NCBI GenBank assembly: GCA_025361565.1
Contig: JANYKN010000018.1
Span: 1 to 64,000, forward strand
From: Bacteroidota bacterium
GTDB lineage: Bacteria > Bacteroidota > Bacteroidia > Bacteroidales > NBLH01
Length of the DNA: 64,000 bases
Reading direction: 5' to 3'
Part shown: positions 1 to 64,000 of the stretch, piece after piece
How positions within the stretch are numbered: the first letter of the stretch is position 1
Layout: each line of letters starts with the position of its first letter
The notes under the pieces: model-generated
The model's input: only the letters and a program-made list of their open reading frames with translations
Told to the model about the DNA's origin: nothing
Databases searched by the model: none
Program-made: the position numbers and the translations under genes

Positions 1-200
1 TGGCTGTTTTGTAATCTTTTAACCAAAAAACAAAAAATCCTGGTTGTTTTATAATCTTTTTACCAAAAAACGAAAGAGTTTTCGTTGTTTTGTAATCTTT
101 CAACCAAAAATCAAATAATCCCGGTTGTTTTATAAACTTTCTGCCAAAAAACAAAAAATCCTGGTTGTTTTGCAATCTTTTAACCAAAAAACTTTTTTCT
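1..200. repeat. Five imperfect 40-bp tandem repeats
   Basis: Five head-to-tail units of about 40 bp begin near 1, 41, 82, 122 and 162. Each follows the pattern tGGTTGttttgtaatctttt followed by aACCaaaaaac and an A/T-rich tail. The GGTT and AACC pieces could pair as a short stem in most units. The array may continue to the left of the window. The spacing segments are as conserved as the rest, so this is not a CRISPR array. Function is unknown. Confidence 0.85.
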
Positions 201-311
201 TTTCTCTCATTTAAATGATTGGTGTGGAAATCTATTACAAAAATTGACTAAACAATGAAGTAATATGGCTTTTAAATTTCTATTTTTTTTTTTTAGAAGA
301 AGAAAGTAATT

Positions 312-387
312 CGCGTTACCAATTAATATTTCATAATAAAAGGTAATGCCAATGCTTCGCTTTTCCTTTTATTATTAATTTAGCGCA
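312..387. repeat. Long imperfect inverted repeat upstream of the methyltransferase gene
   Basis: ATAATAAAAGG at 333-343 pairs exactly with CCTTTTATTAT at 365-375, with a 21-nt loop. The pairing can be extended outward imperfectly (GCG..TTA..AATTAA against TTAATTTAGCGC). It lies in the 5' region of the gene at 411. It could end transcription from an upstream gene beyond the window or be a REP-like element; no U-tract is seen directly after the right arm. Confidence 0.55.
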
Positions 388-410
388 ACAATTTCACTAA
401 CAAAAACATT

Positions 411-1037
411 ATGCATTTCGACGATATGGCAAAGGATTGGGACAATGATCCTACCAAGTTAGAACGAGCACAATTATTGGCCAATGAAATCAGGCAATTC
501 TTTAAAGACAAAAATACACTGAATGCTTTTGAATTTGGCTGTGGCACAGGGTTGGTTAGTTATTACCTTAGGGATTTTTTTAAAACAATTACACTTGTTG
601 ATAATTCTGAAGGTATGATCAATGTGTTGAAAGAAAAAATCAAAAAGGAAAATATAAATAATATGAATCCTTTGCTCACAGACCTTTTGGTTGATGATTT
701 GAATATTGAAAAACAAGATGTAATCTATAATTTAATGGTAATGCACCATATTTTAGATTTGGATAAGATAATTTCCAATTTTAATTCGATGCTTGCAATG
801 AATGGGTATTTATGTATTGCAGATTTGATAAGCGAAGACGGTAGTTTTCATGCTCATCATCAAAATTTCGATGGACACCATGGATTTAAAAAAAATGAAT
901 TAACTTTACTATTGACAAAAAAAGGATACAAAATCGAATTTTATAAAATTTTCCATGAAATTGAGAAAAATTCAGAAACTGGAATCAAGAAATATCCGGT
1001 TTTTGTAATGATTGGAAAGAAAGTAGAGGAAATTTAG
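411..1037 (+). CDS. Class I SAM-dependent methyltransferase
   Basis: A 208-residue cytosolic protein with a Rossmann-type methyltransferase fold. Motif I is FGCGTGLVS (about residues 42-50), followed by an acidic end of beta-2 (LVDNSEGM) and a post-motif region YNLMVMHHILDLD, all typical of small-molecule methyltransferases (Methyltransf_11/25 type). The middle segment has a His-rich stretch (HAHHQNFDGHHG, about 145-156) that recurs in related proteins of unknown substrate. It starts at the only good ATG and is followed 30 bp later by a small membrane protein. The substrate cannot be told from sequence. Confidence 0.8.
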   Translation: MHFDDMAKDWDNDPTKLERAQLLANEIRQFFKDKNTLNAFEFGCGTGLVSYYLRDFFKTITLVDNSEGMINVLKEKIKKENINNMNPLLTDLLVDDLNIEKQDVIYNLMVMHHILDLDKIISNFNSMLAMNGYLCIADLISEDGSFHAHHQNFDGHHGFKKNELTLLLTKKGYKIEFYKIFHEIEKNSETGIKKYPVFVMIGKKVEEI

Positions 1038-1067
1038 CTGCATTAAAAAATCCTAAAACAAAATAAA

Positions 1068-1304
1068 ATGGAACAAATCACTTCAATGCTGCCATGGCTC
1101 ATTCCTGTTATAATTGTGCTTGCCATTTGGGAAAGTGTATGGAAACTAATTGCACTTTGGAAATCTGCAAGACGAAATCATTTGGCATGGTTTCTCTGTA
1201 TTGCAATTTTTAATACTATTGGAATTCTGCCAATTATTTACATTCTGCTGCAAAAGAAAAAAGTGCCATATAAGAATAGTACTGAGTATTTTACAAGAAG
1301 TTAA
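1068..1304 (+). CDS. Small two-helix membrane protein, DUF5652-like
   Basis: A 78-residue protein with two hydrophobic segments (about 7-26 and 41-61) separated by a basic loop containing WKLIALWKSARRNHLAWF. The pattern of W-K-x-x-A-L-W-x-x-A-R-x-x-x-x-x-W-F followed by N-T-x-G-I-L-P-I-I-Y matches the small family I know as DUF5652. No catalytic residues are visible. It follows the methyltransferase gene by 30 bp on the same strand and may be cotranscribed. Function unknown. Confidence 0.7.
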   Translation: MEQITSMLPWLIPVIIVLAIWESVWKLIALWKSARRNHLAWFLCIAIFNTIGILPIIYILLQKKKVPYKNSTEYFTRS

Positions 1305-1423
1305 CAGAAACTTCTGCTATATTGTATTAATCTCATTAAGATAACATCAAAAGCCATTATTTTGGTGCTAATTCAACATTAAATAAGTCAATTTTTTGCT
1401 AACCTAATTAAAATCTGCAAGCT

Positions 1424-2851
1424 ATGTGTTTTAACCAATCGCATACTAAAATAGTAGCTACTTTGGGCCCTGCATCGTCGTCGAAAAAAGTGCTTGGCGA
1501 TATGATAAAAGAAGGTGTTGATGTTTTCAGGCTTAATTTTTCGCATTCCAAACAAGAAGAACATCTAAAACTAATCAACCTAATTAAAGAACTCAATACG
1601 GAGTTAGGTTCACATGTTTCCATTTTAGCCGACTTACAAGGCCCTAAATTGCGGGTTGGCGAAATTGACAACAACAGGATAGATCTGAAAGATGGCGATA
1701 TTGTAACTTTTGTTTCGGAAAAATGCATTGGCACTAAGGACAGGATTTATATGAGCTATCAGCAATTTGCAGCCGATGTTAATGTTGGTGAGTTCGTTTT
1801 AATAGATGATGGCAAATTAAAACTCGAAGTGGTAGAAACCAACAAAAAAGATACTGTTAAAGCTAAAGTTATACATGGAGGACCGCTTTCATCAAAAAAA
1901 GGCGTAAATCTGCCCAATACAAAAGTTTCATTGCCTTGCCTGACACAGGAAGATATTTCAAACGCAAATTTTGCACTCGATAACGAAGTAGATTGGATTG
2001 CACTTTCATTTGTAAGAAAAGCATCTGATATTTTAGATTTGAGAGAATTAATTAGAAAGAAACATGGCCATGCTGGTATAATTGCTAAAATTGAAAAGCC
2101 TGAAGCCCTGCTTGAAATTGACGAAATAATTGATGTCACGGATGGCGTAATGGTTGCCCGAGGCGATTTGGGGGTTGAAGTATCGTTTGATGAAGTTCCT
2201 TTGATCCAGAAAAGTATTATCAGCAAATGTATTGCGGCTTCAAAACCGGTTATTGTTGCCACCCAAATGATGGAAAGCATGATAACCAACTTTACGCCAA
2301 CACGAGCCGAAGCCAATGATGTAGCCAATGCAGTGCTCGATGGCGCTGATGCGCTTATGCTCAGTGGCGAAACATCAGTTGGTAAATATCCGGTCGAGAC
2401 CATTTATAGTATGCAAAAGATTATTAGCCATACGGAAGCATTTGGCAAACCTTTCGATAAATCGCATGTTCCGATTGAGGGCACCCCTACTTTTATTCCA
2501 AATTCGATTTGTTACAATGCTACTATTTTGGCCACCCAAATGAAAGCAAAAGCACTTATTGCTTTTACACATTCAGGATTTACAGCCTTTCGCTTGTCGA
2601 GCCATAGGCCACAGGCAAAAATCTATGTATTTACGGGCAACAAGAAATTGCTGCGAAAAATGTCGCTTGTCTGGGGTGTTGAAGCTTTTTTAATTCAATC
2701 GAGCGAGCAAATTGATTTAGCAATCGATGAAACATTAAAAGTTTTAAAAGCACTTCAATTAATTCAAAACGGCGATACCGTTGTGCATACCGGAAGTACT
2801 CCATTAAACTTACATGGCAGGACAAATATGATGAAGGCAAGTATTGTGTAA
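1424..2851 (+). CDS. pyk: Pyruvate kinase
   Basis: Pyruvate kinase transfers phosphate from phosphoenolpyruvate to ADP in the last step of glycolysis. The 475 residues have the usual length. Visible motifs are the N-terminal TKIVATLGPAS, the substrate-binding RLNFSHS, ADLQGPKLRVG, the active-site helix IIAKIEKPEAL, and VMVARGDLGVE, with VATQMMESM and LSGETSVGKYP further on; the C-terminal domain is present. The ATG at 1424 gives a normal N-terminus. It ends facing the outer membrane protein gene at 2904. Potassium and allosteric effector dependence cannot be read safely. Confidence 0.97.
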   Translation: MCFNQSHTKIVATLGPASSSKKVLGDMIKEGVDVFRLNFSHSKQEEHLKLINLIKELNTELGSHVSILADLQGPKLRVGEIDNNRIDLKDGDIVTFVSEKCIGTKDRIYMSYQQFAADVNVGEFVLIDDGKLKLEVVETNKKDTVKAKVIHGGPLSSKKGVNLPNTKVSLPCLTQEDISNANFALDNEVDWIALSFVRKASDILDLRELIRKKHGHAGIIAKIEKPEALLEIDEIIDVTDGVMVARGDLGVEVSFDEVPLIQKSIISKCIAASKPVIVATQMMESMITNFTPTRAEANDVANAVLDGADALMLSGETSVGKYPVETIYSMQKIISHTEAFGKPFDKSHVPIEGTPTFIPNSICYNATILATQMKAKALIAFTHSGFTAFRLSSHRPQAKIYVFTGNKKLLRKMSLVWGVEAFLIQSSEQIDLAIDETLKVLKALQLIQNGDTVVHTGSTPLNLHGRTNMMKASIV

Positions 2852-2903
2852 CCAGAATCTTGAAATTGGAAATTGGAATTTTTTGTAACAGCAGTTCTAA
2901 TTT

Positions 2904-4880
2904 TTAATCCAGAAAAAGTCTGGGAGATTGGTCCATGTTAACAATTTCGGGTTTGCCGGGGTTCAAATTTTTGGAAAGATGCGGATCTGAACCATCAAGA
3001 ATATATCCAAACCTTCCTGAATCTTCAGGAGCCCTAACAAAATAAGCAAAACCCAGTGTTATTGTTTCAAAAATCCAACTTTCATTCTTGATGCGCAAAC
3101 TTGTGCCTACACTTGCATAAAATGAAGTATTTTTCCCAACTATTTTGTTCCGAGTAACCCAGCCCATGTCTACATAAGTTGAAATAGCGAATTTGAAACC
3201 AAGCAAATACCATGGTGTAAATAATACATTTTCAAAATTGACAGTTGTTTTTTGATTTCCCCTTAACTCAGTTTTATCTAAACCTGATACCAAAGAAGTC
3301 CAACGGCCATTGATGACAGCCTTGGAATCCGGATCGCTCATATTTTTACCGGATTGAAAGTCCACATCAAAAAAAGTACGCATACTATACCTGTTCAACC
3401 GATGCAAATTACCGATATTTAAAAGACGGAATTTAATCACTTCTTCCTGTGCTTTGTCAGAAGTATAAAAACTACCATATTCGGCATTGAGTTGCAAATA
3501 CCCAGGGAAATTAAAATGCTTTCCGTATGTAATGCTACCGCTAAAATAGGGTCTGTTCACGAACTGATCCTTTTCAAATCCAAACATGAAATTAAATTTA
3601 TATCCATAAGGAATATCTTCAGTAATACCAAATCCAAAAACCAAATTGCTATGGTAATATTTTCGCTGGATTAAAGAGAAACTTGTCAAAACCATGCGCT
3701 GATCTCGATAAAAGTAATTACTGTCTTTTGTAACAATTGGTCTGTTAATGAAATTAGCATTGGCAAAACGGATAGACGCATTAAATGTGGTTCCATTATT
3801 TGAGCCAACAGGGAAAGCCCTTCCAATCCAATAATCCTGATTAAATGTTTTAAAAGGAACAATTATTGCAGAATCGCCATAACTGGTAGTGCGGGTATCT
3901 GCAATTTGATAAATATTAACACCTCCTCCATATTTGGTTTGTTGCGTTAGAAAATCTTTATTGATTTTTAATCCAATAAACCCCCTATTCCATGAATTTT
4001 CGTAATCAAATTGCGCAGAAGTAAATGTATTTTGAATATTATTGACACTATATCGGAATGCATAGCCATATTGAGGATTGTATCCAGTCCGATAAATAAG
4101 ATAATGCCGCATTTCATGTCCAATTCCAATAAAATTTTTATCGTACAAGAACAAACTGAAATTATTTAAACCATTATAATTCAAGCCAATACCAAAAGAA
4201 AACTTATCCTTGGTGATAACCAATAAATCGACCATATTAGAGTCTGATTCAACTGGAGAAATATAAATCCGTGCATCTTCAATATAAGGTGAATTTCGCA
4301 GAATACGCTCATTATCTGCTAATTTTAAAGGATCTACCAAATCCCCTTCTTTGATGGCCAGATTATTGAAAATTACGTAATCACGCGTATTTAAATGAAC
4401 ATCATTGGCTCTTTTGCCTGCAAAACTTTTGGCAATTACAGATGTATCGTTGATTGTACCTTCCAGAACATCTACTTTTATTAAACGAATATCTCTTATT
4501 TTATAGCCTTTATAACGAACATATTCCAATTCACTTTTGTCAAAATTTGATGTATCACGAACTTTAATTGGTGTAGATCGAATTACCAGACCATAAAGCT
4601 CTTTTGTAATTCTATTCCTATATGATTTCAGCTGCAGGGAATCGTAAAAAGTAACAGATTTCGAATAAGGATTCTCTTTTATCCTATACCTGTCACCTTT
4701 ATTAAAAACAGCAAAAGTATCGGTTGCCGAAAAAAGTACAGTATCTCTGGTAATCAAAATTTGTGTTGGGTTGAAATTGACAGAATCCAAATCCTTTTCA
4801 ACAATTATCCATTTTTGGGATTGTGCATGCAAATTCAAAAGTAGTAATATCAAAAATGCCAGAAACTTATGTGCCTGCAT
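2904..4880 (-). CDS. Outer membrane beta-barrel protein with POTRA-like domain
   Basis: A 658-residue protein with an N-terminal signal peptide (hydrophobic residues about 6-20, cleavage near AQSQ). Residues about 110-225 look like one or two POTRA modules (RDIRLIKVDVLEG, then VIFNNLAIKEGDLVDPLKL and NERILRNSPYIEDARIYI), as in BamA/TamA/FhaC-type proteins. The rest alternates short aromatic beta strands and ends in a strand with a terminal acidic residue, consistent with a beta barrel. It may be a Bacteroidota-specific surface antigen-like barrel involved in outer membrane assembly or secretion. It is the last gene of the minus-strand run from 9671. Confidence 0.7.
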   Translation of the reverse strand: MQAHKFLAFLILLLLNLHAQSQKWIIVEKDLDSVNFNPTQILITRDTVLFSATDTFAVFNKGDRYRIKENPYSKSVTFYDSLQLKSYRNRITKELYGLVIRSTPIKVRDTSNFDKSELEYVRYKGYKIRDIRLIKVDVLEGTINDTSVIAKSFAGKRANDVHLNTRDYVIFNNLAIKEGDLVDPLKLADNERILRNSPYIEDARIYISPVESDSNMVDLLVITKDKFSFGIGLNYNGLNNFSLFLYDKNFIGIGHEMRHYLIYRTGYNPQYGYAFRYSVNNIQNTFTSAQFDYENSWNRGFIGLKINKDFLTQQTKYGGGVNIYQIADTRTTSYGDSAIIVPFKTFNQDYWIGRAFPVGSNNGTTFNASIRFANANFINRPIVTKDSNYFYRDQRMVLTSFSLIQRKYYHSNLVFGFGITEDIPYGYKFNFMFGFEKDQFVNRPYFSGSITYGKHFNFPGYLQLNAEYGSFYTSDKAQEEVIKFRLLNIGNLHRLNRYSMRTFFDVDFQSGKNMSDPDSKAVINGRWTSLVSGLDKTELRGNQKTTVNFENVLFTPWYLLGFKFAISTYVDMGWVTRNKIVGKNTSFYASVGTSLRIKNESWIFETITLGFAYFVRAPEDSGRFGYILDGSDPHLSKNLNPGKPEIVNMDQSPRLFLD

Positions 4881-4955
4881 GAAAGGTTATAAAGTAATAT
4901 TATTTTAACAATAAAAATTCAAAATTAGAGAAATTATTTTAAAATAATTTAGGGA

Positions 4956-5534
4956 TTAATTTTCTGTACCCTTCCATTGATAAGCATCCGGTTCAAAGCC
5001 AGCCAAATCAAGTACTCTGAAAATGACAGTATTAACTAAATCTGTAATTGAAGCCGGTTTACTATAAAACGATGGAACAGCAGGACAAATAATGGCTCCC
5101 GCTTGGGCCAGGATAGTTAAATTTGCTAAATGGATAAGGTTAAGTGGGGTTTCGCGCGGAACTAAAATAAGCTTTCGTCTTTCCTTGAGAATCACATCAG
5201 CAGCTCGGCCAATTAAATCATCGGATATACCGTGTGCAATTCTGCCCAGCGTCCCCATTGAACAAGGGCAAATGATCATGGTATCGTATTTGGCTGATCC
5301 AGAAGCAAAGGGTGCATTGTAATCGGTTAAGCCATAAATTTTAAATGGAATACTGCTTTCATCAAATTCGCCAAGTTCATGTTTCCATACTTCCATTGCA
5401 TTTTTTGAAAAAACCAAGGCCAAAGAATCAATCTGAGATTGCAGTTTTTCTGATTGAAAATGTTCAATTAGTTGTTTGGCATATATTGAACCACTAGCGC
5501 CTGTGATGGCTAGAACAATTTTCCTTTTTTTCAT
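4956..5534 (-). CDS. ubiX: UbiX-family flavin prenyltransferase
   Basis: UbiX attaches a dimethylallyl group to FMN to make the prenylated flavin used by UbiD-type decarboxylases. Signature segments are the FMN-binding ITGASGSIYAKQL near the N-terminus, CPCSMGTLGRIAHGISDDLI, and the prenyl/phosphate site VPRETPLNLIHLANL. An upstream TTG could add 15 residues, but the ATG at 5534 (MKKRKIVLAITGASGS) puts the Rossmann motif at the usual distance. About 192 residues, normal length. No UbiD partner is in this window. It follows the GldB-like gene by 61 bp on the same strand. Confidence 0.93.
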   Translation of the reverse strand: MKKRKIVLAITGASGSIYAKQLIEHFQSEKLQSQIDSLALVFSKNAMEVWKHELGEFDESSIPFKIYGLTDYNAPFASGSAKYDTMIICPCSMGTLGRIAHGISDDLIGRAADVILKERRKLILVPRETPLNLIHLANLTILAQAGAIICPAVPSFYSKPASITDLVNTVIFRVLDLAGFEPDAYQWKGTEN

Positions 5535-5595
5535 AATGAATTCTTGGTTTTGGAATTGTCCATGAATAATATTTCTCAAATATCAATGAAAAAAA

Positions 5596-6600
5596 TCAAG
5601 GCTTATATCCAGCAGAATTCAATATACCCTGATAATCATTATTTAACATCAGCTTATTTAGATCAATATCAGGATGACTTTTCATGTATTTATGTATAAT
5701 TTTCCAGCCTAAAAATGCTCCTGCCCTGGGTGCTGAATTATTAGCAAAAAGTGAGGTAAACGGACCATCGCCAACCATTTTGCGTATTATTAGTTCATCT
5801 GTTGAAAACAATATCTGATTTTCGATTAGATGTGCCCACATTTTTCCTTCGTTATATTGGGCCCAATCCATTTGATCTTTGGTATAACCGAACTTAACAG
5901 TATCTGATTCAAAAGGCAGCATAGCATCGAGAAAATATTGAACTTTACCTTCGTAAACAATCTGGTTTAATAGATTATTTACAGAATCGACATATGGAAA
6001 CTCGCTGGTGGCCATAGCACGCATACAATCCGTAGGAATCACTACTGGTTCCATCCGCCTAACTTTGTACTTATCAATTCCCTGTGCTGAATATAATTCA
6101 CAATCGGCGCCCAAATATTTATCCAGCCCAATTCCCAGAATGCCATCATCAGTAACTACCGACATTCTAAAACCTGACAAAAAAGTATATATCGCCGGTA
6201 TTTTTTTATTGGGAAAATAGTATTTGTAATAACAAAAGGCCTTATTCAAATTTGCTTTAACTGATGATAAATCTCCAAGTTTCGTCTCAACTTTTGTTGG
6301 AATATTATACTCTTTGCAATATTTATTGAACTGCATCAAATAGTTAGTATAATTGGGTTCATCAGCCCCACCAATTTCAATAACCAGCTTGCTGTATAAA
6401 TCTAAAAATTTATCATATTTTTTTTGAAGTGTTTTAACATCAGGTGTATCCGGATAATTGGCCATTAAATCCAAATCAAGGCGATTAATGGTTAAATCCA
6501 CTTTTATATTTGTAATATCTACATCAAATTTATTTTTGCTGCATGAGTGCAGGCAGCAAAGGCATACAGCTAAAATTGTAAAATATTTTAATCTAATCAT
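5596..6600 (-). CDS. gldB: GldB-family lipoprotein
   Basis: A 334-residue lipoprotein when started at the ATG at 6600, which gives a clean lipobox (CLCCLHSC) that a longer upstream start would bury. The body resembles the gliding-motility lipoprotein GldB: a helical N-terminal half, KIPAIYTFLSGF, GIGLDKYLGADCELY, and a C-terminal GAFLGWKIIHKYM. GldB is essential for gliding in Flavobacterium, but homologues also occur in non-gliding Bacteroidota, and no other gld genes are seen here, so gliding should not be inferred. It probably sits in the periplasm, anchored to a membrane. Confidence 0.82.
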   Translation of the reverse strand: MIRLKYFTILAVCLCCLHSCSKNKFDVDITNIKVDLTINRLDLDLMANYPDTPDVKTLQKKYDKFLDLYSKLVIEIGGADEPNYTNYLMQFNKYCKEYNIPTKVETKLGDLSSVKANLNKAFCYYKYYFPNKKIPAIYTFLSGFRMSVVTDDGILGIGLDKYLGADCELYSAQGIDKYKVRRMEPVVIPTDCMRAMATSEFPYVDSVNNLLNQIVYEGKVQYFLDAMLPFESDTVKFGYTKDQMDWAQYNEGKMWAHLIENQILFSTDELIIRKMVGDGPFTSLFANNSAPRAGAFLGWKIIHKYMKSHPDIDLNKLMLNNDYQGILNSAGYKP

Positions 6601-6677
6601 AATTGAATCTATTACTGGGACTAATGTTTTTAACTTAAATTTCAAATCCTTTAAAATTAAACTTTAGGCATTTATTA

Positions 6678-8417
6678 TTAATCAGGTTGCTCAAAATATG
6701 TAATAATATTCTCTTCGAGATTTAAAAGGAAAACTACGGATTTACCTGTTTTCTCTTTAAACAACAAAATCCCATCATGCGGTAAATATTCGTATTTTCC
6801 AATAATGAGTTTTTTTTCTGCTTCGGTTTTCCTTGTCATATCTGCTCCCAAATACCACGCCCCACCTTTTTTCCCTTTAAAAATTGGTTTAATTTTAATG
6901 TTTTCATCAAAATCGAAAGATATTGGATTGGTTGCATTATCCAGAAATATCAGCAATTTTTTGTTTTCGTTGGCATCATTCTTTAAAATGCATGCATAAT
7001 CTTCTATCTGATTATTATTGAAATCGGCTTTAGCAATATAATTGTATTCAAAATCCAATTTTTGAAGAGCAAAAATCTTCCATTCCAGATTTAACCGGTT
7101 AAATAATTTATGGGAAGTAAAATAATTTCGAAGCATCTTCTTATAATAGACTGGTGTAAGAACCTGTGCATCATTATTTTCGAAAATAGCATTTATTTGT
7201 TGATATAATTTAGGCTCAACCAGATTATCGGAAGGAACAAATCCTGAATTTCCTCTTAGGCTTACCACTTTAAACCACAATGCACCATCACCTTCGGTAT
7301 CAATATTTCTTCCAATAACTTTAACAGTTTCGCCAAATTTGAGCACCTCTGTAACTTTTGAATTTTCATGATGTTCACTGTACAGTTTTTGTTCATTTTC
7401 AATAATATGCCGGGTATCACTTTTTAAAATAAAATAAAAACCAAGAGCTATTGCTCCAAAAAATGTGGTAGTAATAATAAGCAAAACTAAATTGCGCCAA
7501 AAAATACGGTTAAAAACTGGTGATTTTCTCACTACTTCTTCCGACAAATCAAAGATTTTTGTTTTCATTGCCAGCGGAATTTCTATCCTGGAATCTGAGC
7601 TAACTGCCAATAAGGCTTTACTAAACTCATCACATCCTTGATATCTTTCGAGTGGCCGTTTTGCGGTTGCTTTTTGTATTATTTTGCACATTTCCTTCGA
7701 AACACCTACATAAAACTCTTTTGGATCAGGAAAAGGCTCATTAACAATGAGATTATATAAATCATATTCTGTATTTGTTTCATTATATGGCAATTGCCCG
7801 GTTACCATTTGAAACAAAGTTACTCCCAGTGAATAAATATCGCTACGGCGATCTAGTACCTGACCTTTAACTTGTTGTGGGCTCATAAACATGGTTGTAC
7901 CAACCTTTATGCCTGTTTTTGTTAGGTTTTTACTTTTGCCATCTATACTTTTAGCTATTCCAAAATCAAGAATTTTAACGTTATTATCAGGTGTAATAAT
8001 AAAATTTGAAGGTTTTATATCACGGTGAAGTATATTTCTATCATGTGCATACTTAACTGCGTCCAGAATTTTGAGAAAAATGGAAACTGCACGCCGCTCA
8101 GGAATTGGGCCGGTTGTAGTTTCAATATATTCAGCAAGGGTTTCACCTTCAATATATTCCATAATAATGTAATACCCAAGTTCATTTTCAACATAGTCGT
8201 AAAGTGTTACAATGTTGGGATGATTTAATTGCGACAAAATTTGGGCTTCATTTCTGAAACGTTCAATAATTTCAGGTTTATTTCTTAAAAGCGGATTTAG
8301 ATCTTTAATAGCAACCTGCCTGTTAAGATACTTATGCTGACCAAGGTAGATGCTACCCATGCCACCTTCATCAATCAATTCATTAATTTCGTAATTTAGA
8401 ATCGTAGCCCCAATCAT
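6678..8417 (-). CDS. Transmembrane Ser/Thr protein kinase with extracytoplasmic SH3 domain
   Basis: A 579-residue Hanks-type kinase. The cytoplasmic kinase domain (about 8-270) has the glycine loop DEGGMGSIYLG, catalytic Lys38 (VAIKDL), HRDIKPSN (131-138), DFG (151-153) and MSPQQV. A single membrane segment lies at about 309-331. The outside part begins with an SH3-like domain (about 346-400, with FGETVKVIG and GNSGFVPSDNLV) and ends in about 180 residues of unknown fold. Its start lies 3 bp after the stop of the PP2C phosphatase gene, so the two should be made together and act on the same targets. The kinase looks active. Confidence 0.93.
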   Translation of the reverse strand: MIGATILNYEINELIDEGGMGSIYLGQHKYLNRQVAIKDLNPLLRNKPEIIERFRNEAQILSQLNHPNIVTLYDYVENELGYYIIMEYIEGETLAEYIETTTGPIPERRAVSIFLKILDAVKYAHDRNILHRDIKPSNFIITPDNNVKILDFGIAKSIDGKSKNLTKTGIKVGTTMFMSPQQVKGQVLDRRSDIYSLGVTLFQMVTGQLPYNETNTEYDLYNLIVNEPFPDPKEFYVGVSKEMCKIIQKATAKRPLERYQGCDEFSKALLAVSSDSRIEIPLAMKTKIFDLSEEVVRKSPVFNRIFWRNLVLLIITTTFFGAIALGFYFILKSDTRHIIENEQKLYSEHHENSKVTEVLKFGETVKVIGRNIDTEGDGALWFKVVSLRGNSGFVPSDNLVEPKLYQQINAIFENNDAQVLTPVYYKKMLRNYFTSHKLFNRLNLEWKIFALQKLDFEYNYIAKADFNNNQIEDYACILKNDANENKKLLIFLDNATNPISFDFDENIKIKPIFKGKKGGAWYLGADMTRKTEAEKKLIIGKYEYLPHDGILLFKEKTGKSVVFLLNLEENIITYFEQPD

Positions 8418-8420
8418 TCC

Positions 8421-9671
8421 TTATTTACTTTTTAAGGGTATTATTAATTCAGTTCCAACCAATAATTCAAGACTTCCCAAATCATTGGCTTTCATAATAT
8501 CGATAATGCTTACATCAAATCTTGCAGAGATTAATGGCAGCTCGTCTACTTTTTGTACAATATATAAATCTTTTATCGGAATTTTAATATGCTTATTGTT
8601 GTCCATCTTCTCAAAATTTGGATTTAACCTGAGCAATACATCTTTTTCGGTATTAAATCTTTCGGCCAAATAATCAAGTGTTTCATTTGGTTTGATATGA
8701 TAGGCGATGATTAAATCTTTATCATTTACAACCGTTTTAAAACTTACGCTCTTTTGATTGTTTTTCAAATCAGTATTTTCAACTGAAATAAAAAACAACC
8801 AGGTTCCAAACATAAAAAAGAAGATGAGAAGGATAGCAAACTTTTTCTTTTTCATCGTTTTCCTCACCAACTCCATCAATGGTCGGCTTGCTGGATAATC
8901 ATCGGGTTCGGGATCATCATCTAAATTATGAAACCTGATAATCTGAACTGAAATATTATCCAGTCCTCCATTTCTATTTGCCTTGCCAATCAATTTTGAT
9001 GCTTTTTCGTTAAGGTTCTGGGCACCGTCCAAAACCTTTGAAATTTCTTCAGATGAAAGCATATTGGTTAATCCATCTGTACATAAGAGCAGATAATCGT
9101 CATTTTGAGGAATTAGTGCTTTTGGCGAAATTTCTGGATCAAATTTTTTCGACAATCCGATACCATTTGTTATTTCATTCCTGCGTGGATGTTCCTCGGC
9201 TTCCTTCCGGGTTATTAGTCCTTTCTGCAAAAGTTGCTGCACATAGGAATGATCTGTTGTAATTTGATCGAGTATGTGATTTTTATACAAATAAAGTCTG
9301 CTGTCGCCGGCATGTCCATAATAAACTTTATCGTCACGGATTAGTAGCAAAACCATGGTGGTTCCCATTCCAAATAAATAATCATTTCCAACTGAATAAT
9401 TATAAACCGTTTCGTTAGAGATTATCATTGCTTCCTCAAGCGCTTCAAAAGGATTTGGATAGTATTTTTGGTTACATACCTTGCCAACACTTTCAACAGC
9501 CAATTCCGAAGCTACATCTCCGGCATTATGTCCACCCATACCATCGCAAATTACAAATACATGGCCGTTGAGCGTATCGAAATATGCAAGGAAATCTTCG
9601 TTTCTTTCCCTAATCCTGCCTATATCTGTGTGACTTGCAAAATCGAAATTTTTTAATCGTACCGTGCGCAT
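8421..9671 (-). CDS. PP2C-type protein phosphatase with membrane anchor and LysM domains
   Basis: A 416-residue protein. The PP2C domain (about 10-248) carries all metal-site motifs: RERNED (21-26), CDGMGGH (Asp43), GHAGDSRLY (Asp123), CTDGLTNM (Asp199) and GGLDNISV (Asp238). A membrane segment at about 276-297 is followed by two LysM-like repeats (about 322-366 and 369-413) that would face the periplasm and could bind peptidoglycan. Directly upstream of the Ser/Thr kinase gene, with 3 bp between. The pairing suggests reversible Ser/Thr phosphorylation tied to cell-wall state. The ATG at 9671 is the natural start. Confidence 0.93.
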   Translation of the reverse strand: MRTVRLKNFDFASHTDIGRIRERNEDFLAYFDTLNGHVFVICDGMGGHNAGDVASELAVESVGKVCNQKYYPNPFEALEEAMIISNETVYNYSVGNDYLFGMGTTMVLLLIRDDKVYYGHAGDSRLYLYKNHILDQITTDHSYVQQLLQKGLITRKEAEEHPRRNEITNGIGLSKKFDPEISPKALIPQNDDYLLLCTDGLTNMLSSEEISKVLDGAQNLNEKASKLIGKANRNGGLDNISVQIIRFHNLDDDPEPDDYPASRPLMELVRKTMKKKKFAILLIFFFMFGTWLFFISVENTDLKNNQKSVSFKTVVNDKDLIIAYHIKPNETLDYLAERFNTEKDVLLRLNPNFEKMDNNKHIKIPIKDLYIVQKVDELPLISARFDVSIIDIMKANDLGSLELLVGTELIIPLKSK

Positions 9672-9924
9672 TGTTTCGATTTGGTCAAATTTGTATTCAA
9701 ATGGATAAAATTAATAAACCTGTTTATGATTACAAAAGTAATTAAATCCATGGTTATTAAAATGAATCTCCATTAAATTGATTGAGTATAAATCGTTTCT
9801 CATTATTAATTATTGGTTTCGAAATTCCTCACTATTCTTAATTTAATGCAAATTATTTCAAAAATATAAGGTGAAATTATCAAATTAAAAACTTCAGGAA
9901 TCGAAAAAATCAATAGAATCATTT

Positions 9925-9932
9925 TAAATTTG
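9925..9932 (+). promoter_or_regulatory. Possible -7 box for the cytochrome bd operon
   Basis: TAAATTTG matches the Bacteroidota -7 consensus TAnnTTTG and lies 22 bp upstream of the DUF4492 start codon. No convincing -33 TTTG is seen at the expected distance, so the call rests on the -7 box alone. Confidence 0.35.
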
Positions 9933-9954
9933 CATCCTTAAAAAGTAAAGAATC

Positions 9955-10167
9955 ATGCATCTTTTTAATAAAATATTCAATTTCTATTATCTGGGTTTTA
10001 AATCAATGACAACTGGCAAAACACTATGGTTGATTATATTACTTAAGTTATTTGTGATGTTTGCCATTTTAAAAGTATTCATTTTTAAAGATTTTTTGAA
10101 GACCAATTTCAAAACCGATAAAGAACGAAGTGAATATGTTCTTAAAAAATTAACCGAAACGAAATAA
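9955..10167 (+). CDS. DUF4492 small membrane protein preceding cydA
   Basis: A 70-residue protein with one membrane helix (about 22-45) and a charged C-terminal tail (KTDKERSEYVLKKLTE). The N-terminal FNKIFNFYYLGFKSMTTGKTLW is characteristic of the DUF4492 family, which in Bacteroidota and Campylobacterota is found directly in front of cydAB. The cydA start codon follows after 8 bp. The conserved position suggests a role in assembly or stability of the bd oxidase, but this has not, to my knowledge, been settled. Confidence 0.85.
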   Translation: MHLFNKIFNFYYLGFKSMTTGKTLWLIILLKLFVMFAILKVFIFKDFLKTNFKTDKERSEYVLKKLTETK

Positions 10168-10175
10168 ACCAATTT

Positions 10176-11765
10176 ATGCAAGGTATAGATTTTACATTAG
10201 TAGACTGGTCCAGGGCACAATTTGCTTTAACTGCCATGTATCATTGGATATTTGTGCCACTTACACTGGGTATCACATTTATCATTGCCATTATGGAAAG
10301 TATTTATGTAAAAACAGGAAACCCTGAATGGAAGCGGATTACCAAATTCTGGACAAATGTTTTTGCCATTAATTTTGCAATTGGGGTTGCAACCGGAATT
10401 ATTCTGGAATTTGAATTTGGAACCAACTGGTCCAATTATTCATGGTTTGTGGGTGATATTTTTGGTGCTCCACTTGCCATCGAAGGAATTATGGCTTTTT
10501 TCCTTGAGTCCACCTTTATAGCGGTGATGTTCTTTGGTTGGGACAAAGTGAGCAAAAGATTCCATTTACTTTCAACCTGGCTGGTTGCAATTGGTTCAAA
10601 CCTATCGGCTTTGTGGATTTTAGTAGCCAATGGATGGATGCAATTCCCAACTGGTATGCAATTTAATCCTGATACTGTGCGCAATGAAATGTCTGATTTT
10701 TGGGCAATTTTATTTTCACCTGTTGCAGTCAATAAATTTGTACACACCGTTACTTCTGGATATGTTTTGGCTTCCATTTTTGTTATTGGTATTAGTGCTT
10801 GGTATTTGCTAAAAAAACGTGATGTTTTATTTGCCAAACGCAGTATAATGGTTGCTGCAACTTTTGGTTTGTTATCATCGGGTTATTTGATTATTACCGG
10901 TGATGAATCAGCAAGATCGATGGCAAAGTACCAACCCATGAAATTTGCAGCCATGGAAGGACTTTATGACGGAGTTCAAAATGCTCCACTTGTGGCTGTT
11001 GGCTTTTTGGGGCAAACAAAAAAAGGTGGAACACCTGATGAAATTGATTTTGCATTTAAACTCGAAATCCCTGATATGCTTTCGTATATGGCTTTTCTTG
11101 ATGCAAATGCATTTGTTCCGGGTATTAAAGATCTTGTTAATGGCAACAAAAAACATGGAATTATTTCATACCACGAGAAAATAAGGTTGGGCAGAATGGC
11201 CATCGAATCTCTAGCAGCATACAAAAAAGCAAAAGATGCCGGCAAAATTGAAGAAGCAAAACTATTCCTTAAATCATTCCGCGAAAATTTCAAATATTTT
11301 GGATACGGATATTATTATGGAAAAAATTTAAATACCCTTGTTCCAAATGTACGATTCAGCTTTTATTCGTTTCATATTATGGTAATTTTGGGTGGACACT
11401 TTGCCTTGTTGTTTCTGCTGGTGCTTTATTTTACTTTTAATGATAAAATAGAAAAAATGAAATGGTTGCTTTGGAGTGCGCTATTGACCATGCCACTTGC
11501 TTATGTTGCGTCCGAAGCTGGTTGGGTAATTGCCGAAGTTGGCCGTCAGCCTTGGGTTATTCAGGATTTAATGCCTAATATTGCGGCTGTGTCACAAATT
11601 GATGCATCGAGTGTTCAAACTACTTTCTTTTTGTTCCTTTTCGTTTTTACTGCTTTATTAATTGCTGAAGTAAAAATTATGCTTACCCAGATTAAAAAAG
11701 GACCATCACCAATAATTGAAAATCAACTGCAAAACCAAATTAAGGAGGAAAATAAAAATGTTTGA
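10176..11765 (+). CDS. cydA: Cytochrome bd ubiquinol/menaquinol oxidase subunit I
   Basis: CydA is the heme-bearing, quinol-oxidising subunit of the bd-type terminal oxidase in the inner membrane. The protein has 529 residues with about nine membrane helices. Typical segments are WSRAQFALTAMYHWIFVPLT (heme b595 ligand His), a Q-loop region between about 250 and 375, and GWVIAEVGRQPWVIQ near the C-terminus. The stop overlaps the cydB start by 8 bp, implying coupled translation. Bd oxidase allows growth or survival at low oxygen, which suits a microaerobic or mostly anaerobic life. Confidence 0.97.
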   Translation: MQGIDFTLVDWSRAQFALTAMYHWIFVPLTLGITFIIAIMESIYVKTGNPEWKRITKFWTNVFAINFAIGVATGIILEFEFGTNWSNYSWFVGDIFGAPLAIEGIMAFFLESTFIAVMFFGWDKVSKRFHLLSTWLVAIGSNLSALWILVANGWMQFPTGMQFNPDTVRNEMSDFWAILFSPVAVNKFVHTVTSGYVLASIFVIGISAWYLLKKRDVLFAKRSIMVAATFGLLSSGYLIITGDESARSMAKYQPMKFAAMEGLYDGVQNAPLVAVGFLGQTKKGGTPDEIDFAFKLEIPDMLSYMAFLDANAFVPGIKDLVNGNKKHGIISYHEKIRLGRMAIESLAAYKKAKDAGKIEEAKLFLKSFRENFKYFGYGYYYGKNLNTLVPNVRFSFYSFHIMVILGGHFALLFLLVLYFTFNDKIEKMKWLLWSALLTMPLAYVASEAGWVIAEVGRQPWVIQDLMPNIAAVSQIDASSVQTTFFLFLFVFTALLIAEVKIMLTQIKKGPSPIIENQLQNQIKEENKNV

Positions 11766-12933
11766 AAATCTACCTCATATTGAATTACAGCAATACTGGT
11801 GGATTATAGTTTCACTACTTGGTGCAGCATTGGTCTTTCTGATGTTTGTTCAAGGCGGACAAACACTTATTTACAAACTTGGGAAAACCGAAGACGAAAG
11901 AACACTGATTGTAAATGCACTTGGAAGAAAATGGGAATTGACTTTCACCACATTGGTTACTTTTGGCGGTGCATTTTTTGCTTCTTTCCCGCTTTTCTAC
12001 TCCACCAGTTTTGGAGGTGCTTACTGGGTTTGGATGATTATTCTATTTGCATTTATTATTCAGGCAGTTTCGTATGAATATCGCTCAAAACCCAATAATT
12101 TTCTAGGAAAAAAAACGTATGAAGTCTTTCTATTTATCAATGGAGCAATTGGGACTATTTTAATAGGCGCAGCGGTTTCCACATTTTTTACAGGTTCCCA
12201 ATTTTCGGTAGATAAGATGAATTTGCTCAATATTTCGGGTGATAAAATGCCCATTATTTCAAGTTGGGAAAATCCATTTCATGGACTCGAAGCAATTTGG
12301 ACTATTGAAAAACTAGCTTTTCTTCAAAATCTAGCGTTGGGTTTTTCAGTTTTCTTTTTGGCAAGAGTTTCAGGAATATTGTTTTTTATCAATTATATCG
12401 ATAATCAATCCATTGTTGGAAGAGCAAAAAAAACACTAAAAATAAACTCCATTTTGTTTCTTGTTTTTTTTCTATTCTTCCTGATAAGATTAATGTTTAT
12501 GGATGGATTTGCAGTAACAGATGGAAAAGTTTCAATTGAAGCCAACAAATACCTTCACAATCTGTTGGAAATGCCTGCAATTTTGCTTTTACTTTTATCT
12601 GGAGTTATTTTGGTGCTTATGGGAATATACAAAACCATGTTTAAAAACAGCAGTAAAGGTTTTTGGATTACTTCACCAGGTACAGTTTTAACTGTTTTTT
12701 CTTTATTTTTGCTTGCAGGTTTCAACAATACAGCTTATTACCCGTCAACTTTCGATTTACAAAGTTCACTAACTATTCAAAACAGCTCATCAAGTCATTA
12801 TACTCTCACTGCAATGAGCTATGTTTCGATTTTAGTTCCTTTTGTTGTTGCCTATATTTGGTATGTTTGGAAATCGATGACCAAAGAAAAAATATCGATG
12901 AAAGAAATTGAAAACCAAGAACATAAATATTAA
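11758..12933 (+). CDS. cydB: Cytochrome bd oxidase subunit II
   Basis: CydB pairs with CydA to form the bd oxidase core. The protein has about 391 residues with eight or nine membrane helices (for example WWIIVSLLGAALVFLMFVQG at the N-terminus). The start is set at the ATG at 11758 because a strong Shine-Dalgarno (AAGGAGG, 11742-11748) lies just upstream and the N-terminus MFENLPHIELQQYWW matches the family; a longer reading from 11716 would lie inside cydA. Sequence after the last helix is short and charged. Part of the DUF4492-cydA-cydB-small peptide operon. Confidence 0.95.
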   Translation: MFENLPHIELQQYWWIIVSLLGAALVFLMFVQGGQTLIYKLGKTEDERTLIVNALGRKWELTFTTLVTFGGAFFASFPLFYSTSFGGAYWVWMIILFAFIIQAVSYEYRSKPNNFLGKKTYEVFLFINGAIGTILIGAAVSTFFTGSQFSVDKMNLLNISGDKMPIISSWENPFHGLEAIWTIEKLAFLQNLALGFSVFFLARVSGILFFINYIDNQSIVGRAKKTLKINSILFLVFFLFFLIRLMFMDGFAVTDGKVSIEANKYLHNLLEMPAILLLLLSGVILVLMGIYKTMFKNSSKGFWITSPGTVLTVFSLFLLAGFNNTAYYPSTFDLQSSLTIQNSSSSHYTLTAMSYVSILVPFVVAYIWYVWKSMTKEKISMKEIENQEHKY

Positions 12934-12959
12934 GATGAAAGAAAAAAGGAAAAAGATAA

Positions 12960-13035
12960 AAGTGAAATTACAAATAACAAAATTCAAATAACAATAAACA
13001 ATATTCAATAATCGATATTCAATACACAATAAAAT
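12960..13035. repeat. AT-rich low-complexity spacer
   Basis: Between cydB and the small peptide gene, short motifs such as caaataacaa, attcaa and acaata recur in degenerate form (for example caatattcaataatcgatattcaatacacaat, in two overlapping pieces). Such degenerate spacers are common in Bacteroidota. No hairpin or promoter was identified with confidence. Confidence 0.5.
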
Positions 13036-13149
13036 ATGTTGACACAAATTATACATTTAGCCTTATGGCCTTTTTTTCTAGCAATTTGCTGGTTTGCAGT
13101 GAACTTTATGATAAAGCAATTTGAGAAAAAACAAAAAAACGAAGTTTAG
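13036..13149 (+). CDS. 37-residue single-helix membrane peptide after cydAB, CydX-like candidate
   Basis: ATG at 13036 to TAG at 13149 encodes a 37-residue peptide: a short N-terminus (MLTQIIHLAL), one hydrophobic helix (WPFFLAICWFAVNFMI) and a basic tail (KQFEKKQKNEV). Size, topology and location 102 bp after cydB recall CydX/CydS-type accessory subunits that stabilise the heme site of bd oxidases. Sequence similarity to known CydX is not obvious to me, so the role is inferred from size and position. The reading frame is in the right direction and has no competing gene. Confidence 0.6.
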   Translation: MLTQIIHLALWPFFLAICWFAVNFMIKQFEKKQKNEV

Positions 13150-13182
13150 TTCATTTATTAATAACTTTTTTTAATAAGACCT

Positions 13183-13875
13183 ATGAAATACTTTAAATTG
13201 CTAATTGCCACACTTTTACTATGTATTTTTATGCAAGAAATCTCACATGCGCAGGACTGGGCAAATTTAAACCGCTTCAAAGAGGAAAATACAAAACTTG
13301 GATTGCCTTTGAAAGGTGAAAAACGAATTGTGTTTATGGGTAACTCAATTACTCAAGGCTGGAGTGAAATATGCCCAGAATTTTTTGACGGTAAACCATA
13401 TATTAATCGTGGCATAAGTGGCCAGACTACTCCACAGATGTTAGTGCGGTTCAGAGCTGATGTAATTGCGTTAAAACCTTCAGTTGTAGTAATCTTAGCC
13501 GGAACCAATGATATTGCTGGCAATACCGGACCTTCGACCCTTGAAATGATTGCGGATAATATATTTTCTATGGCTGAGTTGGCAAAGGCAAATGGTATAA
13601 AGGTGGTCCTGTCTTCCGTATTACCGGCTTTTGATTATCCATGGAAACCAGGACTTAATCCTGCTGAAAAAATTGCAGCGTTGAATGGAATGATAAAAAG
13701 TTATGCAAAAAAAAATAAAATCATATACATTGATTACTACACCTCAATGGTAGACGAACGAAAAGGACTGAAAAAAGAGTACAGCGAAAATGGAGTTCAC
13801 CCTAACAAGGCTGGCTATGAAGTAATGGCGCCTCTTGCAGAAGATGCTATTAAAAAAGCTTTGAAGCAGAAATAA
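13183..13875 (+). CDS. Secreted SGNH/GDSL-type hydrolase
   Basis: A 230-residue protein with a signal peptide (about 1-23, cleavage after SHA). SGNH blocks: FMGNSITQGW (nucleophile Ser55), RGISGQTT (Gly80), LAGTNDI (Asn109) and a C-terminal GVHPN (His206). The usual catalytic Asp three residues before the His is Asn203 here (SENGVHPN), with Glu202 beside it. Likely acts on acyl or acetyl esters of lipids or glycans in the periplasm. It begins 33 bp after the small bd-associated peptide gene but is probably functionally unrelated. Confidence 0.85.
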   Translation: MKYFKLLIATLLLCIFMQEISHAQDWANLNRFKEENTKLGLPLKGEKRIVFMGNSITQGWSEICPEFFDGKPYINRGISGQTTPQMLVRFRADVIALKPSVVVILAGTNDIAGNTGPSTLEMIADNIFSMAELAKANGIKVVLSSVLPAFDYPWKPGLNPAEKIAALNGMIKSYAKKNKIIYIDYYTSMVDERKGLKKEYSENGVHPNKAGYEVMAPLAEDAIKKALKQK

Positions 13876-14059
13876 AAAAGAGTGTTTCAAATTTATTTAC
13901 TGAAAATAATAGATACTTCATGCTTCTAAATTTTGCCTATATTTTAAAATTTTCAGTATAAATCCTTAAGAGTAAAATAGTTGTTGAGTTAGAATTGCTA
14001 CTTCTAATGAAAATTCTTGTAAAAATCATTACTTTCACTTCATAATTATTAACCAATAT

Positions 14060-15019
14060 ATGAAAGCTAAAATTAAAACTAATTTCCTTCGACATAACAT
14101 TACACTGATGCTATGTGGAATACTTCTTTTTGTTGCCTCGTGCAATGATTTACCAAAAAAAGCTGAAACTGATTATATCAAACGGAAATGGCTGGATATG
14201 CCCTATGCAAAAAAATCACAATTACAGAAACTGGATGTGTATTTACCAGACAATGGAGATGGTCCATTCCCTGTTATTATTGCAATACATGGTGGAGCAT
14301 TTAAATCGGGAGATAAGTGTGATATTGATATAACTCCAATGCTCGAAGGTCTTAAACATGGCTATGCCGTGGTTTCAATTAACTACAGGATGAGTCAGGA
14401 AATCAAATTTCCTGCACAAATATGCGATGTTAAAGCTGCTGTTCGCTGGATTAGGGCCAATGCCAGAGATTATAAATTAGATCCCAATAAAATAGCTGCA
14501 TGGGGAAGTTCTGCCGGGGGATATTATGCGGCTATGCTCGGAACCACAGGCTATGTAAAGGAGTTGGAAGATCTTTCAACTGGAAATCTAATACAATCAA
14601 GCCTGGTTCAAGCTGTGGTTGATTGGTACGGACCAACTGATTTTCTAAAAATGGATGAACAATTGAAAGAAAGCAAAATTCAAAATCCGATGTTGCATTC
14701 TTCACCTAATTCGCCTGAATCTGAGTTTATTGGTAAAAACATCGCAAATGCTATGGATCTCGTATTTCTTGCAAATCCTGAAACCTATATCACTGCAAAT
14801 GATCCGCCATTTTTTATACAGCACGGTAAAAAAGACAATATAGTTCCATATCAGCAATCTGTTAATCTTGCCAATAAACTGGAGTTGGCTATAGGGAAAG
14901 ATAAAGTTACGCTGAATTTGATTGATGGTGCTGGTCATGGAGGCTCAGAATTTTCCTCGGTACAAAATATGAAAACTGTATTTGAATTTCTTGATCGATA
15001 TTTAAAAACAACAGATTAG
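14060..15019 (+). CDS. Alpha/beta-hydrolase lipoprotein (esterase)
   Basis: A 319-residue protein with a lipoprotein signal (FVASC, Cys28). The alpha/beta-hydrolase core has the oxyanion motif HGG (77-79), the nucleophile elbow GSSAGG (Ser151), and acid/base residues in HGKKDNIVPY (Asp259) and GAGHGG (His293). This places it with the BD-FAE/hormone-sensitive-lipase-like esterases that often remove acetyl or feruloyl groups from polysaccharides. It follows the SGNH hydrolase after 184 bp on the same strand; together they may process esterified glycans. Exact substrate unknown. Confidence 0.85.
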   Translation: MKAKIKTNFLRHNITLMLCGILLFVASCNDLPKKAETDYIKRKWLDMPYAKKSQLQKLDVYLPDNGDGPFPVIIAIHGGAFKSGDKCDIDITPMLEGLKHGYAVVSINYRMSQEIKFPAQICDVKAAVRWIRANARDYKLDPNKIAAWGSSAGGYYAAMLGTTGYVKELEDLSTGNLIQSSLVQAVVDWYGPTDFLKMDEQLKESKIQNPMLHSSPNSPESEFIGKNIANAMDLVFLANPETYITANDPPFFIQHGKKDNIVPYQQSVNLANKLELAIGKDKVTLNLIDGAGHGGSEFSSVQNMKTVFEFLDRYLKTTD

Positions 15020-15043
15020 ATTTGTGATATAATAAAGGCAAGC

Positions 15044-16237
15044 TCAAAGTGTTTTTGCATATTCAACCAATGTTTTCCAAACTTCGTTATATCCATTAAT
15101 ATTATTATTATCCGCATTGGTATTGGCAAGCATAATAATTCCAATATTGATTTCGGGCAAATAAAACATCATGGTAAATACTCCGGGGTCTCCACCGCTG
15201 TGACCTTCCATTTCTCTGGTGAGCATTGATTGTTCAATTTCCCAGAAAACTCCCTGGTTTATCATTTCAAAGTTTATCGGCAACTTATCTTTATTAAATC
15301 TGGGACTGATCATTTTTTCGATCGATTCTTTTTCTACAATTTGAATATCATGAAATTTACCTTTGTTCAAAATCATCTGAAAATAAGCGCTTAAATCTTG
15401 TATACAAGTACGCAAACCCCCATCAGGATAAGTAATAAGTTGGTATGGTTTCCTTTCTTTAAAATTGGAATTATAAAGAGTGGTATGTAAAGTGGAATCA
15501 ATATCACTAAAATACCAGCCTGTATTTTTCATGTTCAATGGATCAAAAATGTACTTTTTGGTAAATTCCCTATAGCTCATTCCTGATTTTACTTCGATAA
15601 TATAAGCAGCCAAAGTTGCACCAATATTGGAATATTCGTAAGCAGTTCCAGGTTTTTCTTTGGTAAAGTTTTTTTTGCTATACCATTTACCTTTGGGATT
15701 AAAATAAGAAAAAACAAAATCCTTCAAACTTATAATTGGTTCATTTACATCCAAATAACATTTTAAATCATAAATTGCACTTCTGTCGTTTATACTTGAA
15801 GTGTGCGTTGCCAATTGCAAAATGGTAATTTCGTCATCTTTAAAAGTTGGATTTTGAATTGCAAAAGGCAAATATTTATCTATTCGATCGTCAATATTAA
15901 AGAGTCCTAATTCCTCTGCCTTCATCAGAGAAATGCCTATAACTGTCTTGCTTACAGAAGCAATGTTTTGAATGGTATTATAAGTGTAAAGCCTTTTATT
16001 TTCGAGATTCGAGTAACCAAAACCATTCATGTAAAAAATAGTGTCGGCATTTAAAACAGCTACTCCAATTCCAGCAATGGGATAGCTCTGGATAATAGTA
16101 TTTATTTGTCTTTCAAGTTCAATCTCTCGCTGGTTTTGTGAATTTGAATACTGTGTAATTAATATGCAAATTATCAAAATAATCAACCGCTTATTTGAAG
16201 ATATAAAATCAAAGTAAATTTTAACGATTGGTATCAT
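15044..16237 (-). CDS. Serine hydrolase of the beta-lactamase/class C family
   Basis: About 397 residues when started at the ATG at 16237; a longer reading would overlap the neighbouring gene and start with unlikely basic sequence. An N-terminal signal or anchor segment (about 17-33) is followed by the penicillin-binding/esterase fold: SVSK (Ser94, Lys97), the YSN motif in YEYSNIG, and HSGG near the C-terminus in place of KTG. Such proteins are D-aminopeptidases, esterases or carboxypeptidases, not necessarily beta-lactamases. The upstream 16 bp carry a piece of a repeat (gaacacggat) that also appears near 20242. Confidence 0.85.
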   Translation of the reverse strand: MIPIVKIYFDFISSNKRLIILIICILITQYSNSQNQREIELERQINTIIQSYPIAGIGVAVLNADTIFYMNGFGYSNLENKRLYTYNTIQNIASVSKTVIGISLMKAEELGLFNIDDRIDKYLPFAIQNPTFKDDEITILQLATHTSSINDRSAIYDLKCYLDVNEPIISLKDFVFSYFNPKGKWYSKKNFTKEKPGTAYEYSNIGATLAAYIIEVKSGMSYREFTKKYIFDPLNMKNTGWYFSDIDSTLHTTLYNSNFKERKPYQLITYPDGGLRTCIQDLSAYFQMILNKGKFHDIQIVEKESIEKMISPRFNKDKLPINFEMINQGVFWEIEQSMLTREMEGHSGGDPGVFTMMFYLPEINIGIIMLANTNADNNNINGYNEVWKTLVEYAKTL

Positions 16238-16244
16238 CCGTGTT

Positions 16245-16598
16245 CTATGTTTTTTTCTTCTTCGGCTTGCTCGCCTTTGCGCTCGGATTAAAATCAAGTG
16301 CCAATTGAATCCAGTAATCCAAATCTTCATCCATATCAATACCTTCAGGATTGATCATTAAAAATCCATGCATTGATTTACCTGTAAAATCCATTAATCT
16401 GCTTCCTTCTTTTTCCAATGCAACCACCTCAATTTCAGGATCAATACGTACCATCAGTTCGTCCTTTATAATACCGACACACATTTTATTGTCAACCATA
16501 AAAACCAAACTACCCATCATTTGTTTCTCAAGGTAAAGCACTTTTTTATGATGTAGGATTTGACGGATACGGTCGGCAAGAAATTCATTATAAGCCAT
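16245..16598 (-). CDS. TfoX N-terminal domain protein
   Basis: A 117-residue protein with the TfoX/Sxy N-terminal fold: KQMMGSLVFMVDNKMCVGI, DELMVRIDPE, FTGKSMHGFLMI and a Lys-rich tail. Stand-alone forms of this domain are common in Bacteroidota and have no proven function; the competence role of TfoX in gamma-proteobacteria should not be assumed. Located between the YdeI-like gene (54 bp upstream) and the serine hydrolase (7 bp downstream) on the same strand. Confidence 0.82.
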   Translation of the reverse strand: MAYNEFLADRIRQILHHKKVLYLEKQMMGSLVFMVDNKMCVGIIKDELMVRIDPEIEVVALEKEGSRLMDFTGKSMHGFLMINPEGIDMDEDLDYWIQLALDFNPSAKASKPKKKKT

Positions 16599-16651
16599 TT
16601 TAATGAAGTTTATGAGTTTGAAGTTTATATAGTTTAAATTCTAAAATGAGC

Positions 16652-17245
16652 TTATTTTTTATACTTATCATTTAATCCAATTCCTTCCAAAATCAACGGA
16701 ATAATTTTTTCAAGCCTTTGTTCGCGGGTTTCCTTTCTTTTTGCTTCACTTATATATTCCACAAAGTCTCTTTGCTTTGATTCGGTAAATGAATAGAAGC
16801 ACTTTACCAAATCCTGGTTTTGGCTGAATTCATTCCGCAATTCTTCTGGAATTTCAAAAGCTTCTTTTTTAGACGGTTTAATTTCTTTGCCTTGTTCCTG
16901 ATTTTTAATGGATTCCAATATATAAGAATGAATAAGTTCTGCATCAATTTCTTCGATTGTACCAAATCTCCATTGCCTTAAAGCTTTAGTTGTTCCTTCC
17001 TGCGCATTGATCAATTTTTTATGTTTGTCTTCCAACAAGGCTCCTTGATGAAACCAAAGTGCAACATAATATTTAAATGCAGCTATTCCCAATACATTTT
17101 TACCTTTATGGGAATAAATCGGTTTTCCCCATTTAATATTTTCTTCTAAGCCTGATGAAATTACAATTTCTCTCAATTTTATTAACTCTTTCTGCCATTG
17201 GCTCAAACTAAGAATATACTCCTCCGCTGTATTAATTACTGTCAT
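16652..17245 (-). CDS. YdeI/OmpD-associated family protein with DUF1801 domain
   Basis: A 197-residue protein. The N-terminal half is DUF1801-like (ENIKWGKPIYSHKGKNVLGI, YVALWFHQGALL). The C-terminal half is the YdeI/OmdA-like module (EIPEELRNEF, FYSFTESKQRDFVEYISEAK and a terminal REQRLEKIIPLI). These proteins are often seen next to other small stress-type proteins such as the TfoX-N gene that follows. Cytosolic; molecular function unknown. Confidence 0.85.
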   Translation of the reverse strand: MTVINTAEEYILSLSQWQKELIKLREIVISSGLEENIKWGKPIYSHKGKNVLGIAAFKYYVALWFHQGALLEDKHKKLINAQEGTTKALRQWRFGTIEEIDAELIHSYILESIKNQEQGKEIKPSKKEAFEIPEELRNEFSQNQDLVKCFYSFTESKQRDFVEYISEAKRKETREQRLEKIIPLILEGIGLNDKYKK

Positions 17246-17314
17246 TTCTATTCGTTTTTTGTTAAAACTGTTTCAAATTCCTTATACAATTTTAATCATT
17301 TTTTTAATCATTCA

Positions 17315-17346
17315 TTGAATTTTATCAATCTCAAATGATATCTTTA
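17315..17346 (+). promoter_or_regulatory. Candidate Bacteroidota-type promoter of the hydantoinase gene
   Basis: TTG at 17315-17317 and TATCTTTA at 17339-17346 are separated by 21 bp, close to the Bacteroidota layout (TTTG, about 19-21 bp, TAnnTTTG), with one mismatch in the -7 box. The inferred start would give a leader of about 15 nt before the ATG at 17367. Confidence 0.45.
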
Positions 17347-17366
17347 TATGAAATAATCCAGTTAAA

Positions 17367-18698
17367 ATGAACATCCTAATCAAAAACGGAACTATTGTAA
17401 CGTCCCAAAATACATATCAACTAGATATATTGTTAAAAGATGGAATCATTTCAGCTATCGGAGATATAATATTGAATGATGAAACAATTGATTTCGATAT
17501 CAATGCCAAAGGTTTTTATATTTTCCCCGGAGGAGTTGATCCTCATGTTCATATGCATTTGACTACCGCAGCTGGATATACATCTGATAATTTTGATAGT
17601 GGAGCCAAGGCGGCACTTTCAGGAGGCACTACTTCACTCATCGATTTTGTTACTCCAAAACGTGGACAATCAATAATAGAAGCATTACATTTAAGAAAAG
17701 AAGATGCAAAAAACAGCCAGATTGAATATGAATTCCATGTAAGTCCAGTAGAATGGGACGAAAATACCGAAAAAGAAATCCTTCATTGTATTGAAAAAGA
17801 AGGAATCAAATCTTTTAAAGTTTATATGGCTTATAAAAACAATATTGGCCTTGACGATAAAGATATCTTTAAAGTGATGCAAGTAGTAGGAAAAGCTGGT
17901 GGAATTGTAACCGTTCATGCTGAATTGGGCGATGAAATTGAACGATTAAGAAATCAATTTGCCGAAAATGGTAATATTTCTCCACAGTTTCATCCTTTAT
18001 CCCGACTGGGAGAAATGGAATCAGAAGCTGTAAAAAAAGTAATTGAAATGGCAGCTAAAGCAAATTGTCCAGTTTATATTGTACATGTATCAACAAAAGA
18101 ATCAATAGATTACATTCGTAAAGCACAACAAATTGGACAGAAAGTATATGCCGAAACTTGTCCGCATTATCTGTTACTTGATGATTCAAATTACATCGGC
18201 AATTTTGACCAAACTTCACCTTTTGTTATCAGTCCGCCATTACGTAAAAAAGCAGATCAGGAAGCATTATGGAAAGCCATTGCTGATGGCACAATCCGGA
18301 CCATTGGAACCGATCATTGTCCTTTTAATCTGAGCCAAAAAAGATTTGGGATTGATGATTTCCGTAAAATCCCAAACGGTGCAGGAGGCGTAGAACACAG
18401 ACTGGCATTACTTTATACTTTTGGCGTTTTGCAGAATAGATTAACTCTCAACCGATTTGTGGATTTGGTTTCAACAAGTCCTGCTAAAATTTTCAATTTA
18501 TATCCTAAAAAAGGCGAAATTGCAATTGGTTCCGATGCAGATTTGGTGATTTGGAACCCAAAAGCTGAACAAACTATTTCAGTAAAAACGCATCATCAAA
18601 ATTGCGACAATGACATTTTTGAAGGTTTTAAAACCATCGGAAAACTGCAATATGTGATTTTAAAAGGTGAAATTTATTGTGATAATTCAAAAAAATAA
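17367..18698 (+). CDS. hydA: Dihydropyrimidinase/hydantoinase
   Basis: A cyclic amidase of the amidohydrolase superfamily, 443 residues. Metal ligands are visible: HVH (60-62), the carboxylated Lys151 (SFKVYMAYK), His184 (VTVHAE), the His of YIVHVS and the Asp of TIGTDHCPF. Length and motifs fit dihydropyrimidinase or D-hydantoinase (HyuA). In gut bacteria a homologous hydantoinase belongs to the purine/urate catabolic set with YgeW, YgeY, SsnA and a molybdenum hydroxylase, all of which are in this window. It opens hydantoin- or dihydropyrimidine-like rings in the cytosol. Confidence 0.9.
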   Translation: MNILIKNGTIVTSQNTYQLDILLKDGIISAIGDIILNDETIDFDINAKGFYIFPGGVDPHVHMHLTTAAGYTSDNFDSGAKAALSGGTTSLIDFVTPKRGQSIIEALHLRKEDAKNSQIEYEFHVSPVEWDENTEKEILHCIEKEGIKSFKVYMAYKNNIGLDDKDIFKVMQVVGKAGGIVTVHAELGDEIERLRNQFAENGNISPQFHPLSRLGEMESEAVKKVIEMAAKANCPVYIVHVSTKESIDYIRKAQQIGQKVYAETCPHYLLLDDSNYIGNFDQTSPFVISPPLRKKADQEALWKAIADGTIRTIGTDHCPFNLSQKRFGIDDFRKIPNGAGGVEHRLALLYTFGVLQNRLTLNRFVDLVSTSPAKIFNLYPKKGEIAIGSDADLVIWNPKAEQTISVKTHHQNCDNDIFEGFKTIGKLQYVILKGEIYCDNSKK

Positions 18699-18766
18699 AC
18701 CAACCATTGAATTTCTATATTTAGGGAATATTTAGTTTAAATTGGCCTAAATCAAATCATTTACAT

Positions 18767-20164
18767 ATGAAAACATTTTTTACACTAACTCTTGGAATTA
18801 TTTTTATGCAATTGTCCTGCGTTTTTTCAAACTACAAAGAACAGCACAGACAAGATATACAAAATCAAATCGATAGTTTGGCATCAATTAATTTAGCGGA
18901 TAATATAAATCAAATTGATTATAGCAAACTCGAAATATCAAAAGACTCTTTGGATATTAAACTTTATGAACTTATTGAAAATAGTGCCGATTTTGAAGAA
19001 GATGTCTTGTTGAAAAACATCGATATCTTAATTCAAAAAGGCGCTAAACCCGATGTTTTGGTCGAAATAATTTATTCCGTCAGAAAACCCGGCTCTTTCA
19101 TTCCAATAATCAAAGAATTTTATGCCAATAAATACCGAGATTATACCACTGCAACAACCGCTGTTCATGCCGCTGCAGGAAGCAGGAAACCATATATTAT
19201 GAAAAAACTTATTAGCCTTGGTGCAAAAGTGAATATCGCAAATGCCGATAAGGTTTATCCAATTGATATTGCCATTAGCAATGATGATATTCCAATGATT
19301 AATTATCTTATTGAAGCCAAAGCTGACTTAAAGAAAGCAAATTTAGCTTTCAGCGAAAACATTTCGCTCATTGAGCAATTGATAAAATCCGGAGCAAATC
19401 CAAAAACTATCAATATCAATTTTGCGTTAAACGATAAAGCTGTATTGACGCGCCTTTTGGCTCTAAAACCCGACATTAATAATTCTGAATTGGATTTTAG
19501 TATTATTATGAAAGATGATGAACTTTTTGATTTATTGATCACTAACGGACTTTCACCAAATGCCCAAGGGAAATTTCCGGATGCTTGTCCTGTAATTATT
19601 TCTGCCATTAAATACGATAATTTCAGGGCTTTTAAAAAATTACACAGTTTGGGTGCCGATTTAAATGTAGTTTGCCGTGCAGGTTTTGGCGAAACACCTT
19701 TACAGACAGCTATTTACTATCAAAATATAGAAGTGCTTAAATATTTGATGGAACAAAAAATAAACCCAAATGAAAAAGACTGGACTGGAAAATCGGTACT
19801 TTATAAAGCTTGCAGTTCAGATAATGACCAAATAATCAATATGTTGATTGATGCCGATGCCAATATTGAGTATCACGAATATTTTGACAAAACACCTTTG
19901 ATGGAATCGGCAAATTCTGGTAATTATATTGCTGCCCAAACCCTGATAAATAGAAAAGCCAATGTGAATTTCGCCAATAAATACGGCGAAACTGCATTGG
20001 TAATGGCCATAAAGCACAACGATTTGGCCATGATTAAACTATTGATCGAAAGTGGTGCGAAAACGGATATTACATTTGAATCAAAAACCATGGTTCAGTT
20101 GGCACAGGAGGAAAAAGCACCTCAAATTATTGTTGAGTACTTGAAAAAGCAGGGAGGAAAATAA
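18767..20164 (+). CDS. Ankyrin-repeat lipoprotein
   Basis: A 465-residue protein with a lipoprotein-type signal (IFMQLSC, Cys18). From about residue 120 to the end it is built of ankyrin-like repeats, for example AVHAAAGSRKPYIMKKLISL, PIDIAISNDDIPMINYLIE, PLQTAIYYQNIEVLKYLME and TALVMAIKHNDLAMIKLLIE. Ankyrin arrays bind other proteins; here the array would be in the periplasm, anchored to a membrane. It lies 68 bp after the hydantoinase gene and converges on ygeW. No enzymatic domain is seen. Confidence 0.9.
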   Translation: MKTFFTLTLGIIFMQLSCVFSNYKEQHRQDIQNQIDSLASINLADNINQIDYSKLEISKDSLDIKLYELIENSADFEEDVLLKNIDILIQKGAKPDVLVEIIYSVRKPGSFIPIIKEFYANKYRDYTTATTAVHAAAGSRKPYIMKKLISLGAKVNIANADKVYPIDIAISNDDIPMINYLIEAKADLKKANLAFSENISLIEQLIKSGANPKTININFALNDKAVLTRLLALKPDINNSELDFSIIMKDDELFDLLITNGLSPNAQGKFPDACPVIISAIKYDNFRAFKKLHSLGADLNVVCRAGFGETPLQTAIYYQNIEVLKYLMEQKINPNEKDWTGKSVLYKACSSDNDQIINMLIDADANIEYHEYFDKTPLMESANSGNYIAAQTLINRKANVNFANKYGETALVMAIKHNDLAMIKLLIESGAKTDITFESKTMVQLAQEEKAPQIIVEYLKKQGGK

Positions 20165-20168
20165 TAAA

Positions 20169-20253
20169 ATGGAACACAGATTATACGAATGCTACGGATT
20201 ATCACAAATTAAATTCGTGATAATCCTTCAAATCAGTGTTATCCGTGTTCCAT
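20169..20253. repeat. REP-like nested palindrome between convergent genes
   Basis: Outer arms TGGAACACAGA (20170-20180) and TCCGTGTTCCA (20242-20252) pair at 10 of 11 positions. Inside, GGATTATCAC (20196-20205) pairs perfectly with GTGATAATCC (20217-20226). It sits between the ankyrin gene and ygeW, and its right arm encodes the last residues (MEHG) of YgeW. It probably acts as a terminator-like or REP element. A half copy (atccgtgttctat) lies at 16236-16248. Confidence 0.7.
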
Positions 20254-21429
20254 AAACCGCTTGGTATTCTTTTCCACCAAAGATTTCAACATCAATTGTG
20301 GATGTTCAAATTTATTGGCAAACATCATAGCTGCAATAATATATGGCTTAAAACCTGCTTCGATATAAGTTTGTGTGCGGTATTTTTCAAACACATCTGC
20401 ACTAACTTCGCCTTCTTTGCACGAAACTCCAGAAATATCTGCCGGAAGGCAATGCAAATAGAGTGCATTTTTGTCTTTGGTCAGGTTCATTTTTGCCTGG
20501 TTATATTCCCAGCTTTTGAATTTTGCATTGTTTTCAAGGCATACTTTTTCTAAATCCTGAAGACCATTTTTATCGGAATTTTTGAGTAATTCGGTGCGCT
20601 GCTGCATAATATGAAAAGGTGCCCAACTTTTTGGATAAACAATATCGGCGTTTTTCATGGAGTCTTCCATTGAATTGCTCACTTTAAAAGAACCGCCACA
20701 ATTTCGTGCATTGGTTTTGGCAATTTCCACAATTTCAGGAATTAATCCATAACCTTCGGGGTGACAAAGTTCCACTTCCATTCCAAAACGGGTCATCAGC
20801 GCAATAATCCCCTGCGGCACAGAAAGAGGTTTTCCATAACTTGGAGAATATGCCCAACTCATTACAATTTTCTTTCCTTTAAGAGCGCTAAGCGAGCCAT
20901 AATATTCTTTTAAATGAAGCAAATCAGCCATTGCCTGTGTGGGATGATCCATATCGCACTGTAAGTTAATGATACCTGGGCGTTGCGGCAAAACTCCCTG
21001 TTTGAAACCATCATCAAGGGCACTCGCCACTTCTCTCATGTATTTATTTCCTTCACCAAGGAACATATCGTCCCTGATGCCGATAAAATCGCTCAAAAAT
21101 GAAATCATATTGGCTGTTTCCCTCACTGTTTCGCCATGGGCAATTTGTGATTTGGTTTCATCCATATCCTGAACAGCCAACCCCAATAAATTAGCTGCCG
21201 AAGCGTACGAAAACCTTGTTCTGGTTGAATTATCCCTAAATATTGAAACTGCCAATCCGCTATCAAAAACCCTTGGAGAAATGTTTCTTTCTCTCATTTT
21301 TTTTAAAATTGCGGCAATTTCAAGAATAAAGCCTAACTCAGACTCGCTTTTTTCCCAGCTTAGCAAAAAATCTTGTTTGTATAGATTATCAATATTTGAC
21401 AAGCTTTCGATTTGTTTTTTTAAATCCAT
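20239..21429 (-). CDS. ygeW: YgeW-type knotted carbamoyltransferase
   Basis: A 396-residue member of the aspartate/ornithine carbamoyltransferase superfamily. The carbamoyl-phosphate loop STRTR (in FRDNSTRTRFSYAS), DHPTQAMADL and HCLPADISG are present. Overall it matches the knotted YgeW group, whose physiological substrate is an intermediate of purine breakdown rather than ornithine. In E. coli and gut anaerobes ygeW lies with ygeX, ygeY, ygfK, hyuA and ssnA. Here it follows ygeY with 55 bp between, on the same strand. The last four codons overlap the palindrome. Confidence 0.92.
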   Translation of the reverse strand: MDLKKQIESLSNIDNLYKQDFLLSWEKSESELGFILEIAAILKKMRERNISPRVFDSGLAVSIFRDNSTRTRFSYASAANLLGLAVQDMDETKSQIAHGETVRETANMISFLSDFIGIRDDMFLGEGNKYMREVASALDDGFKQGVLPQRPGIINLQCDMDHPTQAMADLLHLKEYYGSLSALKGKKIVMSWAYSPSYGKPLSVPQGIIALMTRFGMEVELCHPEGYGLIPEIVEIAKTNARNCGGSFKVSNSMEDSMKNADIVYPKSWAPFHIMQQRTELLKNSDKNGLQDLEKVCLENNAKFKSWEYNQAKMNLTKDKNALYLHCLPADISGVSCKEGEVSADVFEKYRTQTYIEAGFKPYIIAAMMFANKFEHPQLMLKSLVEKNTKRFMEHG

Positions 21430-21484
21430 TTTAGTAATTGAATTAATATTTTGACTTACAATTTTCTGTTATTTGAAAAATAAA

Positions 21485-22708
21485 TTATAGAGAAATCTCA
21501 TATGCAAAAGCTGTATAAAAAGCCGTTGCCTTTACTAAATCATCAATAGCCACTTTTTCATTTGGTGCATGTGCAAGTATTTCATTTCCAGGGCCAAAAC
21601 CAATAGTTGGAATTCCGTACATTCCGGTAATGGTTACCGCATTGGTAGAAAAAGTCCATTTATCTACTCTTGGTTTTGAGCCAAAAAGCTTTGTATACGA
21701 AGCAATTCCAGTTTGCACCAATTGATGGTTCTCCTCCAATTTCCAGGTGGGATAATACTTTTCCATACCATATTCGAGCCCAGTATATGCTTTTTCGGAA
21801 TAATCAAGTATTTCTACTTTGGCATTCATTCCTGCAACAATTTCTTCAATTTCCTTGATTGCCGATTCTTTGGTTTCGCCCCAGGTTAATCTTCTATCCA
21901 AGTGTAGCCTTGCAAAATCAGCCACAGCGCACAATGAAGGGCTTCCAGAAACAAACTCAGAAATGGTAACACTTCCTTTCCCCAGAAAATTGTCGGATTT
22001 AAGCTTATCATTCAGTTTTTCAATTTCAAGGGCTGCCCTTGAAGCCATATAAATGGCATTCTTGCCACGTTCTGGAGCCGATCCGTGCGATGAAACACCG
22101 TAAAAACTTACATGGATTTCCATCCTACCACGGTGTCCACGATAAATTCCCATATTTGTTGGCTCGGTACTAATTACAAAATCAGGCTTAATTCCTTCTT
22201 CTTCAATCAAATACTTCCAGCATAAACCATCACAATCTTCTTCCATTACACTACCTACAAAGTAGATGGTCAAATCTTTGTCAAATCCTAATTCTTTTAA
22301 TATTCGTCCTGATGTTACAAATGCCGCAGGACCTCCCTCTTGATCAACAGAACCTCGACCATGAACAAATCCATCTTTAATTTCACCTCCCAGTGGATCA
22401 AATGTCCAGTTTGCAATATTTCCAATGTCTACAGTATCCATATGGCCATCAATGGCAAGGATTTTTGAACCATTACCAATCCGGCCAATTACATTACCAA
22501 GCCCATCAATTCTAACTTCATCAAATCCAGCTTCTTTCATTTGTTTAACCAGCTCAAGCTGAACCTCTTTTTCTTGTGCGCTCAATGATTTTATTTTGAT
22601 AAGTTTAGACAAATTTTCAGCAGTATACTGCTTGTATTTTTCTGAGAGTTCTAAAATTTTTGAATAAGTATTCTCCATTTTTACAGTAGGTTTAGATTTT
22701 ATATCCAT
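21485..22708 (-). CDS. ygeY: YgeY-type M20 family metallohydrolase
   Basis: A 407-residue M20 zinc hydrolase related to ArgE/DapE. Metal-site motifs are AIDGHMDTVD, GRGSVDQEGGPAA, and the Glu pair in VMEEDCDG; a dimerisation lid domain follows (GVSSHGSAPERGKNA). The sequence matches the YgeY group (annotated in databases as selenium metabolism-linked hydrolase), which acts in the purine/urate catabolic set. An internal ATG at 22678 (MENTYSK) is an alternative start. It is followed by ygeW on the same strand, suggesting a two-gene operon. Confidence 0.92.
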   Translation of the reverse strand: MDIKSKPTVKMENTYSKILELSEKYKQYTAENLSKLIKIKSLSAQEKEVQLELVKQMKEAGFDEVRIDGLGNVIGRIGNGSKILAIDGHMDTVDIGNIANWTFDPLGGEIKDGFVHGRGSVDQEGGPAAFVTSGRILKELGFDKDLTIYFVGSVMEEDCDGLCWKYLIEEEGIKPDFVISTEPTNMGIYRGHRGRMEIHVSFYGVSSHGSAPERGKNAIYMASRAALEIEKLNDKLKSDNFLGKGSVTISEFVSGSPSLCAVADFARLHLDRRLTWGETKESAIKEIEEIVAGMNAKVEILDYSEKAYTGLEYGMEKYYPTWKLEENHQLVQTGIASYTKLFGSKPRVDKWTFSTNAVTITGMYGIPTIGFGPGNEILAHAPNEKVAIDDLVKATAFYTAFAYEISL

Positions 22709-22892
22709 TAAAATGACGACATAAATATAATGTTTATCTATTAGAATTGAATTAATCGGGGCTATAATTTTAAAATTTTCACAAGTAAATTTAGATTAAT
22801 TGCACGCAAGAGTGAAATTTGTAAATAGCAGATAATTAACAACTAAGATTTTAAATTCGGCAAGCAATAAAAAAGGAGATAAGTTTACGACA

Positions 22893-22954
22893 TAAAAAAA
22901 CCAGGAAGCATATATATTAACCATTCATTTAGTCTAGATGGTGCGCTTCCCGGT
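22893..22954 (-). terminator. Rho-independent terminator for the lipoprotein gene
   Basis: On the minus strand the stem ACCGGGAAGC (22954-22945) pairs with GCTTCCTGGT (22909-22900) with one mismatch and is followed by a run of seven T. The 35-nt loop can form an inner hairpin (ACCAT against ATGGT). It lies 18 bp beyond the stop of the lipoprotein gene at 22972. Confidence 0.8.
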
Positions 22955-22971
22955 TGTTTTGGCTTAATCAT

Positions 22972-23487
22972 TTACTTTTTAGGAAAGTAAATATTTGGTG
23001 AAGAATCACCTTCTTTTTGAAGTACCAATTTTTCATTTGTTAATTCTATAATTTTATAGGTAACCGGTTCTTTTTCTTTACCTGCATCTTTGTCCCATTC
23101 TCTCATGATAATAGCTGATTCGTCAGCATTGAAATTCCAAAATCCAAGGATTGAAATTGACAAAAATCCTTCGCCCATTGTTCTTGAATACGAAAGCTTT
23201 GAGGGATCATCTTTATCAACACCAAAAATTACTGTTTCTGCTGCAAAATCAGCAATTTTTTTCACATCATCTTTTAATTCAATTTTTGCGGCAATTCCTG
23301 TTGTATCTTTTAAATTGCTTGAAATCCCATTTAATGTTGCACTGGGATCAAGTTTCCAACTAATAGATGTCAACAATTTACCTTTTTCAGTTAATTCAAC
23401 TTTTTTACCACCACCTCCGCAAGCAACGGCAAACAACAGCGCAGTTAAAACTGCCAATGAAAGAATTGAGCGAGTTAGTTTTTTCAT
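22972..23487 (-). CDS. Small lipoprotein, lipocalin-like
   Basis: A 171-residue lipoprotein with a clear lipobox (LLFAVAC, Cys23) followed by GGGGKK. The rest predicts mostly beta strands (LLTSISWKLDP, FLSISILGFWNFNADES, YKIIELTNEKLVLQKEG), typical of lipocalin-like or DUF-type lipoproteins in Bacteroidota that report on stress or bind small molecules. Single-gene unit with its own terminator; the neighbour upstream (23628) is on the same strand but 140 bp away. Function unknown. Confidence 0.75.
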   Translation of the reverse strand: MKKLTRSILSLAVLTALLFAVACGGGGKKVELTEKGKLLTSISWKLDPSATLNGISSNLKDTTGIAAKIELKDDVKKIADFAAETVIFGVDKDDPSKLSYSRTMGEGFLSISILGFWNFNADESAIIMREWDKDAGKEKEPVTYKIIELTNEKLVLQKEGDSSPNIYFPKK

Positions 23488-23627
23488 AAAAAAATTATTT
23501 AGATTAGAGTATTACGAAGATAATACACAAAAAATCGTTATCAAAATTTCTAATCTTAATTCTTTGATATAATTCTGGATTACAGGGTTTTATTTTAAAC
23601 CATTAAATTTTATAACTTAGTCCAAGT

Positions 23628-24563
23628 TTATTGAGAAATTGAATAATTGTATTTATCGTTTAAGATACTGATTTTAATCGCTTTTCTTTTTTGGTTAAAT
23701 AAAACATATACCTTCTCCAATTCATCCCAATTATTAAATACTTGTTTTTCAGACATATGCTGCATATTTTCTGCTAATTTTTGACGCTCTTCAATATTTT
23801 TATTTTCGAACCTAAAAGGAAAAATATGGATTTTAATTGGCCCATAATTTTTACTATCGTGATACATCGCTGTCAAAAAAACAGGTAGATAATTTTTATT
23901 TTTGAATGAAATACAACCAATGCTCACGCAATTTCCATGAATACAAATGCCGCTCCCTGGGTTATTGTGTTTTAGGATTGTTTTGGTTTGCAAACAATCT
24001 ATAGAATTCGGATAATCCAGGCACATTTTAAAGCTTGAACCATAGCCTACAGACCCGAATTTATCTATTTCGGAATTGTTTAATTTTATCCACATAAACC
24101 ATTCTGAGCTTCCATATGAAAGCTGAGAATTATAAAATCCTTCAGGAGTTTTTCCATCACCTTGTTGTAATTTTGTTCCGGGTTGGTCGTCAACAGCGCA
24201 AACAGGCAATAAAAGAATTCGGCGAAGTGAATCTTTATTGCTATTACCAGCCCAAACTTCAAATTCGCGCTCCAGTTTAAAAAACCTGAATAAGATAAAT
24301 TTTGGAGGATATTGAAGTGAATTCTCCTCGCATTTAGTTTTCAAATAACTCCCAACCAGAGCTTGAAGTCTCTTTTTTATAAAAACTGGAGATCGCTCAT
24401 CAATTCCTTTTGCAATATCGGGCACTACATCAATTTTTACAATATCTAATTCATTATTTTGCTGGTATTTCACATAATCTTTATTTGTTTCAGACTTGTT
24501 ATCCTGGGCCAACTGATTGCATGAAAACATACTAAAAATCAGAATTAAATAAATGATTCGCAT
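23628..24563 (-). CDS. L,D-transpeptidase (YkuD family) lipoprotein
   Basis: A 311-residue protein with a lipobox (MFSC, Cys15). The catalytic motif HGNCVSIGC (His209 to Cys217) is the HGxxxSxGC signature of L,D-transpeptidases. The preceding DGKTPEGFY resembles the YafK-type murein transpeptidases. It would work in the periplasm on peptidoglycan, making 3-3 cross-links, attaching proteins or cutting such bonds. The C-terminal 60 residues are helical and charged. Divergent from the DUF4442 gene at 24662. Confidence 0.88.
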   Translation of the reverse strand: MRIIYLILIFSMFSCNQLAQDNKSETNKDYVKYQQNNELDIVKIDVVPDIAKGIDERSPVFIKKRLQALVGSYLKTKCEENSLQYPPKFILFRFFKLEREFEVWAGNSNKDSLRRILLLPVCAVDDQPGTKLQQGDGKTPEGFYNSQLSYGSSEWFMWIKLNNSEIDKFGSVGYGSSFKMCLDYPNSIDCLQTKTILKHNNPGSGICIHGNCVSIGCISFKNKNYLPVFLTAMYHDSKNYGPIKIHIFPFRFENKNIEERQKLAENMQHMSEKQVFNNWDELEKVYVLFNQKRKAIKISILNDKYNYSISQ

Positions 24564-24661
24564 AGTTTTTATTATTCAAAATGAGTGATATTCTTTGTTT
24601 TGTATATTATTAATTTTTAATTTGCAAAATAGTAAAAGAAATCTTAAAACCTATAAAAACA

Positions 24662-25159
24662 ATGACAATAGTAGAATGGGTCCTCCGTAATAAACTAATC
24701 CGCTTCGATCGATTATTGAGTTACTATCCTTTGTTTTTTTTTGTTGGGGCTCGAATCCGAATTTCTGATGATTATCGACGAATGAGTGTTCGCATTCCTT
24801 TACGCTGGTATACAAAGAACAACAATGGTGTGCTGTTTGGAGGCTTAATGTGTATGCTTTCTGATCCTTTCCCTGCCTTGGTTTTTGAAAAGATAATTCC
24901 AGATACATCGGCATGGTCCCGGGCACATTCTATAGTTTATCTTTTGCCCGCCAAATCTGCTGTTACTGCCAAAATTGAACTCAAAGAAGAAGATATTGAT
25001 GATATGAAAATACAACTTCAGGAAAAAGGAAAAGCTGAAAAGAAATTTGAGTATTATTTTGTTGATAAAAATGGAGCTAATATCGCGCTGGTTTCAAGCT
25101 CAACCTATATTCTAACCAAGAAAAGGAATAAAGAATTGAAGGAAAATGTGAAAAATTAA
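24662..25159 (+). CDS. DUF4442 hotdog-fold protein
   Basis: A 165-residue protein matching the DUF4442 group of hotdog-fold proteins, distant relatives of PaaI-type acyl-CoA thioesterases. Visible features are RIRISDDYRRMSVRIPLRW, NNNGVLFGGLMCMLSDPFPA (the central hotdog helix) and a C-terminal SSSTYILTKK strand. It may hydrolyse acyl-CoA thioesters but the catalytic residue is not clear. Divergent from the L,D-transpeptidase; 84 bp upstream of the toxin-antitoxin-like pair. Confidence 0.8.
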   Translation: MTIVEWVLRNKLIRFDRLLSYYPLFFFVGARIRISDDYRRMSVRIPLRWYTKNNNGVLFGGLMCMLSDPFPALVFEKIIPDTSAWSRAHSIVYLLPAKSAVTAKIELKEEDIDDMKIQLQEKGKAEKKFEYYFVDKNGANIALVSSSTYILTKKRNKELKENVKN

Positions 25160-25243
25160 AGTCTTATTTTGCGGATTAATCATTGATGACAATTCCAAAA
25201 TATTGTTTTAAATTTGTCAATACCGATAATTGATATATACTCG

Positions 25244-25567
25244 ATGGGAAAAGATGAAATGGTGAAAGAAAAAATAGCGATTCTTAATCATATTATTTCA
25301 ATAAATAATGCTGAAGAGCTACAAAAAATTAAGGAATATATTTTAAGCATCCATAAAGAATTGTCTGACAAAAAAAGTCCCTTTTCAGAAGATTTTAAAA
25401 AATGGAACGAACAATTTATTGATAAAAAGGATTTAAACGAACCCATTGAGGAATATGCCACAACCCTTGGTGCTTTTAGAAAAATGATTTATGAGTCGGA
25501 AGTTGGCGAAAGTTTTCCCATTGAAGAATTTCAGCAAAAATTGAAAAAATTTTATAATGAAGCGTAA
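25244..25567 (+). CDS. Putative antitoxin of a ParE-type pair
   Basis: A 107-residue mostly helical, charged protein started at the ATG at 25244; an in-frame TTG 30 bp upstream is less likely. No clear helix-turn-helix, ribbon-helix-helix or Phd fold is recognisable. Residues about 20-40 (NNAEELQKIKEYILSIHKE) and the C-terminal segment (IEEFQQKLKKFYNEA) resemble antitoxin tails that wrap the toxin. The stop overlaps the ParE-like toxin start by 11 bp, the main reason for the call. Confidence 0.65.
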   Translation: MGKDEMVKEKIAILNHIISINNAEELQKIKEYILSIHKELSDKKSPFSEDFKKWNEQFIDKKDLNEPIEEYATTLGAFRKMIYESEVGESFPIEEFQQKLKKFYNEA

Positions 25568-25883
25568 AAAGCTTTTCACCAGAAGTTTCGCCAAATATTT
25601 TGAAGCCAACTACCAATATATTTATAAAGAATCACCTCAAAATGCCAGGAAATTCGCTAAAGATCTAGACTCCAAAATTGAAAAAATAAAAGAACGACCC
25701 ACTGCGTTTCCTCCAGAATCAGCACTTCCGACAAAGAAGAATTGGTATCGGTTTGCAATATTTATGAATAAGTGGAAAATAATCTACAAAGTAACCAATG
25801 ACTTATTGATTTTCCTTGCAATTATTCATACCAATAGACACGAGAAGCAAATTAAGCGAATTAGGACAAATAAATATCAATAA
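25557..25883 (+). CDS. RelE/ParE-family toxin
   Basis: A 108-residue basic protein with the RelE/ParE plasmid stabilisation fold: an N-terminal strand and helices (FTRSFAKYFEANYQYI, ARKFAKDLDSKIEKIKERP) followed by beta strands WYRFAIFMNKWKIIYKVTND, LIFLAIIHTNRHE. The C-terminal sheet with a basic or His residue near the end is as expected. ParE toxins poison gyrase, RelE toxins cut mRNA; which applies cannot be told. Translationally coupled to the upstream gene. Confidence 0.8.
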   Translation: MKRKKLFTRSFAKYFEANYQYIYKESPQNARKFAKDLDSKIEKIKERPTAFPPESALPTKKNWYRFAIFMNKWKIIYKVTNDLLIFLAIIHTNRHEKQIKRIRTNKYQ

Positions 25884-25930
25884 TAAAACATAGACAAAAT
25901 TCAGACCTTAAGTGTATAAAAACCTCAAGG

Positions 25931-27331
25931 TCAAACATTTGCAGCAACCACTTTATTATTACCCCTCGCCAAAGACGCAAAAACACCAATAAAACACAAA
26001 ACTGCAAAAATCAGAAATATAGTTTTTGAGCTTTTCAGAAACAAATCCACATTGGTATTTGAAATTTTGGCTTCGCCCAGATAAACGTGTATAACCATGG
26101 TTGCTATTGCCATACTGGATATTTGACCAAGTAAACGCATGGTACTTATGGTTGCCGAAGCTATTCCCAATTGTCGCTTTTCTACAGAGCTCATTACTGA
26201 ATTGGTATTGGGGCTCGAAAATGTTCCAAAACCCAAACCAACAACCACCAAGCTGGTTATGATGAAAACATTCGAGGTTTCGGAATCCAGATTATACAAC
26301 AATATCAAGCCAATTACAATAATTCCCATGCCAATGGACGACAAGATTCTTGAATCGAATTTATCAGAAAGTCTGCCCGCGATTGTTGCAGTTATGGCCA
26401 TAATAGCGGGTTGGGTAATCAACAACAAACCGGCATCCCTTGGTTGAAGGTTTTTAGCATATTGCAGATAAAGACTTAATATAAAGGTAATTGCAAATGT
26501 TGCGGAGTAATTGATTAAAGCTGCCAAATTTGAAAATGCAAAAATCCGATTGTTCCTAAAAAGTTGGATATTCAAAACCGGGAACTCTACTTTTCTTTCG
26601 TACCAAATAAAAAGGATAAACCCAACAATTCCCAAAAAGGACATAAAAATTCCCAAATTATCCGGTAATTTCGAAAATCCGTACATGATCAAGAAAATGG
26701 TTATCATGTATATGATTGAACCTGAGTAATCAAGCGTTTCATGTTTGGAATCAATCCATTCCATTTTAACTTTAAACACAATGCCCAAAATAACCAAAGA
26801 ACTTGCAATTACACTTACTGAAAAAATGGAATGCCAACCCATCGATTGAGTTAAAACACCTCCGATAACAGGTGCGGCGGTCAATCCAAGATATACAGAT
26901 GAAACCACCAATCCAAGCATCCTTCCACGATCCTTTGGCGGAAAAACGGCTGTAACAATTGCCATTCCTGTGCTCATAATCATTGCGCCACCTATTCCTT
27001 GCGTAAACCTGAAAATAATCAATGCCAGGCTGTTCATCGAAAAAGCGCATAAAAGTGATGAACTTGCAAAAACAATATTGCCAATTAGAAAAACCTTCCT
27101 TCGTCCATAAATATCACCCATTTTGCCAAAAGGCAACAAAAACATGGCTGATGACAATAAAAAAGCCATGGCCACCCAACTGCTTTCCACTGCACTCATC
27201 GAAAAATCTTTAGCTATAATCGGAATGGCAATGTTAACAGCTGCACCCATAAAAGCATTGAAAAACAGGGTTATCATTAAGATTCCCATTAAAATGGTTG
27301 GATTTACTTGTTGTGAGGAATTGTTTTCCAT
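25931..27331 (-). CDS. MFS drug-type exporter with 14 predicted helices
   Basis: A 466-residue inner-membrane transporter of the major facilitator superfamily, DHA2 (14-helix) type. The motif A loop GKMGDIYGRRKVFLIG follows helix 2, and RFTQGIGGAMIMSTGMAIV with PPKDRGRMLG marks motifs B and the helix 4/5 region. A conserved GRLSDKFDSR is found in the second half. Such carriers expel toxic compounds using the proton gradient. No regulator is adjacent. Minus strand, convergent with the toxin gene. Confidence 0.88.
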   Translation of the reverse strand: MENNSSQQVNPTILMGILMITLFFNAFMGAAVNIAIPIIAKDFSMSAVESSWVAMAFLLSSAMFLLPFGKMGDIYGRRKVFLIGNIVFASSSLLCAFSMNSLALIIFRFTQGIGGAMIMSTGMAIVTAVFPPKDRGRMLGLVVSSVYLGLTAAPVIGGVLTQSMGWHSIFSVSVIASSLVILGIVFKVKMEWIDSKHETLDYSGSIIYMITIFLIMYGFSKLPDNLGIFMSFLGIVGFILFIWYERKVEFPVLNIQLFRNNRIFAFSNLAALINYSATFAITFILSLYLQYAKNLQPRDAGLLLITQPAIMAITATIAGRLSDKFDSRILSSIGMGIIVIGLILLYNLDSETSNVFIITSLVVVGLGFGTFSSPNTNSVMSSVEKRQLGIASATISTMRLLGQISSMAIATMVIHVYLGEAKISNTNVDLFLKSSKTIFLIFAVLCFIGVFASLARGNNKVVAANV

Positions 27332-27395
27332 ATTTAAAAAAAAGGATAATTATGATTTCGATTATTTATGAAATGACAACAAGGTGTGATATTAG

Positions 27396-28253
27396 TTACA
27401 GCCCGTCTTCAACTTTTTTAATAAGTTTCACGTTTTCTTTTTCAATATGACTTAGCATGTGATCTACATTGGCAAAGGTTGGAAAGTACCATATCATTTT
27501 TGAAAAGTAGTTTTTCAAGGCTTCAGTTTTGAAGATATAACCATATGAAGCGAAAATTTCATTTCGCATAATTTTAAGTTCTTCTTTGGAATATGGGCTT
27601 AAGTCTTCAATGTTTAGGATCTTGTCCGATGCTATTTGGTATTTACGGAAAGTAACATTTATTATGCCACAGCTTGCGTCCACATGGTAATAACTAAACG
27701 TTTCATTCTTGGTTTCCATTTGCTCTTTTTCATCCCAGGCAATGTTTTGTTTTATAACTTCAAGTGCATGGTTGATTGGAATATAAGCATATTTACAATC
27801 AATTTCAACCCTATCTGGGCCATCAATAATATATTTTTCACCAATTTTTATGTCGCAAAGTAGTTTTCCTGATTTGGTGTACATTAAAGCATGAAATTCA
27901 TCCATGCCCGGACCGGCAGCCACATAGACTGTATCGAAAATTAGATAGGCCGTTTCATCAGATTGATTTGCATTTTGTGATAATGAACTTTCAATTATTT
28001 CTTTGTGGTTCGGGTTAACACATTTCTCAATTATAAAGCCAGCTGTTTTCAATTTTCCATCACATTTAAACGTGATTTTTTTGCTCAAATGTGGAATCGA
28101 ATCAAACTTTTGATCTGGAATATTGATGACACTAATCATTTCTGTCACAGACTTTTCATCTTTTTTATTCATGGAAGACCATAAATTAAAAAACACAATC
28201 TGTGCTATGAAATAAATCATTATAAAATTTTTCATAAACATTTTATAAATCAA
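27396..28253 (-). CDS. YARHG-domain exported protein
   Basis: A 285-residue protein with an N-terminal hydrophobic segment (about 8-25) that is a signal peptide or anchor; MFMKNFIM could also be the start. The C-terminal 65 residues form a YARHG domain (SPYSKEELKIMRNEIFASYG, YFSKMIWYFP), an extracellular module of unknown role found in many Bacteroidota and Clostridia proteins. The central part (about 50-200) is beta-rich and unassigned. Downstream of the acyl-CoA dehydrogenase gene, from which a hairpin separates it. Confidence 0.8.
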   Translation of the reverse strand: MIYKMFMKNFIMIYFIAQIVFFNLWSSMNKKDEKSVTEMISVINIPDQKFDSIPHLSKKITFKCDGKLKTAGFIIEKCVNPNHKEIIESSLSQNANQSDETAYLIFDTVYVAAGPGMDEFHALMYTKSGKLLCDIKIGEKYIIDGPDRVEIDCKYAYIPINHALEVIKQNIAWDEKEQMETKNETFSYYHVDASCGIINVTFRKYQIASDKILNIEDLSPYSKEELKIMRNEIFASYGYIFKTEALKNYFSKMIWYFPTFANVDHMLSHIEKENVKLIKKVEDGL

Positions 28254-28294
28254 ACTTTATTTCAAATGTTCTTTTAAAAAAGGGAATAAAATAA

Positions 28295-28322
28295 CCTGTC
28301 AGTGCCCCAAGCAACTGACAGG
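28295..28322 (-). terminator. Hairpin between acyl-CoA dehydrogenase and YARHG genes
   Basis: CCTGTCAGT (28295-28303) pairs perfectly with ACTGACAGG (28314-28322) around a 10-nt loop. On the minus strand it is followed by TTATTTTATT, a weak U-rich tail, so it probably ends the beta-oxidation operon 21 bp past the acyl-CoA dehydrogenase stop. Confidence 0.65.
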
Positions 28323-28342
28323 ATTAAAAAACTCTGAATAAA

Positions 28343-29479
28343 TTAAAAAAGCGACCTCGAAATCACAATTTTCTGAACTTCCGAAGTGCCTTCATAAATC
28401 TGTGTCAGTTTGGCTTCACGCATGAGTCGCTCCACATGATATTCCTTAACATAACCGTATCCACCGTGGATTTGAACAGCTTCGGTAGTAACTTCCATGG
28501 CAATATCGGCAGTATATTGTTTTGCCATGGCACTGGCCAAACCATACGGTTTATGCTGATCTTTTAACCAAGCAGCTTTCAAGCATAAATTCCTGGCATT
28601 TTCAATTTTCACGGCCATTTCGGCTAATTTAAATGCAATGGCTTGATGATGAATTATTTCCGTTCCAAAAGCTTTACGTTCTTTGGCATATTTTACAGCA
28701 AGTTCAAAAGCGCCCGATGCAATTCCCAATGCTTGCGAGGCTATACCAATTCGCCCACCATCAAGGGTTTTCATCGCAAAAGTAAATCCAAATCCGTCTT
28801 CACCAATTCTGTTTTCTTTGGGAACCCTAACATCGGTAAACATTACCGAATGCGTATCGGAACTTCGCATTCCCATTTTATTTTCGTGCGGGCCCAAAGC
28901 TATTCCTGGTGAATTTTTTTCAACTATAAAAACATTAATCCCTTTGTGTTTTTTTTCGGGATGTGTTTGTGCCATAACTACATACACAGAAGCGCAATTG
29001 GCGTTCGAAATCCAGTTTTTGGTTCCGTTCAACACATAAAAATCACCATCTTCTTTTGCTGTGGTCCGTTGAGAAGTTGCATCAGAACCAGCTTCTGGTT
29101 CCGAAAGCAGAAATGCACCCAATATTTCGCCTTTTGCAAGTGGTTTCAAGTACTTTTCTTTTTGTGCGTCATTTCCAAACTCTTCTATCCCCCACATTAC
29201 AAGAGAATTAGATACCGACATGATCACTGCAACGGATGCATCTACTTTTGATATTTCTTCCATGGCCAGCACATACGATACGGTATCCATGCCGCCTCCA
29301 TCCCATTTGGGATCAACCATCATTCCCAAAAATCCGAGTTCTGCTAATCTCTTGACATGCTTTTCAGGAAAAATTGAATGCTCATCGCGTTCCAAAACAT
29401 CAAGGATCAATTCACGCTGAGCTAAATCGCGCGCTGCATCCCGAATCATCAACTGTTCTTCAGTAAAGTTAAAATCCAT
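28343..29479 (-). CDS. Short-chain acyl-CoA dehydrogenase
   Basis: A 378-residue flavoenzyme that oxidises acyl-CoA to enoyl-CoA, passing electrons to ETF. FAD- and substrate-site motifs are AFLLSEPEAGSDATS, KNWISNANCA, ITQ-type QIYEGTSEVQ with the catalytic Glu, and YGYVKEYHVERLMREA. It looks most like butyryl-CoA/short-branched-chain dehydrogenases. Last of four genes in transcription order enoyl-CoA hydratase, 3-hydroxyacyl-CoA dehydrogenase, thiolase, acyl-CoA dehydrogenase. ETF genes are not in the window. Confidence 0.93.
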   Translation of the reverse strand: MDFNFTEEQLMIRDAARDLAQRELILDVLERDEHSIFPEKHVKRLAELGFLGMMVDPKWDGGGMDTVSYVLAMEEISKVDASVAVIMSVSNSLVMWGIEEFGNDAQKEKYLKPLAKGEILGAFLLSEPEAGSDATSQRTTAKEDGDFYVLNGTKNWISNANCASVYVVMAQTHPEKKHKGINVFIVEKNSPGIALGPHENKMGMRSSDTHSVMFTDVRVPKENRIGEDGFGFTFAMKTLDGGRIGIASQALGIASGAFELAVKYAKERKAFGTEIIHHQAIAFKLAEMAVKIENARNLCLKAAWLKDQHKPYGLASAMAKQYTADIAMEVTTEAVQIHGGYGYVKEYHVERLMREAKLTQIYEGTSEVQKIVISRSLF

Positions 29480-29547
29480 TTTTTTTCAATTAATAGTTAG
29501 TTATTTAGGTTAAAGTCATTCAATCAATCATTCATTCATGCATTCAA

Positions 29548-30795
29548 TCATTCCGCTTTTTTATAAACAATAGCCGTCAAGGTCCTATCATCACCACCCA
29601 TATTTACTGTCATTCCATAAGGTTTGTTGGCTGGAATTGTAATTTGGGCTTTGCCTGCTTTTCCTGTAAATTGCTCCAGGATTGTAACAGCCATATGTAT
29701 TCCGGTAGCACCAACCGGATGTCCCCAACCGATTAAACCACCTGTGGTATTCATTGGGAAACTGCCAGTGCGGGCTGTATTGCCATCAATAATGTATTGC
29801 GCACCTTTACCTGGCTCTGCCAATCCCAAAGCCTCAACTGCCAAAACCGCTGCTGCAGTAAAACAATCATGGATTTCGGCTGTAGCTATATCGTTTATGG
29901 TCAATGAAGCCGATTGGAGGGCCCAATGAACCGCAGTTTTTACCGTTGTTAATTCAACCGGATTTTCAGGATCTTTTGTAATATCATCCGCTACCTGGGC
30001 AAAGGAGATAATTTCAACGGCATTCTTTTTATCAACTCCCAACTTTTTTAAACCTTCTTCGGAACAAACCAAAATAGCCGAAGCACCATCTGAAACCTTT
30101 GAACAATCAAATACATTCAAATGATCAACAAAAAATTTACCGTTTGGCTCAGCCTTGAAATGGGTTTCAGCCGGATTTGCCATGGTATTGTGATGCTCCT
30201 GAGCAGTTGGACAAAGCCTTGCATTGTCAATCATGTTTCCAAACCAACGGGAATATGCTTTTCGTGCATATTCCTTACCATATTTTTGGTAATAAACGCC
30301 TGCCCTATCGCTAAATTGACCGGGGAAAAAATGTGCATGTCCATTTTTGCGTTTTTTAGACCAGCCTGCACCTGCTAAAATATCAGCCCCATAAACGGCT
30401 TTGACCGTGTTTTGAACTTCTACGCCCAAAGCCAGAACAACATCGGCAGTTTCGGCTAATATCGATTTTATGGCTGTTGCAATAGCCAAACCTCCTGATC
30501 CACAAGCACCTTCGACCCTAATTGCAGGTTTATAGCGCAAGGATTCATCAATCATTGGGAAAAATGCGGCTAAATTGGCTTGTCTATTGTAACGAGCTGC
30601 CATAAAGTTACTTATCACGCATTCGTCAATCAATTTGCCACCTCCAACTTGGTTTAAAACACCCATTCCTGCTTCTTTGATATAATCTTCCAATCCTGCC
30701 CGTTCTTTTTTTGGATTGAATTCCTTTCTTCCGGTTCCCATGCTGATGGTGTTATAACCGGCAGTTATATATATTTTTCTTCTTAGTTTAGACAT
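29548..30795 (-). CDS. Thiolase, SCP2-like subtype
   Basis: A 415-residue thiolase-superfamily enzyme that would split 3-ketoacyl-CoA. The nucleophile Cys98 is in VEGACGSGG. The C-terminal half has HDCFTAAA and GGLIGWGHPVGATG. The second catalytic Cys found in classical thiolases near the C-terminus (CxG) is replaced by NMGG, as in SCP2-type thiolases, where the Cys of the HDCF motif serves instead. It probably cleaves acetoacetyl-CoA or a short 3-ketoacyl-CoA. Starts 65 bp after the 3-hydroxyacyl-CoA dehydrogenase gene. Confidence 0.88.
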   Translation of the reverse strand: MSKLRRKIYITAGYNTISMGTGRKEFNPKKERAGLEDYIKEAGMGVLNQVGGGKLIDECVISNFMAARYNRQANLAAFFPMIDESLRYKPAIRVEGACGSGGLAIATAIKSILAETADVVLALGVEVQNTVKAVYGADILAGAGWSKKRKNGHAHFFPGQFSDRAGVYYQKYGKEYARKAYSRWFGNMIDNARLCPTAQEHHNTMANPAETHFKAEPNGKFFVDHLNVFDCSKVSDGASAILVCSEEGLKKLGVDKKNAVEIISFAQVADDITKDPENPVELTTVKTAVHWALQSASLTINDIATAEIHDCFTAAAVLAVEALGLAEPGKGAQYIIDGNTARTGSFPMNTTGGLIGWGHPVGATGIHMAVTILEQFTGKAGKAQITIPANKPYGMTVNMGGDDRTLTAIVYKKAE

Positions 30796-30860
30796 CTCTA
30801 TTTATTTTTTTGAAATATTTTTCGATTGAAATTAAAGTTGAAATACTAGTTTTTAAAATT

Positions 30861-32201
30861 CTAACTTGTCATAAAATCATTTATCGGACCAAAAGAATGG
30901 AAAAACCCGGTAAGCATCACTGTATTTACATCTTCATTTGAATGGGCTACACCATCTTTAACCAATTGTAGACCAATAGTAAGCGAACGCTGGTGATAAG
31001 TTTTTGCCAATTTTGCACCCAAACTGTCCATGCCTTTCAATTCCTTAAAATATTGAGATAATGAAGCCGTTTTATTCGAATCTTTCATTATCACTTTCCA
31101 TGGCTGGAATGCAGTGGGCATTGAACCTAAACGCTTATCGCAATTCTCCTTAAAAGCAGTAATTGTATGATACGTTTTATCCTTAAAATCAAAAACTGCA
31201 ACAGGAGCGCCTTTTTCATATTTAAGGAAACCATCTTTTTGAGATCCATCCGCATTTTGACCGCCCTTTACTCCATTTTGCAACAGGATATCCAACAGTT
31301 TGCTGTGCAATTCTTCATTTGGGAAATAAGGATCCATCACACTTAAAATGTACTGACAAACATCAATACCCACATAATCAATTAATTGAAAAATACCCAT
31401 TGGACGAACCAAATAATCTTGAGTAATCTTGTTAATCATATAAACTGCTTCGATAAAAGGCATTTCTTCTGAAAGTTTTTCCACTTCTCCAATTCCATGC
31501 AAAGCATCGCGCATAAAATGCCCGTTACCAATAAAACCCGCAAAATCGTTGGAGTCGACCACTACTTTTTTAAGTTTTTTGGCATACTGCCTAGCAAATT
31601 CAACAAGCTCAGGAATGGTTTTATCGGCTTTTATCAGTTCAACCAATTTTTGAACAGCTGGAGGATTGTAAAAATGGAATCCAATAACCCTGCCTTCAAG
31701 TGCAGCATCTTTGTTTAAATTTCCAATTGGAATGGACGATGTATTGGTGAAAAACCAAGGTTTGTTGGAGTTGTTTTTGTCAATATTGGAGAAAATAGTC
31801 ACTTTCAAAGTTGGATCTTCTTTAATGGCTTCAAAAATAACAGTGGAGCCATAAGCGGCTTCAATCCTTGATGTTGGTTGAACAAGGCTTAAAACCTCAA
31901 ACACATATTCTTCGATGATTTCACCGTTTTCAACAAGATCAGCGCGACTGGCATAAATTTCGCGCAACCACGATATTTTTTTCTCAGCTATTTTCAGCAC
32001 CTGGGTTTTCAGGTATTTCATTAAGCCTTGCAGGCCTGAAGGGCTCACGTCAATGGCATTAAGTACAAATTGCTTGTCTTTGTTTTCGGGCAATAACTTG
32101 AGATCGGCCATTTCAACAGCTGTCAAGAGCAAAATTCCACTCCCCATTTTACCTGCCGCTCCTAAAACTGAAACATTTTGTAATCTATCTGTATAATTCA
32201 T
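30861..32201 (-). CDS. 3-hydroxyacyl-CoA dehydrogenase family protein
   Basis: A 446-residue NAD-dependent dehydrogenase, longer than the usual 280-residue short-chain enzyme. The N-terminal Rossmann fold has VLGAAGKMGSGI; the active-site motif is GFHFYNPPAVQKLVE, followed by VVVDSNDFAGFIGN and a C-terminal helical domain (RPMGIFQLIDYVGIDV). The extra C-terminal 150 residues (about 290-446) are typical of Bacteroidota homologues. It oxidises 3-hydroxyacyl-CoA to 3-ketoacyl-CoA between the neighbouring hydratase and thiolase steps. Confidence 0.9.
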   Translation of the reverse strand: MNYTDRLQNVSVLGAAGKMGSGILLLTAVEMADLKLLPENKDKQFVLNAIDVSPSGLQGLMKYLKTQVLKIAEKKISWLREIYASRADLVENGEIIEEYVFEVLSLVQPTSRIEAAYGSTVIFEAIKEDPTLKVTIFSNIDKNNSNKPWFFTNTSSIPIGNLNKDAALEGRVIGFHFYNPPAVQKLVELIKADKTIPELVEFARQYAKKLKKVVVDSNDFAGFIGNGHFMRDALHGIGEVEKLSEEMPFIEAVYMINKITQDYLVRPMGIFQLIDYVGIDVCQYILSVMDPYFPNEELHSKLLDILLQNGVKGGQNADGSQKDGFLKYEKGAPVAVFDFKDKTYHTITAFKENCDKRLGSMPTAFQPWKVIMKDSNKTASLSQYFKELKGMDSLGAKLAKTYHQRSLTIGLQLVKDGVAHSNEDVNTVMLTGFFHSFGPINDFMTS

Positions 32202-32366
32202 AGTATTAAAATTAAGTACTTAGAGTGAGCTAAAGTTTTGAATGTCTATAGTTTATATTTAAAAGACGAATCCTTCTAAAATAAATCCAAGCATTTTTTA
32301 TTTGAATTGATATCGGGTAAATAAAGTTCTAGAATCCAATGCTTTGGATTTTTGATTTCCATCCAT

Positions 32367-33143
32367 TTATTTTGGCCATTCCGGTTTTCTTTTTTCAAGA
32401 AATGCCTTGGTACCTTCTTTCATTTCAGGAGTTGCGAAAAGGGAACCAAATTTTTGGGCTTCTAAATTGCAACCATCTTCTAGGTTCATGTCCAAACCTT
32501 TGCGAGTAACGATCTTAACCATCCTGATTGCTTTTCTTCCTTTTGATTTGATAGTATTTGCCATTTTTAAGGCTTCGGGCATTAAATCTTCAGCTGTTGT
32601 AACTTTCTGCACTAGTCCAATCCTCAAAGCTTCATTCGCATCAATAATTTCGGCGGTGAAAAGTAAATTTAAAGCATTTCCCAAACCAATTAATCTTGAA
32701 AGCCTTTGTGTTGCACCATAACCGGGCAAAAGTCCTAAATTCACTTCGGGTTGGCCGAGTTTTGCTTTATCGCTCGCAATCCGAATATCGCAAGCCAGGG
32801 CAAGTTCACATCCGCCACCGAGCGCAAAACCATTGATGGCGGCAATTACAGGGAATGGCAAGGCTTCGAGCGACTCAAATACTTTTTGTCCGGTCAGGGC
32901 AAACCAAGTTCCTTCTTTGGGGCTCATATCGGCCATTTCGGTAATGTCGGCTCCGGCAGCAAACGCTTTACCTTCGCCGGTTATAATTAGGGCGGATACA
33001 TCTTCACGGGTTTTTAAGGATGAAATGAGCCAATCCATTTCTGAAAAAAAACGCTTATTCAGCGCATTTAGAGCCGTTGGTCGACTTATCGTAATAATTC
33101 CTATATGATCTTCGAGTTTAAAATCAAGAATTTGATAATTCAT
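32367..33143 (-). CDS. Enoyl-CoA hydratase (crotonase)
   Basis: A 258-residue crotonase-fold enzyme that adds water to enoyl-CoA. Both catalytic glutamates are present, in FALGGGCELALACD and LGQPEVNLGLLPGYGATQRL; the oxyanion motif is AFAAGADITEM. Normal length. First gene of the minus-strand beta-oxidation operon, divergent from the mutase gene with a 224-bp intergenic space that must hold promoters for both directions. Confidence 0.93.
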   Translation of the reverse strand: MNYQILDFKLEDHIGIITISRPTALNALNKRFFSEMDWLISSLKTREDVSALIITGEGKAFAAGADITEMADMSPKEGTWFALTGQKVFESLEALPFPVIAAINGFALGGGCELALACDIRIASDKAKLGQPEVNLGLLPGYGATQRLSRLIGLGNALNLLFTAEIIDANEALRIGLVQKVTTAEDLMPEALKMANTIKSKGRKAIRMVKIVTRKGLDMNLEDGCNLEAQKFGSLFATPEMKEGTKAFLEKRKPEWPK

Positions 33144-33367
33144 AATTACTTATTTAAATTAAAGTTAAATTTATACATTTACATATACAAATACAAGTAG
33201 GTATTTTTTTTTACCAATCAATTCACTTATAAATGAAGGGTAAACAATTGAAAGAATTTGATTTATAGGTATATAACAAAATATCGGAATTCATCACAAT
33301 TTAGATGTATCCATTAAAAACCAATTGAATCCAAAAAGTAAATTAATTAATTCTAAATTACAATTGC

Positions 33368-36300
33368 ATGATTACACTTGAAAAATATCAGCCAAAAAAT
33401 AAAATCAGGATTGTTACAGCTGCATCGCTTTTTGATGGGCATGATGCTGCCATTAACATTATTAGAAGAATATTACAAAGCTCAGGTGCTGAAGTAATTC
33501 ACCTTGGCCACAACCGTTCGGTCCAAGAAATTGTTGATTGCGCCATCCAGGAAGATGTTCAGGCAATTGCTATTACTTCATATCAAGGTGGGCATATCGA
33601 ATTTTTCAAATATATGTTTGATTTGCTCAAAGAACAGAATTGTGGCCATATTAAAATATTTGGCGGTGGCGGTGGCGTAATCCTTCCTACCGAAATTGAT
33701 GAATTGCTTGCGTATGGTATCTCAAATATTTACTCGCCCGATGATGGTCGAAAAATGGGCTTGCAAGGCATGATCAATGATTTGCTTATAAAAAGCGATT
33801 TTCCAACAGGGCAAATTGAAAGTGTTGATATTGATGCCATTAAAAATAAGGATAAAAAAATAATCGGACAAAGCATTTCTGCATTCGAAAACTGTAAAGG
33901 GCAGATTTGCAAAGATTTGGAATTTATCAAAAAAGAAGCAGCAGACCTTACAACACCGGTTGTAGGAATTACAGGTACAGGTGGCGCCGGAAAATCTTCA
34001 CTGGTTGATGAATTGGTCAGGCGGTTTTTATTCCGATTCCCTGAAAAAACCATTGGAATTATCTCGGTTGATCCTTCTAAACGCAAAACAGGCGGTGCTT
34101 TGCTTGGCGATAGGATTCGGATGAATTCGATAAACAACCCTGCAGTTTATTTCCGTTCATTGGCAACGAGAGAAATAAACAAATCGCTTTCGCGATACGT
34201 AAAAGACGCCATCAACATTTTAAAAGTAGCTTCATTCGATCTTATTCTGGTTGAATCGTCAGGAATTGGGCAATCGGGCTCAGAGGTTGTAGATATCAGT
34301 GATTTAACACTTTACGTGATGACACCCGAATATGGCGCTGCTTCCCAGCTGGAAAAAATCGATATGCTTGATTACGCCAATATCGTGGCTATCAACAAAT
34401 TTGATAAAAATGGCGCAAGTGATGCCATCCGCGATGTTCGTAAGCAATATGCACGAAACCATGATTTGTGGCACGATGACCCTGACACTATGCCTGTATA
34501 TGGAACCATAGCTTCGCAATACAATGATCCGGGATTGGATCGCTTATTCATTGAAATGATGTTGAAAGTTAATTCATTGGCAAAAAACCAATTTGAAGTG
34601 AATTGGCCAACTACCAAGGAATCTTCGACAAAAACCTTTATTATTCCACCGGATAAAACAAGGTATCTATCCGAAATTAACGAAACAATAAGAAAATACA
34701 ACAAATGGGTAGAGAAGCAAACTGCTTTGGCCGACAAGCTTTACGGGCTAAAAATTACGCAAAAAGAAATCAAAGAAATTCATCCCAACAAACCAGAATT
34801 GGTGAAATATTTGGAAGATATATCCCAAAATATCATTAAACAGATTGATCCTAACAATCTTGAAATCATTGAAACATGGGAAGAGACAAAAAAAGAATTT
34901 GAAAACGATCAATACATTTATAAGGTAAGGGGTAAGGAAATCAAGGTTGAAACATATACAACTTCATTGTCACAAACGAAAATTCCAAAAATTGCATTGC
35001 CCAAATACAAAGGCTTAGGCGAGATTTTACAATGGAATTTGCAGGAAAATGTGCCCGGGAAATTTCCATATACAGCTGGTGTTTTCCCGTTCAAGCGCGA
35101 AGGTGAAGATCCAATCCGTATGTTTGCAGGTGAAGGTGGCCCTGAGCGCACAAACAAGCGGTTTCATTACTTGTCAAAGGGAATGCCAGCCATCCGTTTG
35201 TCTACTGCATATGATTCGGTGACGCTTTATGGCGAAGATCCGGATCTAAGACCTGACATTTATGGCAAAGTCGGTAATTCTGGTGTTTCGATAACGTGCC
35301 TCGACGATTCCAAAAAATTATATTCAGGTTTTAGGCTAACCGATCCAAAATCATCGGTTTCAATGACTATAAATGGCCCTGCACCCATGTTGGTAGCTTT
35401 TTTTATGAACACCGCCATTGATCAGGAATGTGAGATATTTATACATAACAATTTGCTGGAAAAAGAAGTACAGGCAAAAATTTATAAAATTTATAAACAA
35501 AAAAACACTATAAGGCCCACTTATCAAGGTGAATTACCCGATGGGAACAACGGTTTGGGCTTATTCCTTTTAGGTGTAACAGGTGATCAGGTTTTGCCTT
35601 TGGATGTTTACAATAAAATCAAGTCCGAAACCATTTCGATAGTTCGTGGAACTGTTCAGGCAGACATACTTAAGGAAGATCAGGCACAAAATACCTGTAT
35701 CTATTCAACCGAATTTGCGCTTAAAATGATGGGCGATATCCAAGAGTATTTTATCCAACAAAATATCAGGAATTTTTATTCGGTTTCCATTTCAGGCTAC
35801 CATATTGCCGAAGCTGGCGCCAATCCGGTTACTCAGTTGGCTTTTACTTTATCAAATGGCTTTACTTATGTAGAATATTATTTGTCGCGCGGAATGAATA
35901 TCGATGATTTTGCACCAAATCTTTCATTCTTTTTCTCAAATGGACTCGATCCTGAATATTCAGTGTTGGGGAGGGTTGCCAGGAGAATTTGGGCAAAAGC
36001 CATCAAAAATAAATATGGTGGTAACGAACGTTCGCAGATGTTGAAATACCATATCCAAACTTCGGGCCGCTCTTTACATGCCCAAGAGATTGAATTTAAT
36101 GATATTAGAACTACTTTGCAGGCAGTTTATGCCATTTTCGATAATTGCAATTCGTTACACACAAACGCTTATGACGAGGCCATTACCACGCCAACCGAAG
36201 AATCGGTAAGAAGGGCGGTGGCCATTCAAATGATAATCAACAAGGAACTTGGACTTGCAAGGAACGAGAACCCCATGCAAGGTTCATTTATAACGGAGCA

Positions 36301-36745
36301 ACTCACCGATTTGATTGAAGAAGCAGTGATGCTTGAATTTGAGAGGATATCAGAACGTGGAGGCGTTTTGGGGGCAATGGAACACATGTATCAGCGGAAT
36401 AAAATACAGGAGGAATCTCTTTATTATGAAACGCTAAAGAATAATGGAGAACTGCCTATTATAGGGGTTAATACGTATCTTTCAAGCAAAGGTTCGCCAA
36501 CCATTATACCAAAACAGGTTATCCGTTCAACCACCGAAGAAAAAGATTATCAATTACTTATGCTGGAACAATTGCACAAAACATGGGGAGAACTTGCCGA
36601 ATCAAAATTAGAAGCCCTAAAACAAAAAGCCTTTGAAAACGGCAATATTTTCAATGAATTGATGGAAGCAGCCAAATGTAGTTCGCTTGGTCAAATCACC
36701 AATCTATTATTTGAGGTTGGTGGGAAATATAGGAGGAATATGTAA
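33368..36745 (+). CDS. icmF: Fused isobutyryl-CoA mutase
   Basis: A 1125-residue adenosylcobalamin enzyme. Domains in order: B12-binding domain (about 12-140; DGHDAA in the DxHxxG position, GHNRSVQEI), a MeaB-like G-protein chaperone (about 190-410; Walker [27 protein letters not shown]), a linker, and the TIM-barrel mutase domain (about 540-1120; [12 protein letters not shown]). The substrate-selecting residues are Phe586 (RMFAG) and Gln774 (AQNTCIY), where methylmalonyl-CoA mutase has Tyr and Arg, which points to isobutyryl-CoA/butyryl-CoA interconversion. Divergent from the beta-oxidation operon. Confidence 0.93.
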
Positions 36746-36903
36746 ATGGTTAAAACCATTTGAATCAAATATCAATATTGAATAGAAAAATAAGATTTTG
36801 AATCACTTTACTTTAATGATTCTGAAACTAATCTATCCGATAATTTCAAAATTGCTTTTTCATCTGGCATTTTATAACTTTGTATGAAATAACAAACTAA
36901 AAT

Positions 36904-37125
36904 ATGATTGATTATAAAACAATTATAAGACGAAATTCAAATAAGCGATTTGGAAAACCATGTATCAGGGAAACACGGATTACGGTTTATGATGTATTGG
37001 GCTGGTTGGCTGCTGGAATGTCATACGACCAAATAATCATAGATTTTCCTGAATTGACCAAGGAAGACATTGTTGCCTGCCTTGCTTATGCCGCGGATCG
37101 TGAACATAAATTACTTTCTGCTTAA
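36904..37125 (+). CDS. DUF433 antitoxin
   Basis: A 73-residue DUF433 protein (GKPCIRETRITVYDVLGWLAAG, SYDQIIIDFPELTKEDI, CLAYAADREHK), a short helical DNA-binding antitoxin type that normally precedes a DUF5615 PIN-like toxin. Its stop overlaps the toxin start (TAATG at 37123-37127), the standard layout of these pairs. Expected to bind both the toxin and its own promoter. Confidence 0.9.
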   Translation: MIDYKTIIRRNSNKRFGKPCIRETRITVYDVLGWLAAGMSYDQIIIDFPELTKEDIVACLAYAADREHKLLSA

Positions 37126-37465
37126 TGAACTTGCTTTTTGATCAAAATATCTCATTTCGAATAGTTCATAAACTAAGTGGACATTTTGCTATGGCAAGCA
37201 TCTTTCGGATGTTGGGATGTTAGATTGCGAAGATTCAGAAATATGGCAATTTGCACGAAAGAATAATTATGCAATAGTAACATTCGATTCAGATTTCTAT
37301 GAAATAAGTTTGATAAACGGATGTCCGCCAAAAATAATTTGGAGAAGAACAGGAAACTTGACAACAGATCAAATTTCGCGATTATTAATAACTCATAAAG
37401 ATTTAATAGATAGCTTCTTGGATAGTCCTGAATTTAAAGATTCCGCTTGTCTAGAAATAAAATAA
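37125..37465 (+). pseudogene. Frameshifted DUF5615 PIN-like toxin
   Basis: The start at 37125 reads MNLLFDQNISFRIVHKLSGH and then runs into a stop at 37221. The remainder of the domain is in another frame (KHLSDVGMLDCEDSEIWQFA, ARKNNYAIVTFDSDF, NGCPPKIIWRRTGN) and ends at 37465. Joined near 37185-37193, the two parts rebuild a normal toxin of about 113 residues with the N-terminal Asp6 and the Asp-Ser-Asp motif of PIN-like nucleases. A net change of one base is needed. It could be an inactivated toxin, a programmed or phase-variable frameshift, or a sequencing error. Confidence 0.85.
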
Positions 37466-37510
37466 AACCTTTAATTGAGGTATATCAATCGTGGAAATTA
37501 TTAACAATAA

Positions 37511-37555
37511 AAATCCGCAAATCACTTTAATCTTAATAAAATGACTTGCGGATTT
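37511..37555 (-). terminator. Terminator of the RND efflux operon
   Basis: AAATCCGCAAATCA (37511-37524) pairs with TGACTTGCGGATTT (37542-37555) with one mismatch and a 17-nt loop. On the minus strand it is followed by TTATTGTT after an AT-rich stem foot giving a T-run. It sits 24 bp past the RND pump stop and may also stop the convergent toxin transcript. Confidence 0.8.
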
Positions 37556-37578
37556 ACTATTCTAATTAATACACTTTT

Positions 37579-40500
37579 CTAAATCATCTGCCTTAAATCT
37601 TTTTTCTTAATCTTATAACCCTTATTACGAGCTGCTTTTATTTTACCAGCATACATAATATAGTACATCACCGGAATAAAAATTAAAGTTAAGAAAGTTG
37701 CGAACGATAATCCAAAAATAATAGTCCAGGATAAGGGTCCAAAAAATGCAACGTTATCGCCACCAAAATGGATATGCGGACTAAAACTTTCGAATAATCC
37801 AACAAAATCAATATTAAATCCAATTGCCAGCGGAACCAATCCAAGAATAGTTGCTGTAGCTGTCAGTAATACGGGTGTAATCCGGGTTTTACCACCTTGT
37901 ATAATAGCATCGCGGGTTTTTAATCCACGCTCTTTTAAAATATCGGTAAACTCAACCAACAAAATACCGTTCCTAACTACAATACCGGCCAAGGCAACAA
38001 CTCCCATACCAGTCATAATAATTGAAATTGGCATTCGTGTAATAATAAATCCTAAAAACACTCCAATAAAGCTAAAGAGAACTTCAATGATAATTATCAA
38101 CGGTTTACTCAATGAATTGAACTGGGTTATCATGATAAACATGATAAGACATAAAGCAAGTAACATCGCTTTTCCTAAAAATGCACCGGTTTCTTTTTGA
38201 TCTTCTTGCTCACCTGTAAGTTTGATTTCTACTTTATCGGATTTTGTAAATTCAGGTAAAACTTTATTTATTTCAGAAACTATTTCATTTGCATTGTAAC
38301 CACCCAGTACGTTGGATGAAACGGTAACAATACGTTTTGAATTTTTACGGTTAATTCCTCCATAAGAATTAGGATAAGATACTTTAGCAACAGCCGATAG
38401 TGGTATTTGACGCACCTTTCCAGTCATCATATCCATAAAGGTTATTTTGGTATTCATTATCTTATCAATATTGGTGCGCTGCTCATAATTATACCTAATC
38501 TGAATTGGGTACTGATCTTCTCCATCGCGATATTTTGAAGCTTCAACTCCAAAAATGGCAGTTCTCAATTCCATTCCTATCTGGGCTGTAGAAAGGCCTT
38601 CGCGGTTTGCCCGAACCCTGTCTACTTCAATAAGCACTTCGGGTTTCTTTTTATCAAAATCAGTTTTCAGTTCTTCAATTCCAGGAATATTTACAGAATC
38701 GAGAAAGTGGATTAGTCGATCGCTTGTAGCCAACAATTCCATAAAATCATCCGAAGTTACTTCTATATTCACCGGTTTTCCTGTTGGTGGCCCACCTGCT
38801 GGTTTGGTTACAGTGATTTGGGCACCGGTAATATCTTTGATAGCATTTCTAATACTATCCATAAATATGGTAGTATTTTTTCCGTGCCTTTGACCAAACT
38901 CTACAAAATTGACCGTAACTTTTGCAATATTTGGGGTAACACCTCCAAAATCGAAATTCGATTCAGATGCGCCTCTGGCAACATTGGCTAAAATAGATTC
39001 AACTATATCTGTATCTTTTGCCATCACTTTTACTACCCTGGATTCAACCAATTTGGTGATTGAATCAGTCACTCTAACATCAGTACCTACCGGGAGTTTT
39101 ACTAAAGTGTAAATTGAGTTTGGTGCCATATCTGGGAAAAAAACCACTTTTGGTGAAAACATTCCCAATATTAAAATTGTAAGAATTAATAAACCGGTCA
39201 TTCCATACAATAAATAATATGGTCTCCGTTTTGTTAGCACCCAAGCAAGGAATTTTTCGTACTTTGCCAACATCGCCGGAATTACATTATGTTGAAATTT
39301 ATATAAAATCTTATAAAGGAACAAATTGTGACCGATAAATGAAATGGCTACAAATATCACTAAATTAGCAAGAGCATGCCATCCAGCCAAATGAAAAGCA
39401 GCACCCAAACCTCCAATTATTCCTGCAGTTGTGAATATCCGTTTGTGACTTAATTGTTGCAATTCATCATCACTTGGTTTCATAAATGATACGGCAAATA
39501 CCGGATTTATAATATATGCAACAACCAGTGAGGCAAACAGTGTGATGATAAGTGTTACCGGTATAAAAAACATAAATTTACCAATGGTTCCAGGCCAGAA
39601 TGCCAATGGAAAGAATGGCGCTAATGTGGTCAATGTACCCGAAAGTATAGGCATAAATACTTCACCAGCAGCAAATTTTGCAGAATTCTCAATATCCATT
39701 TTTGTTTTCTTAAATACCCGGTGTGTGTTTTCTATAACTACAATGGCATCGTCAACTACAATACCCAGTGCAAAAATAAAGGAAAACATAACCAACATAT
39801 TCATTGTAAAATCGATGAATGGCATAAATATATAGGCCAAAAACATGGATAATGGAACCGAAAGGCCAACAAACATGGCATTGGTTAGTCCCATAAAAAA
39901 CATCAATACCATAGTAACCAGAAGAAATCCAATAATGATCGTATTATTCAAATCAAAAAGCGAAGTTCTGGTTTGTTTACTCTGATCCCCGGTTATTACT
40001 ACATCAAGATCTTTTGGAAATTTTGAATTCTTTAATTCTGTAGAAATTTCTTTTATCTTGTCGGAAGCATCCAACAAGTTTTCGCCGCCTTTTTTAATAA
40101 TATTTAAAGTAATTACATTATTTCCATTCAACCGTGCATAACTTTGACGATCAGCAAATGTATCTTTAATCTCTGCAATATCTTTTAAGTAAATATGAGC
40201 ACCTTTTGAAGAATTAATTACAACGTTTTTAAGAGTTTCGAGATCTTTAAATTCACCAACAACCCTAATTGCCCTATTCATTCCTTCCATTTCGATACTT
40301 CCACCTGATAAAGTGATATTTTCACGACTTATCATTCCCGTAATATCATTAAACGAAAGCCCAGCAGCCTGCAATTTGAACATATCTACGTTAATCTGAA
40401 TTTCACGGTCGAGGGCCCCAACTATTTCAACTCTGGTAATTTCCTTTAGTCCTTCGATGCGTTCCTGCATCATTTCAGCGTATTTTTTAATTTTATCAAG

Positions 40501-40971
40501 ACTGTATTTCCCTGACAAATTAACATACATGATAGGGATTTCTGATAAATCAATGTTGTCAACGTCAGGCCCAGAGGTAATGCCGGTTGTTGGCAAATCT
40601 ACCTTTGCCTTATCAACCGCATCTTTAACTTTTTGTTTTGCATCAGCAACATCAACGCCTGTTTGAAATTCCAACACAACCATTGAAAAATCCTGAACCG
40701 AACTACTGGTGATTTTTTTAACACCGTTAATTGATTTTAGTCTTTTTTCGAGTGGCTTGGTAATCAGGTTTTCCATATCCGAAGGTGAAGTTCCTGCATA
40801 AACAGTTTTTACCAGTACGGTTGGTATTACAATTTCAGGAAACTGCTCTTTTGGTATCGTATTATAACTTATTATCCCAAATATCGATATAACAATAGCC
40901 AAAACATATATGCTGGTTTTATTGTCGATGCTCCAGCTGGTTGGCTTAAATTCTTTAAATTTATGTTTCAT
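37579..40971 (-). CDS. RND-family efflux pump, inner membrane subunit
   Basis: A 1130-residue proton-driven transporter of the AcrB/MexB type with twelve expected helices and two large periplasmic loops. The proton relay helix 4 carries GIVVDDAIVVIENTHR. PxxGT-like periplasmic sequences and the helix 10-12 region (GIVVRNGILLVEFTDILKERG) fit. The stretch around 515-560 has an unusual soluble/hydrophobic insert typical of Bacteroidota members of the HAE1-like group. Last gene of a tetR-tolC-adaptor-pump operon; it likely exports hydrophobic toxins. Confidence 0.94.
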   Translation of the reverse strand: MKHKFKEFKPTSWSIDNKTSIYVLAIVISIFGIISYNTIPKEQFPEIVIPTVLVKTVYAGTSPSDMENLITKPLEKRLKSINGVKKITSSSVQDFSMVVLEFQTGVDVADAKQKVKDAVDKAKVDLPTTGITSGPDVDNIDLSEIPIMYVNLSGKYSLDKIKKYAEMMQERIEGLKEITRVEIVGALDREIQINVDMFKLQAAGLSFNDITGMISRENITLSGGSIEMEGMNRAIRVVGEFKDLETLKNVVINSSKGAHIYLKDIAEIKDTFADRQSYARLNGNNVITLNIIKKGGENLLDASDKIKEISTELKNSKFPKDLDVVITGDQSKQTRTSLFDLNNTIIIGFLLVTMVLMFFMGLTNAMFVGLSVPLSMFLAYIFMPFIDFTMNMLVMFSFIFALGIVVDDAIVVIENTHRVFKKTKMDIENSAKFAAGEVFMPILSGTLTTLAPFFPLAFWPGTIGKFMFFIPVTLIITLFASLVVAYIINPVFAVSFMKPSDDELQQLSHKRIFTTAGIIGGLGAAFHLAGWHALANLVIFVAISFIGHNLFLYKILYKFQHNVIPAMLAKYEKFLAWVLTKRRPYYLLYGMTGLLILTILILGMFSPKVVFFPDMAPNSIYTLVKLPVGTDVRVTDSITKLVESRVVKVMAKDTDIVESILANVARGASESNFDFGGVTPNIAKVTVNFVEFGQRHGKNTTIFMDSIRNAIKDITGAQITVTKPAGGPPTGKPVNIEVTSDDFMELLATSDRLIHFLDSVNIPGIEELKTDFDKKKPEVLIEVDRVRANREGLSTAQIGMELRTAIFGVEASKYRDGEDQYPIQIRYNYEQRTNIDKIMNTKITFMDMMTGKVRQIPLSAVAKVSYPNSYGGINRKNSKRIVTVSSNVLGGYNANEIVSEINKVLPEFTKSDKVEIKLTGEQEDQKETGAFLGKAMLLALCLIMFIMITQFNSLSKPLIIIIEVLFSFIGVFLGFIITRMPISIIMTGMGVVALAGIVVRNGILLVEFTDILKERGLKTRDAIIQGGKTRITPVLLTATATILGLVPLAIGFNIDFVGLFESFSPHIHFGGDNVAFFGPLSWTIIFGLSFATFLTLIFIPVMYYIMYAGKIKAARNKGYKIKKKDLRQMI

Positions 40972-40991
40972 GTTTAAGTTTTTTTACCAGA

Positions 40992-42113
40992 TTAAAATCT
41001 TATGGCCTCGCCCTCTTCGATATCGAGATATCCAGAAGTAATTATTTTATCACCTACCTTCAAACCTTCAGTAATTTCAACAATTCCGTTATAGCTCTGG
41101 CCTTGTTTAACAAAGGATTTTCTTGCGAAAAACTTATTTCCCTCTGCTTTAGCAATATAAACGAAATCTCCGGATGGATCGGTTTGAATATATTTTACAG
41201 GTATACTCAATGCTTTATCAGCCTTATAATCGTTTATTTTTAAAATTGCTATCATGTTGGCTTTAAAACCATCTTTTGAAGGATCAAGCTTAACTTCTAC
41301 AATAAAAGTTCTATTTGTGGGATTGATATATCGGCTAACCGCAGTTATTCTGGTATCAATATCCCTATTAAGATCAGGGAAAATCACATTAACTGGATCT
41401 CCAAGACCTACTTTTTGCGAATATGCTTCGGCTACCTCAGCTTTTACTTTTATGGTATTAAAATTAACTACTCTAAAAGCAGGAATTGGCATCTGTGGCG
41501 AAGATATTTGACCAACTTTAATATTTACTTCTTCAACAGTACCATTAATTGGCGATTTAATCGAATTCATATTAATTTGTTCATTCATTGCTGCAATTTG
41601 GCCTTCTAGCGCTTCTTTGCTTGATTTAGCTTGCAGATATTGCATTTCCGATCCAATTTTTTGATCCCATAATCTTTGTTGTCTGTCAAAATTTTCCTTA
41701 ACAAGTGCATAGTTCGATTCCATTGCTTTCAACTGCTCCTGAAGGGCTGCATCTTTCAGCTTTGCAAGCACTTGTCCCTTGGTAACATATTGTCCGGTTT
41801 GAACCAAAATTGATTGAACTGTTCCACCTGCACCTTCGGGTTGAACATCAACATTTTCTTCACCATCAAGGCGGCCTTGAACTTCAATAAAATGCTTAAA
41901 TTCAGTGGTTTTTAAATCTTCAGTTGTAACACTAAGTATTTTTGACAAGTCCTCTGTTGGACCACCTAATTCAAGTTCCAACTTTTTAATCTTATCGGTA
42001 ATTTCACTTTGTTGATTCTTTAATTTCTCCAATTCCGCTCTTTTATCCTGTTTGCACGATACTACTGCTAAAGCAATTAGTAATGTGGTAATAGTCAATT
42101 TTATAGTTTTCAT
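40992..42113 (-). CDS. RND efflux periplasmic adaptor (membrane fusion protein)
   Basis: About 373 residues when started at the ATG at 42113 (MKTIKLTITTLLIALAVVSC); a start six codons upstream is also possible. Lipobox VVSC anchors it in the inner membrane. A coiled coil near the N-terminus (ELEKLKNQQSEITDKIKKLE) is followed by the biotinyl-lipoyl halves (VQPEGAGGTVQSILVQTGQY; INGTVEEVNIKVGQ) around a hairpin, and a beta-barrel domain. It bridges the RND pump and the TolC-like channel, whose genes flank it. Confidence 0.92.
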   Translation of the reverse strand: MKTIKLTITTLLIALAVVSCKQDKRAELEKLKNQQSEITDKIKKLELELGGPTEDLSKILSVTTEDLKTTEFKHFIEVQGRLDGEENVDVQPEGAGGTVQSILVQTGQYVTKGQVLAKLKDAALQEQLKAMESNYALVKENFDRQQRLWDQKIGSEMQYLQAKSSKEALEGQIAAMNEQINMNSIKSPINGTVEEVNIKVGQISSPQMPIPAFRVVNFNTIKVKAEVAEAYSQKVGLGDPVNVIFPDLNRDIDTRITAVSRYINPTNRTFIVEVKLDPSKDGFKANMIAILKINDYKADKALSIPVKYIQTDPSGDFVYIAKAEGNKFFARKSFVKQGQSYNGIVEITEGLKVGDKIITSGYLDIEEGEAIRF

Positions 42114-42150
42114 ATCTATATTTTTTTTCATTTAATATTAAAAAATTGAT

Positions 42151-43533
42151 TTATTTAGAAAGTATCCTATCAAGTGCCACTTTGGCGTTTAAGAAGTTAA
42201 CAACTGATGTATAATAATTGCGTTGTGCTGTTAAAAATTGATCTTGGCTTTGGGTCAAATCAAGGCTCGAAATAAGACCTTCTTTATATTTGATATTGTT
42301 CTTCTGGTATATTTTAACACTTAAATCCATACTTTCCTTATTAGTAAGATAATTTTTATACGCTATCTGGTAAGTGTTAAGTGCAGCTTCAAACTCCAAA
42401 ACCATACCTTGGCTAGCATAATCTTTGTTCAACCTTGTTTTTTCAAGTTCCAGCTCAGCCTGCTTAATTTTCGATATTCTTTGTCCACTTGTAATAATTG
42501 GAATGCTGGCCGTTAATCCAATCAGATCTTTAGGCATAAAATCCAATGCTGGTGTTTTAAGTTTTTGCTGATGTTGATAGAAACCAGCAATTGTTGGCAG
42601 ATATTTAGATTTTTCGCGCTTCACATTTAGCATCTGCAAACTTTCATTAATTTGCAATAATTTATAAGTTGGTGAACTTTCAATAATAAATTCCGGATCT
42701 TTTAAATATTCCATATTATCTGCACTTATAATGCTTTCAATATCATTTGTTAGCTTTATTGGTTGCTGAATATCCATTCCTATTTGAAGTTTAAGCAATT
42801 TAATAGATATTAATCGCTGTCCTTCAAAAGAAATGATTAATGTTTCCAGATTAGAAAGATTAATTTTCATTTGATCAATATCTGTATCTTCCATAAATCC
42901 TTGCTCGCGCATTTTTGTAATTTCTTCCAAAGTTTTTGCAACCAAATCCCTGCTCGATTTAAGTATTGCAATGTTTTCGTCAAGCACCAATACAACATAA
43001 TAGCTGTTTGCTACGGATTCTTTAGTTTTTAATTCAGATACAGCAAGACTTTGTTCAGAAAGTTCCTTATAAACCCTTGATGCCTGCAAACCAACAATAT
43101 ACTCACCACTGAAAATTAATTGAGATACACTTAAAGTAAAGGTGGTGTTATCTTTTACACCAAGTGGAATAGGTGTGCCAGGTACATAGGAGCTCATTAA
43201 ATCGCTGCCAGTAACAAATTGATCCGGAGGTAAACTTCCAAAATTATAATACCCGCCAAAACTCATTTCTGGAACTGTAAACTGATGTTGATAATCCGCT
43301 TTAAGGTTTACTTGTGGAAGCCCCATTGCTGTTGTTTCCATTACTAATTTCTTGGCTATCTCCACATCAATTTTCGAAGCCTGGATATTGCGGTTGTATT
43401 CTGCTGCGTATTTCTGAGCATCAACAAGGCTTAAAGATATTGTGTCTTTAAGCGCCGATTCCTGACCAAATGCAAATGATGCAAGAATTAGCATGATCAG
43501 GGTTAAAAAAAATGTTCGTATTAAATTCATCAT
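42151..43533 (-). CDS. TolC-family outer membrane channel
   Basis: A 460-residue protein with a signal peptide (about 5-23, cleavage after AFGQ) and two OEP repeats of long helices with short strands (SLVDAQKYAAEYNRNIQASK; ITKMREQGFMEDTDIDQM; YKEGLISSLDLTQSQDQF). This fits the TolC channel subunit of the tripartite pump encoded downstream. Separated by 32 bp from tetR and about 20-40 bp from the adaptor gene. Confidence 0.93.
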   Translation of the reverse strand: MMNLIRTFFLTLIMLILASFAFGQESALKDTISLSLVDAQKYAAEYNRNIQASKIDVEIAKKLVMETTAMGLPQVNLKADYQHQFTVPEMSFGGYYNFGSLPPDQFVTGSDLMSSYVPGTPIPLGVKDNTTFTLSVSQLIFSGEYIVGLQASRVYKELSEQSLAVSELKTKESVANSYYVVLVLDENIAILKSSRDLVAKTLEEITKMREQGFMEDTDIDQMKINLSNLETLIISFEGQRLISIKLLKLQIGMDIQQPIKLTNDIESIISADNMEYLKDPEFIIESSPTYKLLQINESLQMLNVKREKSKYLPTIAGFYQHQQKLKTPALDFMPKDLIGLTASIPIITSGQRISKIKQAELELEKTRLNKDYASQGMVLEFEAALNTYQIAYKNYLTNKESMDLSVKIYQKNNIKYKEGLISSLDLTQSQDQFLTAQRNYYTSVVNFLNAKVALDRILSK

Positions 43534-43565
43534 TTTAAAAAATCATTAAATGTTAATAGTTGCGT

Positions 43566-44186
43566 TTAGTTATCTGATTTTAATTTTTCAAGGACTATTT
43601 CCAGTTCTTTCAGTCCCTTTTCGCTAGAAATACCTCTGATGTGGTAAATGAAAATCTCATGAAATAGTTTAGGTGAGGTCATTTCCTGAATTGAAAGCAA
43701 ATCATTTTCAAAAGCATTTTCAATTCTCTGAACTTGTAATTTGGCGATAAGTTCCTCATTAATATCCTGACGATATAATCCTTCTGCTTTTCCCTTACTT
43801 AAGTTTTCCATTATATGGTCCATCAGCTTATCGCGACGAAATTTATGCATTTTATTATATGCTTCGGGATAATATTTTTTCAAATCGTAAACTGACGATG
43901 GACTATGTTCTTTAAGTATTATATTAACAATTTTTTGAACTTGGTAAAGTTCATCAATCGCATTCAAATAGGTTCTCTCAACATGATCAAAGCAAGTATT
44001 TTTTTCTTCAAATTCCATATCAAGAATTAGGTCAATTAATTCATTTTTATCCTTTACATGCTGATAAAGGGTTTTCTTCGAAATGCCCAATTCGTGCGAT
44101 ATATCATCCATGGTTACACTCTTTATCCCATATTTCAGGAAGAGTTGATTTACCCTTTTTAGTATATTTTTTAATTCGTCATTCAT
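43566..44186 (-). CDS. TetR-family regulator of the efflux operon
   Basis: A 206-residue regulator. The N-terminal helix-turn-helix is clear (YGIKSVTMDDISHELGISKK, TLYQHVKDKNELI). The C-terminal ligand domain is unassigned. As the first gene of the tetR-tolC-MFP-RND operon it probably represses its own operon until a pump substrate binds. Similar TetR-type regulators head many Bacteroidota efflux operons. Confidence 0.92.
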   Translation of the reverse strand: MNDELKNILKRVNQLFLKYGIKSVTMDDISHELGISKKTLYQHVKDKNELIDLILDMEFEEKNTCFDHVERTYLNAIDELYQVQKIVNIILKEHSPSSVYDLKKYYPEAYNKMHKFRRDKLMDHIMENLSKGKAEGLYRQDINEELIAKLQVQRIENAFENDLLSIQEMTSPKLFHEIFIYHIRGISSEKGLKELEIVLEKLKSDN

Positions 44187-44437
44187 GCTGCAAAAGTAAA
44201 CTAAGAATACTTTGGAAACAATATTTGAATCAAAAGTTTTCTTAGTTTAAATATTAAATAATGTTAAATAGATCTTAAAGCACTGAATGTCAAAATTATT
44301 GAATATATGGCTTTTTGATAAATTGTTTTCGGTAAACGGAGGAATTTTATCGATGAATAGAAATATTTGGGGATTAAAATAAAGAATGTTTATTGCACAA
44401 TGAAGAGGCAATAATCATTTTAACAATCATTAATGGC

Positions 44438-45001
44438 TCATTCTCTCACTATCTTAACTTCTCCATTCACACCCAATTGAATAATGGATGATGGAATAGA
44501 TTCCGAAACTTCTTCTTGTCTGTATTTTACTACATAATCAACCCTGTTCTTAATCACCTCATCAATCTGGCTGAAGTTTGCAGGATGTGGTTTTCCCGAA
44601 ATATTTGCTGATGTGGATACAATTGGCTTTTTAAACCGTTGGATTAGTTTTTTTGTAAAAGCCTCTGAAGTTACTCTTATTCCAATAGTCTTTTCATTGG
44701 ATAGCAGATTACTTGCCAGGTTTTTAGCGCCCGGAAAAATAATAGTTAAGGGTTTATCGCTCAATTCGATCAAATCCCAAGCAATATCAGGCATTTCATT
44801 GATATATGAAGGAATTCGTCCAACATCATCAATCAAAACAAGCATACTTTTGGTATCTTCGCGCTCTTTTATTTCATAAACTTTTTTAACAGCTTCTGCA
44901 TTGGTGGCGTCGCAACCAATACCCCAAATTGTATCAGTTGGATAAAGTATTATTCCACCTTTGTACAATACATCAAGTGCATTTTTTATTTCTGTTTCCA
45001 A
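44438..45001 (-). CDS. tsaC: Threonylcarbamoyladenylate synthase (YrdC/Sua5)
   Basis: A 187-residue YrdC-domain protein. It makes threonylcarbamoyl-AMP from threonine, bicarbonate and ATP, the first step of the t6A37 tRNA modification. Motifs: GGIILYPTDTIWGIGCDA, KEREDTKSMLVLI, SDKPLTIIFPGA and PIVSTSANISGKPHP. The Sua5 extension is absent, as in the TsaC type. Last gene of the dapD-GT9-tsaC run, 10 bp after the glycosyltransferase. Confidence 0.93.
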   Translation of the reverse strand: METEIKNALDVLYKGGIILYPTDTIWGIGCDATNAEAVKKVYEIKEREDTKSMLVLIDDVGRIPSYINEMPDIAWDLIELSDKPLTIIFPGAKNLASNLLSNEKTIGIRVTSEAFTKKLIQRFKKPIVSTSANISGKPHPANFSQIDEVIKNRVDYVVKYRQEEVSESIPSSIIQLGVNGEVKIVRE

Positions 45002-45011
45002 TTTGGATATA

Positions 45012-46007
45012 TTAATTAATTACTGAAAGAAGATCATCTATATTTATGGAATAGGCACATTTAAAATGCTTTTCGGGGCATTCACTTTTTCCATGCAAAC
45101 CACAGGGCCTACATTTCAAATCTTCGGTACTTTGCACAATCCTAGATTTGTTCGACAACGGACCAAACCCAAAATTGGGCGTTGTTGAACAAAATATGGC
45201 CGTTATTGGAGCATTCATTGCCGAAGCCAGATGTAACGGAGCTGAATCATTGGAATAATTCATTAAAGCATCTTTCATCAATGCCGCCGATTCTATCAGA
45301 GATAATTTTCCTGCCAAATTTTGCATCTGATCATGTAAACTTTCAATTCTAATTGATTCACAAAGTTCATTGTCACTTGGGCCACCAAGCAAATAAACCA
45401 CTATTCCCTTATCTACTTTATCAAGAAAATCGACCCACTTTTCTTTAGGAAACTGCTTGGTATACCAAACCGATGCCGGTGAAATACAAATATATTTTCC
45501 ATTCTTGTAAGATTTCACTTTCTCAAAATCCTGCTCTGTTGGATATAAGCGTGGCCTAAAATAATCTTCGTCTGTAAGATGTCTGATAAGCAATTGGTTG
45601 CGCTCGATTTCATGGCTGTCTTCATCGATATGATGAATTACTTTTCTATCGAAGAAAAATGAAAATGGATTTTTCGAAAAACCTATCTTTTGTTTCGCTT
45701 TTGATAAAACTGTAAAAATTCCCGTACTTGCAAATCGCTGAAGATTAATAATATAATCATATTTCTTTTTCCTGACTGAATTTAAGATAGACATCAGGTT
45801 TTTCAATTTGTTTTGTTTTTTATCCCATACAATTAACAAATTTATATAAGGATGTGACTGGAAAAGCCCTTCATTTCCTTTCCTTATCATAAAATCAATT
45901 TCTGATTCCGGAAAATGAAAATGGAGTTTTTCAAGCAACGCCGTAGCTAAAATAGCATCTCCAATAAATGCGGTTTGAATGACCAGAAATTTTGGTTTTT
46001 CCATCAC
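45012..46007 (-). CDS. Glycosyltransferase family 9 (heptosyltransferase-like)
   Basis: A 331-residue GT-B enzyme of the family that adds heptose or related sugars to the lipopolysaccharide core. Features: KFLVIQTAFIGDAILATALL, the donor-site region CISPASVWYTKQFPKEKW, and DALMNYSNDSAPLHLASAMN, with a C-terminal Cys-containing tail (KCRPCGLHGKSECPEKHFKC). Either of the first two Met codons could be the start. It lies 23 bp after dapD. Confidence 0.9.
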   Translation of the reverse strand: MMEKPKFLVIQTAFIGDAILATALLEKLHFHFPESEIDFMIRKGNEGLFQSHPYINLLIVWDKKQNKLKNLMSILNSVRKKKYDYIINLQRFASTGIFTVLSKAKQKIGFSKNPFSFFFDRKVIHHIDEDSHEIERNQLLIRHLTDEDYFRPRLYPTEQDFEKVKSYKNGKYICISPASVWYTKQFPKEKWVDFLDKVDKGIVVYLLGGPSDNELCESIRIESLHDQMQNLAGKLSLIESAALMKDALMNYSNDSAPLHLASAMNAPITAIFCSTTPNFGFGPLSNKSRIVQSTEDLKCRPCGLHGKSECPEKHFKCAYSINIDDLLSVIN

Positions 46008-46030
46008 GTTAATATTGTTAGGGTTACAAC

Positions 46031-46849
46031 TTATACTGCGACATTGTATTCGCGCAAAGCATCATTTAACGATGTTTTTAAATTGGTAGAAGCTTTTCGT
46101 TGCCCAATAATAAGTGCAGCCGGAACATTATAATCACCTGCAGGGAATTTTTTAACAATTGTGCCAGGTATTACCACAGAGCGGGCAGGAACAAAACCTT
46201 TATATTCTTTTGGCTCAGGACCTGAAACATCAATAATTTTTGTTGATCCGGTAATTACAACATTCGCACCTAAAACTGATTCTTTTTCAATATGAACACC
46301 TTCAACTATGATACATCGGGAACCTATAAAACAATCATCTTCAATAATTACGGGTGCAGCCTGAATGGGTTCAAGAACTCCGCCAATACCAACTCCACCA
46401 CTTAAATGAACACGCTTGCCAATTTGTGCGCATGAACCCACTGTGGCCCAGGTATCAACCATTGTGCCTTCGTCTACAAACGCCCCAATATTTACATAAG
46501 ACGGCATTAAAATAACACCTTTCGAAATATAGGCTCCATAACGTGCAACAGCATGCGGTACTACCCTGATTCCCAATTCTTTATATCCGGATTTTAATTT
46601 CATTTTATCGTGAAACTCAAGCACTCCAGCCATGCTAGTCTCCATTTTTTGAATTGGGAAATACATAATTACTGCTTTTTTTACCCATTCGTTAACCTGC
46701 CAGCCATTTATAGTGGGCTGCGCAACTCTGAGCTCTCCTTTGTCCAGTAATTCAATGCATGCCCTAATCGCATTTTGTGTTTCCGTATTTTCTAGTAAAG
46801 ACCGGTTTTCCCAGGCCGTTTCAACCATTATTTTGAATTTTTCAATCAT
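46031..46849 (-). CDS. dapD: Tetrahydrodipicolinate N-succinyltransferase
   Basis: DapD transfers succinyl from CoA to tetrahydrodipicolinate in lysine and meso-diaminopimelate synthesis. The 272-residue protein has an N-terminal helical domain and a left-handed beta helix of hexapeptide repeats (SYVNIGAFVDEGTMVDTW, GSCAQIGKRVHLSGGVGIGG, EDDCFIGSRCIIVEG). GVLEPIQAAPVIIEDDCFIG is family-specific. Normal length. Confidence 0.95.
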   Translation of the reverse strand: MIEKFKIMVETAWENRSLLENTETQNAIRACIELLDKGELRVAQPTINGWQVNEWVKKAVIMYFPIQKMETSMAGVLEFHDKMKLKSGYKELGIRVVPHAVARYGAYISKGVILMPSYVNIGAFVDEGTMVDTWATVGSCAQIGKRVHLSGGVGIGGVLEPIQAAPVIIEDDCFIGSRCIIVEGVHIEKESVLGANVVITGSTKIIDVSGPEPKEYKGFVPARSVVIPGTIVKKFPAGDYNVPAALIIGQRKASTNLKTSLNDALREYNVAV

Positions 46850-47004
46850 GCCTTCTGCTTTAAAATGTGAATGTAAAAATAGTGCATGAAGTTGAAAGTA
46901 TCAAATTGTTTGATATATTGAATATTAAGCAGGTTATATTTCAAAAATATTTACCCAAAATATTGTCTGATTTGGTATGTTCCACTAACGAATGAAAGAA
47001 TAAA

Positions 47005-47373
47005 TTAAAGTTTCTCCTTAATTTTTTTGAAAGCGGGAGCTTTCCTCAATTTCATTTTCTTCTCTTTTATTATCAATAAATTTTGATCTTTATAAGGATA
47101 TTGCTGATTAACAACTCCTGACACCCTTATTTTATCATTTTTTAAAGGAAGCATATTGTCTGTTACAACAAGCAAATTACCTGTATTATCACGCAAAGTG
47201 AAACAATTTATTTCGGCTAATTCGAGTGAACTTATTACCTGACCTTTAATATGAACTTTTTTGCCATCGAATCTGGCAGGATCATTTTTTATTCTTTTTA
47301 TTGAAGTTGCACATCCCAAAGATATAAGCACAGAGAACAATATCAAGAATATCAGATTTTTAATAAAGTGCAT
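47005..47373 (-). CDS. Small OB-fold-like lipoprotein
   Basis: A 122-residue protein with a lipobox (LISLGC, Cys about 22). The mature part (FDGKKVHIKGQVISS, NCFTLRDNTGNLLVVTDN, NDKIRVSGVVNQQY) has the strand order and sequence style of the tRNA_anti/BOF-like OB folds used by small periplasmic proteins. Function unknown. Stand-alone gene upstream of a gene-free stretch. Confidence 0.75.
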   Translation of the reverse strand: MHFIKNLIFLILFSVLISLGCATSIKRIKNDPARFDGKKVHIKGQVISSLELAEINCFTLRDNTGNLLVVTDNMLPLKNDKIRVSGVVNQQYPYKDQNLLIIKEKKMKLRKAPAFKKIKEKL

Positions 47374-47646
47374 AGCTCCAGTAATTATTTCATTAGTTTA
47401 AACAAAGATAATTGAAAATAGTCAGCACTTATTTTGAAATTGATGATCTATTGAATTTCAAAGGTGAAAGAATAAATTGTTCCAATCCATAGGTGATTAG
47501 CACTAAACAGGCTGTAAAATATTTTTACCAGTTATTGGTCAAAAACAACCATTTATCGGTTCAACATTACCTTTCACAAAGTGAAAAGTGTTTGCTATTG
47601 CACCTGTTTTCTATCTGACTTACTTTTGAACAGAACGTAGAAATTT

Positions 47647-47748
47647 AAATTATTTAATCCTCAAAGGTGCGCAAAGCTTAGTTTCATTACTTCCTTCATC
47701 AGCCCTCTTTGTGTACTAAAGCTGCACTTTTGCAGGATTAAATAATTT
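47647..47748. repeat. Long imperfect inverted repeat (15-bp perfect outer arms)
   Basis: AAATTATTTAATCCT (47647-47661) is the exact reverse complement of AGGATTAAATAATTT (47734-47748). Just inside, CAAAGGTGC and GCTTAGT on the left pair imperfectly with ACTAAAGC and GCACTTTTG on the right, giving arms of about 35 bp. The CTCAAAGGTGCGCAAAG core resembles repeats scattered in Bacteroidota genomes. It may be a REP/MITE-like element or a structured RNA. Confidence 0.75.
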
Positions 47749-47848
47749 ACCTTCGATTTAAATCCCACAAAAGGTCATTTTAACTTTTAATTGTATTGAA
47801 GATTTTAGCTAAACGAAATGCTAATCCTAAATCTAAAATAATGGATAT

Positions 47849-47872
47849 AAAAAAAGCCCCAAAGGAGCTTTG
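47849..47872 (-). terminator. Rho-independent terminator of the SPOR lipoprotein gene
   Basis: On the minus strand, AAAGCTCC pairs with GGGGCTTT around a short loop and is followed by a run of seven T's. It lies 17 bp beyond the stop at 47889. Confidence 0.85.
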
Positions 47873-47888
47873 ATTATTTAGCAAATGG

Positions 47889-48533
47889 TTACCATTTATA
47901 TATCCAAAAGGTTAAATCATTGTGTTCAACCCTTAATTTTTGAATTTTTGTCCTGGCTTCAGCTTCACCAGGAAAAGATAAGATTGCTACCCTATTGTAT
48001 CCGTTGGCCTTTGGAAGAATAATGGGTTTATATCCTTTGGTTTTAAAATAAGCGTTTAAATTTTGAGCGTTGCTATACTTTTTAAAGCTTCCAACTACAA
48101 TATAAAACCTCTGCTCATGAGTTTTTGGTGATTCTTTTTCAACTGTATTTTCTTTTACAGTTTCTTTTTTAATTTCCTTTGTAGCTTCTTTCTTTGTTTC
48201 CTTTTTAGTTTCTTTTTTTACTTCTTTTTTAGGTTCATTCGTAACTTCTTTTTTTACTTCCTTTGTTTTATCTAAAGGAGGATCTATTTGTATTTCATTG
48301 GTAGGCTCAACATAAACCATATCCGATTTTTTGCTGGTGTCTACTGGTGCAAGGCCATCCTCAGAACCATCTGATACAAATTCTTCATATGAAGAGTAGT
48401 TCTGCGATGTATCAATAGTTGCGTCAATAATTTGGTTGTCTTTCGATAGGGCTTCTTTTTTTTCTTCTTTTTTACCGCATGATCCAATTACAATAGCGAT
48501 AATAAGGATTGCAATAAGACTGATTTGTTTCAT
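47889..48533 (-). CDS. SPOR-domain lipoprotein
   Basis: A 214-residue protein when started at the ATG at 48533, which gives the lipobox AIVIGSC. A long Lys/Glu-rich linker (about 85-135, many KKE and KKET repeats) leads to a C-terminal SPOR domain (RFYIVVGSFKKYSNAQNL, GYKPIILPKANGYNRVAIL). SPOR domains bind denuded septal glycan strands, so it may act in cell division. An upstream in-frame start would add 18 residues and spoil the signal peptide. Confidence 0.9.
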   Translation of the reverse strand: MKQISLIAILIIAIVIGSCGKKEEKKEALSKDNQIIDATIDTSQNYSSYEEFVSDGSEDGLAPVDTSKKSDMVYVEPTNEIQIDPPLDKTKEVKKEVTNEPKKEVKKETKKETKKEATKEIKKETVKENTVEKESPKTHEQRFYIVVGSFKKYSNAQNLNAYFKTKGYKPIILPKANGYNRVAILSFPGEAEARTKIQKLRVEHNDLTFWIYKW

Positions 48534-49027
48534 CTGTTTATTTTTAATTGTTTTGTTTAGGTTACATAGAACATCGCTGGTAATCAATCAATTGCATATT
48601 GACTTCTCCCCGATTGGATGTATCATCTGTTTTAAATATCGTATTTAATCGGCTAAAAGTATGAAATATTAAATTAATAGCCAAGAATTATGTACATTTT
48701 TCTATACAAGTGTTTAATTTTTGTTTGCTAACGCTTATAGACATTTATAAAAAATGCCTAAATATATCAAAGTATATATCTTATATTTTTATATAATTGC
48801 CTGTTTCATAAATTTGGGGCAAATTGGCTATGATTTCTGAAATAGTATCCAATTGAAATCATGAACTGTCAAATCAACTAAATTGAACTTTCGAAATTTA
48901 CTATCCAATATTTGATTAAATTTGTGTTGGAAACCTTCTGATGTAATCCGGTTTTATAACCTATATCAATGGTCTGACGATAACTTTCAATTTAATGATT
49001 AGAATATTTAAGTAACAATGAACCAAT
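48534..49027. other. Gene-free region upstream of the molybdenum hydroxylase gene
   Basis: About 490 bp without a gene, very AT-rich. TGATTTC (48831-48837) and GAAATCA (48855-48861) form a small inverted repeat that could be an operator. TAAATTTG occurs at 48809 and 48917, matching the -7 consensus, but neither has a good -33 partner. No terminator or RNA was recognised. Confidence 0.5.
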
Positions 49028-51577
49028 ATGATCACTTTTTTTTTAAACGGTAAAAAAGAACAATACGAAGGAAATCCAGAACAATCGCTATTAAAATACC
49101 TCAGGCTCGATAAACACATCACTTCTGCCAAGGACGGTTGTTCTGCGCAGGCTGCATGTGGCTCCTGTACTGTAGAAATTGACGGGAAAGCAAAATTATC
49201 GTGTATAATCGCAATGAAAAAATTAGAAGGCGCCAGGATAATCACTATGGAAGGTTTTCCTGAATATGTGAAAGAAACCATTGTAAAAGCTTATGTTAAC
49301 AAAGGTGCGGTGCAATGTGGTTTTTGCACACCCGGTTTTATTGTAAGAACAAAAGTTTTACTCGAAACAAATCCGAATCCCTCAATATCAGAGATACAAA
49401 ATGCTTTAAAACAGCACATTTGCCGCTGTACCGGATATAAAAAAATTGAACAAGCTATTGAATATGCTGGAAATGTGATTAGAAATCATGAAAATCTGGA
49501 AATCACAAAAACTTCCGGTAAAATTGGAGTTCCACATCCCAAATATCAGGCGTATGAAACCGCAATTGGAAAACGAAATTTTGTAGATGATATTTCTCTG
49601 GACGGGATGCTTTTCGCAGCTTTAAAATTCACCGATTATCCAAGTGCTAAAGTTTTACAAATCAATGTAAAGGAGGCCGAAAAGCTAGAAGGAGTCCATC
49701 GGATTTTTACTGCTCCGGATATACCAGGACAGCACAAAGTTGGACTTATCATACAGGATTGGCCAATTATGATTGGTATTGGCGAAAAAACACATTATAT
49801 CGGTGATGTAATTGCCGGAATTGTTGCAGATTCTGAAGAAATTGCCCGGACTGCCGTAAGTCTTATTCAGGTGGAATATGAAGTATCTGAACCTGTTACA
49901 GATGTTTTTAAAGCAATTTACGCAGAAAGGATTCATCCTGAAAGGCCAAACAATTTTGAAACCACTCAATTTAAGATTGGCAATGCCGATGAAGTAATTT
50001 TAGGTTCAAAATATTTCTACAAAAACAAATTCGAAACACAGCGGGTTGAACATGCATTTCTTGAAAAAGAATCGGCCATTGCAAGACCTGATGGAAAAAA
50101 CGGAATTGAACTTTTCAGTCAAAGTCAGGGCGTATATGAAGATCGAAGACAAGTTGCTCTGATATTGGACTTGCCAGAAGAAAAAGTAAGAGTAATTTTA
50201 GTTCCAAACGGTGGTGGTTTTGGAGGTAAGGAAGATTTAAGCATACAAGGTCAAACCGCTCTATTTGCTTTTTTAATGAATAAACCTGTAAAGTTAACAT
50301 TAAGCAGGGAAGAATCCATTCGTTTGCATCCCAAACGCCATCCGGTTTTTATGGATATTGAATTGGCTGCGGACGAAAATGGAAAATTAACTGCTCTCAA
50401 ACTCAGGGCAATTGGTGATTCAGGAGCTTATGCCTCAGTAGGAGCCAAAGTAATGGAACGTGTGGCCGGACATGCAGCCGGTGGATATTTTATACCCTGT
50501 ATTGACATTGAAGCCAAAACTGTATATACCAACAATATACCAAGTGGCGCTATGCGAGGCTTTGGAGCCAATCAAGTAGCTTTTGCGATTGAAAGTTGCA
50601 TAGATGAAATTTGTAAAATGGCAAGTTTTGATCGATGGAAATTTAGGTACGACAATGCTTTGGTAGATGGTTTGAGTACTTCAACCGGACAAAAAGTTTA
50701 CGGAGTTGGCATCAGGGCTTGCCTTGATGCGATAAAAGAAGATTTTTATCAATCGAAATATGCTGGAATTGGATGCGCAATCAAAAATTCAGGTGTTGGA
50801 AATGGAATGATTGACGAATCAAAAGTAAAAATTGAAATTATTTCTGAAAATCATATCCGACTGCACCATGGATGGACTGAAATGGGCCAGGGCGTTCATA
50901 ATATGGCACTTCAAACCTTGTGTGAAGAAACTGGTTTTGATCCGGAAAATATAGAAGTTGTGGTTGATACCGAAGCGCAGATCAAAACTGGGATGACAAC
51001 TTCATCACGGGCAACCGCTCTGGTTGGTTTGGCCATCATCAATGCTTCGAAAGGTTTAAACGCTGATTTGAAAACTCACTCTATCAATGAATTGATAGGT
51101 AAAACATATTCTGGACAATTTATTTGCAATTGGACGAATAAACCTGGAGCTGATGTGGATGAACAAATAATACATTATTCGTATGGATATGCAGCTCAAC
51201 TCTGTGTTTTGGACGAAAATGGAGAAATCAGCCGAATAATTGCAGCCCACGATGCCGGAAAAATAATGAACCCAATGCTTTTCGAAGGCCAAATAGAAGG
51301 TGCTGTTCATATGGGTCTGGGCTATGCGCTAACAGAAGAATTGGCGATGGTTGACGGATACTTAAAAAGTGATAGATTTAGTAATCTTAAAATATTAAGG
51401 GCACATCAAACTCCTGAAATAAAAGTAATTGGAGTTGAAGTTCCAGATTTGATAGGTCCATACGGAGCCAAAGGAATTGGAGAAATAGGCCTAATACCCA
51501 CAGCGGCAGCAGTGGCCAATGCGCTTTGTGTTTTTGATGGAATACGAAGAGTTCGGTTGCCTATGAAACGAAAATAA
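49028..51577 (+). CDS. Molybdenum hydroxylase, fused 2Fe-2S and molybdopterin subunits (xanthine dehydrogenase-like)
   Basis: An 849-residue member of the xanthine oxidase family. The N-terminal ferredoxin (about 1-75) has Cys38, Cys44, Cys47 and Cys59 (DGCSAQAACGSC). A second 2Fe-2S domain has CGFCTPG and ICRCTGY. The molybdenum domain (about 165-849) has GGGFGGKED, GAMRGFGANQVAFA, EMGQGVHNMALQ and the catalytic Glu segment KGIGEIG near the end. This fused form without an FAD domain is what databases call selenium-dependent xanthine dehydrogenase. It probably hydroxylates purines. A long AT-rich leader precedes it; STAS-like and ssnA follow. Confidence 0.9.
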   Translation: MITFFLNGKKEQYEGNPEQSLLKYLRLDKHITSAKDGCSAQAACGSCTVEIDGKAKLSCIIAMKKLEGARIITMEGFPEYVKETIVKAYVNKGAVQCGFCTPGFIVRTKVLLETNPNPSISEIQNALKQHICRCTGYKKIEQAIEYAGNVIRNHENLEITKTSGKIGVPHPKYQAYETAIGKRNFVDDISLDGMLFAALKFTDYPSAKVLQINVKEAEKLEGVHRIFTAPDIPGQHKVGLIIQDWPIMIGIGEKTHYIGDVIAGIVADSEEIARTAVSLIQVEYEVSEPVTDVFKAIYAERIHPERPNNFETTQFKIGNADEVILGSKYFYKNKFETQRVEHAFLEKESAIARPDGKNGIELFSQSQGVYEDRRQVALILDLPEEKVRVILVPNGGGFGGKEDLSIQGQTALFAFLMNKPVKLTLSREESIRLHPKRHPVFMDIELAADENGKLTALKLRAIGDSGAYASVGAKVMERVAGHAAGGYFIPCIDIEAKTVYTNNIPSGAMRGFGANQVAFAIESCIDEICKMASFDRWKFRYDNALVDGLSTSTGQKVYGVGIRACLDAIKEDFYQSKYAGIGCAIKNSGVGNGMIDESKVKIEIISENHIRLHHGWTEMGQGVHNMALQTLCEETGFDPENIEVVVDTEAQIKTGMTTSSRATALVGLAIINASKGLNADLKTHSINELIGKTYSGQFICNWTNKPGADVDEQIIHYSYGYAAQLCVLDENGEISRIIAAHDAGKIMNPMLFEGQIEGAVHMGLGYALTEELAMVDGYLKSDRFSNLKILRAHQTPEIKVIGVEVPDLIGPYGAKGIGEIGLIPTAAAVANALCVFDGIRRVRLPMKRK

Positions 51578-51744
51578 ACAGTTAAGTACTTCCAAGGAAA
51601 CTGATTTTTAACTAAATTTTTTTGATTGGAGATTTTATCAAACAGGAATGGCAATCATGCAATTTCTCATAAACATGAATAAATAAAGTCATTTCAACAG
51701 ATTTATATAAACTAATTTGTAACGTTTTATATAAAAAAATAAAT

Positions 51745-51752
51745 TATCTTTG
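51745..51752 (+). promoter_or_regulatory. Possible -7 box for the STAS-like gene
   Basis: TATCTTTG matches TAnnTTTG exactly and lies 22 bp upstream of the ATG at 51775. The nearest TTTG (51716) is 25 bp away, longer than the usual spacing, so this is only a candidate. Confidence 0.4.
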
Positions 51753-51774
51753 GACGTTTTAACTTCGTAAATTT

Positions 51775-52143
51775 ATGATAAAATACGAATTCAACAGTAA
51801 CTCGCAAATTCTTGAAGTCTTCTATTTAGCTGATATTAATTTAACCGATATTATTGAATATGGTGAAATGATTCGACTCAATAAATCTTTACCATGCGAC
51901 CTTAGGATCTTAACTGATGCAACATCAGCAATTTATCACCTTTCAGGAGCAGATGTTACAGAATTATTAAAAGTTCTAAAGGTTCAAATTGAACCTTATG
52001 ATACAGTAAAAACAGCGGTTCTTCAGCAGAAACCAGTTGAAACAGCTATTTCAATGCTGGTAGATTCAGGTATCCCAATCCCCAATTACGAGCATAAGGT
52101 ATTTTCGACCCGTGAGGCGGCACTGATATGGTTAAATCTTTAG
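51775..52143 (+). CDS. Stand-alone STAS/SpoIIAA-like protein
   Basis: A 122-residue protein with a pattern of strands and helices like SpoIIAA/STAS proteins: an N-terminal strand pair (YEFNSNSQILEVFYLADI), a strand-helix unit (CDLRILTDATSA), a helix region and a terminal KVFSTREAALIWLNL. The phosphorylatable Ser of SpoIIAA is not identifiable. Between the molybdenum hydroxylase and ssnA on the same strand. A similar protein lies at 58886. Confidence 0.6.
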   Translation: MIKYEFNSNSQILEVFYLADINLTDIIEYGEMIRLNKSLPCDLRILTDATSAIYHLSGADVTELLKVLKVQIEPYDTVKTAVLQQKPVETAISMLVDSGIPIPNYEHKVFSTREAALIWLNL

Positions 52144-52239
52144 AATTGTTCCGTTTTTGTATTATCTTTTTACGATATTTCAATAATTTAAAAGTATCTA
52201 ATTGATAATCTGAATTTTAATCAATTATTAATTATAATC

Positions 52240-53532
52240 ATGCCCATTATCCTCAAAAATGCAAACTTCATCAATTGGCAATCTTTAGAATTTATTCAAT
52301 CTCATATATTGGTTGAAGAAGGAATTGATGCTTCTGTCCAGTTTACCAAAGATTTAAGCCAAATACGCAACCTCAATAAATATACAATTTTAGACTGCGA
52401 AGGAAAATTCGTGACAAAATCTTTTGCAGTTGGCCATCATCACGCTTATTCGGCATTGGCCACAGGAATGCCAGCTCCAAAGAAAAATCCAGCCAATTTT
52501 CATGAAATTCTTAAATATGTTTGGTGGAAACTGGATAAAGCGCTGGACAAGGAAATGATTGAAGCAAGCGCACTTGTAACAGCAATAGCATGTGCCAAAG
52601 CAGGTTCTACTTTTGTTATCGATCACCATGCATCTCCTAATTTTATTGATGGTTCGCTTGAAATTATTGCGCAGGCATTTGAAAAAATTGGCATTAGCCA
52701 TTTGCTTTGTTATGAAATTTCGGATAGGGATGGAATGGATAAAGCGGAACAAGGCCTTTTTGAAACTGAAAAATACTTACAAAACCATCAAGGTTTGATT
52801 GGTTTGCACGCCTCATTTACAGTTGGTGATGAAACCATGAAAAAAGCAGCAGATTTGATGCATAAATACCAATCGGGAATTCATATTCATGTTGCAGAAG
52901 ACCAATATGATCAAGAAGAATGCATTAAAAAGTATAACAAACGGGTTATTGAAAGATTAAATGATTTTGGGTTATTAAATTCGCCTAAAACCATATTGGC
53001 GCATTGTCTACATTTATCTGATATTGAACGAAATATAATCAATAAATCCAAAGCTTATGTGGTACAAAACACCGAAAGCAACCTGAACAATAAAGTAGGT
53101 TTTTTTAATTCGATAGGTTTAGGTAAAAACATATTTTTAGGCACTGATGGCATGCATAGCGATATGATAAGAAGTACGCAATCTGCCCATTTTGTGGGAC
53201 AAAATTTTGACAAAATTGCTTTTGGCGATGCTTATTTTCGGCTTCGAAAAGTTCATGATTATCTCAAAACCAATCACTTTAAAGGTGATGGAGAAAATAA
53301 TTTGGTGGTTTTAGATTATCCTTCGGCAACACCTATGAATAGTGAAAACTTTTTGGGTCATTTTCTTTTTGGGCTGAGTTCGAACCATGTTCAACATGTA
53401 ATTGCTAATGGTAGGTTGATTGTAAAAGACAGAATAGTTCAAAAGGTTGATGAGCATGAGGTTGTTGAATTTACAAGGAAACAAGCAAAGAGGCTTTGGG
53501 GAAAATATTCGAATCGATCGTTGAATGTTTAA
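52240..53532 (+). CDS. ssnA: SsnA-family aminohydrolase
   Basis: A 430-residue amidohydrolase related to guanine deaminase-like enzymes. Metal ligands: the HHH run in AVGHHHAYSALATG, the His of HIHVAEDQYD, the AHC motif (ILAHCLHLS) and Asp in FLGTDGMHSD. Segments such as VWWKLDKALD and VIDHHASPNFIDGSLE are typical of SsnA, a member of the anaerobic purine/urate set together with YgeW, YgeY, HydA and the molybdenum hydroxylase. Here it is 97 bp after the STAS-like gene. The deaminated substrate is not established. Confidence 0.9.
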   Translation: MPIILKNANFINWQSLEFIQSHILVEEGIDASVQFTKDLSQIRNLNKYTILDCEGKFVTKSFAVGHHHAYSALATGMPAPKKNPANFHEILKYVWWKLDKALDKEMIEASALVTAIACAKAGSTFVIDHHASPNFIDGSLEIIAQAFEKIGISHLLCYEISDRDGMDKAEQGLFETEKYLQNHQGLIGLHASFTVGDETMKKAADLMHKYQSGIHIHVAEDQYDQEECIKKYNKRVIERLNDFGLLNSPKTILAHCLHLSDIERNIINKSKAYVVQNTESNLNNKVGFFNSIGLGKNIFLGTDGMHSDMIRSTQSAHFVGQNFDKIAFGDAYFRLRKVHDYLKTNHFKGDGENNLVVLDYPSATPMNSENFLGHFLFGLSSNHVQHVIANGRLIVKDRIVQKVDEHEVVEFTRKQAKRLWGKYSNRSLNV

Positions 53533-53714
53533 GGATAGCGGAAGGTTTTGTTGCCCATCTTGAAATACTTCCCTATAAAGTTACTCAAAGATAGATTAAA
53601 TGCTGAAACGCTGAAATCCTTATTATCTTAACAATAAAACACACCACCATTTACCTGCTGGCTTCTTTTCCATTTGTTATTTGTTTAAATTAGACAAGTA
53701 GTTATCAAAAAATA

Positions 53715-54350
53715 TTATTCCTCATTCCAATGCTCAACCCACCTCTCATATGAATTGTATTCTAAAGAATCATCTCTATTCCAATCAATTTCAATTTTTT
53801 TTGTTGAAGAATGTTCAATTAGTTTATTTATAGCATCATTGGTAATTTCAACACCTCTAGGATTTGTCCCTGCTTTTGGTAATTTGAAATAAAATTGTTT
53901 TCCATAATTAGACAAAATTTCTTTTTGACCTTCTTTAGATAAAAGATACATTGCACCCTTTCCTCCCCAATTAATATGAACAAATAAAATATCACATTCA
54001 GGAGAATAGTTGTTAATAAAAACTAAAGCCTTCTGTGCATCGACAGTCCAGATCAATTTTACGCCAACAATATTTCTATTTGTTACAGTTTTAATTGAAA
54101 TAGGTTCATCAAATACTATAACATCTATTTCGCTTTCAGTTATCGCTATATCAGTTTTGATATTTGAATCTCCAAACTTGTAAATAAGTAGTGCAATTAT
54201 TATTCTTTCTCTAGCCGATCCTATTTCCATTCCTAGTTTTCCATCACGAGAATTATCAATTTCAGCTAACTGAAAAAGATATGGAAGTTTTTCTTTAATC
54301 TTTTGGATCAAAAACTTCTCACTAAATATTTCATGAATTTTCTTTGCCAT
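53715..54350 (-). CDS. ThaI-like type II restriction endonuclease
   Basis: A 211-residue protein resembling the ThaI family (site CGCG). The likely PD-(D/E)xK core is SEIDVIVF with Asp76 and the SIK triad Ser85-Lys87 (EPISIKTVT). Other recognisable segments are MEIGSARERIIIALLIYKFG, VKLIWTVDAQKA and KLPKAGTNPRGVEIT. It follows the cytosine methyltransferase gene by 31 bp; together they form a restriction-modification system. Cleavage site is inferred from family resemblance only. Confidence 0.75.
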   Translation of the reverse strand: MAKKIHEIFSEKFLIQKIKEKLPYLFQLAEIDNSRDGKLGMEIGSARERIIIALLIYKFGDSNIKTDIAITESEIDVIVFDEPISIKTVTNRNIVGVKLIWTVDAQKALVFINNYSPECDILFVHINWGGKGAMYLLSKEGQKEILSNYGKQFYFKLPKAGTNPRGVEITNDAINKLIEHSSTKKIEIDWNRDDSLEYNSYERWVEHWNEE

Positions 54351-54381
54351 TCATATCCTAAATTAGGTTTTGATGCCAAAT

Positions 54382-55650
54382 TTACATAGAATTAAAATAG
54401 AATTCCCAATTTGATTCTATCTTTTTAGCAATGTGATATGCTAATAATGGAGGAACTGCATTCCCTACTAACTTATAACCAACAGATGGACTAACCGAAA
54501 ACTTTTTATTCTTTTCAATTACAAAATTAAAATCATCTGGAAAGGTTTGAATTCTTGCACATTCCCTTAAAGTAAGCCGCCTTTCTTTTAGTCCTTTTTG
54601 CAATTCTTCTATTTTTTTTCCTCCATTAGCAAGATTAAGCCTCCTATATTCAATGTTACCGTGATGTTCGGACCGTATTGTTGGGGCAAGCTTTTCTAAT
54701 TCAATTTCTTTTTGTCCTTGGCAATGAGCACCCATAAACTTTGCTCTTGAATAGTGAATTTGTGATAAATCTGTAGTTTCTTCTGGCTCTTTTAAATCCA
54801 ATAATACTTCTTTACATTTTGTATATGTTTTCATTAAAAGTTCAACAGAAGAATAATGAATTTCTCCATTAAGTCTATGTGTTGCAACCGGATACGGATT
54901 AAATTTTTCGCAAATGTCTTTTTTTGATAGTTCTTCAAATGCTTTCATTGTTAGTGCAGATTTTTTAAATCCAATAAAAATTATTCTTTCTCTAGATTGA
55001 GGAACACCGTAATGGCCAGAATGCAAAATTTTGGGGGATAGGACTATATATCCGTCACCATTTGTGTTTGAAAAGTCTGATTGGATAATTTTTTTTACTT
55101 CCCCTAAATTGGCCAATCCTTTTACATTTTCAGCAATGAAAATTTTAGGCAAAGTAATTTCAATAACTTCTTTCATCCACATATAAAGTTTCCCCCGTGT
55201 TTCTTCTGTTGGAATGGCTGAATTTATAACATTCCCGTTATGATCTTTATGTGAATTAAATCCGTTCCGTTTACCTGCAACACTAAAGTCTTGACAAGGA
55301 AAACCGCCAGTAACAATTTCTACATTTTTGGGAAATACATTTTTATTCCCTTTTCGATATTCTTTAACAATATCAACAATACTACCTACTTTAAAAGTTC
55401 CATTTACATCACAGCCTCTTTTTTTCGAAAAATAATCATTCCAAGCAATTTTGGCATGTTCGTTTATATCATTTGCAAATTTTGTCTCAAAAAATGTTTC
55501 TTTAAGATAATAATAAATTTCGTCTTCTTTTTGAATCCAATCTTTGTGGATGTTAGTGTTAATTGTAGCTTTAGGAATTTTAAATCCGCCTTCAAAGCCA
55601 ATATCCATTCCACCACAACCTGAAAAAAGTGATAACAAGTTCTTTTTCAT
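54382..55650 (-). CDS. DNA cytosine-5 methyltransferase
   Basis: A 422-residue C5 methyltransferase. Motif I LFSGCGGMDIGFEGG binds SAM; motif IV is GGFPCQDFS with catalytic Cys119; motif VI is ENV (174-176); motif VIII is QSRERIIFIG; motif X GNAVPPLLA. The target-recognition region between about 240 and 380 is specific and unread. It protects the cognate site of the adjacent endonuclease. The start overlaps the controller gene stop (ATGA). Confidence 0.95.
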   Translation of the reverse strand: MKKNLLSLFSGCGGMDIGFEGGFKIPKATINTNIHKDWIQKEDEIYYYLKETFFETKFANDINEHAKIAWNDYFSKKRGCDVNGTFKVGSIVDIVKEYRKGNKNVFPKNVEIVTGGFPCQDFSVAGKRNGFNSHKDHNGNVINSAIPTEETRGKLYMWMKEVIEITLPKIFIAENVKGLANLGEVKKIIQSDFSNTNGDGYIVLSPKILHSGHYGVPQSRERIIFIGFKKSALTMKAFEELSKKDICEKFNPYPVATHRLNGEIHYSSVELLMKTYTKCKEVLLDLKEPEETTDLSQIHYSRAKFMGAHCQGQKEIELEKLAPTIRSEHHGNIEYRRLNLANGGKKIEELQKGLKERRLTLRECARIQTFPDDFNFVIEKNKKFSVSPSVGYKLVGNAVPPLLAYHIAKKIESNWEFYFNSM

Positions 55651-55949
55651 TTTTTTATAGTTTTAAGATATTTAACTTTTGATTCTGCAACTTTCAGAAT
55701 TTCTTCTGCATCATTTTCATGCATTAAATCAAATGCGACTTTGTCACTTTGCCAAGAAATAATTAATTCATTTTGAGGTAATTTATAGATTTCAGCAAAT
55801 TTCAAGACTTGTTCTCTAGATGGTTTTCTTTCTCCCTTTTCAAATTTACTTATTATTGATTGGTCAATACTCGTCAAAGCTGAAATTTCACGAAGTAGCA
55901 AATTATATTCTTCACGTTTAGCTTTTATGATTTCTCCAAATGATCTCAT
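55647..55949 (-). CDS. Controller (C) protein, XRE-type HTH
   Basis: About 100 residues when started at the ATG at 55949; an upstream in-frame start would run through the promoter palindrome. The N-terminal helix-turn-helix (FGEIIKAKREEYNLLLREIS, SIDQSIISKFEKGERKPSR) is of the type in restriction-modification controllers. The C-terminal 35 residues are helical. Its stop overlaps the methyltransferase start, so it is the first gene of the C-M-R operon and should delay or limit expression by binding the palindrome upstream. Confidence 0.88.
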   Translation of the reverse strand: MRSFGEIIKAKREEYNLLLREISALTSIDQSIISKFEKGERKPSREQVLKFAEIYKLPQNELIISWQSDKVAFDLMHENDAEEILKVAESKVKYLKTIKK

Positions 55950-55983
55950 TAGACAATATTTGTTTGGACAAATATAGTCTAAT
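55948..55983 (-). promoter_or_regulatory. Palindromic operator overlapping promoter and start of the controller gene
   Basis: Arms ATTAGACAATATTTGT (55948-55963) and ACAAATATAGTCTAAT (55968-55983) pair at 15 of 16 positions around TTGG. The right arm contains the -7 box and the left arm contains the start codon of the controller gene. This is the expected layout for self-repression by a C protein. Confidence 0.85.
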
Positions 55984-55997
55984 TTTTTTAATGCCAA
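55969..55997 (-). promoter_or_regulatory. Promoter of the restriction-modification operon
   Basis: On the minus strand a -33 TTG (55997-55995) and an exact TAnnTTTG -7 box, TATATTTG (55976-55969), are 18 bp apart, close to the Bacteroidota spacing. The inferred transcript would begin only about 10-15 nt before the controller ATG. Confidence 0.7.
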
Positions 55998-56089
55998 TTT
56001 ATTTTTTTGTTTTTCTTTTAACAATCAGTTTAATTAGTGTTCTATTAGCTTTAAGTTCACAAATAATCATCTTCACAAAATAACAATCA

Positions 56090-56821
56090 TTATTCAACCT
56101 TAAACTCCCCCAACAAATCCCGAATCACCACCGAAGCGACATACATTCCAAATGTAGCAGGCATGTAGCCCATAGTTCCAACCATCGATTTTTGTCCAAG
56201 ATGGTTTTCTTGCAGTTTAACTTTAGTCATATCAACTTCTTCTGGCGAAAAAACCACGGGAAAGTTGGTATCCACATTTAATTGATTAAGCTTTTTCCGC
56301 ACTGCCTGGGCAAATTTGCAGTTATATGTTTTTTTCATGGTGGTAATCTGAACTTTAGTCGGATCCATTTTTCCACCTGCGCCCAAGGAACTCACTATTT
56401 TGGTTCCCAGTTTCATTGCCTGGGCTATCAAGAATACTTTTGGAGAAAGACTATCAATGGCATCGACCACATAATCGAAGCCTTTTTCCAATACTTCGTT
56501 GGTAAACTCATCTTTAATAAAGGATTCAATAACAACTAAATCAAGTTTGGGGTTTATATCCAGTAAGCGTTCTTCCATCACCCTGGCCTTGTTTTTACCA
56601 ATCGTGCTCTGCAATGCCACCAATTGACGGTTGATATTTGTAGCGTTCACGGTGTCGCCGTCCACGAGTGTCATTCGTCCCACACCTGCACGCGCAATCA
56701 TTTCGGCAGCGAACGAACCAACTCCTCCTAAACCGATAACCAGCACATTTTTACTTTTTAAAATTGCCAGTTTTTCCTCACCCAACAACATTTCTGTCCG
56801 CTTCAACCATTCTTCGTGCAT
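56090..56821 (-). CDS. tcdA: tRNA threonylcarbamoyladenosine dehydratase (TcdA/CsdL type)
   Basis: A 243-residue ThiF/E1-like enzyme that cyclises t6A37 of tRNA to ct6A using ATP. Nucleotide-binding VLVIGLGGVGSFAAEMIAR and LVDGDTVNATNINRQ are clear, with DAIDSLSPKVFLI and a C-terminal GTMGYMPATFGMYVAS typical of TcdA. The window also encodes TsaC (44438), which starts the same modification. Its ATG is within the TatD gene end (19-bp overlap), so the two are cotranscribed. Confidence 0.92.
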   Translation of the reverse strand: MHEEWLKRTEMLLGEEKLAILKSKNVLVIGLGGVGSFAAEMIARAGVGRMTLVDGDTVNATNINRQLVALQSTIGKNKARVMEERLLDINPKLDLVVIESFIKDEFTNEVLEKGFDYVVDAIDSLSPKVFLIAQAMKLGTKIVSSLGAGGKMDPTKVQITTMKKTYNCKFAQAVRKKLNQLNVDTNFPVVFSPEEVDMTKVKLQENHLGQKSMVGTMGYMPATFGMYVASVVIRDLLGEFKVE

Positions 56822-57465
56822 TGTTCTCCAAATATTGTGATAAAATTTTGATACAAATTCGATTTTAATTCATCGATGCAAATATCATATAATTCGGCAG
56901 CTTTTTGATAAATTTCTTCAATTTTAATGTCAGAATCATCGGTTTCGAGAAAAATATTATCAATTGGAATTTGTTTAAATGTGTCCTGAACTTTTTGATT
57001 GGTAAGCAATTTGGCTCCAAATGAAAGAAAGCAACCTGCATTAATCAATTGATTGGCGGTTTGCAAGTTACCAGTATATCCGTGAAAAATCCAAGGTGCT
57101 GAATGTTTTCCATTTTTCTTAATCGATAAAATATCGCTCCAGGCTTTTACACAATGGATAATAACAGGTAAATTATATTTTTCTGCAATTTCAAGTTGTT
57201 TAATAAAAACTTCCTTTTGGAATTCGACAGATATTTGAATTACGAGATCTAAGCCAATTTCGCCAACAGCAAGTAATTTATTTTGTTCGCAATACTTTTT
57301 TAATATTTCAAACTTTTGTTCAATCACAGTTTTATCAATATCCCAGGGATGTATGCCGCAGCTATAATATTTATTTTCGGGCCAAATACCATCGAAAACA
57401 GTATTTAGAATACTTAAATGCTCAGTGTCAGGTTTGTGGGTATGGATATTAATAAATGGAACCAT
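56803..57465 (-). CDS. TatD-family metal-dependent hydrolase
   Basis: A 220-residue TIM-barrel hydrolase of the TatD nuclease family. Metal ligands: INIHTHKPD (HxH), the Glu of GEIGLDLV, the His of VIIHCVKA, and the Asp in FLETDDSD. It is shorter than E. coli TatD (260 residues) but complete at both ends. It overlaps the tcdA start. Likely a 3'-exonuclease acting on DNA or RNA; substrate not read. Confidence 0.88.
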   Translation of the reverse strand: MVPFINIHTHKPDTEHLSILNTVFDGIWPENKYYSCGIHPWDIDKTVIEQKFEILKKYCEQNKLLAVGEIGLDLVIQISVEFQKEVFIKQLEIAEKYNLPVIIHCVKAWSDILSIKKNGKHSAPWIFHGYTGNLQTANQLINAGCFLSFGAKLLTNQKVQDTFKQIPIDNIFLETDDSDIKIEEIYQKAAELYDICIDELKSNLYQNFITIFGEQCTKNG

Positions 57466-57547
57466 TTTTCAAAATTAAACATTTCGTTCATTTTCTGCAT
57501 CCATTCAATATGTATATTTTCGCAGCCTAAAATTTATTGAAATAAAA

Positions 57548-58171
57548 ATGGAAAAACTGAATATCTTACAAATGATTGGCTATTTGGCCTCAATAATTAT
57601 TGCTTTTTCAATGACCCAGAACTCAATCATAAAATTCCGATGGATAAATTTTGTGGGGGCGACCATGTTTTCAACTTATGGATTTATTTTAGGAGCTTAT
57701 CCTGTTGGTGTTTTAAATGGTTTTATTGTGCTGGTTGATTTGTATTATTTAAGAAAAATCTATTTCAAAAATGACTTTTTCGATACGCTCGAAATCCGAA
57801 AAGACAATAAATATTTGTTCAAATTTCTGGAATTCCATCAACAAGAAATTGAAAAATATTTTCCTGGATTTAATTACAAACCGGATATGAACACCATCAG
57901 TTTTTTTGTATTGCGAAACACAGCAGTGGCAGGCATTTTTTTGGCACATGAAGAAGGAAATAATGTTTTAAAAGTGGGGCTTGATTATGCTGTGCCTGAG
58001 TTTCGAGATTTTAAAAGCGGCAAATTTGTTTACCAGAGCATGCAAAAAAGTTTGGTAGAAAAAGGCATCACAAAAATTATAGCCGATGGACATACAAAAA
58101 AACACATTCAATATCTTAATAAGTGTGGATTTGTTATGACAGACTTAAATAGTTTTGAAAAACAATTATAA
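57548..58171 (+). CDS. YgjV-like membrane domain fused to a GNAT-like domain
   Basis: A 207-residue protein. Residues 1-75 are three hydrophobic helices resembling the YgjV family (QMIGYLASIIIAFSMTQNS, LGAYPVGVLNGFIVLVDLYY). Residues about 90-205 look like an acetyltransferase-type fold (SFFVLRNTAVAGIFL, GLDYAVPEFRDFKSGKFVYQ, YLNKCGFVMTD). The acetyl-CoA loop is degenerate. It is followed 64 bp later by another GNAT-like protein. Function unknown. Confidence 0.7.
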   Translation: MEKLNILQMIGYLASIIIAFSMTQNSIIKFRWINFVGATMFSTYGFILGAYPVGVLNGFIVLVDLYYLRKIYFKNDFFDTLEIRKDNKYLFKFLEFHQQEIEKYFPGFNYKPDMNTISFFVLRNTAVAGIFLAHEEGNNVLKVGLDYAVPEFRDFKSGKFVYQSMQKSLVEKGITKIIADGHTKKHIQYLNKCGFVMTDLNSFEKQL

Positions 58172-58235
58172 GTTGCCGAAATTTATTTGACACATTATCA
58201 GGTAATTAAAATTTTATTCATTTATTTAAAATCGT

Positions 58236-58823
58236 ATGACCAAAGAATTATACAGCAATAGTGAATTAAGATTCTGCTTATCCGACGAGTTTAAAATGGA
58301 ATATCTTGAGCCTGTTGGCAAATACGTGAATTGGAAACTTCAAAATGGATGGGACGATTATAATGAGTTATATCATGCCACGGAATACTTTACCAAAGCA
58401 ATGGCTAATAAAAATGTGTGGATCCATTCACATTTAATGATGAATAAATCTGATTTAGCATGTGTGGCGCTAATAGTGGGAGGCAATTTAAAAAGCGTTG
58501 AAAACAGAATAGAAATCCAAAACGAAGAGAAATCTCTCTTGTTAAAATATTTTCATATTGTTGACAAAGGTAAAGGCAACGGACAAAAATGGTTAAAGGA
58601 AATCATTTTCCCCTTTTATAAAAATTTGGAATACCAACATTTTTATATTGGTTCAAGTCATCCAAAATCATTTGCGCTATACGAAAAATTTGGACATTGC
58701 ATCTACGATTACAATTTATTAAGCGATAATAATTTACATGAAAGAATTGGAAAAATTTTTAGAATAGATTTATCGAATTTAACTGGTGGTCAAATAAAGT
58801 TTTTAAATAAAACAGCAGACTGA
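58236..58823 (+). CDS. GNAT-like protein of unknown function
   Basis: A 195-residue protein whose C-terminal half resembles a GNAT acetyltransferase: LLLKYFHIVDKGKGNGQKWL (acetyl-CoA loop with GKGNGQKW) and YIGSSHPKSFALYEKFGH. The N-terminal 80 residues (LEPVGKYVNWKLQNGWDDYN) are unassigned. Substrate unknown. Same strand as its YgjV-like neighbour and the STAS-like gene that follows after 62 bp. Confidence 0.65.
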   Translation: MTKELYSNSELRFCLSDEFKMEYLEPVGKYVNWKLQNGWDDYNELYHATEYFTKAMANKNVWIHSHLMMNKSDLACVALIVGGNLKSVENRIEIQNEEKSLLLKYFHIVDKGKGNGQKWLKEIIFPFYKNLEYQHFYIGSSHPKSFALYEKFGHCIYDYNLLSDNNLHERIGKIFRIDLSNLTGGQIKFLNKTAD

Positions 58824-58885
58824 ACTTTTTATACATTTGGTTTGTTAAGTAATTATTTTGGTGATTTCTATTTGAAACTGTACCT

Positions 58886-59275
58886 ATGCAAAAAAGCGAG
58901 GATTATAAATTTTATTCTTTTGATGAAGAGAATTCTATTCTATATCACGAAATAACCAAGGAAAATTGTTCAGATATTGAGTCATTTATTTATTCAATGT
59001 CATTTTTTATATCATTAATTGCCAAATATCAGCCTATAAATATCATTGCCTGCATCAATACCGAGCCACAAAATTACGATGCGATGCTTAATGATGTTAT
59101 GAAAAACATCGCATCCAGAGTAATTATGAGTTCTGGAGTTAAGAAAATTGCATTTAATTTTTCCAACCAAAAATTTGTTGATTTATTTAATGGTAAAGAA
59201 ATAAATCAACCGACCAAAGTCAAAATTTTTTCAAATCTAGAAAAAGCCAAAGAATGGGTAATGCTTATCGATTAA
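58886..59275 (+). CDS. Second stand-alone STAS/SpoIIAA-like protein
   Basis: A 129-residue protein resembling the one at 51775: a strand pair at the start, a strand-helix core (INIIACINTEPQNYDA), and the terminal KIFSNLEKAKEWVMLID matching KVFSTREAALIWL. The phosphorylation-site Ser is not obvious. Upstream of the carotenoid operon but separated from it by about 230 bp. Confidence 0.55.
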   Translation: MQKSEDYKFYSFDEENSILYHEITKENCSDIESFIYSMSFFISLIAKYQPINIIACINTEPQNYDAMLNDVMKNIASRVIMSSGVKKIAFNFSNQKFVDLFNGKEINQPTKVKIFSNLEKAKEWVMLID

Positions 59276-59504
59276 ATATGCAGGCCAAATGATCTGTACT
59301 TTCCAATTTTTTTTAACACATTGATCAAGAATTTCATTTTCAGATAATTAATTCCTCGTAATTCTGTATGCAAATTAATTTTTCATATTTAGAAAAAATA
59401 TTTGCTTAACGAATGAACAAATAATCAATTGTTTTGTTTAACACATAATTCAAAAGATTAAACATTATTGGTAATGATTTTTCTTTAAACAAAAACTTTT
59501 GATC

Positions 59505-60341
59505 ATGCAACTCTATCATAAAACTACTTTTAACGTATCTAAACTTATAACCCACAAGTATAGTACATCGTTCAGTTTGGCCACCAGCTTGATTGAAAAA
59601 GAAAAACGCGATGCCATTTACAGCGTTTATGGATTTGTTCGCTTTGCCGACGAAATTGTCGATACTTTTCATGATTATGACAAAAAGTATTTACTGGAAA
59701 AATTTGAAAGTGATTATTATGATGCTGTAAAGCAAGGAATTAGTTTGAATCCGATATTAAATTCTTTTCAAATTAGCGTAAAAAAATTCAATATTCCCGA
59801 TGCACATATTCAGGCTTTTTTAAAGAGTATGAAATGCGATTTGGAAAAAAAAGAATACAAAAGCAAAACGGAAGCCGACGAATATATTTATGGATCGGCA
59901 GATGTGGTTGGCTTGATGTGTCTTAAAATATTTTGTAACGGAGACCAGAAATTATATGAAGAGCTCAAACATTCCGCAATGAAATTGGGTTCGGCATTTC
60001 AGAAAGTGAATTTTTTAAGGGATTTAAAAAACGATATGGAAATCTTGGATAGGAGCTATTTCCCTGAAATTGAAAACCTTAGATTTGACGAAAATAATAA
60101 GATGAAAGTAATCAGCGACATAGAAAATGATTTTAAAACTGCTTATATTGGCATCAAAAGGCTTCCACAGAAATCTAAATTGGCTGTGTTAATTGCTTAT
60201 TATTACTACAAAATTCTGTTGCGAAAAATTAAAAGAACTCCCGCAAACAAAATCATTGAAACAAGAATAAGGATTTCGAATTCTAAAAAAATGCTATTAC
60301 TTTTGAAAGCCATGGTGGTATATAAATTTAACTTGATATAA
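59505..60341 (+). CDS. crtB: Phytoene/squalene synthase
   Basis: A 278-residue trans-isoprenyl diphosphate synthase when started at the ATG at 59505; a TTG six bp upstream is less likely. The two Asp-rich motifs are FADEIVD (48-53) and FLRDLKND (170-177). It joins two geranylgeranyl diphosphates to phytoene in carotenoid synthesis. First gene of a tightly packed operon (next gene 3 bp away). Confidence 0.9.
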   Translation: MQLYHKTTFNVSKLITHKYSTSFSLATSLIEKEKRDAIYSVYGFVRFADEIVDTFHDYDKKYLLEKFESDYYDAVKQGISLNPILNSFQISVKKFNIPDAHIQAFLKSMKCDLEKKEYKSKTEADEYIYGSADVVGLMCLKIFCNGDQKLYEELKHSAMKLGSAFQKVNFLRDLKNDMEILDRSYFPEIENLRFDENNKMKVISDIENDFKTAYIGIKRLPQKSKLAVLIAYYYYKILLRKIKRTPANKIIETRIRISNSKKMLLLLKAMVVYKFNLI

Positions 60342-60344
60342 ATA

Positions 60345-60866
60345 ATGGAGAAAACACAAGTAATATTGGTTGACAATAATGATATACAGATTGGTATAAT
60401 GGAAAAAATGGAGGCACACAAGAAAGCATTGCTTCACCGTGCTATTTCCGTATTTATAATCAATACAAAAGGTGAATGGCTGTTGCAGCGCAGAGCTTTG
60501 GGCAAATACCATTCCAATGGATTATGGACAAATACCTGTTGCAGCCATCCTTTTCCTGGAGAATCAAATCTTCAAGCTTCCAATCGCAGGTTAATGGAAG
60601 AAATGGGATTAAAATGTAAATTGAAAGAATTGTTCAGTTTTACTTATAAAGAAGAATTAGACAACGAACTTACTGAATATGAATTTGATCACGTATTTTA
60701 TGGTTTCTCCGATGAAATTCCAAAAATCGATTCCAGCGAAGTAATGGAATACAAATACCTTAATTATTTTAGCTTATTTAAAGATATTAAAGCAAATCCT
60801 GAAAACTATACCGTCTGGTTCAAAAAAATATACGAACGGGTTTATCAGTACTTATCCAAACAATAA
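60345..60866 (+). CDS. idi: Isopentenyl-diphosphate delta-isomerase, type I
   Basis: A 173-residue Nudix enzyme that interconverts IPP and DMAPP. Features: the Cys region LWTNTCCSHPFPGE, the Nudix segment ASNRRLMEEMGLKCKL, and YEFDHVFYGFSDE with the catalytic Glu. It supplies isoprenoid units to the carotenoid pathway. Lies between crtB and crtYcd with 3- and 8-bp gaps. Confidence 0.95.
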   Translation: MEKTQVILVDNNDIQIGIMEKMEAHKKALLHRAISVFIINTKGEWLLQRRALGKYHSNGLWTNTCCSHPFPGESNLQASNRRLMEEMGLKCKLKELFSFTYKEELDNELTEYEFDHVFYGFSDEIPKIDSSEVMEYKYLNYFSLFKDIKANPENYTVWFKKIYERVYQYLSKQ

Positions 60867-60874
60867 ATAAATCA

Positions 60875-61591
60875 ATGTCCCTTTATTCTATCTTATTAAT
60901 TTGCTCTATATCTGTTCCTTTGGCTTTAAGTTTTGATAAAAAGCTTCACTTCTACAAACAATGGAAATTCGTTCTGCCATCAATCTCTATCATTGCATTT
61001 TTTTATATACTTTGCGATATTTATTTAACAAAAACGGGTGTTTGGGGTTTTAATCCACGTTATCATTCGTCTATAATTATTGCTGGCTTGCCAATTGAAG
61101 AATGGCTGTTTTTTATAATAATTCCGTACGCAAGCATTTTTCTGCACGAAGCTTTTATTTTGTATTTTCCGCAAATAAAATTAAACAGCAATTCAAATAA
61201 AACACTTTCTATTTTATTGATATTGATACTGTTAACCGTTGTAGCTTTCAATTTGGACAAAACCTACACGGTCTATATTTTCAGTCTGGTTATTCTTGTT
61301 TTGCTGATTTCAGTTTTCGATAAAACACAGGTAATCAGCAAGTTTTATGTTACTTTTTTATTGATTTTAATTCCATTTCTCATTGTAAACGCCATATTAA
61401 CAGGCAGTTTTATTGATCAAGAAGTGGTTTGGTACAATAATGCGGAAAATTTGGGAATCCGTATTTTCACCATACCCATCGAAGATTTTGGATATGGATT
61501 TAGCATGATATTGTTCAATTTATTGTTGATGGCCAAACTTAAGCCCGTTTTTAAAAAAGGTGAACCAAAAGTTATCGAAAATGTTGGTTAA
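60875..61591 (+). CDS. crtYcd: Lycopene cyclase, fused CrtYc-CrtYd type
   Basis: A 238-residue membrane protein with seven or so helices. The PxEE/PxED motifs of the two halves are in LPIEEWLFFIIIPYASIFLH and IPIEDFGYGFSMILFN. This is the heterodimeric-type cyclase family found fused in Bacteroidota, archaea and fungi; it adds beta rings to lycopene. The stop overlaps the cruF start by 11 bp. Whether it cyclises one or both ends cannot be told, but CruF next to it suggests one. Confidence 0.88.
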   Translation: MSLYSILLICSISVPLALSFDKKLHFYKQWKFVLPSISIIAFFYILCDIYLTKTGVWGFNPRYHSSIIIAGLPIEEWLFFIIIPYASIFLHEAFILYFPQIKLNSNSNKTLSILLILILLTVVAFNLDKTYTVYIFSLVILVLLISVFDKTQVISKFYVTFLLILIPFLIVNAILTGSFIDQEVVWYNNAENLGIRIFTIPIEDFGYGFSMILFNLLLMAKLKPVFKKGEPKVIENVG

Positions 61592-62249
61592 AGGAGTTCA
61601 TTTTATAGATTTTATAGCCAACAAGCAAAAAGAAACAAAACTGTTCTTTATTGTTTTTTATGTGGTGGGAATCATTGGCTTACTTATCCCATTTACCTAT
61701 CCACTTTTCCTAAAATTGATTCCTTTTGCACTTATTTTGAGTTTTGTTGCACTTGTAATATTTCACAGCAATAAATTTAATAAAAAATCAATATTTGTCT
61801 TTTCAGGAATTTTCATTTCAGGATATTTTATTGAAGTAATTGGAGTAAATACTGGTTTTATTTTTGGGAATTATCAGTACGGAAAAAGTTTGGGATTTTC
61901 AATTTTCAATACACCTTTAATTATAGGATTAAATTGGTTGTTTTTAATCTACACATCATCATCGGTTCTTGAAAAATTTAAATTAAATATTATCTCAAAA
62001 GTAGTTTTGGCTTCATTAATCATGGTTTTGTATGATATTGTTATGGAACAAGTTGCACCAAAAATTGATATGTGGAACTGGTACAATAACATTGTTCCTT
62101 TTCAGAATTATATGGCATGGTTTGTTGTTTCGGTATTCTTTCATTCAATCATTAAAGGATTGAAAATAAATACCCAAAACAAATTAGCCTTTCTAGTAAT
62201 CATCTGTCAGATTTTGTTTTTCATGAGTTTATACATTTTTATAATTTAA
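61581..62249 (+). CDS. cruF: Carotenoid 1,2-hydratase CruF family
   Basis: A 222-residue membrane protein of the DUF422/CruF (bisanhydrobacterioruberin hydratase) family with about seven helices. Motifs GYFIEVIGVNTGFIFGNYQY, NTPLIIGLNWLFL and DIVMEQVAPKIDMWNWYN are typical. CruF hydrates the open psi end of gamma-carotene or lycopene to a 1'-hydroxy form. The ATG at 61581 overlaps the crtYcd stop; a GTG at 61560 is an alternative. Confidence 0.88.
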   Translation: MLVKGVHFIDFIANKQKETKLFFIVFYVVGIIGLLIPFTYPLFLKLIPFALILSFVALVIFHSNKFNKKSIFVFSGIFISGYFIEVIGVNTGFIFGNYQYGKSLGFSIFNTPLIIGLNWLFLIYTSSSVLEKFKLNIISKVVLASLIMVLYDIVMEQVAPKIDMWNWYNNIVPFQNYMAWFVVSVFFHSIIKGLKINTQNKLAFLVIICQILFFMSLYIFII

Positions 62250-62253
62250 TCCA

Positions 62254-62877
62254 TTGATTTTAAGGGCCAAACATAATATTTTCATTCATCCATTTTTCAA
62301 ACGGTATGCCGTTTGGATTCTTAAAAGGCAATTTAAACCCATTCAAATCATCGGTGAATTTCAGGATAGAAATATGCCAATACTTCTCATATCCAATCAC
62401 ATAAGCTGGTGGGATGGGTTTTGGGCAATGTATATTAATTTGAAAGTGCTCAATAGAAAATACCATTTTATGATGCTCGAAGATCAATTGCGCAAATATT
62501 GGTTTTTCAATTATACGGGTGGTTTTTCGGTTAATAAAAAATCAAAAAGTATAATCGAAACCATCCGATATACTTCGGAACTACTTGACAATAAAGAAAA
62601 TATGGTTCTTATTTTTCCTCAAGGCGAAATCCAAACCATGCACAGCCAAAATATGGTGTTCGAAAAAGGTCTCGATCCTATTCTAAAGAATAAAGAAGGC
62701 AAAGTTCAAATTGTATTTCTGGCCAATCTGGTCGATTATTTTTCGAGCCCAAAACCTGGAATTTATTTCTATATTCAAGAATATAATGATTTGGTTTTTG
62801 ACTCGGAAACAATTCAATATCAATATAATGAATTTTACAGACGAAGCATTGAAAACCAAAAGCAATTAAAAAATTAA
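62254..62877 (+). CDS. PlsC-type acyltransferase (CruD-like)
   Basis: A 207-residue PlsC-family acyltransferase, started at a TTG (62254) because the next ATG would cut off the beginning of the conserved core. Motifs: NHISWWDGFWA (HxxxxD) and VLIFPQGEIQ. In Chlorobi and some other bacteria CruD acylates the sugar on glycosylated carotenoids; position between cruF and the glycosyltransferase suggests a similar role, which is inferred. 4 bp after cruF. Confidence 0.75.
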   Translation: MILRAKHNIFIHPFFKRYAVWILKRQFKPIQIIGEFQDRNMPILLISNHISWWDGFWAMYINLKVLNRKYHFMMLEDQLRKYWFFNYTGGFSVNKKSKSIIETIRYTSELLDNKENMVLIFPQGEIQTMHSQNMVFEKGLDPILKNKEGKVQIVFLANLVDYFSSPKPGIYFYIQEYNDLVFDSETIQYQYNEFYRRSIENQKQLKN

Positions 62878-62879
62878 CC

Positions 62880-63974
62880 ATGATTTATCTGGCTTATTTT
62901 ATTTTCGGATTTGCTTTTGCTCAATTGCTTGTAGCTCATGTAAATCTGGTATTTAGACCGAATTTCACAAAATCCAAACCTGATTTTAATGCTTTGGTTT
63001 CTATTTTAATTCCTGCCCGCAACGAAGAAAAAAACATTGGAAACCTATTAAAAGATTTACAAAATCAAGATTATCAAAACATTGAAATCATTGTATTCAA
63101 CGATCTTTCAACCGATAAAACTGCCGAAATTGTTTCGGAATATTCAAATCTTGATTCGCGCATTAAACTTATCAATTCCAGCGGTTTGCCCAATGGTTGG
63201 CTTGGAAAAAATTACGCATGTCACAACTTGTCCCATCATGCAAAAGGTGCATACTTTTTATTTTTAGATGCCGATGTTCAAATTTGTAAAGACATTGTTA
63301 TTAATACAATAGGCATGGCAAAAAAACACAATTTGGGATTGCTTTCTATTTTTCCAAAGCAAATTATGATTACAAAAGGCGAACAAATTTCAGTACCTGT
63401 TATGAACTATATTTTGTTATCACTACTGCCTTTGATTTTGGTACGAAAACTGAAATTTCCATCGCTTGCTGCTGCCAATGGTCAGTTTATGCTTTTTGAA
63501 TCGGCAAAATACCTTGAATATTTGCCCCACGAAAAAATGAAAGCCAATAAAGTGGAGGACATTGAAATTGCACGCTTTTATAAACAAAACAATATTAAAA
63601 TTGCTGTACTAACTGGCAATGATACAATTACTTGCAGAATGTACAATAGTTTCAGCGATGCAGCCAATGGTTTTTCGAAAAATGTGGTTAATTTTTTTGG
63701 GAATTCATTTGCGATGGCTACTATTTTCTGGATTATCACCACATTTGGATTTCTAGTAGTTTTGTTCAATTTATCTACAAATACTTTTATATTTTACATA
63801 CTTATATCATTGATTACAAGAATATTAATTTCGGTAATTAGTCGACAAAATATTTTGCAAAACATCATTTTTATTATCCCTCAGCAATTTGCCATGGGAT
63901 TGTTCATCTACAAAGCAATCATCAACAAATTTAAAAAACAACATCAATGGAAAGGTCGAAATATTTCATTATAA
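62880..63974 (+). CDS. Glycosyltransferase family 2 (CruC-like)
   Basis: A 364-residue GT-A enzyme. The N-terminal helix (1-20) is followed by VSILIPARNEEKNIGNLLKD, EIIVFNDLSTDKT and FLFLDADVQ (DxD-like), then hydrophobic C-terminal helices (about 275-350). It could add a sugar to the hydroxylated carotenoid (CruC-like). Starts 2 bp after the acyltransferase and overlaps the last gene by 28 bp. Confidence 0.8.
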   Translation: MIYLAYFIFGFAFAQLLVAHVNLVFRPNFTKSKPDFNALVSILIPARNEEKNIGNLLKDLQNQDYQNIEIIVFNDLSTDKTAEIVSEYSNLDSRIKLINSSGLPNGWLGKNYACHNLSHHAKGAYFLFLDADVQICKDIVINTIGMAKKHNLGLLSIFPKQIMITKGEQISVPVMNYILLSLLPLILVRKLKFPSLAAANGQFMLFESAKYLEYLPHEKMKANKVEDIEIARFYKQNNIKIAVLTGNDTITCRMYNSFSDAANGFSKNVVNFFGNSFAMATIFWIITTFGFLVVLFNLSTNTFIFYILISLITRILISVISRQNILQNIIFIIPQQFAMGLFIYKAIINKFKKQHQWKGRNISL

Positions 63975-64000
63975 CCATTATAATGGTTTTTAGTATAACA
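63947..64000 (+). CDS. 5' end of a gene cut by the window edge
   Basis: An ATG at 63947 opens a frame of at least 18 codons (MERSKYFIITIIMVFSIT) that runs off the end. The hydrophobic sequence looks like a signal peptide or membrane helix. It overlaps the glycosyltransferase gene and could belong to the carotenoid operon. Confidence 0.4.
   Translation, partial: MERSKYFIITIIMVFSIT

What the first reader, a model, noticed from the sequence alone, without database searches (positions are those of the whole stretch)
53715..55997. Self-contained C-M-R restriction-modification operon with a promoter-embedded operator
The 36-bp palindrome (15 of 16 paired) covers both the exact -7 box TATATTTG and the start codon of the XRE controller. 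The transcript should be almost leaderless. The controller stop overlaps the methyltransferase start. The whole operon probably moved in as a unit. It is an uncommon chance to read a C-box in a Bacteroidota promoter context.
Basis: partly seen in the sequence, partly recalled or inferred. Interest (0 to 1): 0.65.

Follow-up and report, generated by a model that had tools for sequence, protein, structure and literature searches.

The report
Restriction operon with promoter-embedded repressor site
A mobile three-gene bacterial DNA-defence cassette (regulator, protective methylase, DNA-cutting enzyme) whose regulator probably shuts off its own promoter by sitting on the core promoter box, a wiring that recurs in many defence cassettes of the Bacteroidota.

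Summary
On the minus strand, C (55647-55949), a C5-cytosine methyltransferase (54382-55650) and a ThaI-family endonuclease (53715-54350) form one operon; C and M overlap by ATGA. The 36-bp near-palindrome 55948-55983 covers the -7 box TATATTTG and two bases of the start codon (0.05 such repeats expected in 64 kb). The interpretation needs correction. The site is not a canonical C-box (GAC-N5-GTC) but GAC-N7-GTC plus a third half-site; the half-sites, not the perfect palindrome, are kept in all six C-M-R loci (window and five relatives). It is not rare: of 100 upstream regions of C homologs from Bacteroidota, 74 carry GAC-N7-GTC (0.5 in shuffles; 0 of 250 control ORFs) and 72 have an exact or relaxed operator docked on TAnnTTTG. 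Homologs head type I, II and III restriction systems, HepT/MNT pairs, Fic fusions and other cassettes. Geometry makes C a pure autorepressor rather than the classic activator-repressor. Predicted leader: 15 nt, so not leaderless. R's start codon lies in a predicted hairpin in all six loci, weakest in the window. CGCG specificity, C binding and repression are inferred, not shown.

The parts
55647..55949 (-). C: 100-aa XRE helix-turn-helix controller
   Evidence: Pfam HTH_19 E 1.3e-10, HTH_3 E 2.6e-9; profile of 47 homologs finds C.AhdI (1y7y) at E 2.7e-7; 6 C-M-R proteins aligned
54382..55650 (-). M: 422-aa C5-cytosine DNA methyltransferase
   Evidence: PF00145 E 6.9e-50; TIGR00675 E 1.2e-44; GFPCQ motif visible in the translation
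53715..54350 (-). R: 211-aa ThaI-family restriction endonuclease
   Evidence: PF15514 ThaI E 1.5e-83, profile 1-203 of 203; PDB 3ndh ThaI E 2.1e-70
55948..55983 (-). 36-bp near-palindrome spanning the -7 box, predicted start and first two bases of the C start codon
   Evidence: chance expectation 0.05 per 64 kb; the only match in the 6.76-Mb own genome with up to 3 mismatches
55967..55979 (-). Operator OL: GAC-TATATTT-GTC (core of TTAGAC-N7-GTCCAA, 55964-55982), -7 box inside the operator
   Evidence: GAC-N7-GTC in 74 of 100 homolog upstreams vs shuffle mean 0.54; 0 of 250 control ORFs
55952..55964 (-). Operator OR: degenerate left half AAC, N7, right half GTC two bases before the start codon (third half-site)
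   Evidence: TTGTCT invariant in 6 of 6 C-M-R loci; GTC (17) or TTC (19) at exactly this spacing in 36 of 87 homologs with an operator
55969..55976 (-). -7 promoter element TATATTTG
   Evidence: TAnnTTTG in 6 of 6 C-M-R loci; TAHHTTTG in 89 of 100 homolog upstreams vs 8.5 in shuffles
55995..55997 (-). -33 element TTG, 18 nt from the -7 box
   Evidence: read by eye; a TTG at 18-19 nt read by eye in 6 of 6 loci; no chance control made
55964..55964 (-). Predicted transcription start (15-nt leader)
   Evidence: inference from published -7 spacing (PMC6847099, passages)
54343..54380 (-). Predicted RNA hairpin enclosing the R start codon in the M-R spacer
   Evidence: -8.5 kcal/mol, z -1.13 in the window (25 of 200 shuffles as good); z -2.0 to -7.3 in the other five C-M-R loci; M starts in the same loci z +0.5 to +1.1
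54377..54384 (-). Possible internal -7 box TAAATTTG before R (weak)
   Evidence: TAnnTTTG at a similar place in 3 of 6 loci

Best explanation
A mobile type II restriction-modification cassette (C-M-R, ThaI family, predicted CGCG) with strict negative autoregulation. Shown by sequence: gene order, families, the operator and its conservation. Inferred: the C dimer binds TTAGAC-N7-GTCCAA, which contains the -7 element, and a second dimer binds the weaker adjoining site AAC-N7-GTC on the leader, ending two bases before the start codon; the bound protein excludes RNA polymerase. In a new host without C the promoter is fully open, giving a burst of C and M; C then throttles the whole operon to a steady state that depends little on copy number. 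R is third in the operon and its start codon is predicted to be folded into a hairpin, so R should trail M. The controller is one of a large Bacteroidota family whose operator is mostly docked on the -7 box and which is attached to many kinds of defence cassette.
For: Families. Footprint ATTnGACTAnnTTTGTCnAAACAnnnnTTGTCTnATG in 6 of 6 C-M-R loci while DNA further upstream diverges. Spacing-specific operator: GAC-N7-GTC 74 of 100, N6 3, N10 and N11 1 each, N3-N5, N8 and N9 0; shuffle means 0.34-0.58; 0 of 250 control ORFs in the same loci. 72 of 100 docked on TAnnTTTG in registers +7, +8 or -3 (60 exact, 12 relaxed; the three registers were fixed); +7 and -3 differ by 10 bp, about one helical turn. 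Effective number about 27 for the 87 with an operator. HTH core resembles C.AhdI and other XRE regulators. One TAHHTTTG upstream of C. No GAC-N7-GTC in the 120 nt before M or R. Start-codon hairpins at R in 6 of 6 loci, not at the M starts of these loci nor at the R starts of five C-less ThaI loci. Precedent for a controller whose site overlaps the -10 box and that was inferred to repress: mycoplasma HsdC (PMC5282649, passages).
Against: No binding, transcription or methylation data. 28 of 100 homolog upstreams are not counted as docked: 14 exact and 1 relaxed operator without TAnnTTTG in those registers, and 13 with no operator by my patterns, among them the Flammeovirga type I locus L055. 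The OR left half (AAC) is degenerate. The perfect palindrome is not kept in the relatives. The window's own R hairpin is the weakest of the six; predicted R hairpins are common in C-dependent systems (9 of 11) and disrupting those of PvuII had no effect (PMC2997769, passages). A possible internal promoter before R could uncouple R from C.
Confidence: 0.78

Rival explanations
1. Classic activator-repressor C system: C at low level activates, at high level represses, delaying R.
For: Small XRE protein heading an RM operon, GAC/GTC half-sites and two operators in tandem, as in C.PvuII and C.Esp1396I (PMC3758141, PMC3695507, passages). Seven homologs (L038, L044, L095, L107, L112, L119, L122) do carry an exact operator beginning 30 nt upstream of the -7 box.
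Against: In PvuII OR overlaps the -35 hexamer and OL binding activates; in the window the more complete site OL contains the -7 box and OR lies on the leader. The only other GAC-N7-GTC of the window are at 16562 and 25367. Spacing is N7, not N5.
Confidence: 0.1
2. R is expressed independently of C from an internal promoter, and C regulates mainly itself and M.
For: TAAATTTG overlaps the M stop, 34 nt before R; TAnnTTTG also in L006 and L012. A transcript from it would lack the left arm of the hairpin (inference). In Csp231I each gene has its own promoter and R expression is C-independent (PMC4824078, title and passages).
Against: Box present in only 3 of 6 loci, one of them with G at a position where G is rare (PMC6847099); 85 TAHHTTTG occur on the two strands of 64 kb, so one near R is not remarkable.
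Confidence: 0.2
3. The palindrome is a chance or DNA-structural feature without a regulator.
For: AT-rich DNA; the perfect palindrome is not kept in relatives.
Against: Half-sites are invariant in 6 of 6 loci and recur at one spacing in 74 of 100 homologs, 0 of 250 control ORFs.
Confidence: 0.02

Closest known systems
C.PvuII / C.Esp1396I / C.AhdI controller proteins with C-boxes
   Same: XRE protein, GAC/GTC half-sites (in Esp1396I the only specific C-box contacts are to GAC/GTC; PMC3758141, passages), tandem OL/OR, regulation of an RM operon; C.AhdI is found by the homolog profile
   Different: Spacer 7 instead of 5; operator on the -7 box and leader instead of the -35 region; all three genes behind one site; expected to repress only
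C.Csp231I / C.EcoO109I (Sorokin motif 8) controllers
   Same: 98-100 aa with extra C-terminal helices (PMC3115060, passages; helices 69-77 and 81-99 predicted here at low confidence)
   Different: Operator CTAAG-N5-CTTAG, widely spaced operators; C.Csp231I both activates and represses (PMC4824078, passages)
Mycoplasma HsdC
   Same: Controller of an RM operon whose site overlaps the -10 box and start; inferred repressor (PMC5282649, passages)
   Different: Direct repeats GTGTTA-N5, other promoter type, other phylum
ThaI restriction-modification system
   Same: R is full-length ThaI family
   Different: Controller gene present; five relatives (L007-L011) pair a ThaI-type R with a methyltransferase 34-36% identical to M and no C detected at E 1e-3. 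M was not compared with M.ThaI
PaaR-PaaA-ParE and Omega-Epsilon-Zeta toxin-antitoxin operons
   Same: Repressor gene first, then antidote, then toxin, with a strict repressor (PMC3874152, passages)
   Different: Different proteins; functional analogy only

Membership tests
ThaI-type II restriction endonuclease (PF15514) | Full-length match over the curated cut-off | tested here: met
   280.1 bits against cut-off 25, profile 1-203 of 203
ThaI-type II restriction endonuclease (PF15514) | Cleaves CGCG | not testable with these tools
   Specificity of ThaI is recalled; CGCG 34 observed vs 42.8 expected in the window, 0 in the operon, neither decisive
C5-cytosine methyltransferase | PF00145 match and PCQ motif | tested here: met
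   E 6.9e-50; GFPCQ in translation
Canonical C-protein / C-box system (PvuII, Esp1396I, AhdI) | Small XRE protein encoded with RM genes | tested here: met
   PADLOC Control_protein E 1.4e-4, but HTH_VI (1.2e-8), RmrA and capH models score better
Canonical C-protein / C-box system (PvuII, Esp1396I, AhdI) | Operator GACT-N3-AGTC (GAC-N5-GTC) | tested here: not met
   0 in the window, 0 of 100 homolog upstreams; N7 instead
Canonical C-protein / C-box system (PvuII, Esp1396I, AhdI) | Two tandem operators | tested here: inconclusive
   OL intact, OR has one intact and one degenerate half-site
Canonical C-protein / C-box system (PvuII, Esp1396I, AhdI) | Operators upstream of or on the -35 element so that C can activate | tested here: not met
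   OL contains the -7 box, OR lies downstream of it
Canonical C-protein / C-box system (PvuII, Esp1396I, AhdI) | Autogenous activation measured | not testable with these tools
   needs a reporter assay
Bacteroidota -7-docked controller family described here | GAC-N7-GTC operator docked on TAnnTTTG upstream of the gene | tested here: met
   register -3 (row WIN)

The most novel reading that the evidence does not exclude
The Bacteroidota possess a widespread, interchangeable class of defence-cassette controllers whose operator (TTnGAC-N7-GTCnAA) is built into the phylum's own -7 promoter element: its TTTG doubles as part of a half-site, in registers about one helical turn apart. Such a promoter is at once strong and autorepressible, and the module is swapped freely among type I, II and III restriction systems, HepT/MNT pairs and Fic proteins. 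The ThaI operons add a second safeguard, a hairpin over the endonuclease start codon.
Probability: 0.65. Interest if true: 0.7.

Novelty: new variant of a known kind. Interest (0 to 1): 0.55.

Why it matters
As far as I recall, RM controllers have been worked out mostly with E. coli-type promoters and activator-repressor C-boxes. Here a phylum with a different core promoter seems to use a spacing variant of the same GAC/GTC code that works by covering the -7 box. It gives a sequence signature with which to annotate controllers and promoters of defence cassettes in Bacteroidota, predicts their sign of regulation, and offers a compact autorepressible promoter for genetic tools in these bacteria. 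It also asks how R is delayed when C cannot activate it.

Tried and rejected
Canonical C-box spacing: searched and absent. Chance palindrome: rejected. Phage or viral origin: no match of C in 50,697 phage records, one weak hit in viral contigs, none for M there; the viral scans reach close relatives only. Other C sites in the own genome: TTNGACN7GTCNAA at two places (reversed pattern 16), GACTAHHTTTGTC at two (reversed pattern 4 on each strand). CGCG avoidance: 34 observed, 42.8 expected in the window, uninformative. Empty-site test: the same-genus contig that holds the neighbouring 56090-56821 gene and its TatD-like partner ends 266 nt beyond the former, and no homolog of the 52240-53532 gene was found in the short loci around it in relatives (the window genome's own locus, cut equally short, gave none either), so the insertion site could not be compared. 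M is found in 1 of 7 genomes of the genus sample, the own genome. Recognition-helix residue 31 (Ser in 28 of 28 homologs with purine flanks on both half-sites, Ala or Thr in 44 of 45 with T flanks on both, both kinds among the other 14) looks like a specificity residue, but there is only 1 independent pair on well-supported branches (3 in a looser version), so I do not claim it. AlphaFold model of C: HTH part confident, the last 40 residues below mean pLDDT 55, so the fold search says little more than XRE. A start-codon hairpin as a general feature of the family was rejected: of 39 second genes, 6 fold below -8 kcal/mol, 5 of them the ThaI loci. The third plasmid hit (Brevibacillus) was not looked at.
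Full report
What is there. On the minus strand, 55949-53715, three genes lie head to tail: a 100-aa XRE protein (C), a 422-aa C5-cytosine methyltransferase (M) and a 211-aa ThaI-family endonuclease (R). C and M overlap by ATGA; the M-R spacer is 31 nt. R matches the ThaI family over its full length (E 1.5e-83) and the solved ThaI enzyme (3ndh, E 2.1e-70). The CGCG target follows from the family (recalled) and was not tested. The ThaI family was found in 9 of 395 sampled phylum genomes, the own one included.

The palindrome. The 36-bp repeat 55948-55983 pairs 15 of 16. Nothing else in the window pairs 15 of 16 with a loop up to 8, and 40 Markov-2 sequences gave 0.05 per 64 kb. It is the only match in the 6.76-Mb genome with up to 3 mismatches. 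The single mismatch is the first base of the -7 box, so only the minus strand carries TATATTTG. By the published geometry of this element (T at -12, G at -5; PMC6847099, passages) transcription should start at 55964 with a 15-nt leader; the same paper reports 87% of leaders over 10 nt, mean 33, and a second flavobacterial map a median of 24 nt and 5.5% leaderless (PMC9723704, passages). The transcript is short-leadered, not leaderless.

Footprint in close relatives. One scan of genome contigs with R gave 11 loci. Five carry C-M-R (L002, L003, L004, L006, L012; R of L012 is cut by the contig end, 46 residues matched), one is cut so that only R is seen (L005, same assembly as L012), and five (L007-L011) carry R with a different methyltransferase, 34-36% identical to M, and no C detected at E 1e-3. 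C is 69-83% identical to the window's in the C-M-R set, M 84-88%, R 77-87% in the four with a whole R. Their promoters share ATTnGACTAnnTTTGTCnAAACAnnnnTTGTCTnATG with the window (6 of 6), while DNA further upstream diverges. The long perfect palindrome is not kept in the relatives; the half-sites are. Read this way the site is OL = TTAGAC-N7-GTCCAA, containing the -7 box, and OR = AAC-N7-GTC ending two bases before the start codon, centres 15 bp apart. DNA similarity of the window to these loci begins 42-74 nt before the C start; it ends 64 nt after the R stop against L002, L003 and L004, at the last R codon against L006, and at the contig end against L012. With such identities in records titled Lishizhenia, Cytophagales, Vicingaceae and Bacteroidales (titles as deposited; MAGs), this supports movement as a unit.

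The wider family. A profile of the six C proteins found homologs in 54 of 395 phylum-sampled genomes (E <= 1e-12) and 73 of 395 class-sampled genomes (E <= 1e-18; the samples overlap). I examined the loci returned by those calls, 40 further stretches and two plasmid loci; 32 weaker rows and 28 further rows were not fetched. I left out own-genome copies, a weak viral hit (L023), the duplicate L056 and the loci brought in by R alone. Of 102 homologs found, 100 had a distinct upstream region of at least 60 nt. In -110 to +6, GAC-N7-GTC occurs in 74 of 100; spacing 6 in 3, spacings 10 and 11 in 1 each, spacings 3, 4, 5, 8 and 9 in none; shuffles give 0.3-0.6 for each. In 250 other ORFs of at least 150 aa in the same loci (spurious ones included) it occurs in 0. 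TAHHTTTG occurs in 89 of 100 against 8.5 in shuffles. Of 69 upstreams with both (spacing 6-8, TAHHTTTG), 60 have them at offsets +7 (26), +8 (20) or -3 (14), 7 at -30, 1 at -18 and 1 at +33 (the pair nearest to +7 was taken). Taking those three registers, fixed after that result, as docked and allowing GCC and TTC half-sites, 72 of 100 are docked: 60 exact and 12 relaxed; GAC begins 7 nt (37), 8 nt (21) or -3 nt (14, the window's register) from the first T of the box. Fourteen exact and one relaxed operator are not docked, 13 upstreams show none; some of these have visible near-variants, such as GAC-N7-GAC, which I did not count. On a tree of the C proteins (quick method, few columns, many weak forks) register -3 needs 7 changes, at least 4 on well-supported branches. 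The homologs are not independent; clustering the 87 with an operator gives an effective number near 27.

What these controllers head. BLAST clusters of the next gene: 26 with the window's C5 methyltransferase, 24 N6/Eco57I-type, 10 N6_N4-type, 7 HepT-like (named after their representatives; the seven C proteins of the last are 195-199 aa, and L029 is a fusion to a nucleotidyltransferase), 27 others single or in twos and threes; for 6 no next gene was called, five of them HTH-Fic proteins of 349 aa. Pfam scans of 30 proteins (28 next genes and the C proteins L029 and L041) name C5, Eco57I, N6, N6_N4 and D12 methyltransferases, type III ResIII, BanI and AccI endonucleases, ThsB-like TIR, Schlafen AlbA (100 nt away), AAA_15, BRO-N, HepT, nucleotidyltransferase and Fic; five of the 30 had no match. 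The plasmid loci show an AAA ATPase plus site-specific methyltransferase, and an N-6 methylase plus HsdS; the latter locus has no operator by my patterns. So the controller is not tied to type II systems.

Mechanism. In PvuII, OL binding activates and OR overlaps the -35 hexamer (PMC3695507, passages). In the window OL lies on the -7 box and OR on the leader, so both bound sites should block polymerase. A mycoplasma controller, HsdC, whose site overlaps the -10 box, was inferred to repress (PMC5282649, passages). I therefore expect strict autorepression: a burst of C and M in a naive cell, then homeostasis. This does not by itself delay R. A second feature may: the R start region (-40 to +15) folds at -8.5 (window, z -1.13), -15.4, -21.8, -14.6, -9.8 and -10.2 kcal/mol (z -4.0, -7.3, -5.7, -2.1, -2.0), with at least two bases of the AUG paired in each, while M starts of the same six loci fold at 0 to -1.4 (z +0.5 to +1.1) and R starts of the five C-less loci at -0.1 to -5.6 (z +1.3 to -0.3). 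Among 39 second genes of the larger set, 6 fold below -8 kcal/mol, 5 of them ThaI loci; among 90 first genes 1 does. Bacteroidota translation is tuned by start-region structure (PMC6847099, passages). Against this, predicted R hairpins are common in C-dependent systems (9 of 11) and those of PvuII had no effect when disrupted (PMC2997769, passages), three of the six loci are close relatives, and the window's hairpin is the weakest.

Known or new. The homolog profile finds C.AhdI at 2.7e-7 and C.Esp1396I (3clc) at 5.1e-4, among many other XRE repressors, the best an unnamed regulator (9sf2, 8.4e-13). Esp1396I contacts only GAC/GTC in its C-boxes (PMC3758141, passages), so this family seems to use the same trinucleotides two bases further apart. 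My paper searches for controllers of this kind in Bacteroidota (listings) returned nothing on point; Sorokin 2009, the motif classification, is not held, so I cannot exclude that one of its motif classes covers it. Verdict: a new variant of a known kind.

Noticed in passing
L009:4138-5633 (Candidatus Magasanikbacteria MAG) and L007, L008, L010, L011: ThaI-type R paired with a different methyltransferase (34-36% identical to the window's M) and no C detected; in L009 R is still 86% identical to the window's R, which suggests partner swapping between M and R (or a mis-binned contig).
   Followed up: partly
L041, L047, L050, L051, L052 (349-aa proteins) and L029, L105 (195-196 aa): The same controller domain is fused to Fic (Pfam for L041) or to an MNT-type nucleotidyltransferase (Pfam for L029) followed by HepT. 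The five 349-aa genes carry GAC-N7-GTC: TAnnTTTG lies inside it in 4 of 5, CAAATTTG in L047.
   Followed up: partly
L038, L044, L095, L107, L112, L119, L122 upstream regions: An exact operator begins 30 nt before the -7 box, and in several a degenerate one lies on the -7 box; the right arm of the former may supply the TTTG of the -33 element. This subgroup could be an activator-repressor.
   Followed up: no
L101, L108 (BanI-type) and L115 (AccI): Controller is followed directly by the endonuclease gene, not the methyltransferase (Pfam for L101 and L115; L108 by clustering with L101).
   Followed up: no
G000:C33:94721-94739 minus (L125): The only other TTNGACN7GTCNAA found in the window's genome; read by eye it too is docked on a TAAATTTG, about 150 nt before a 381-aa ORF.
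   Followed up: partly
C residue 31: Ser with purine-flanked half-sites (28 of 28), Ala or Thr with T-flanked ones (44 of 45), mixed in the other 14: a candidate specificity residue, with too few independent contrasts to claim.
   Followed up: partly
G700 (contig length equals that of the Vicingaceae KA17 contig of L004): Six controller homologs in one genome; the five upstreams that I read differ in operator flanks and registers, which may avoid cross-talk.
   Followed up: no
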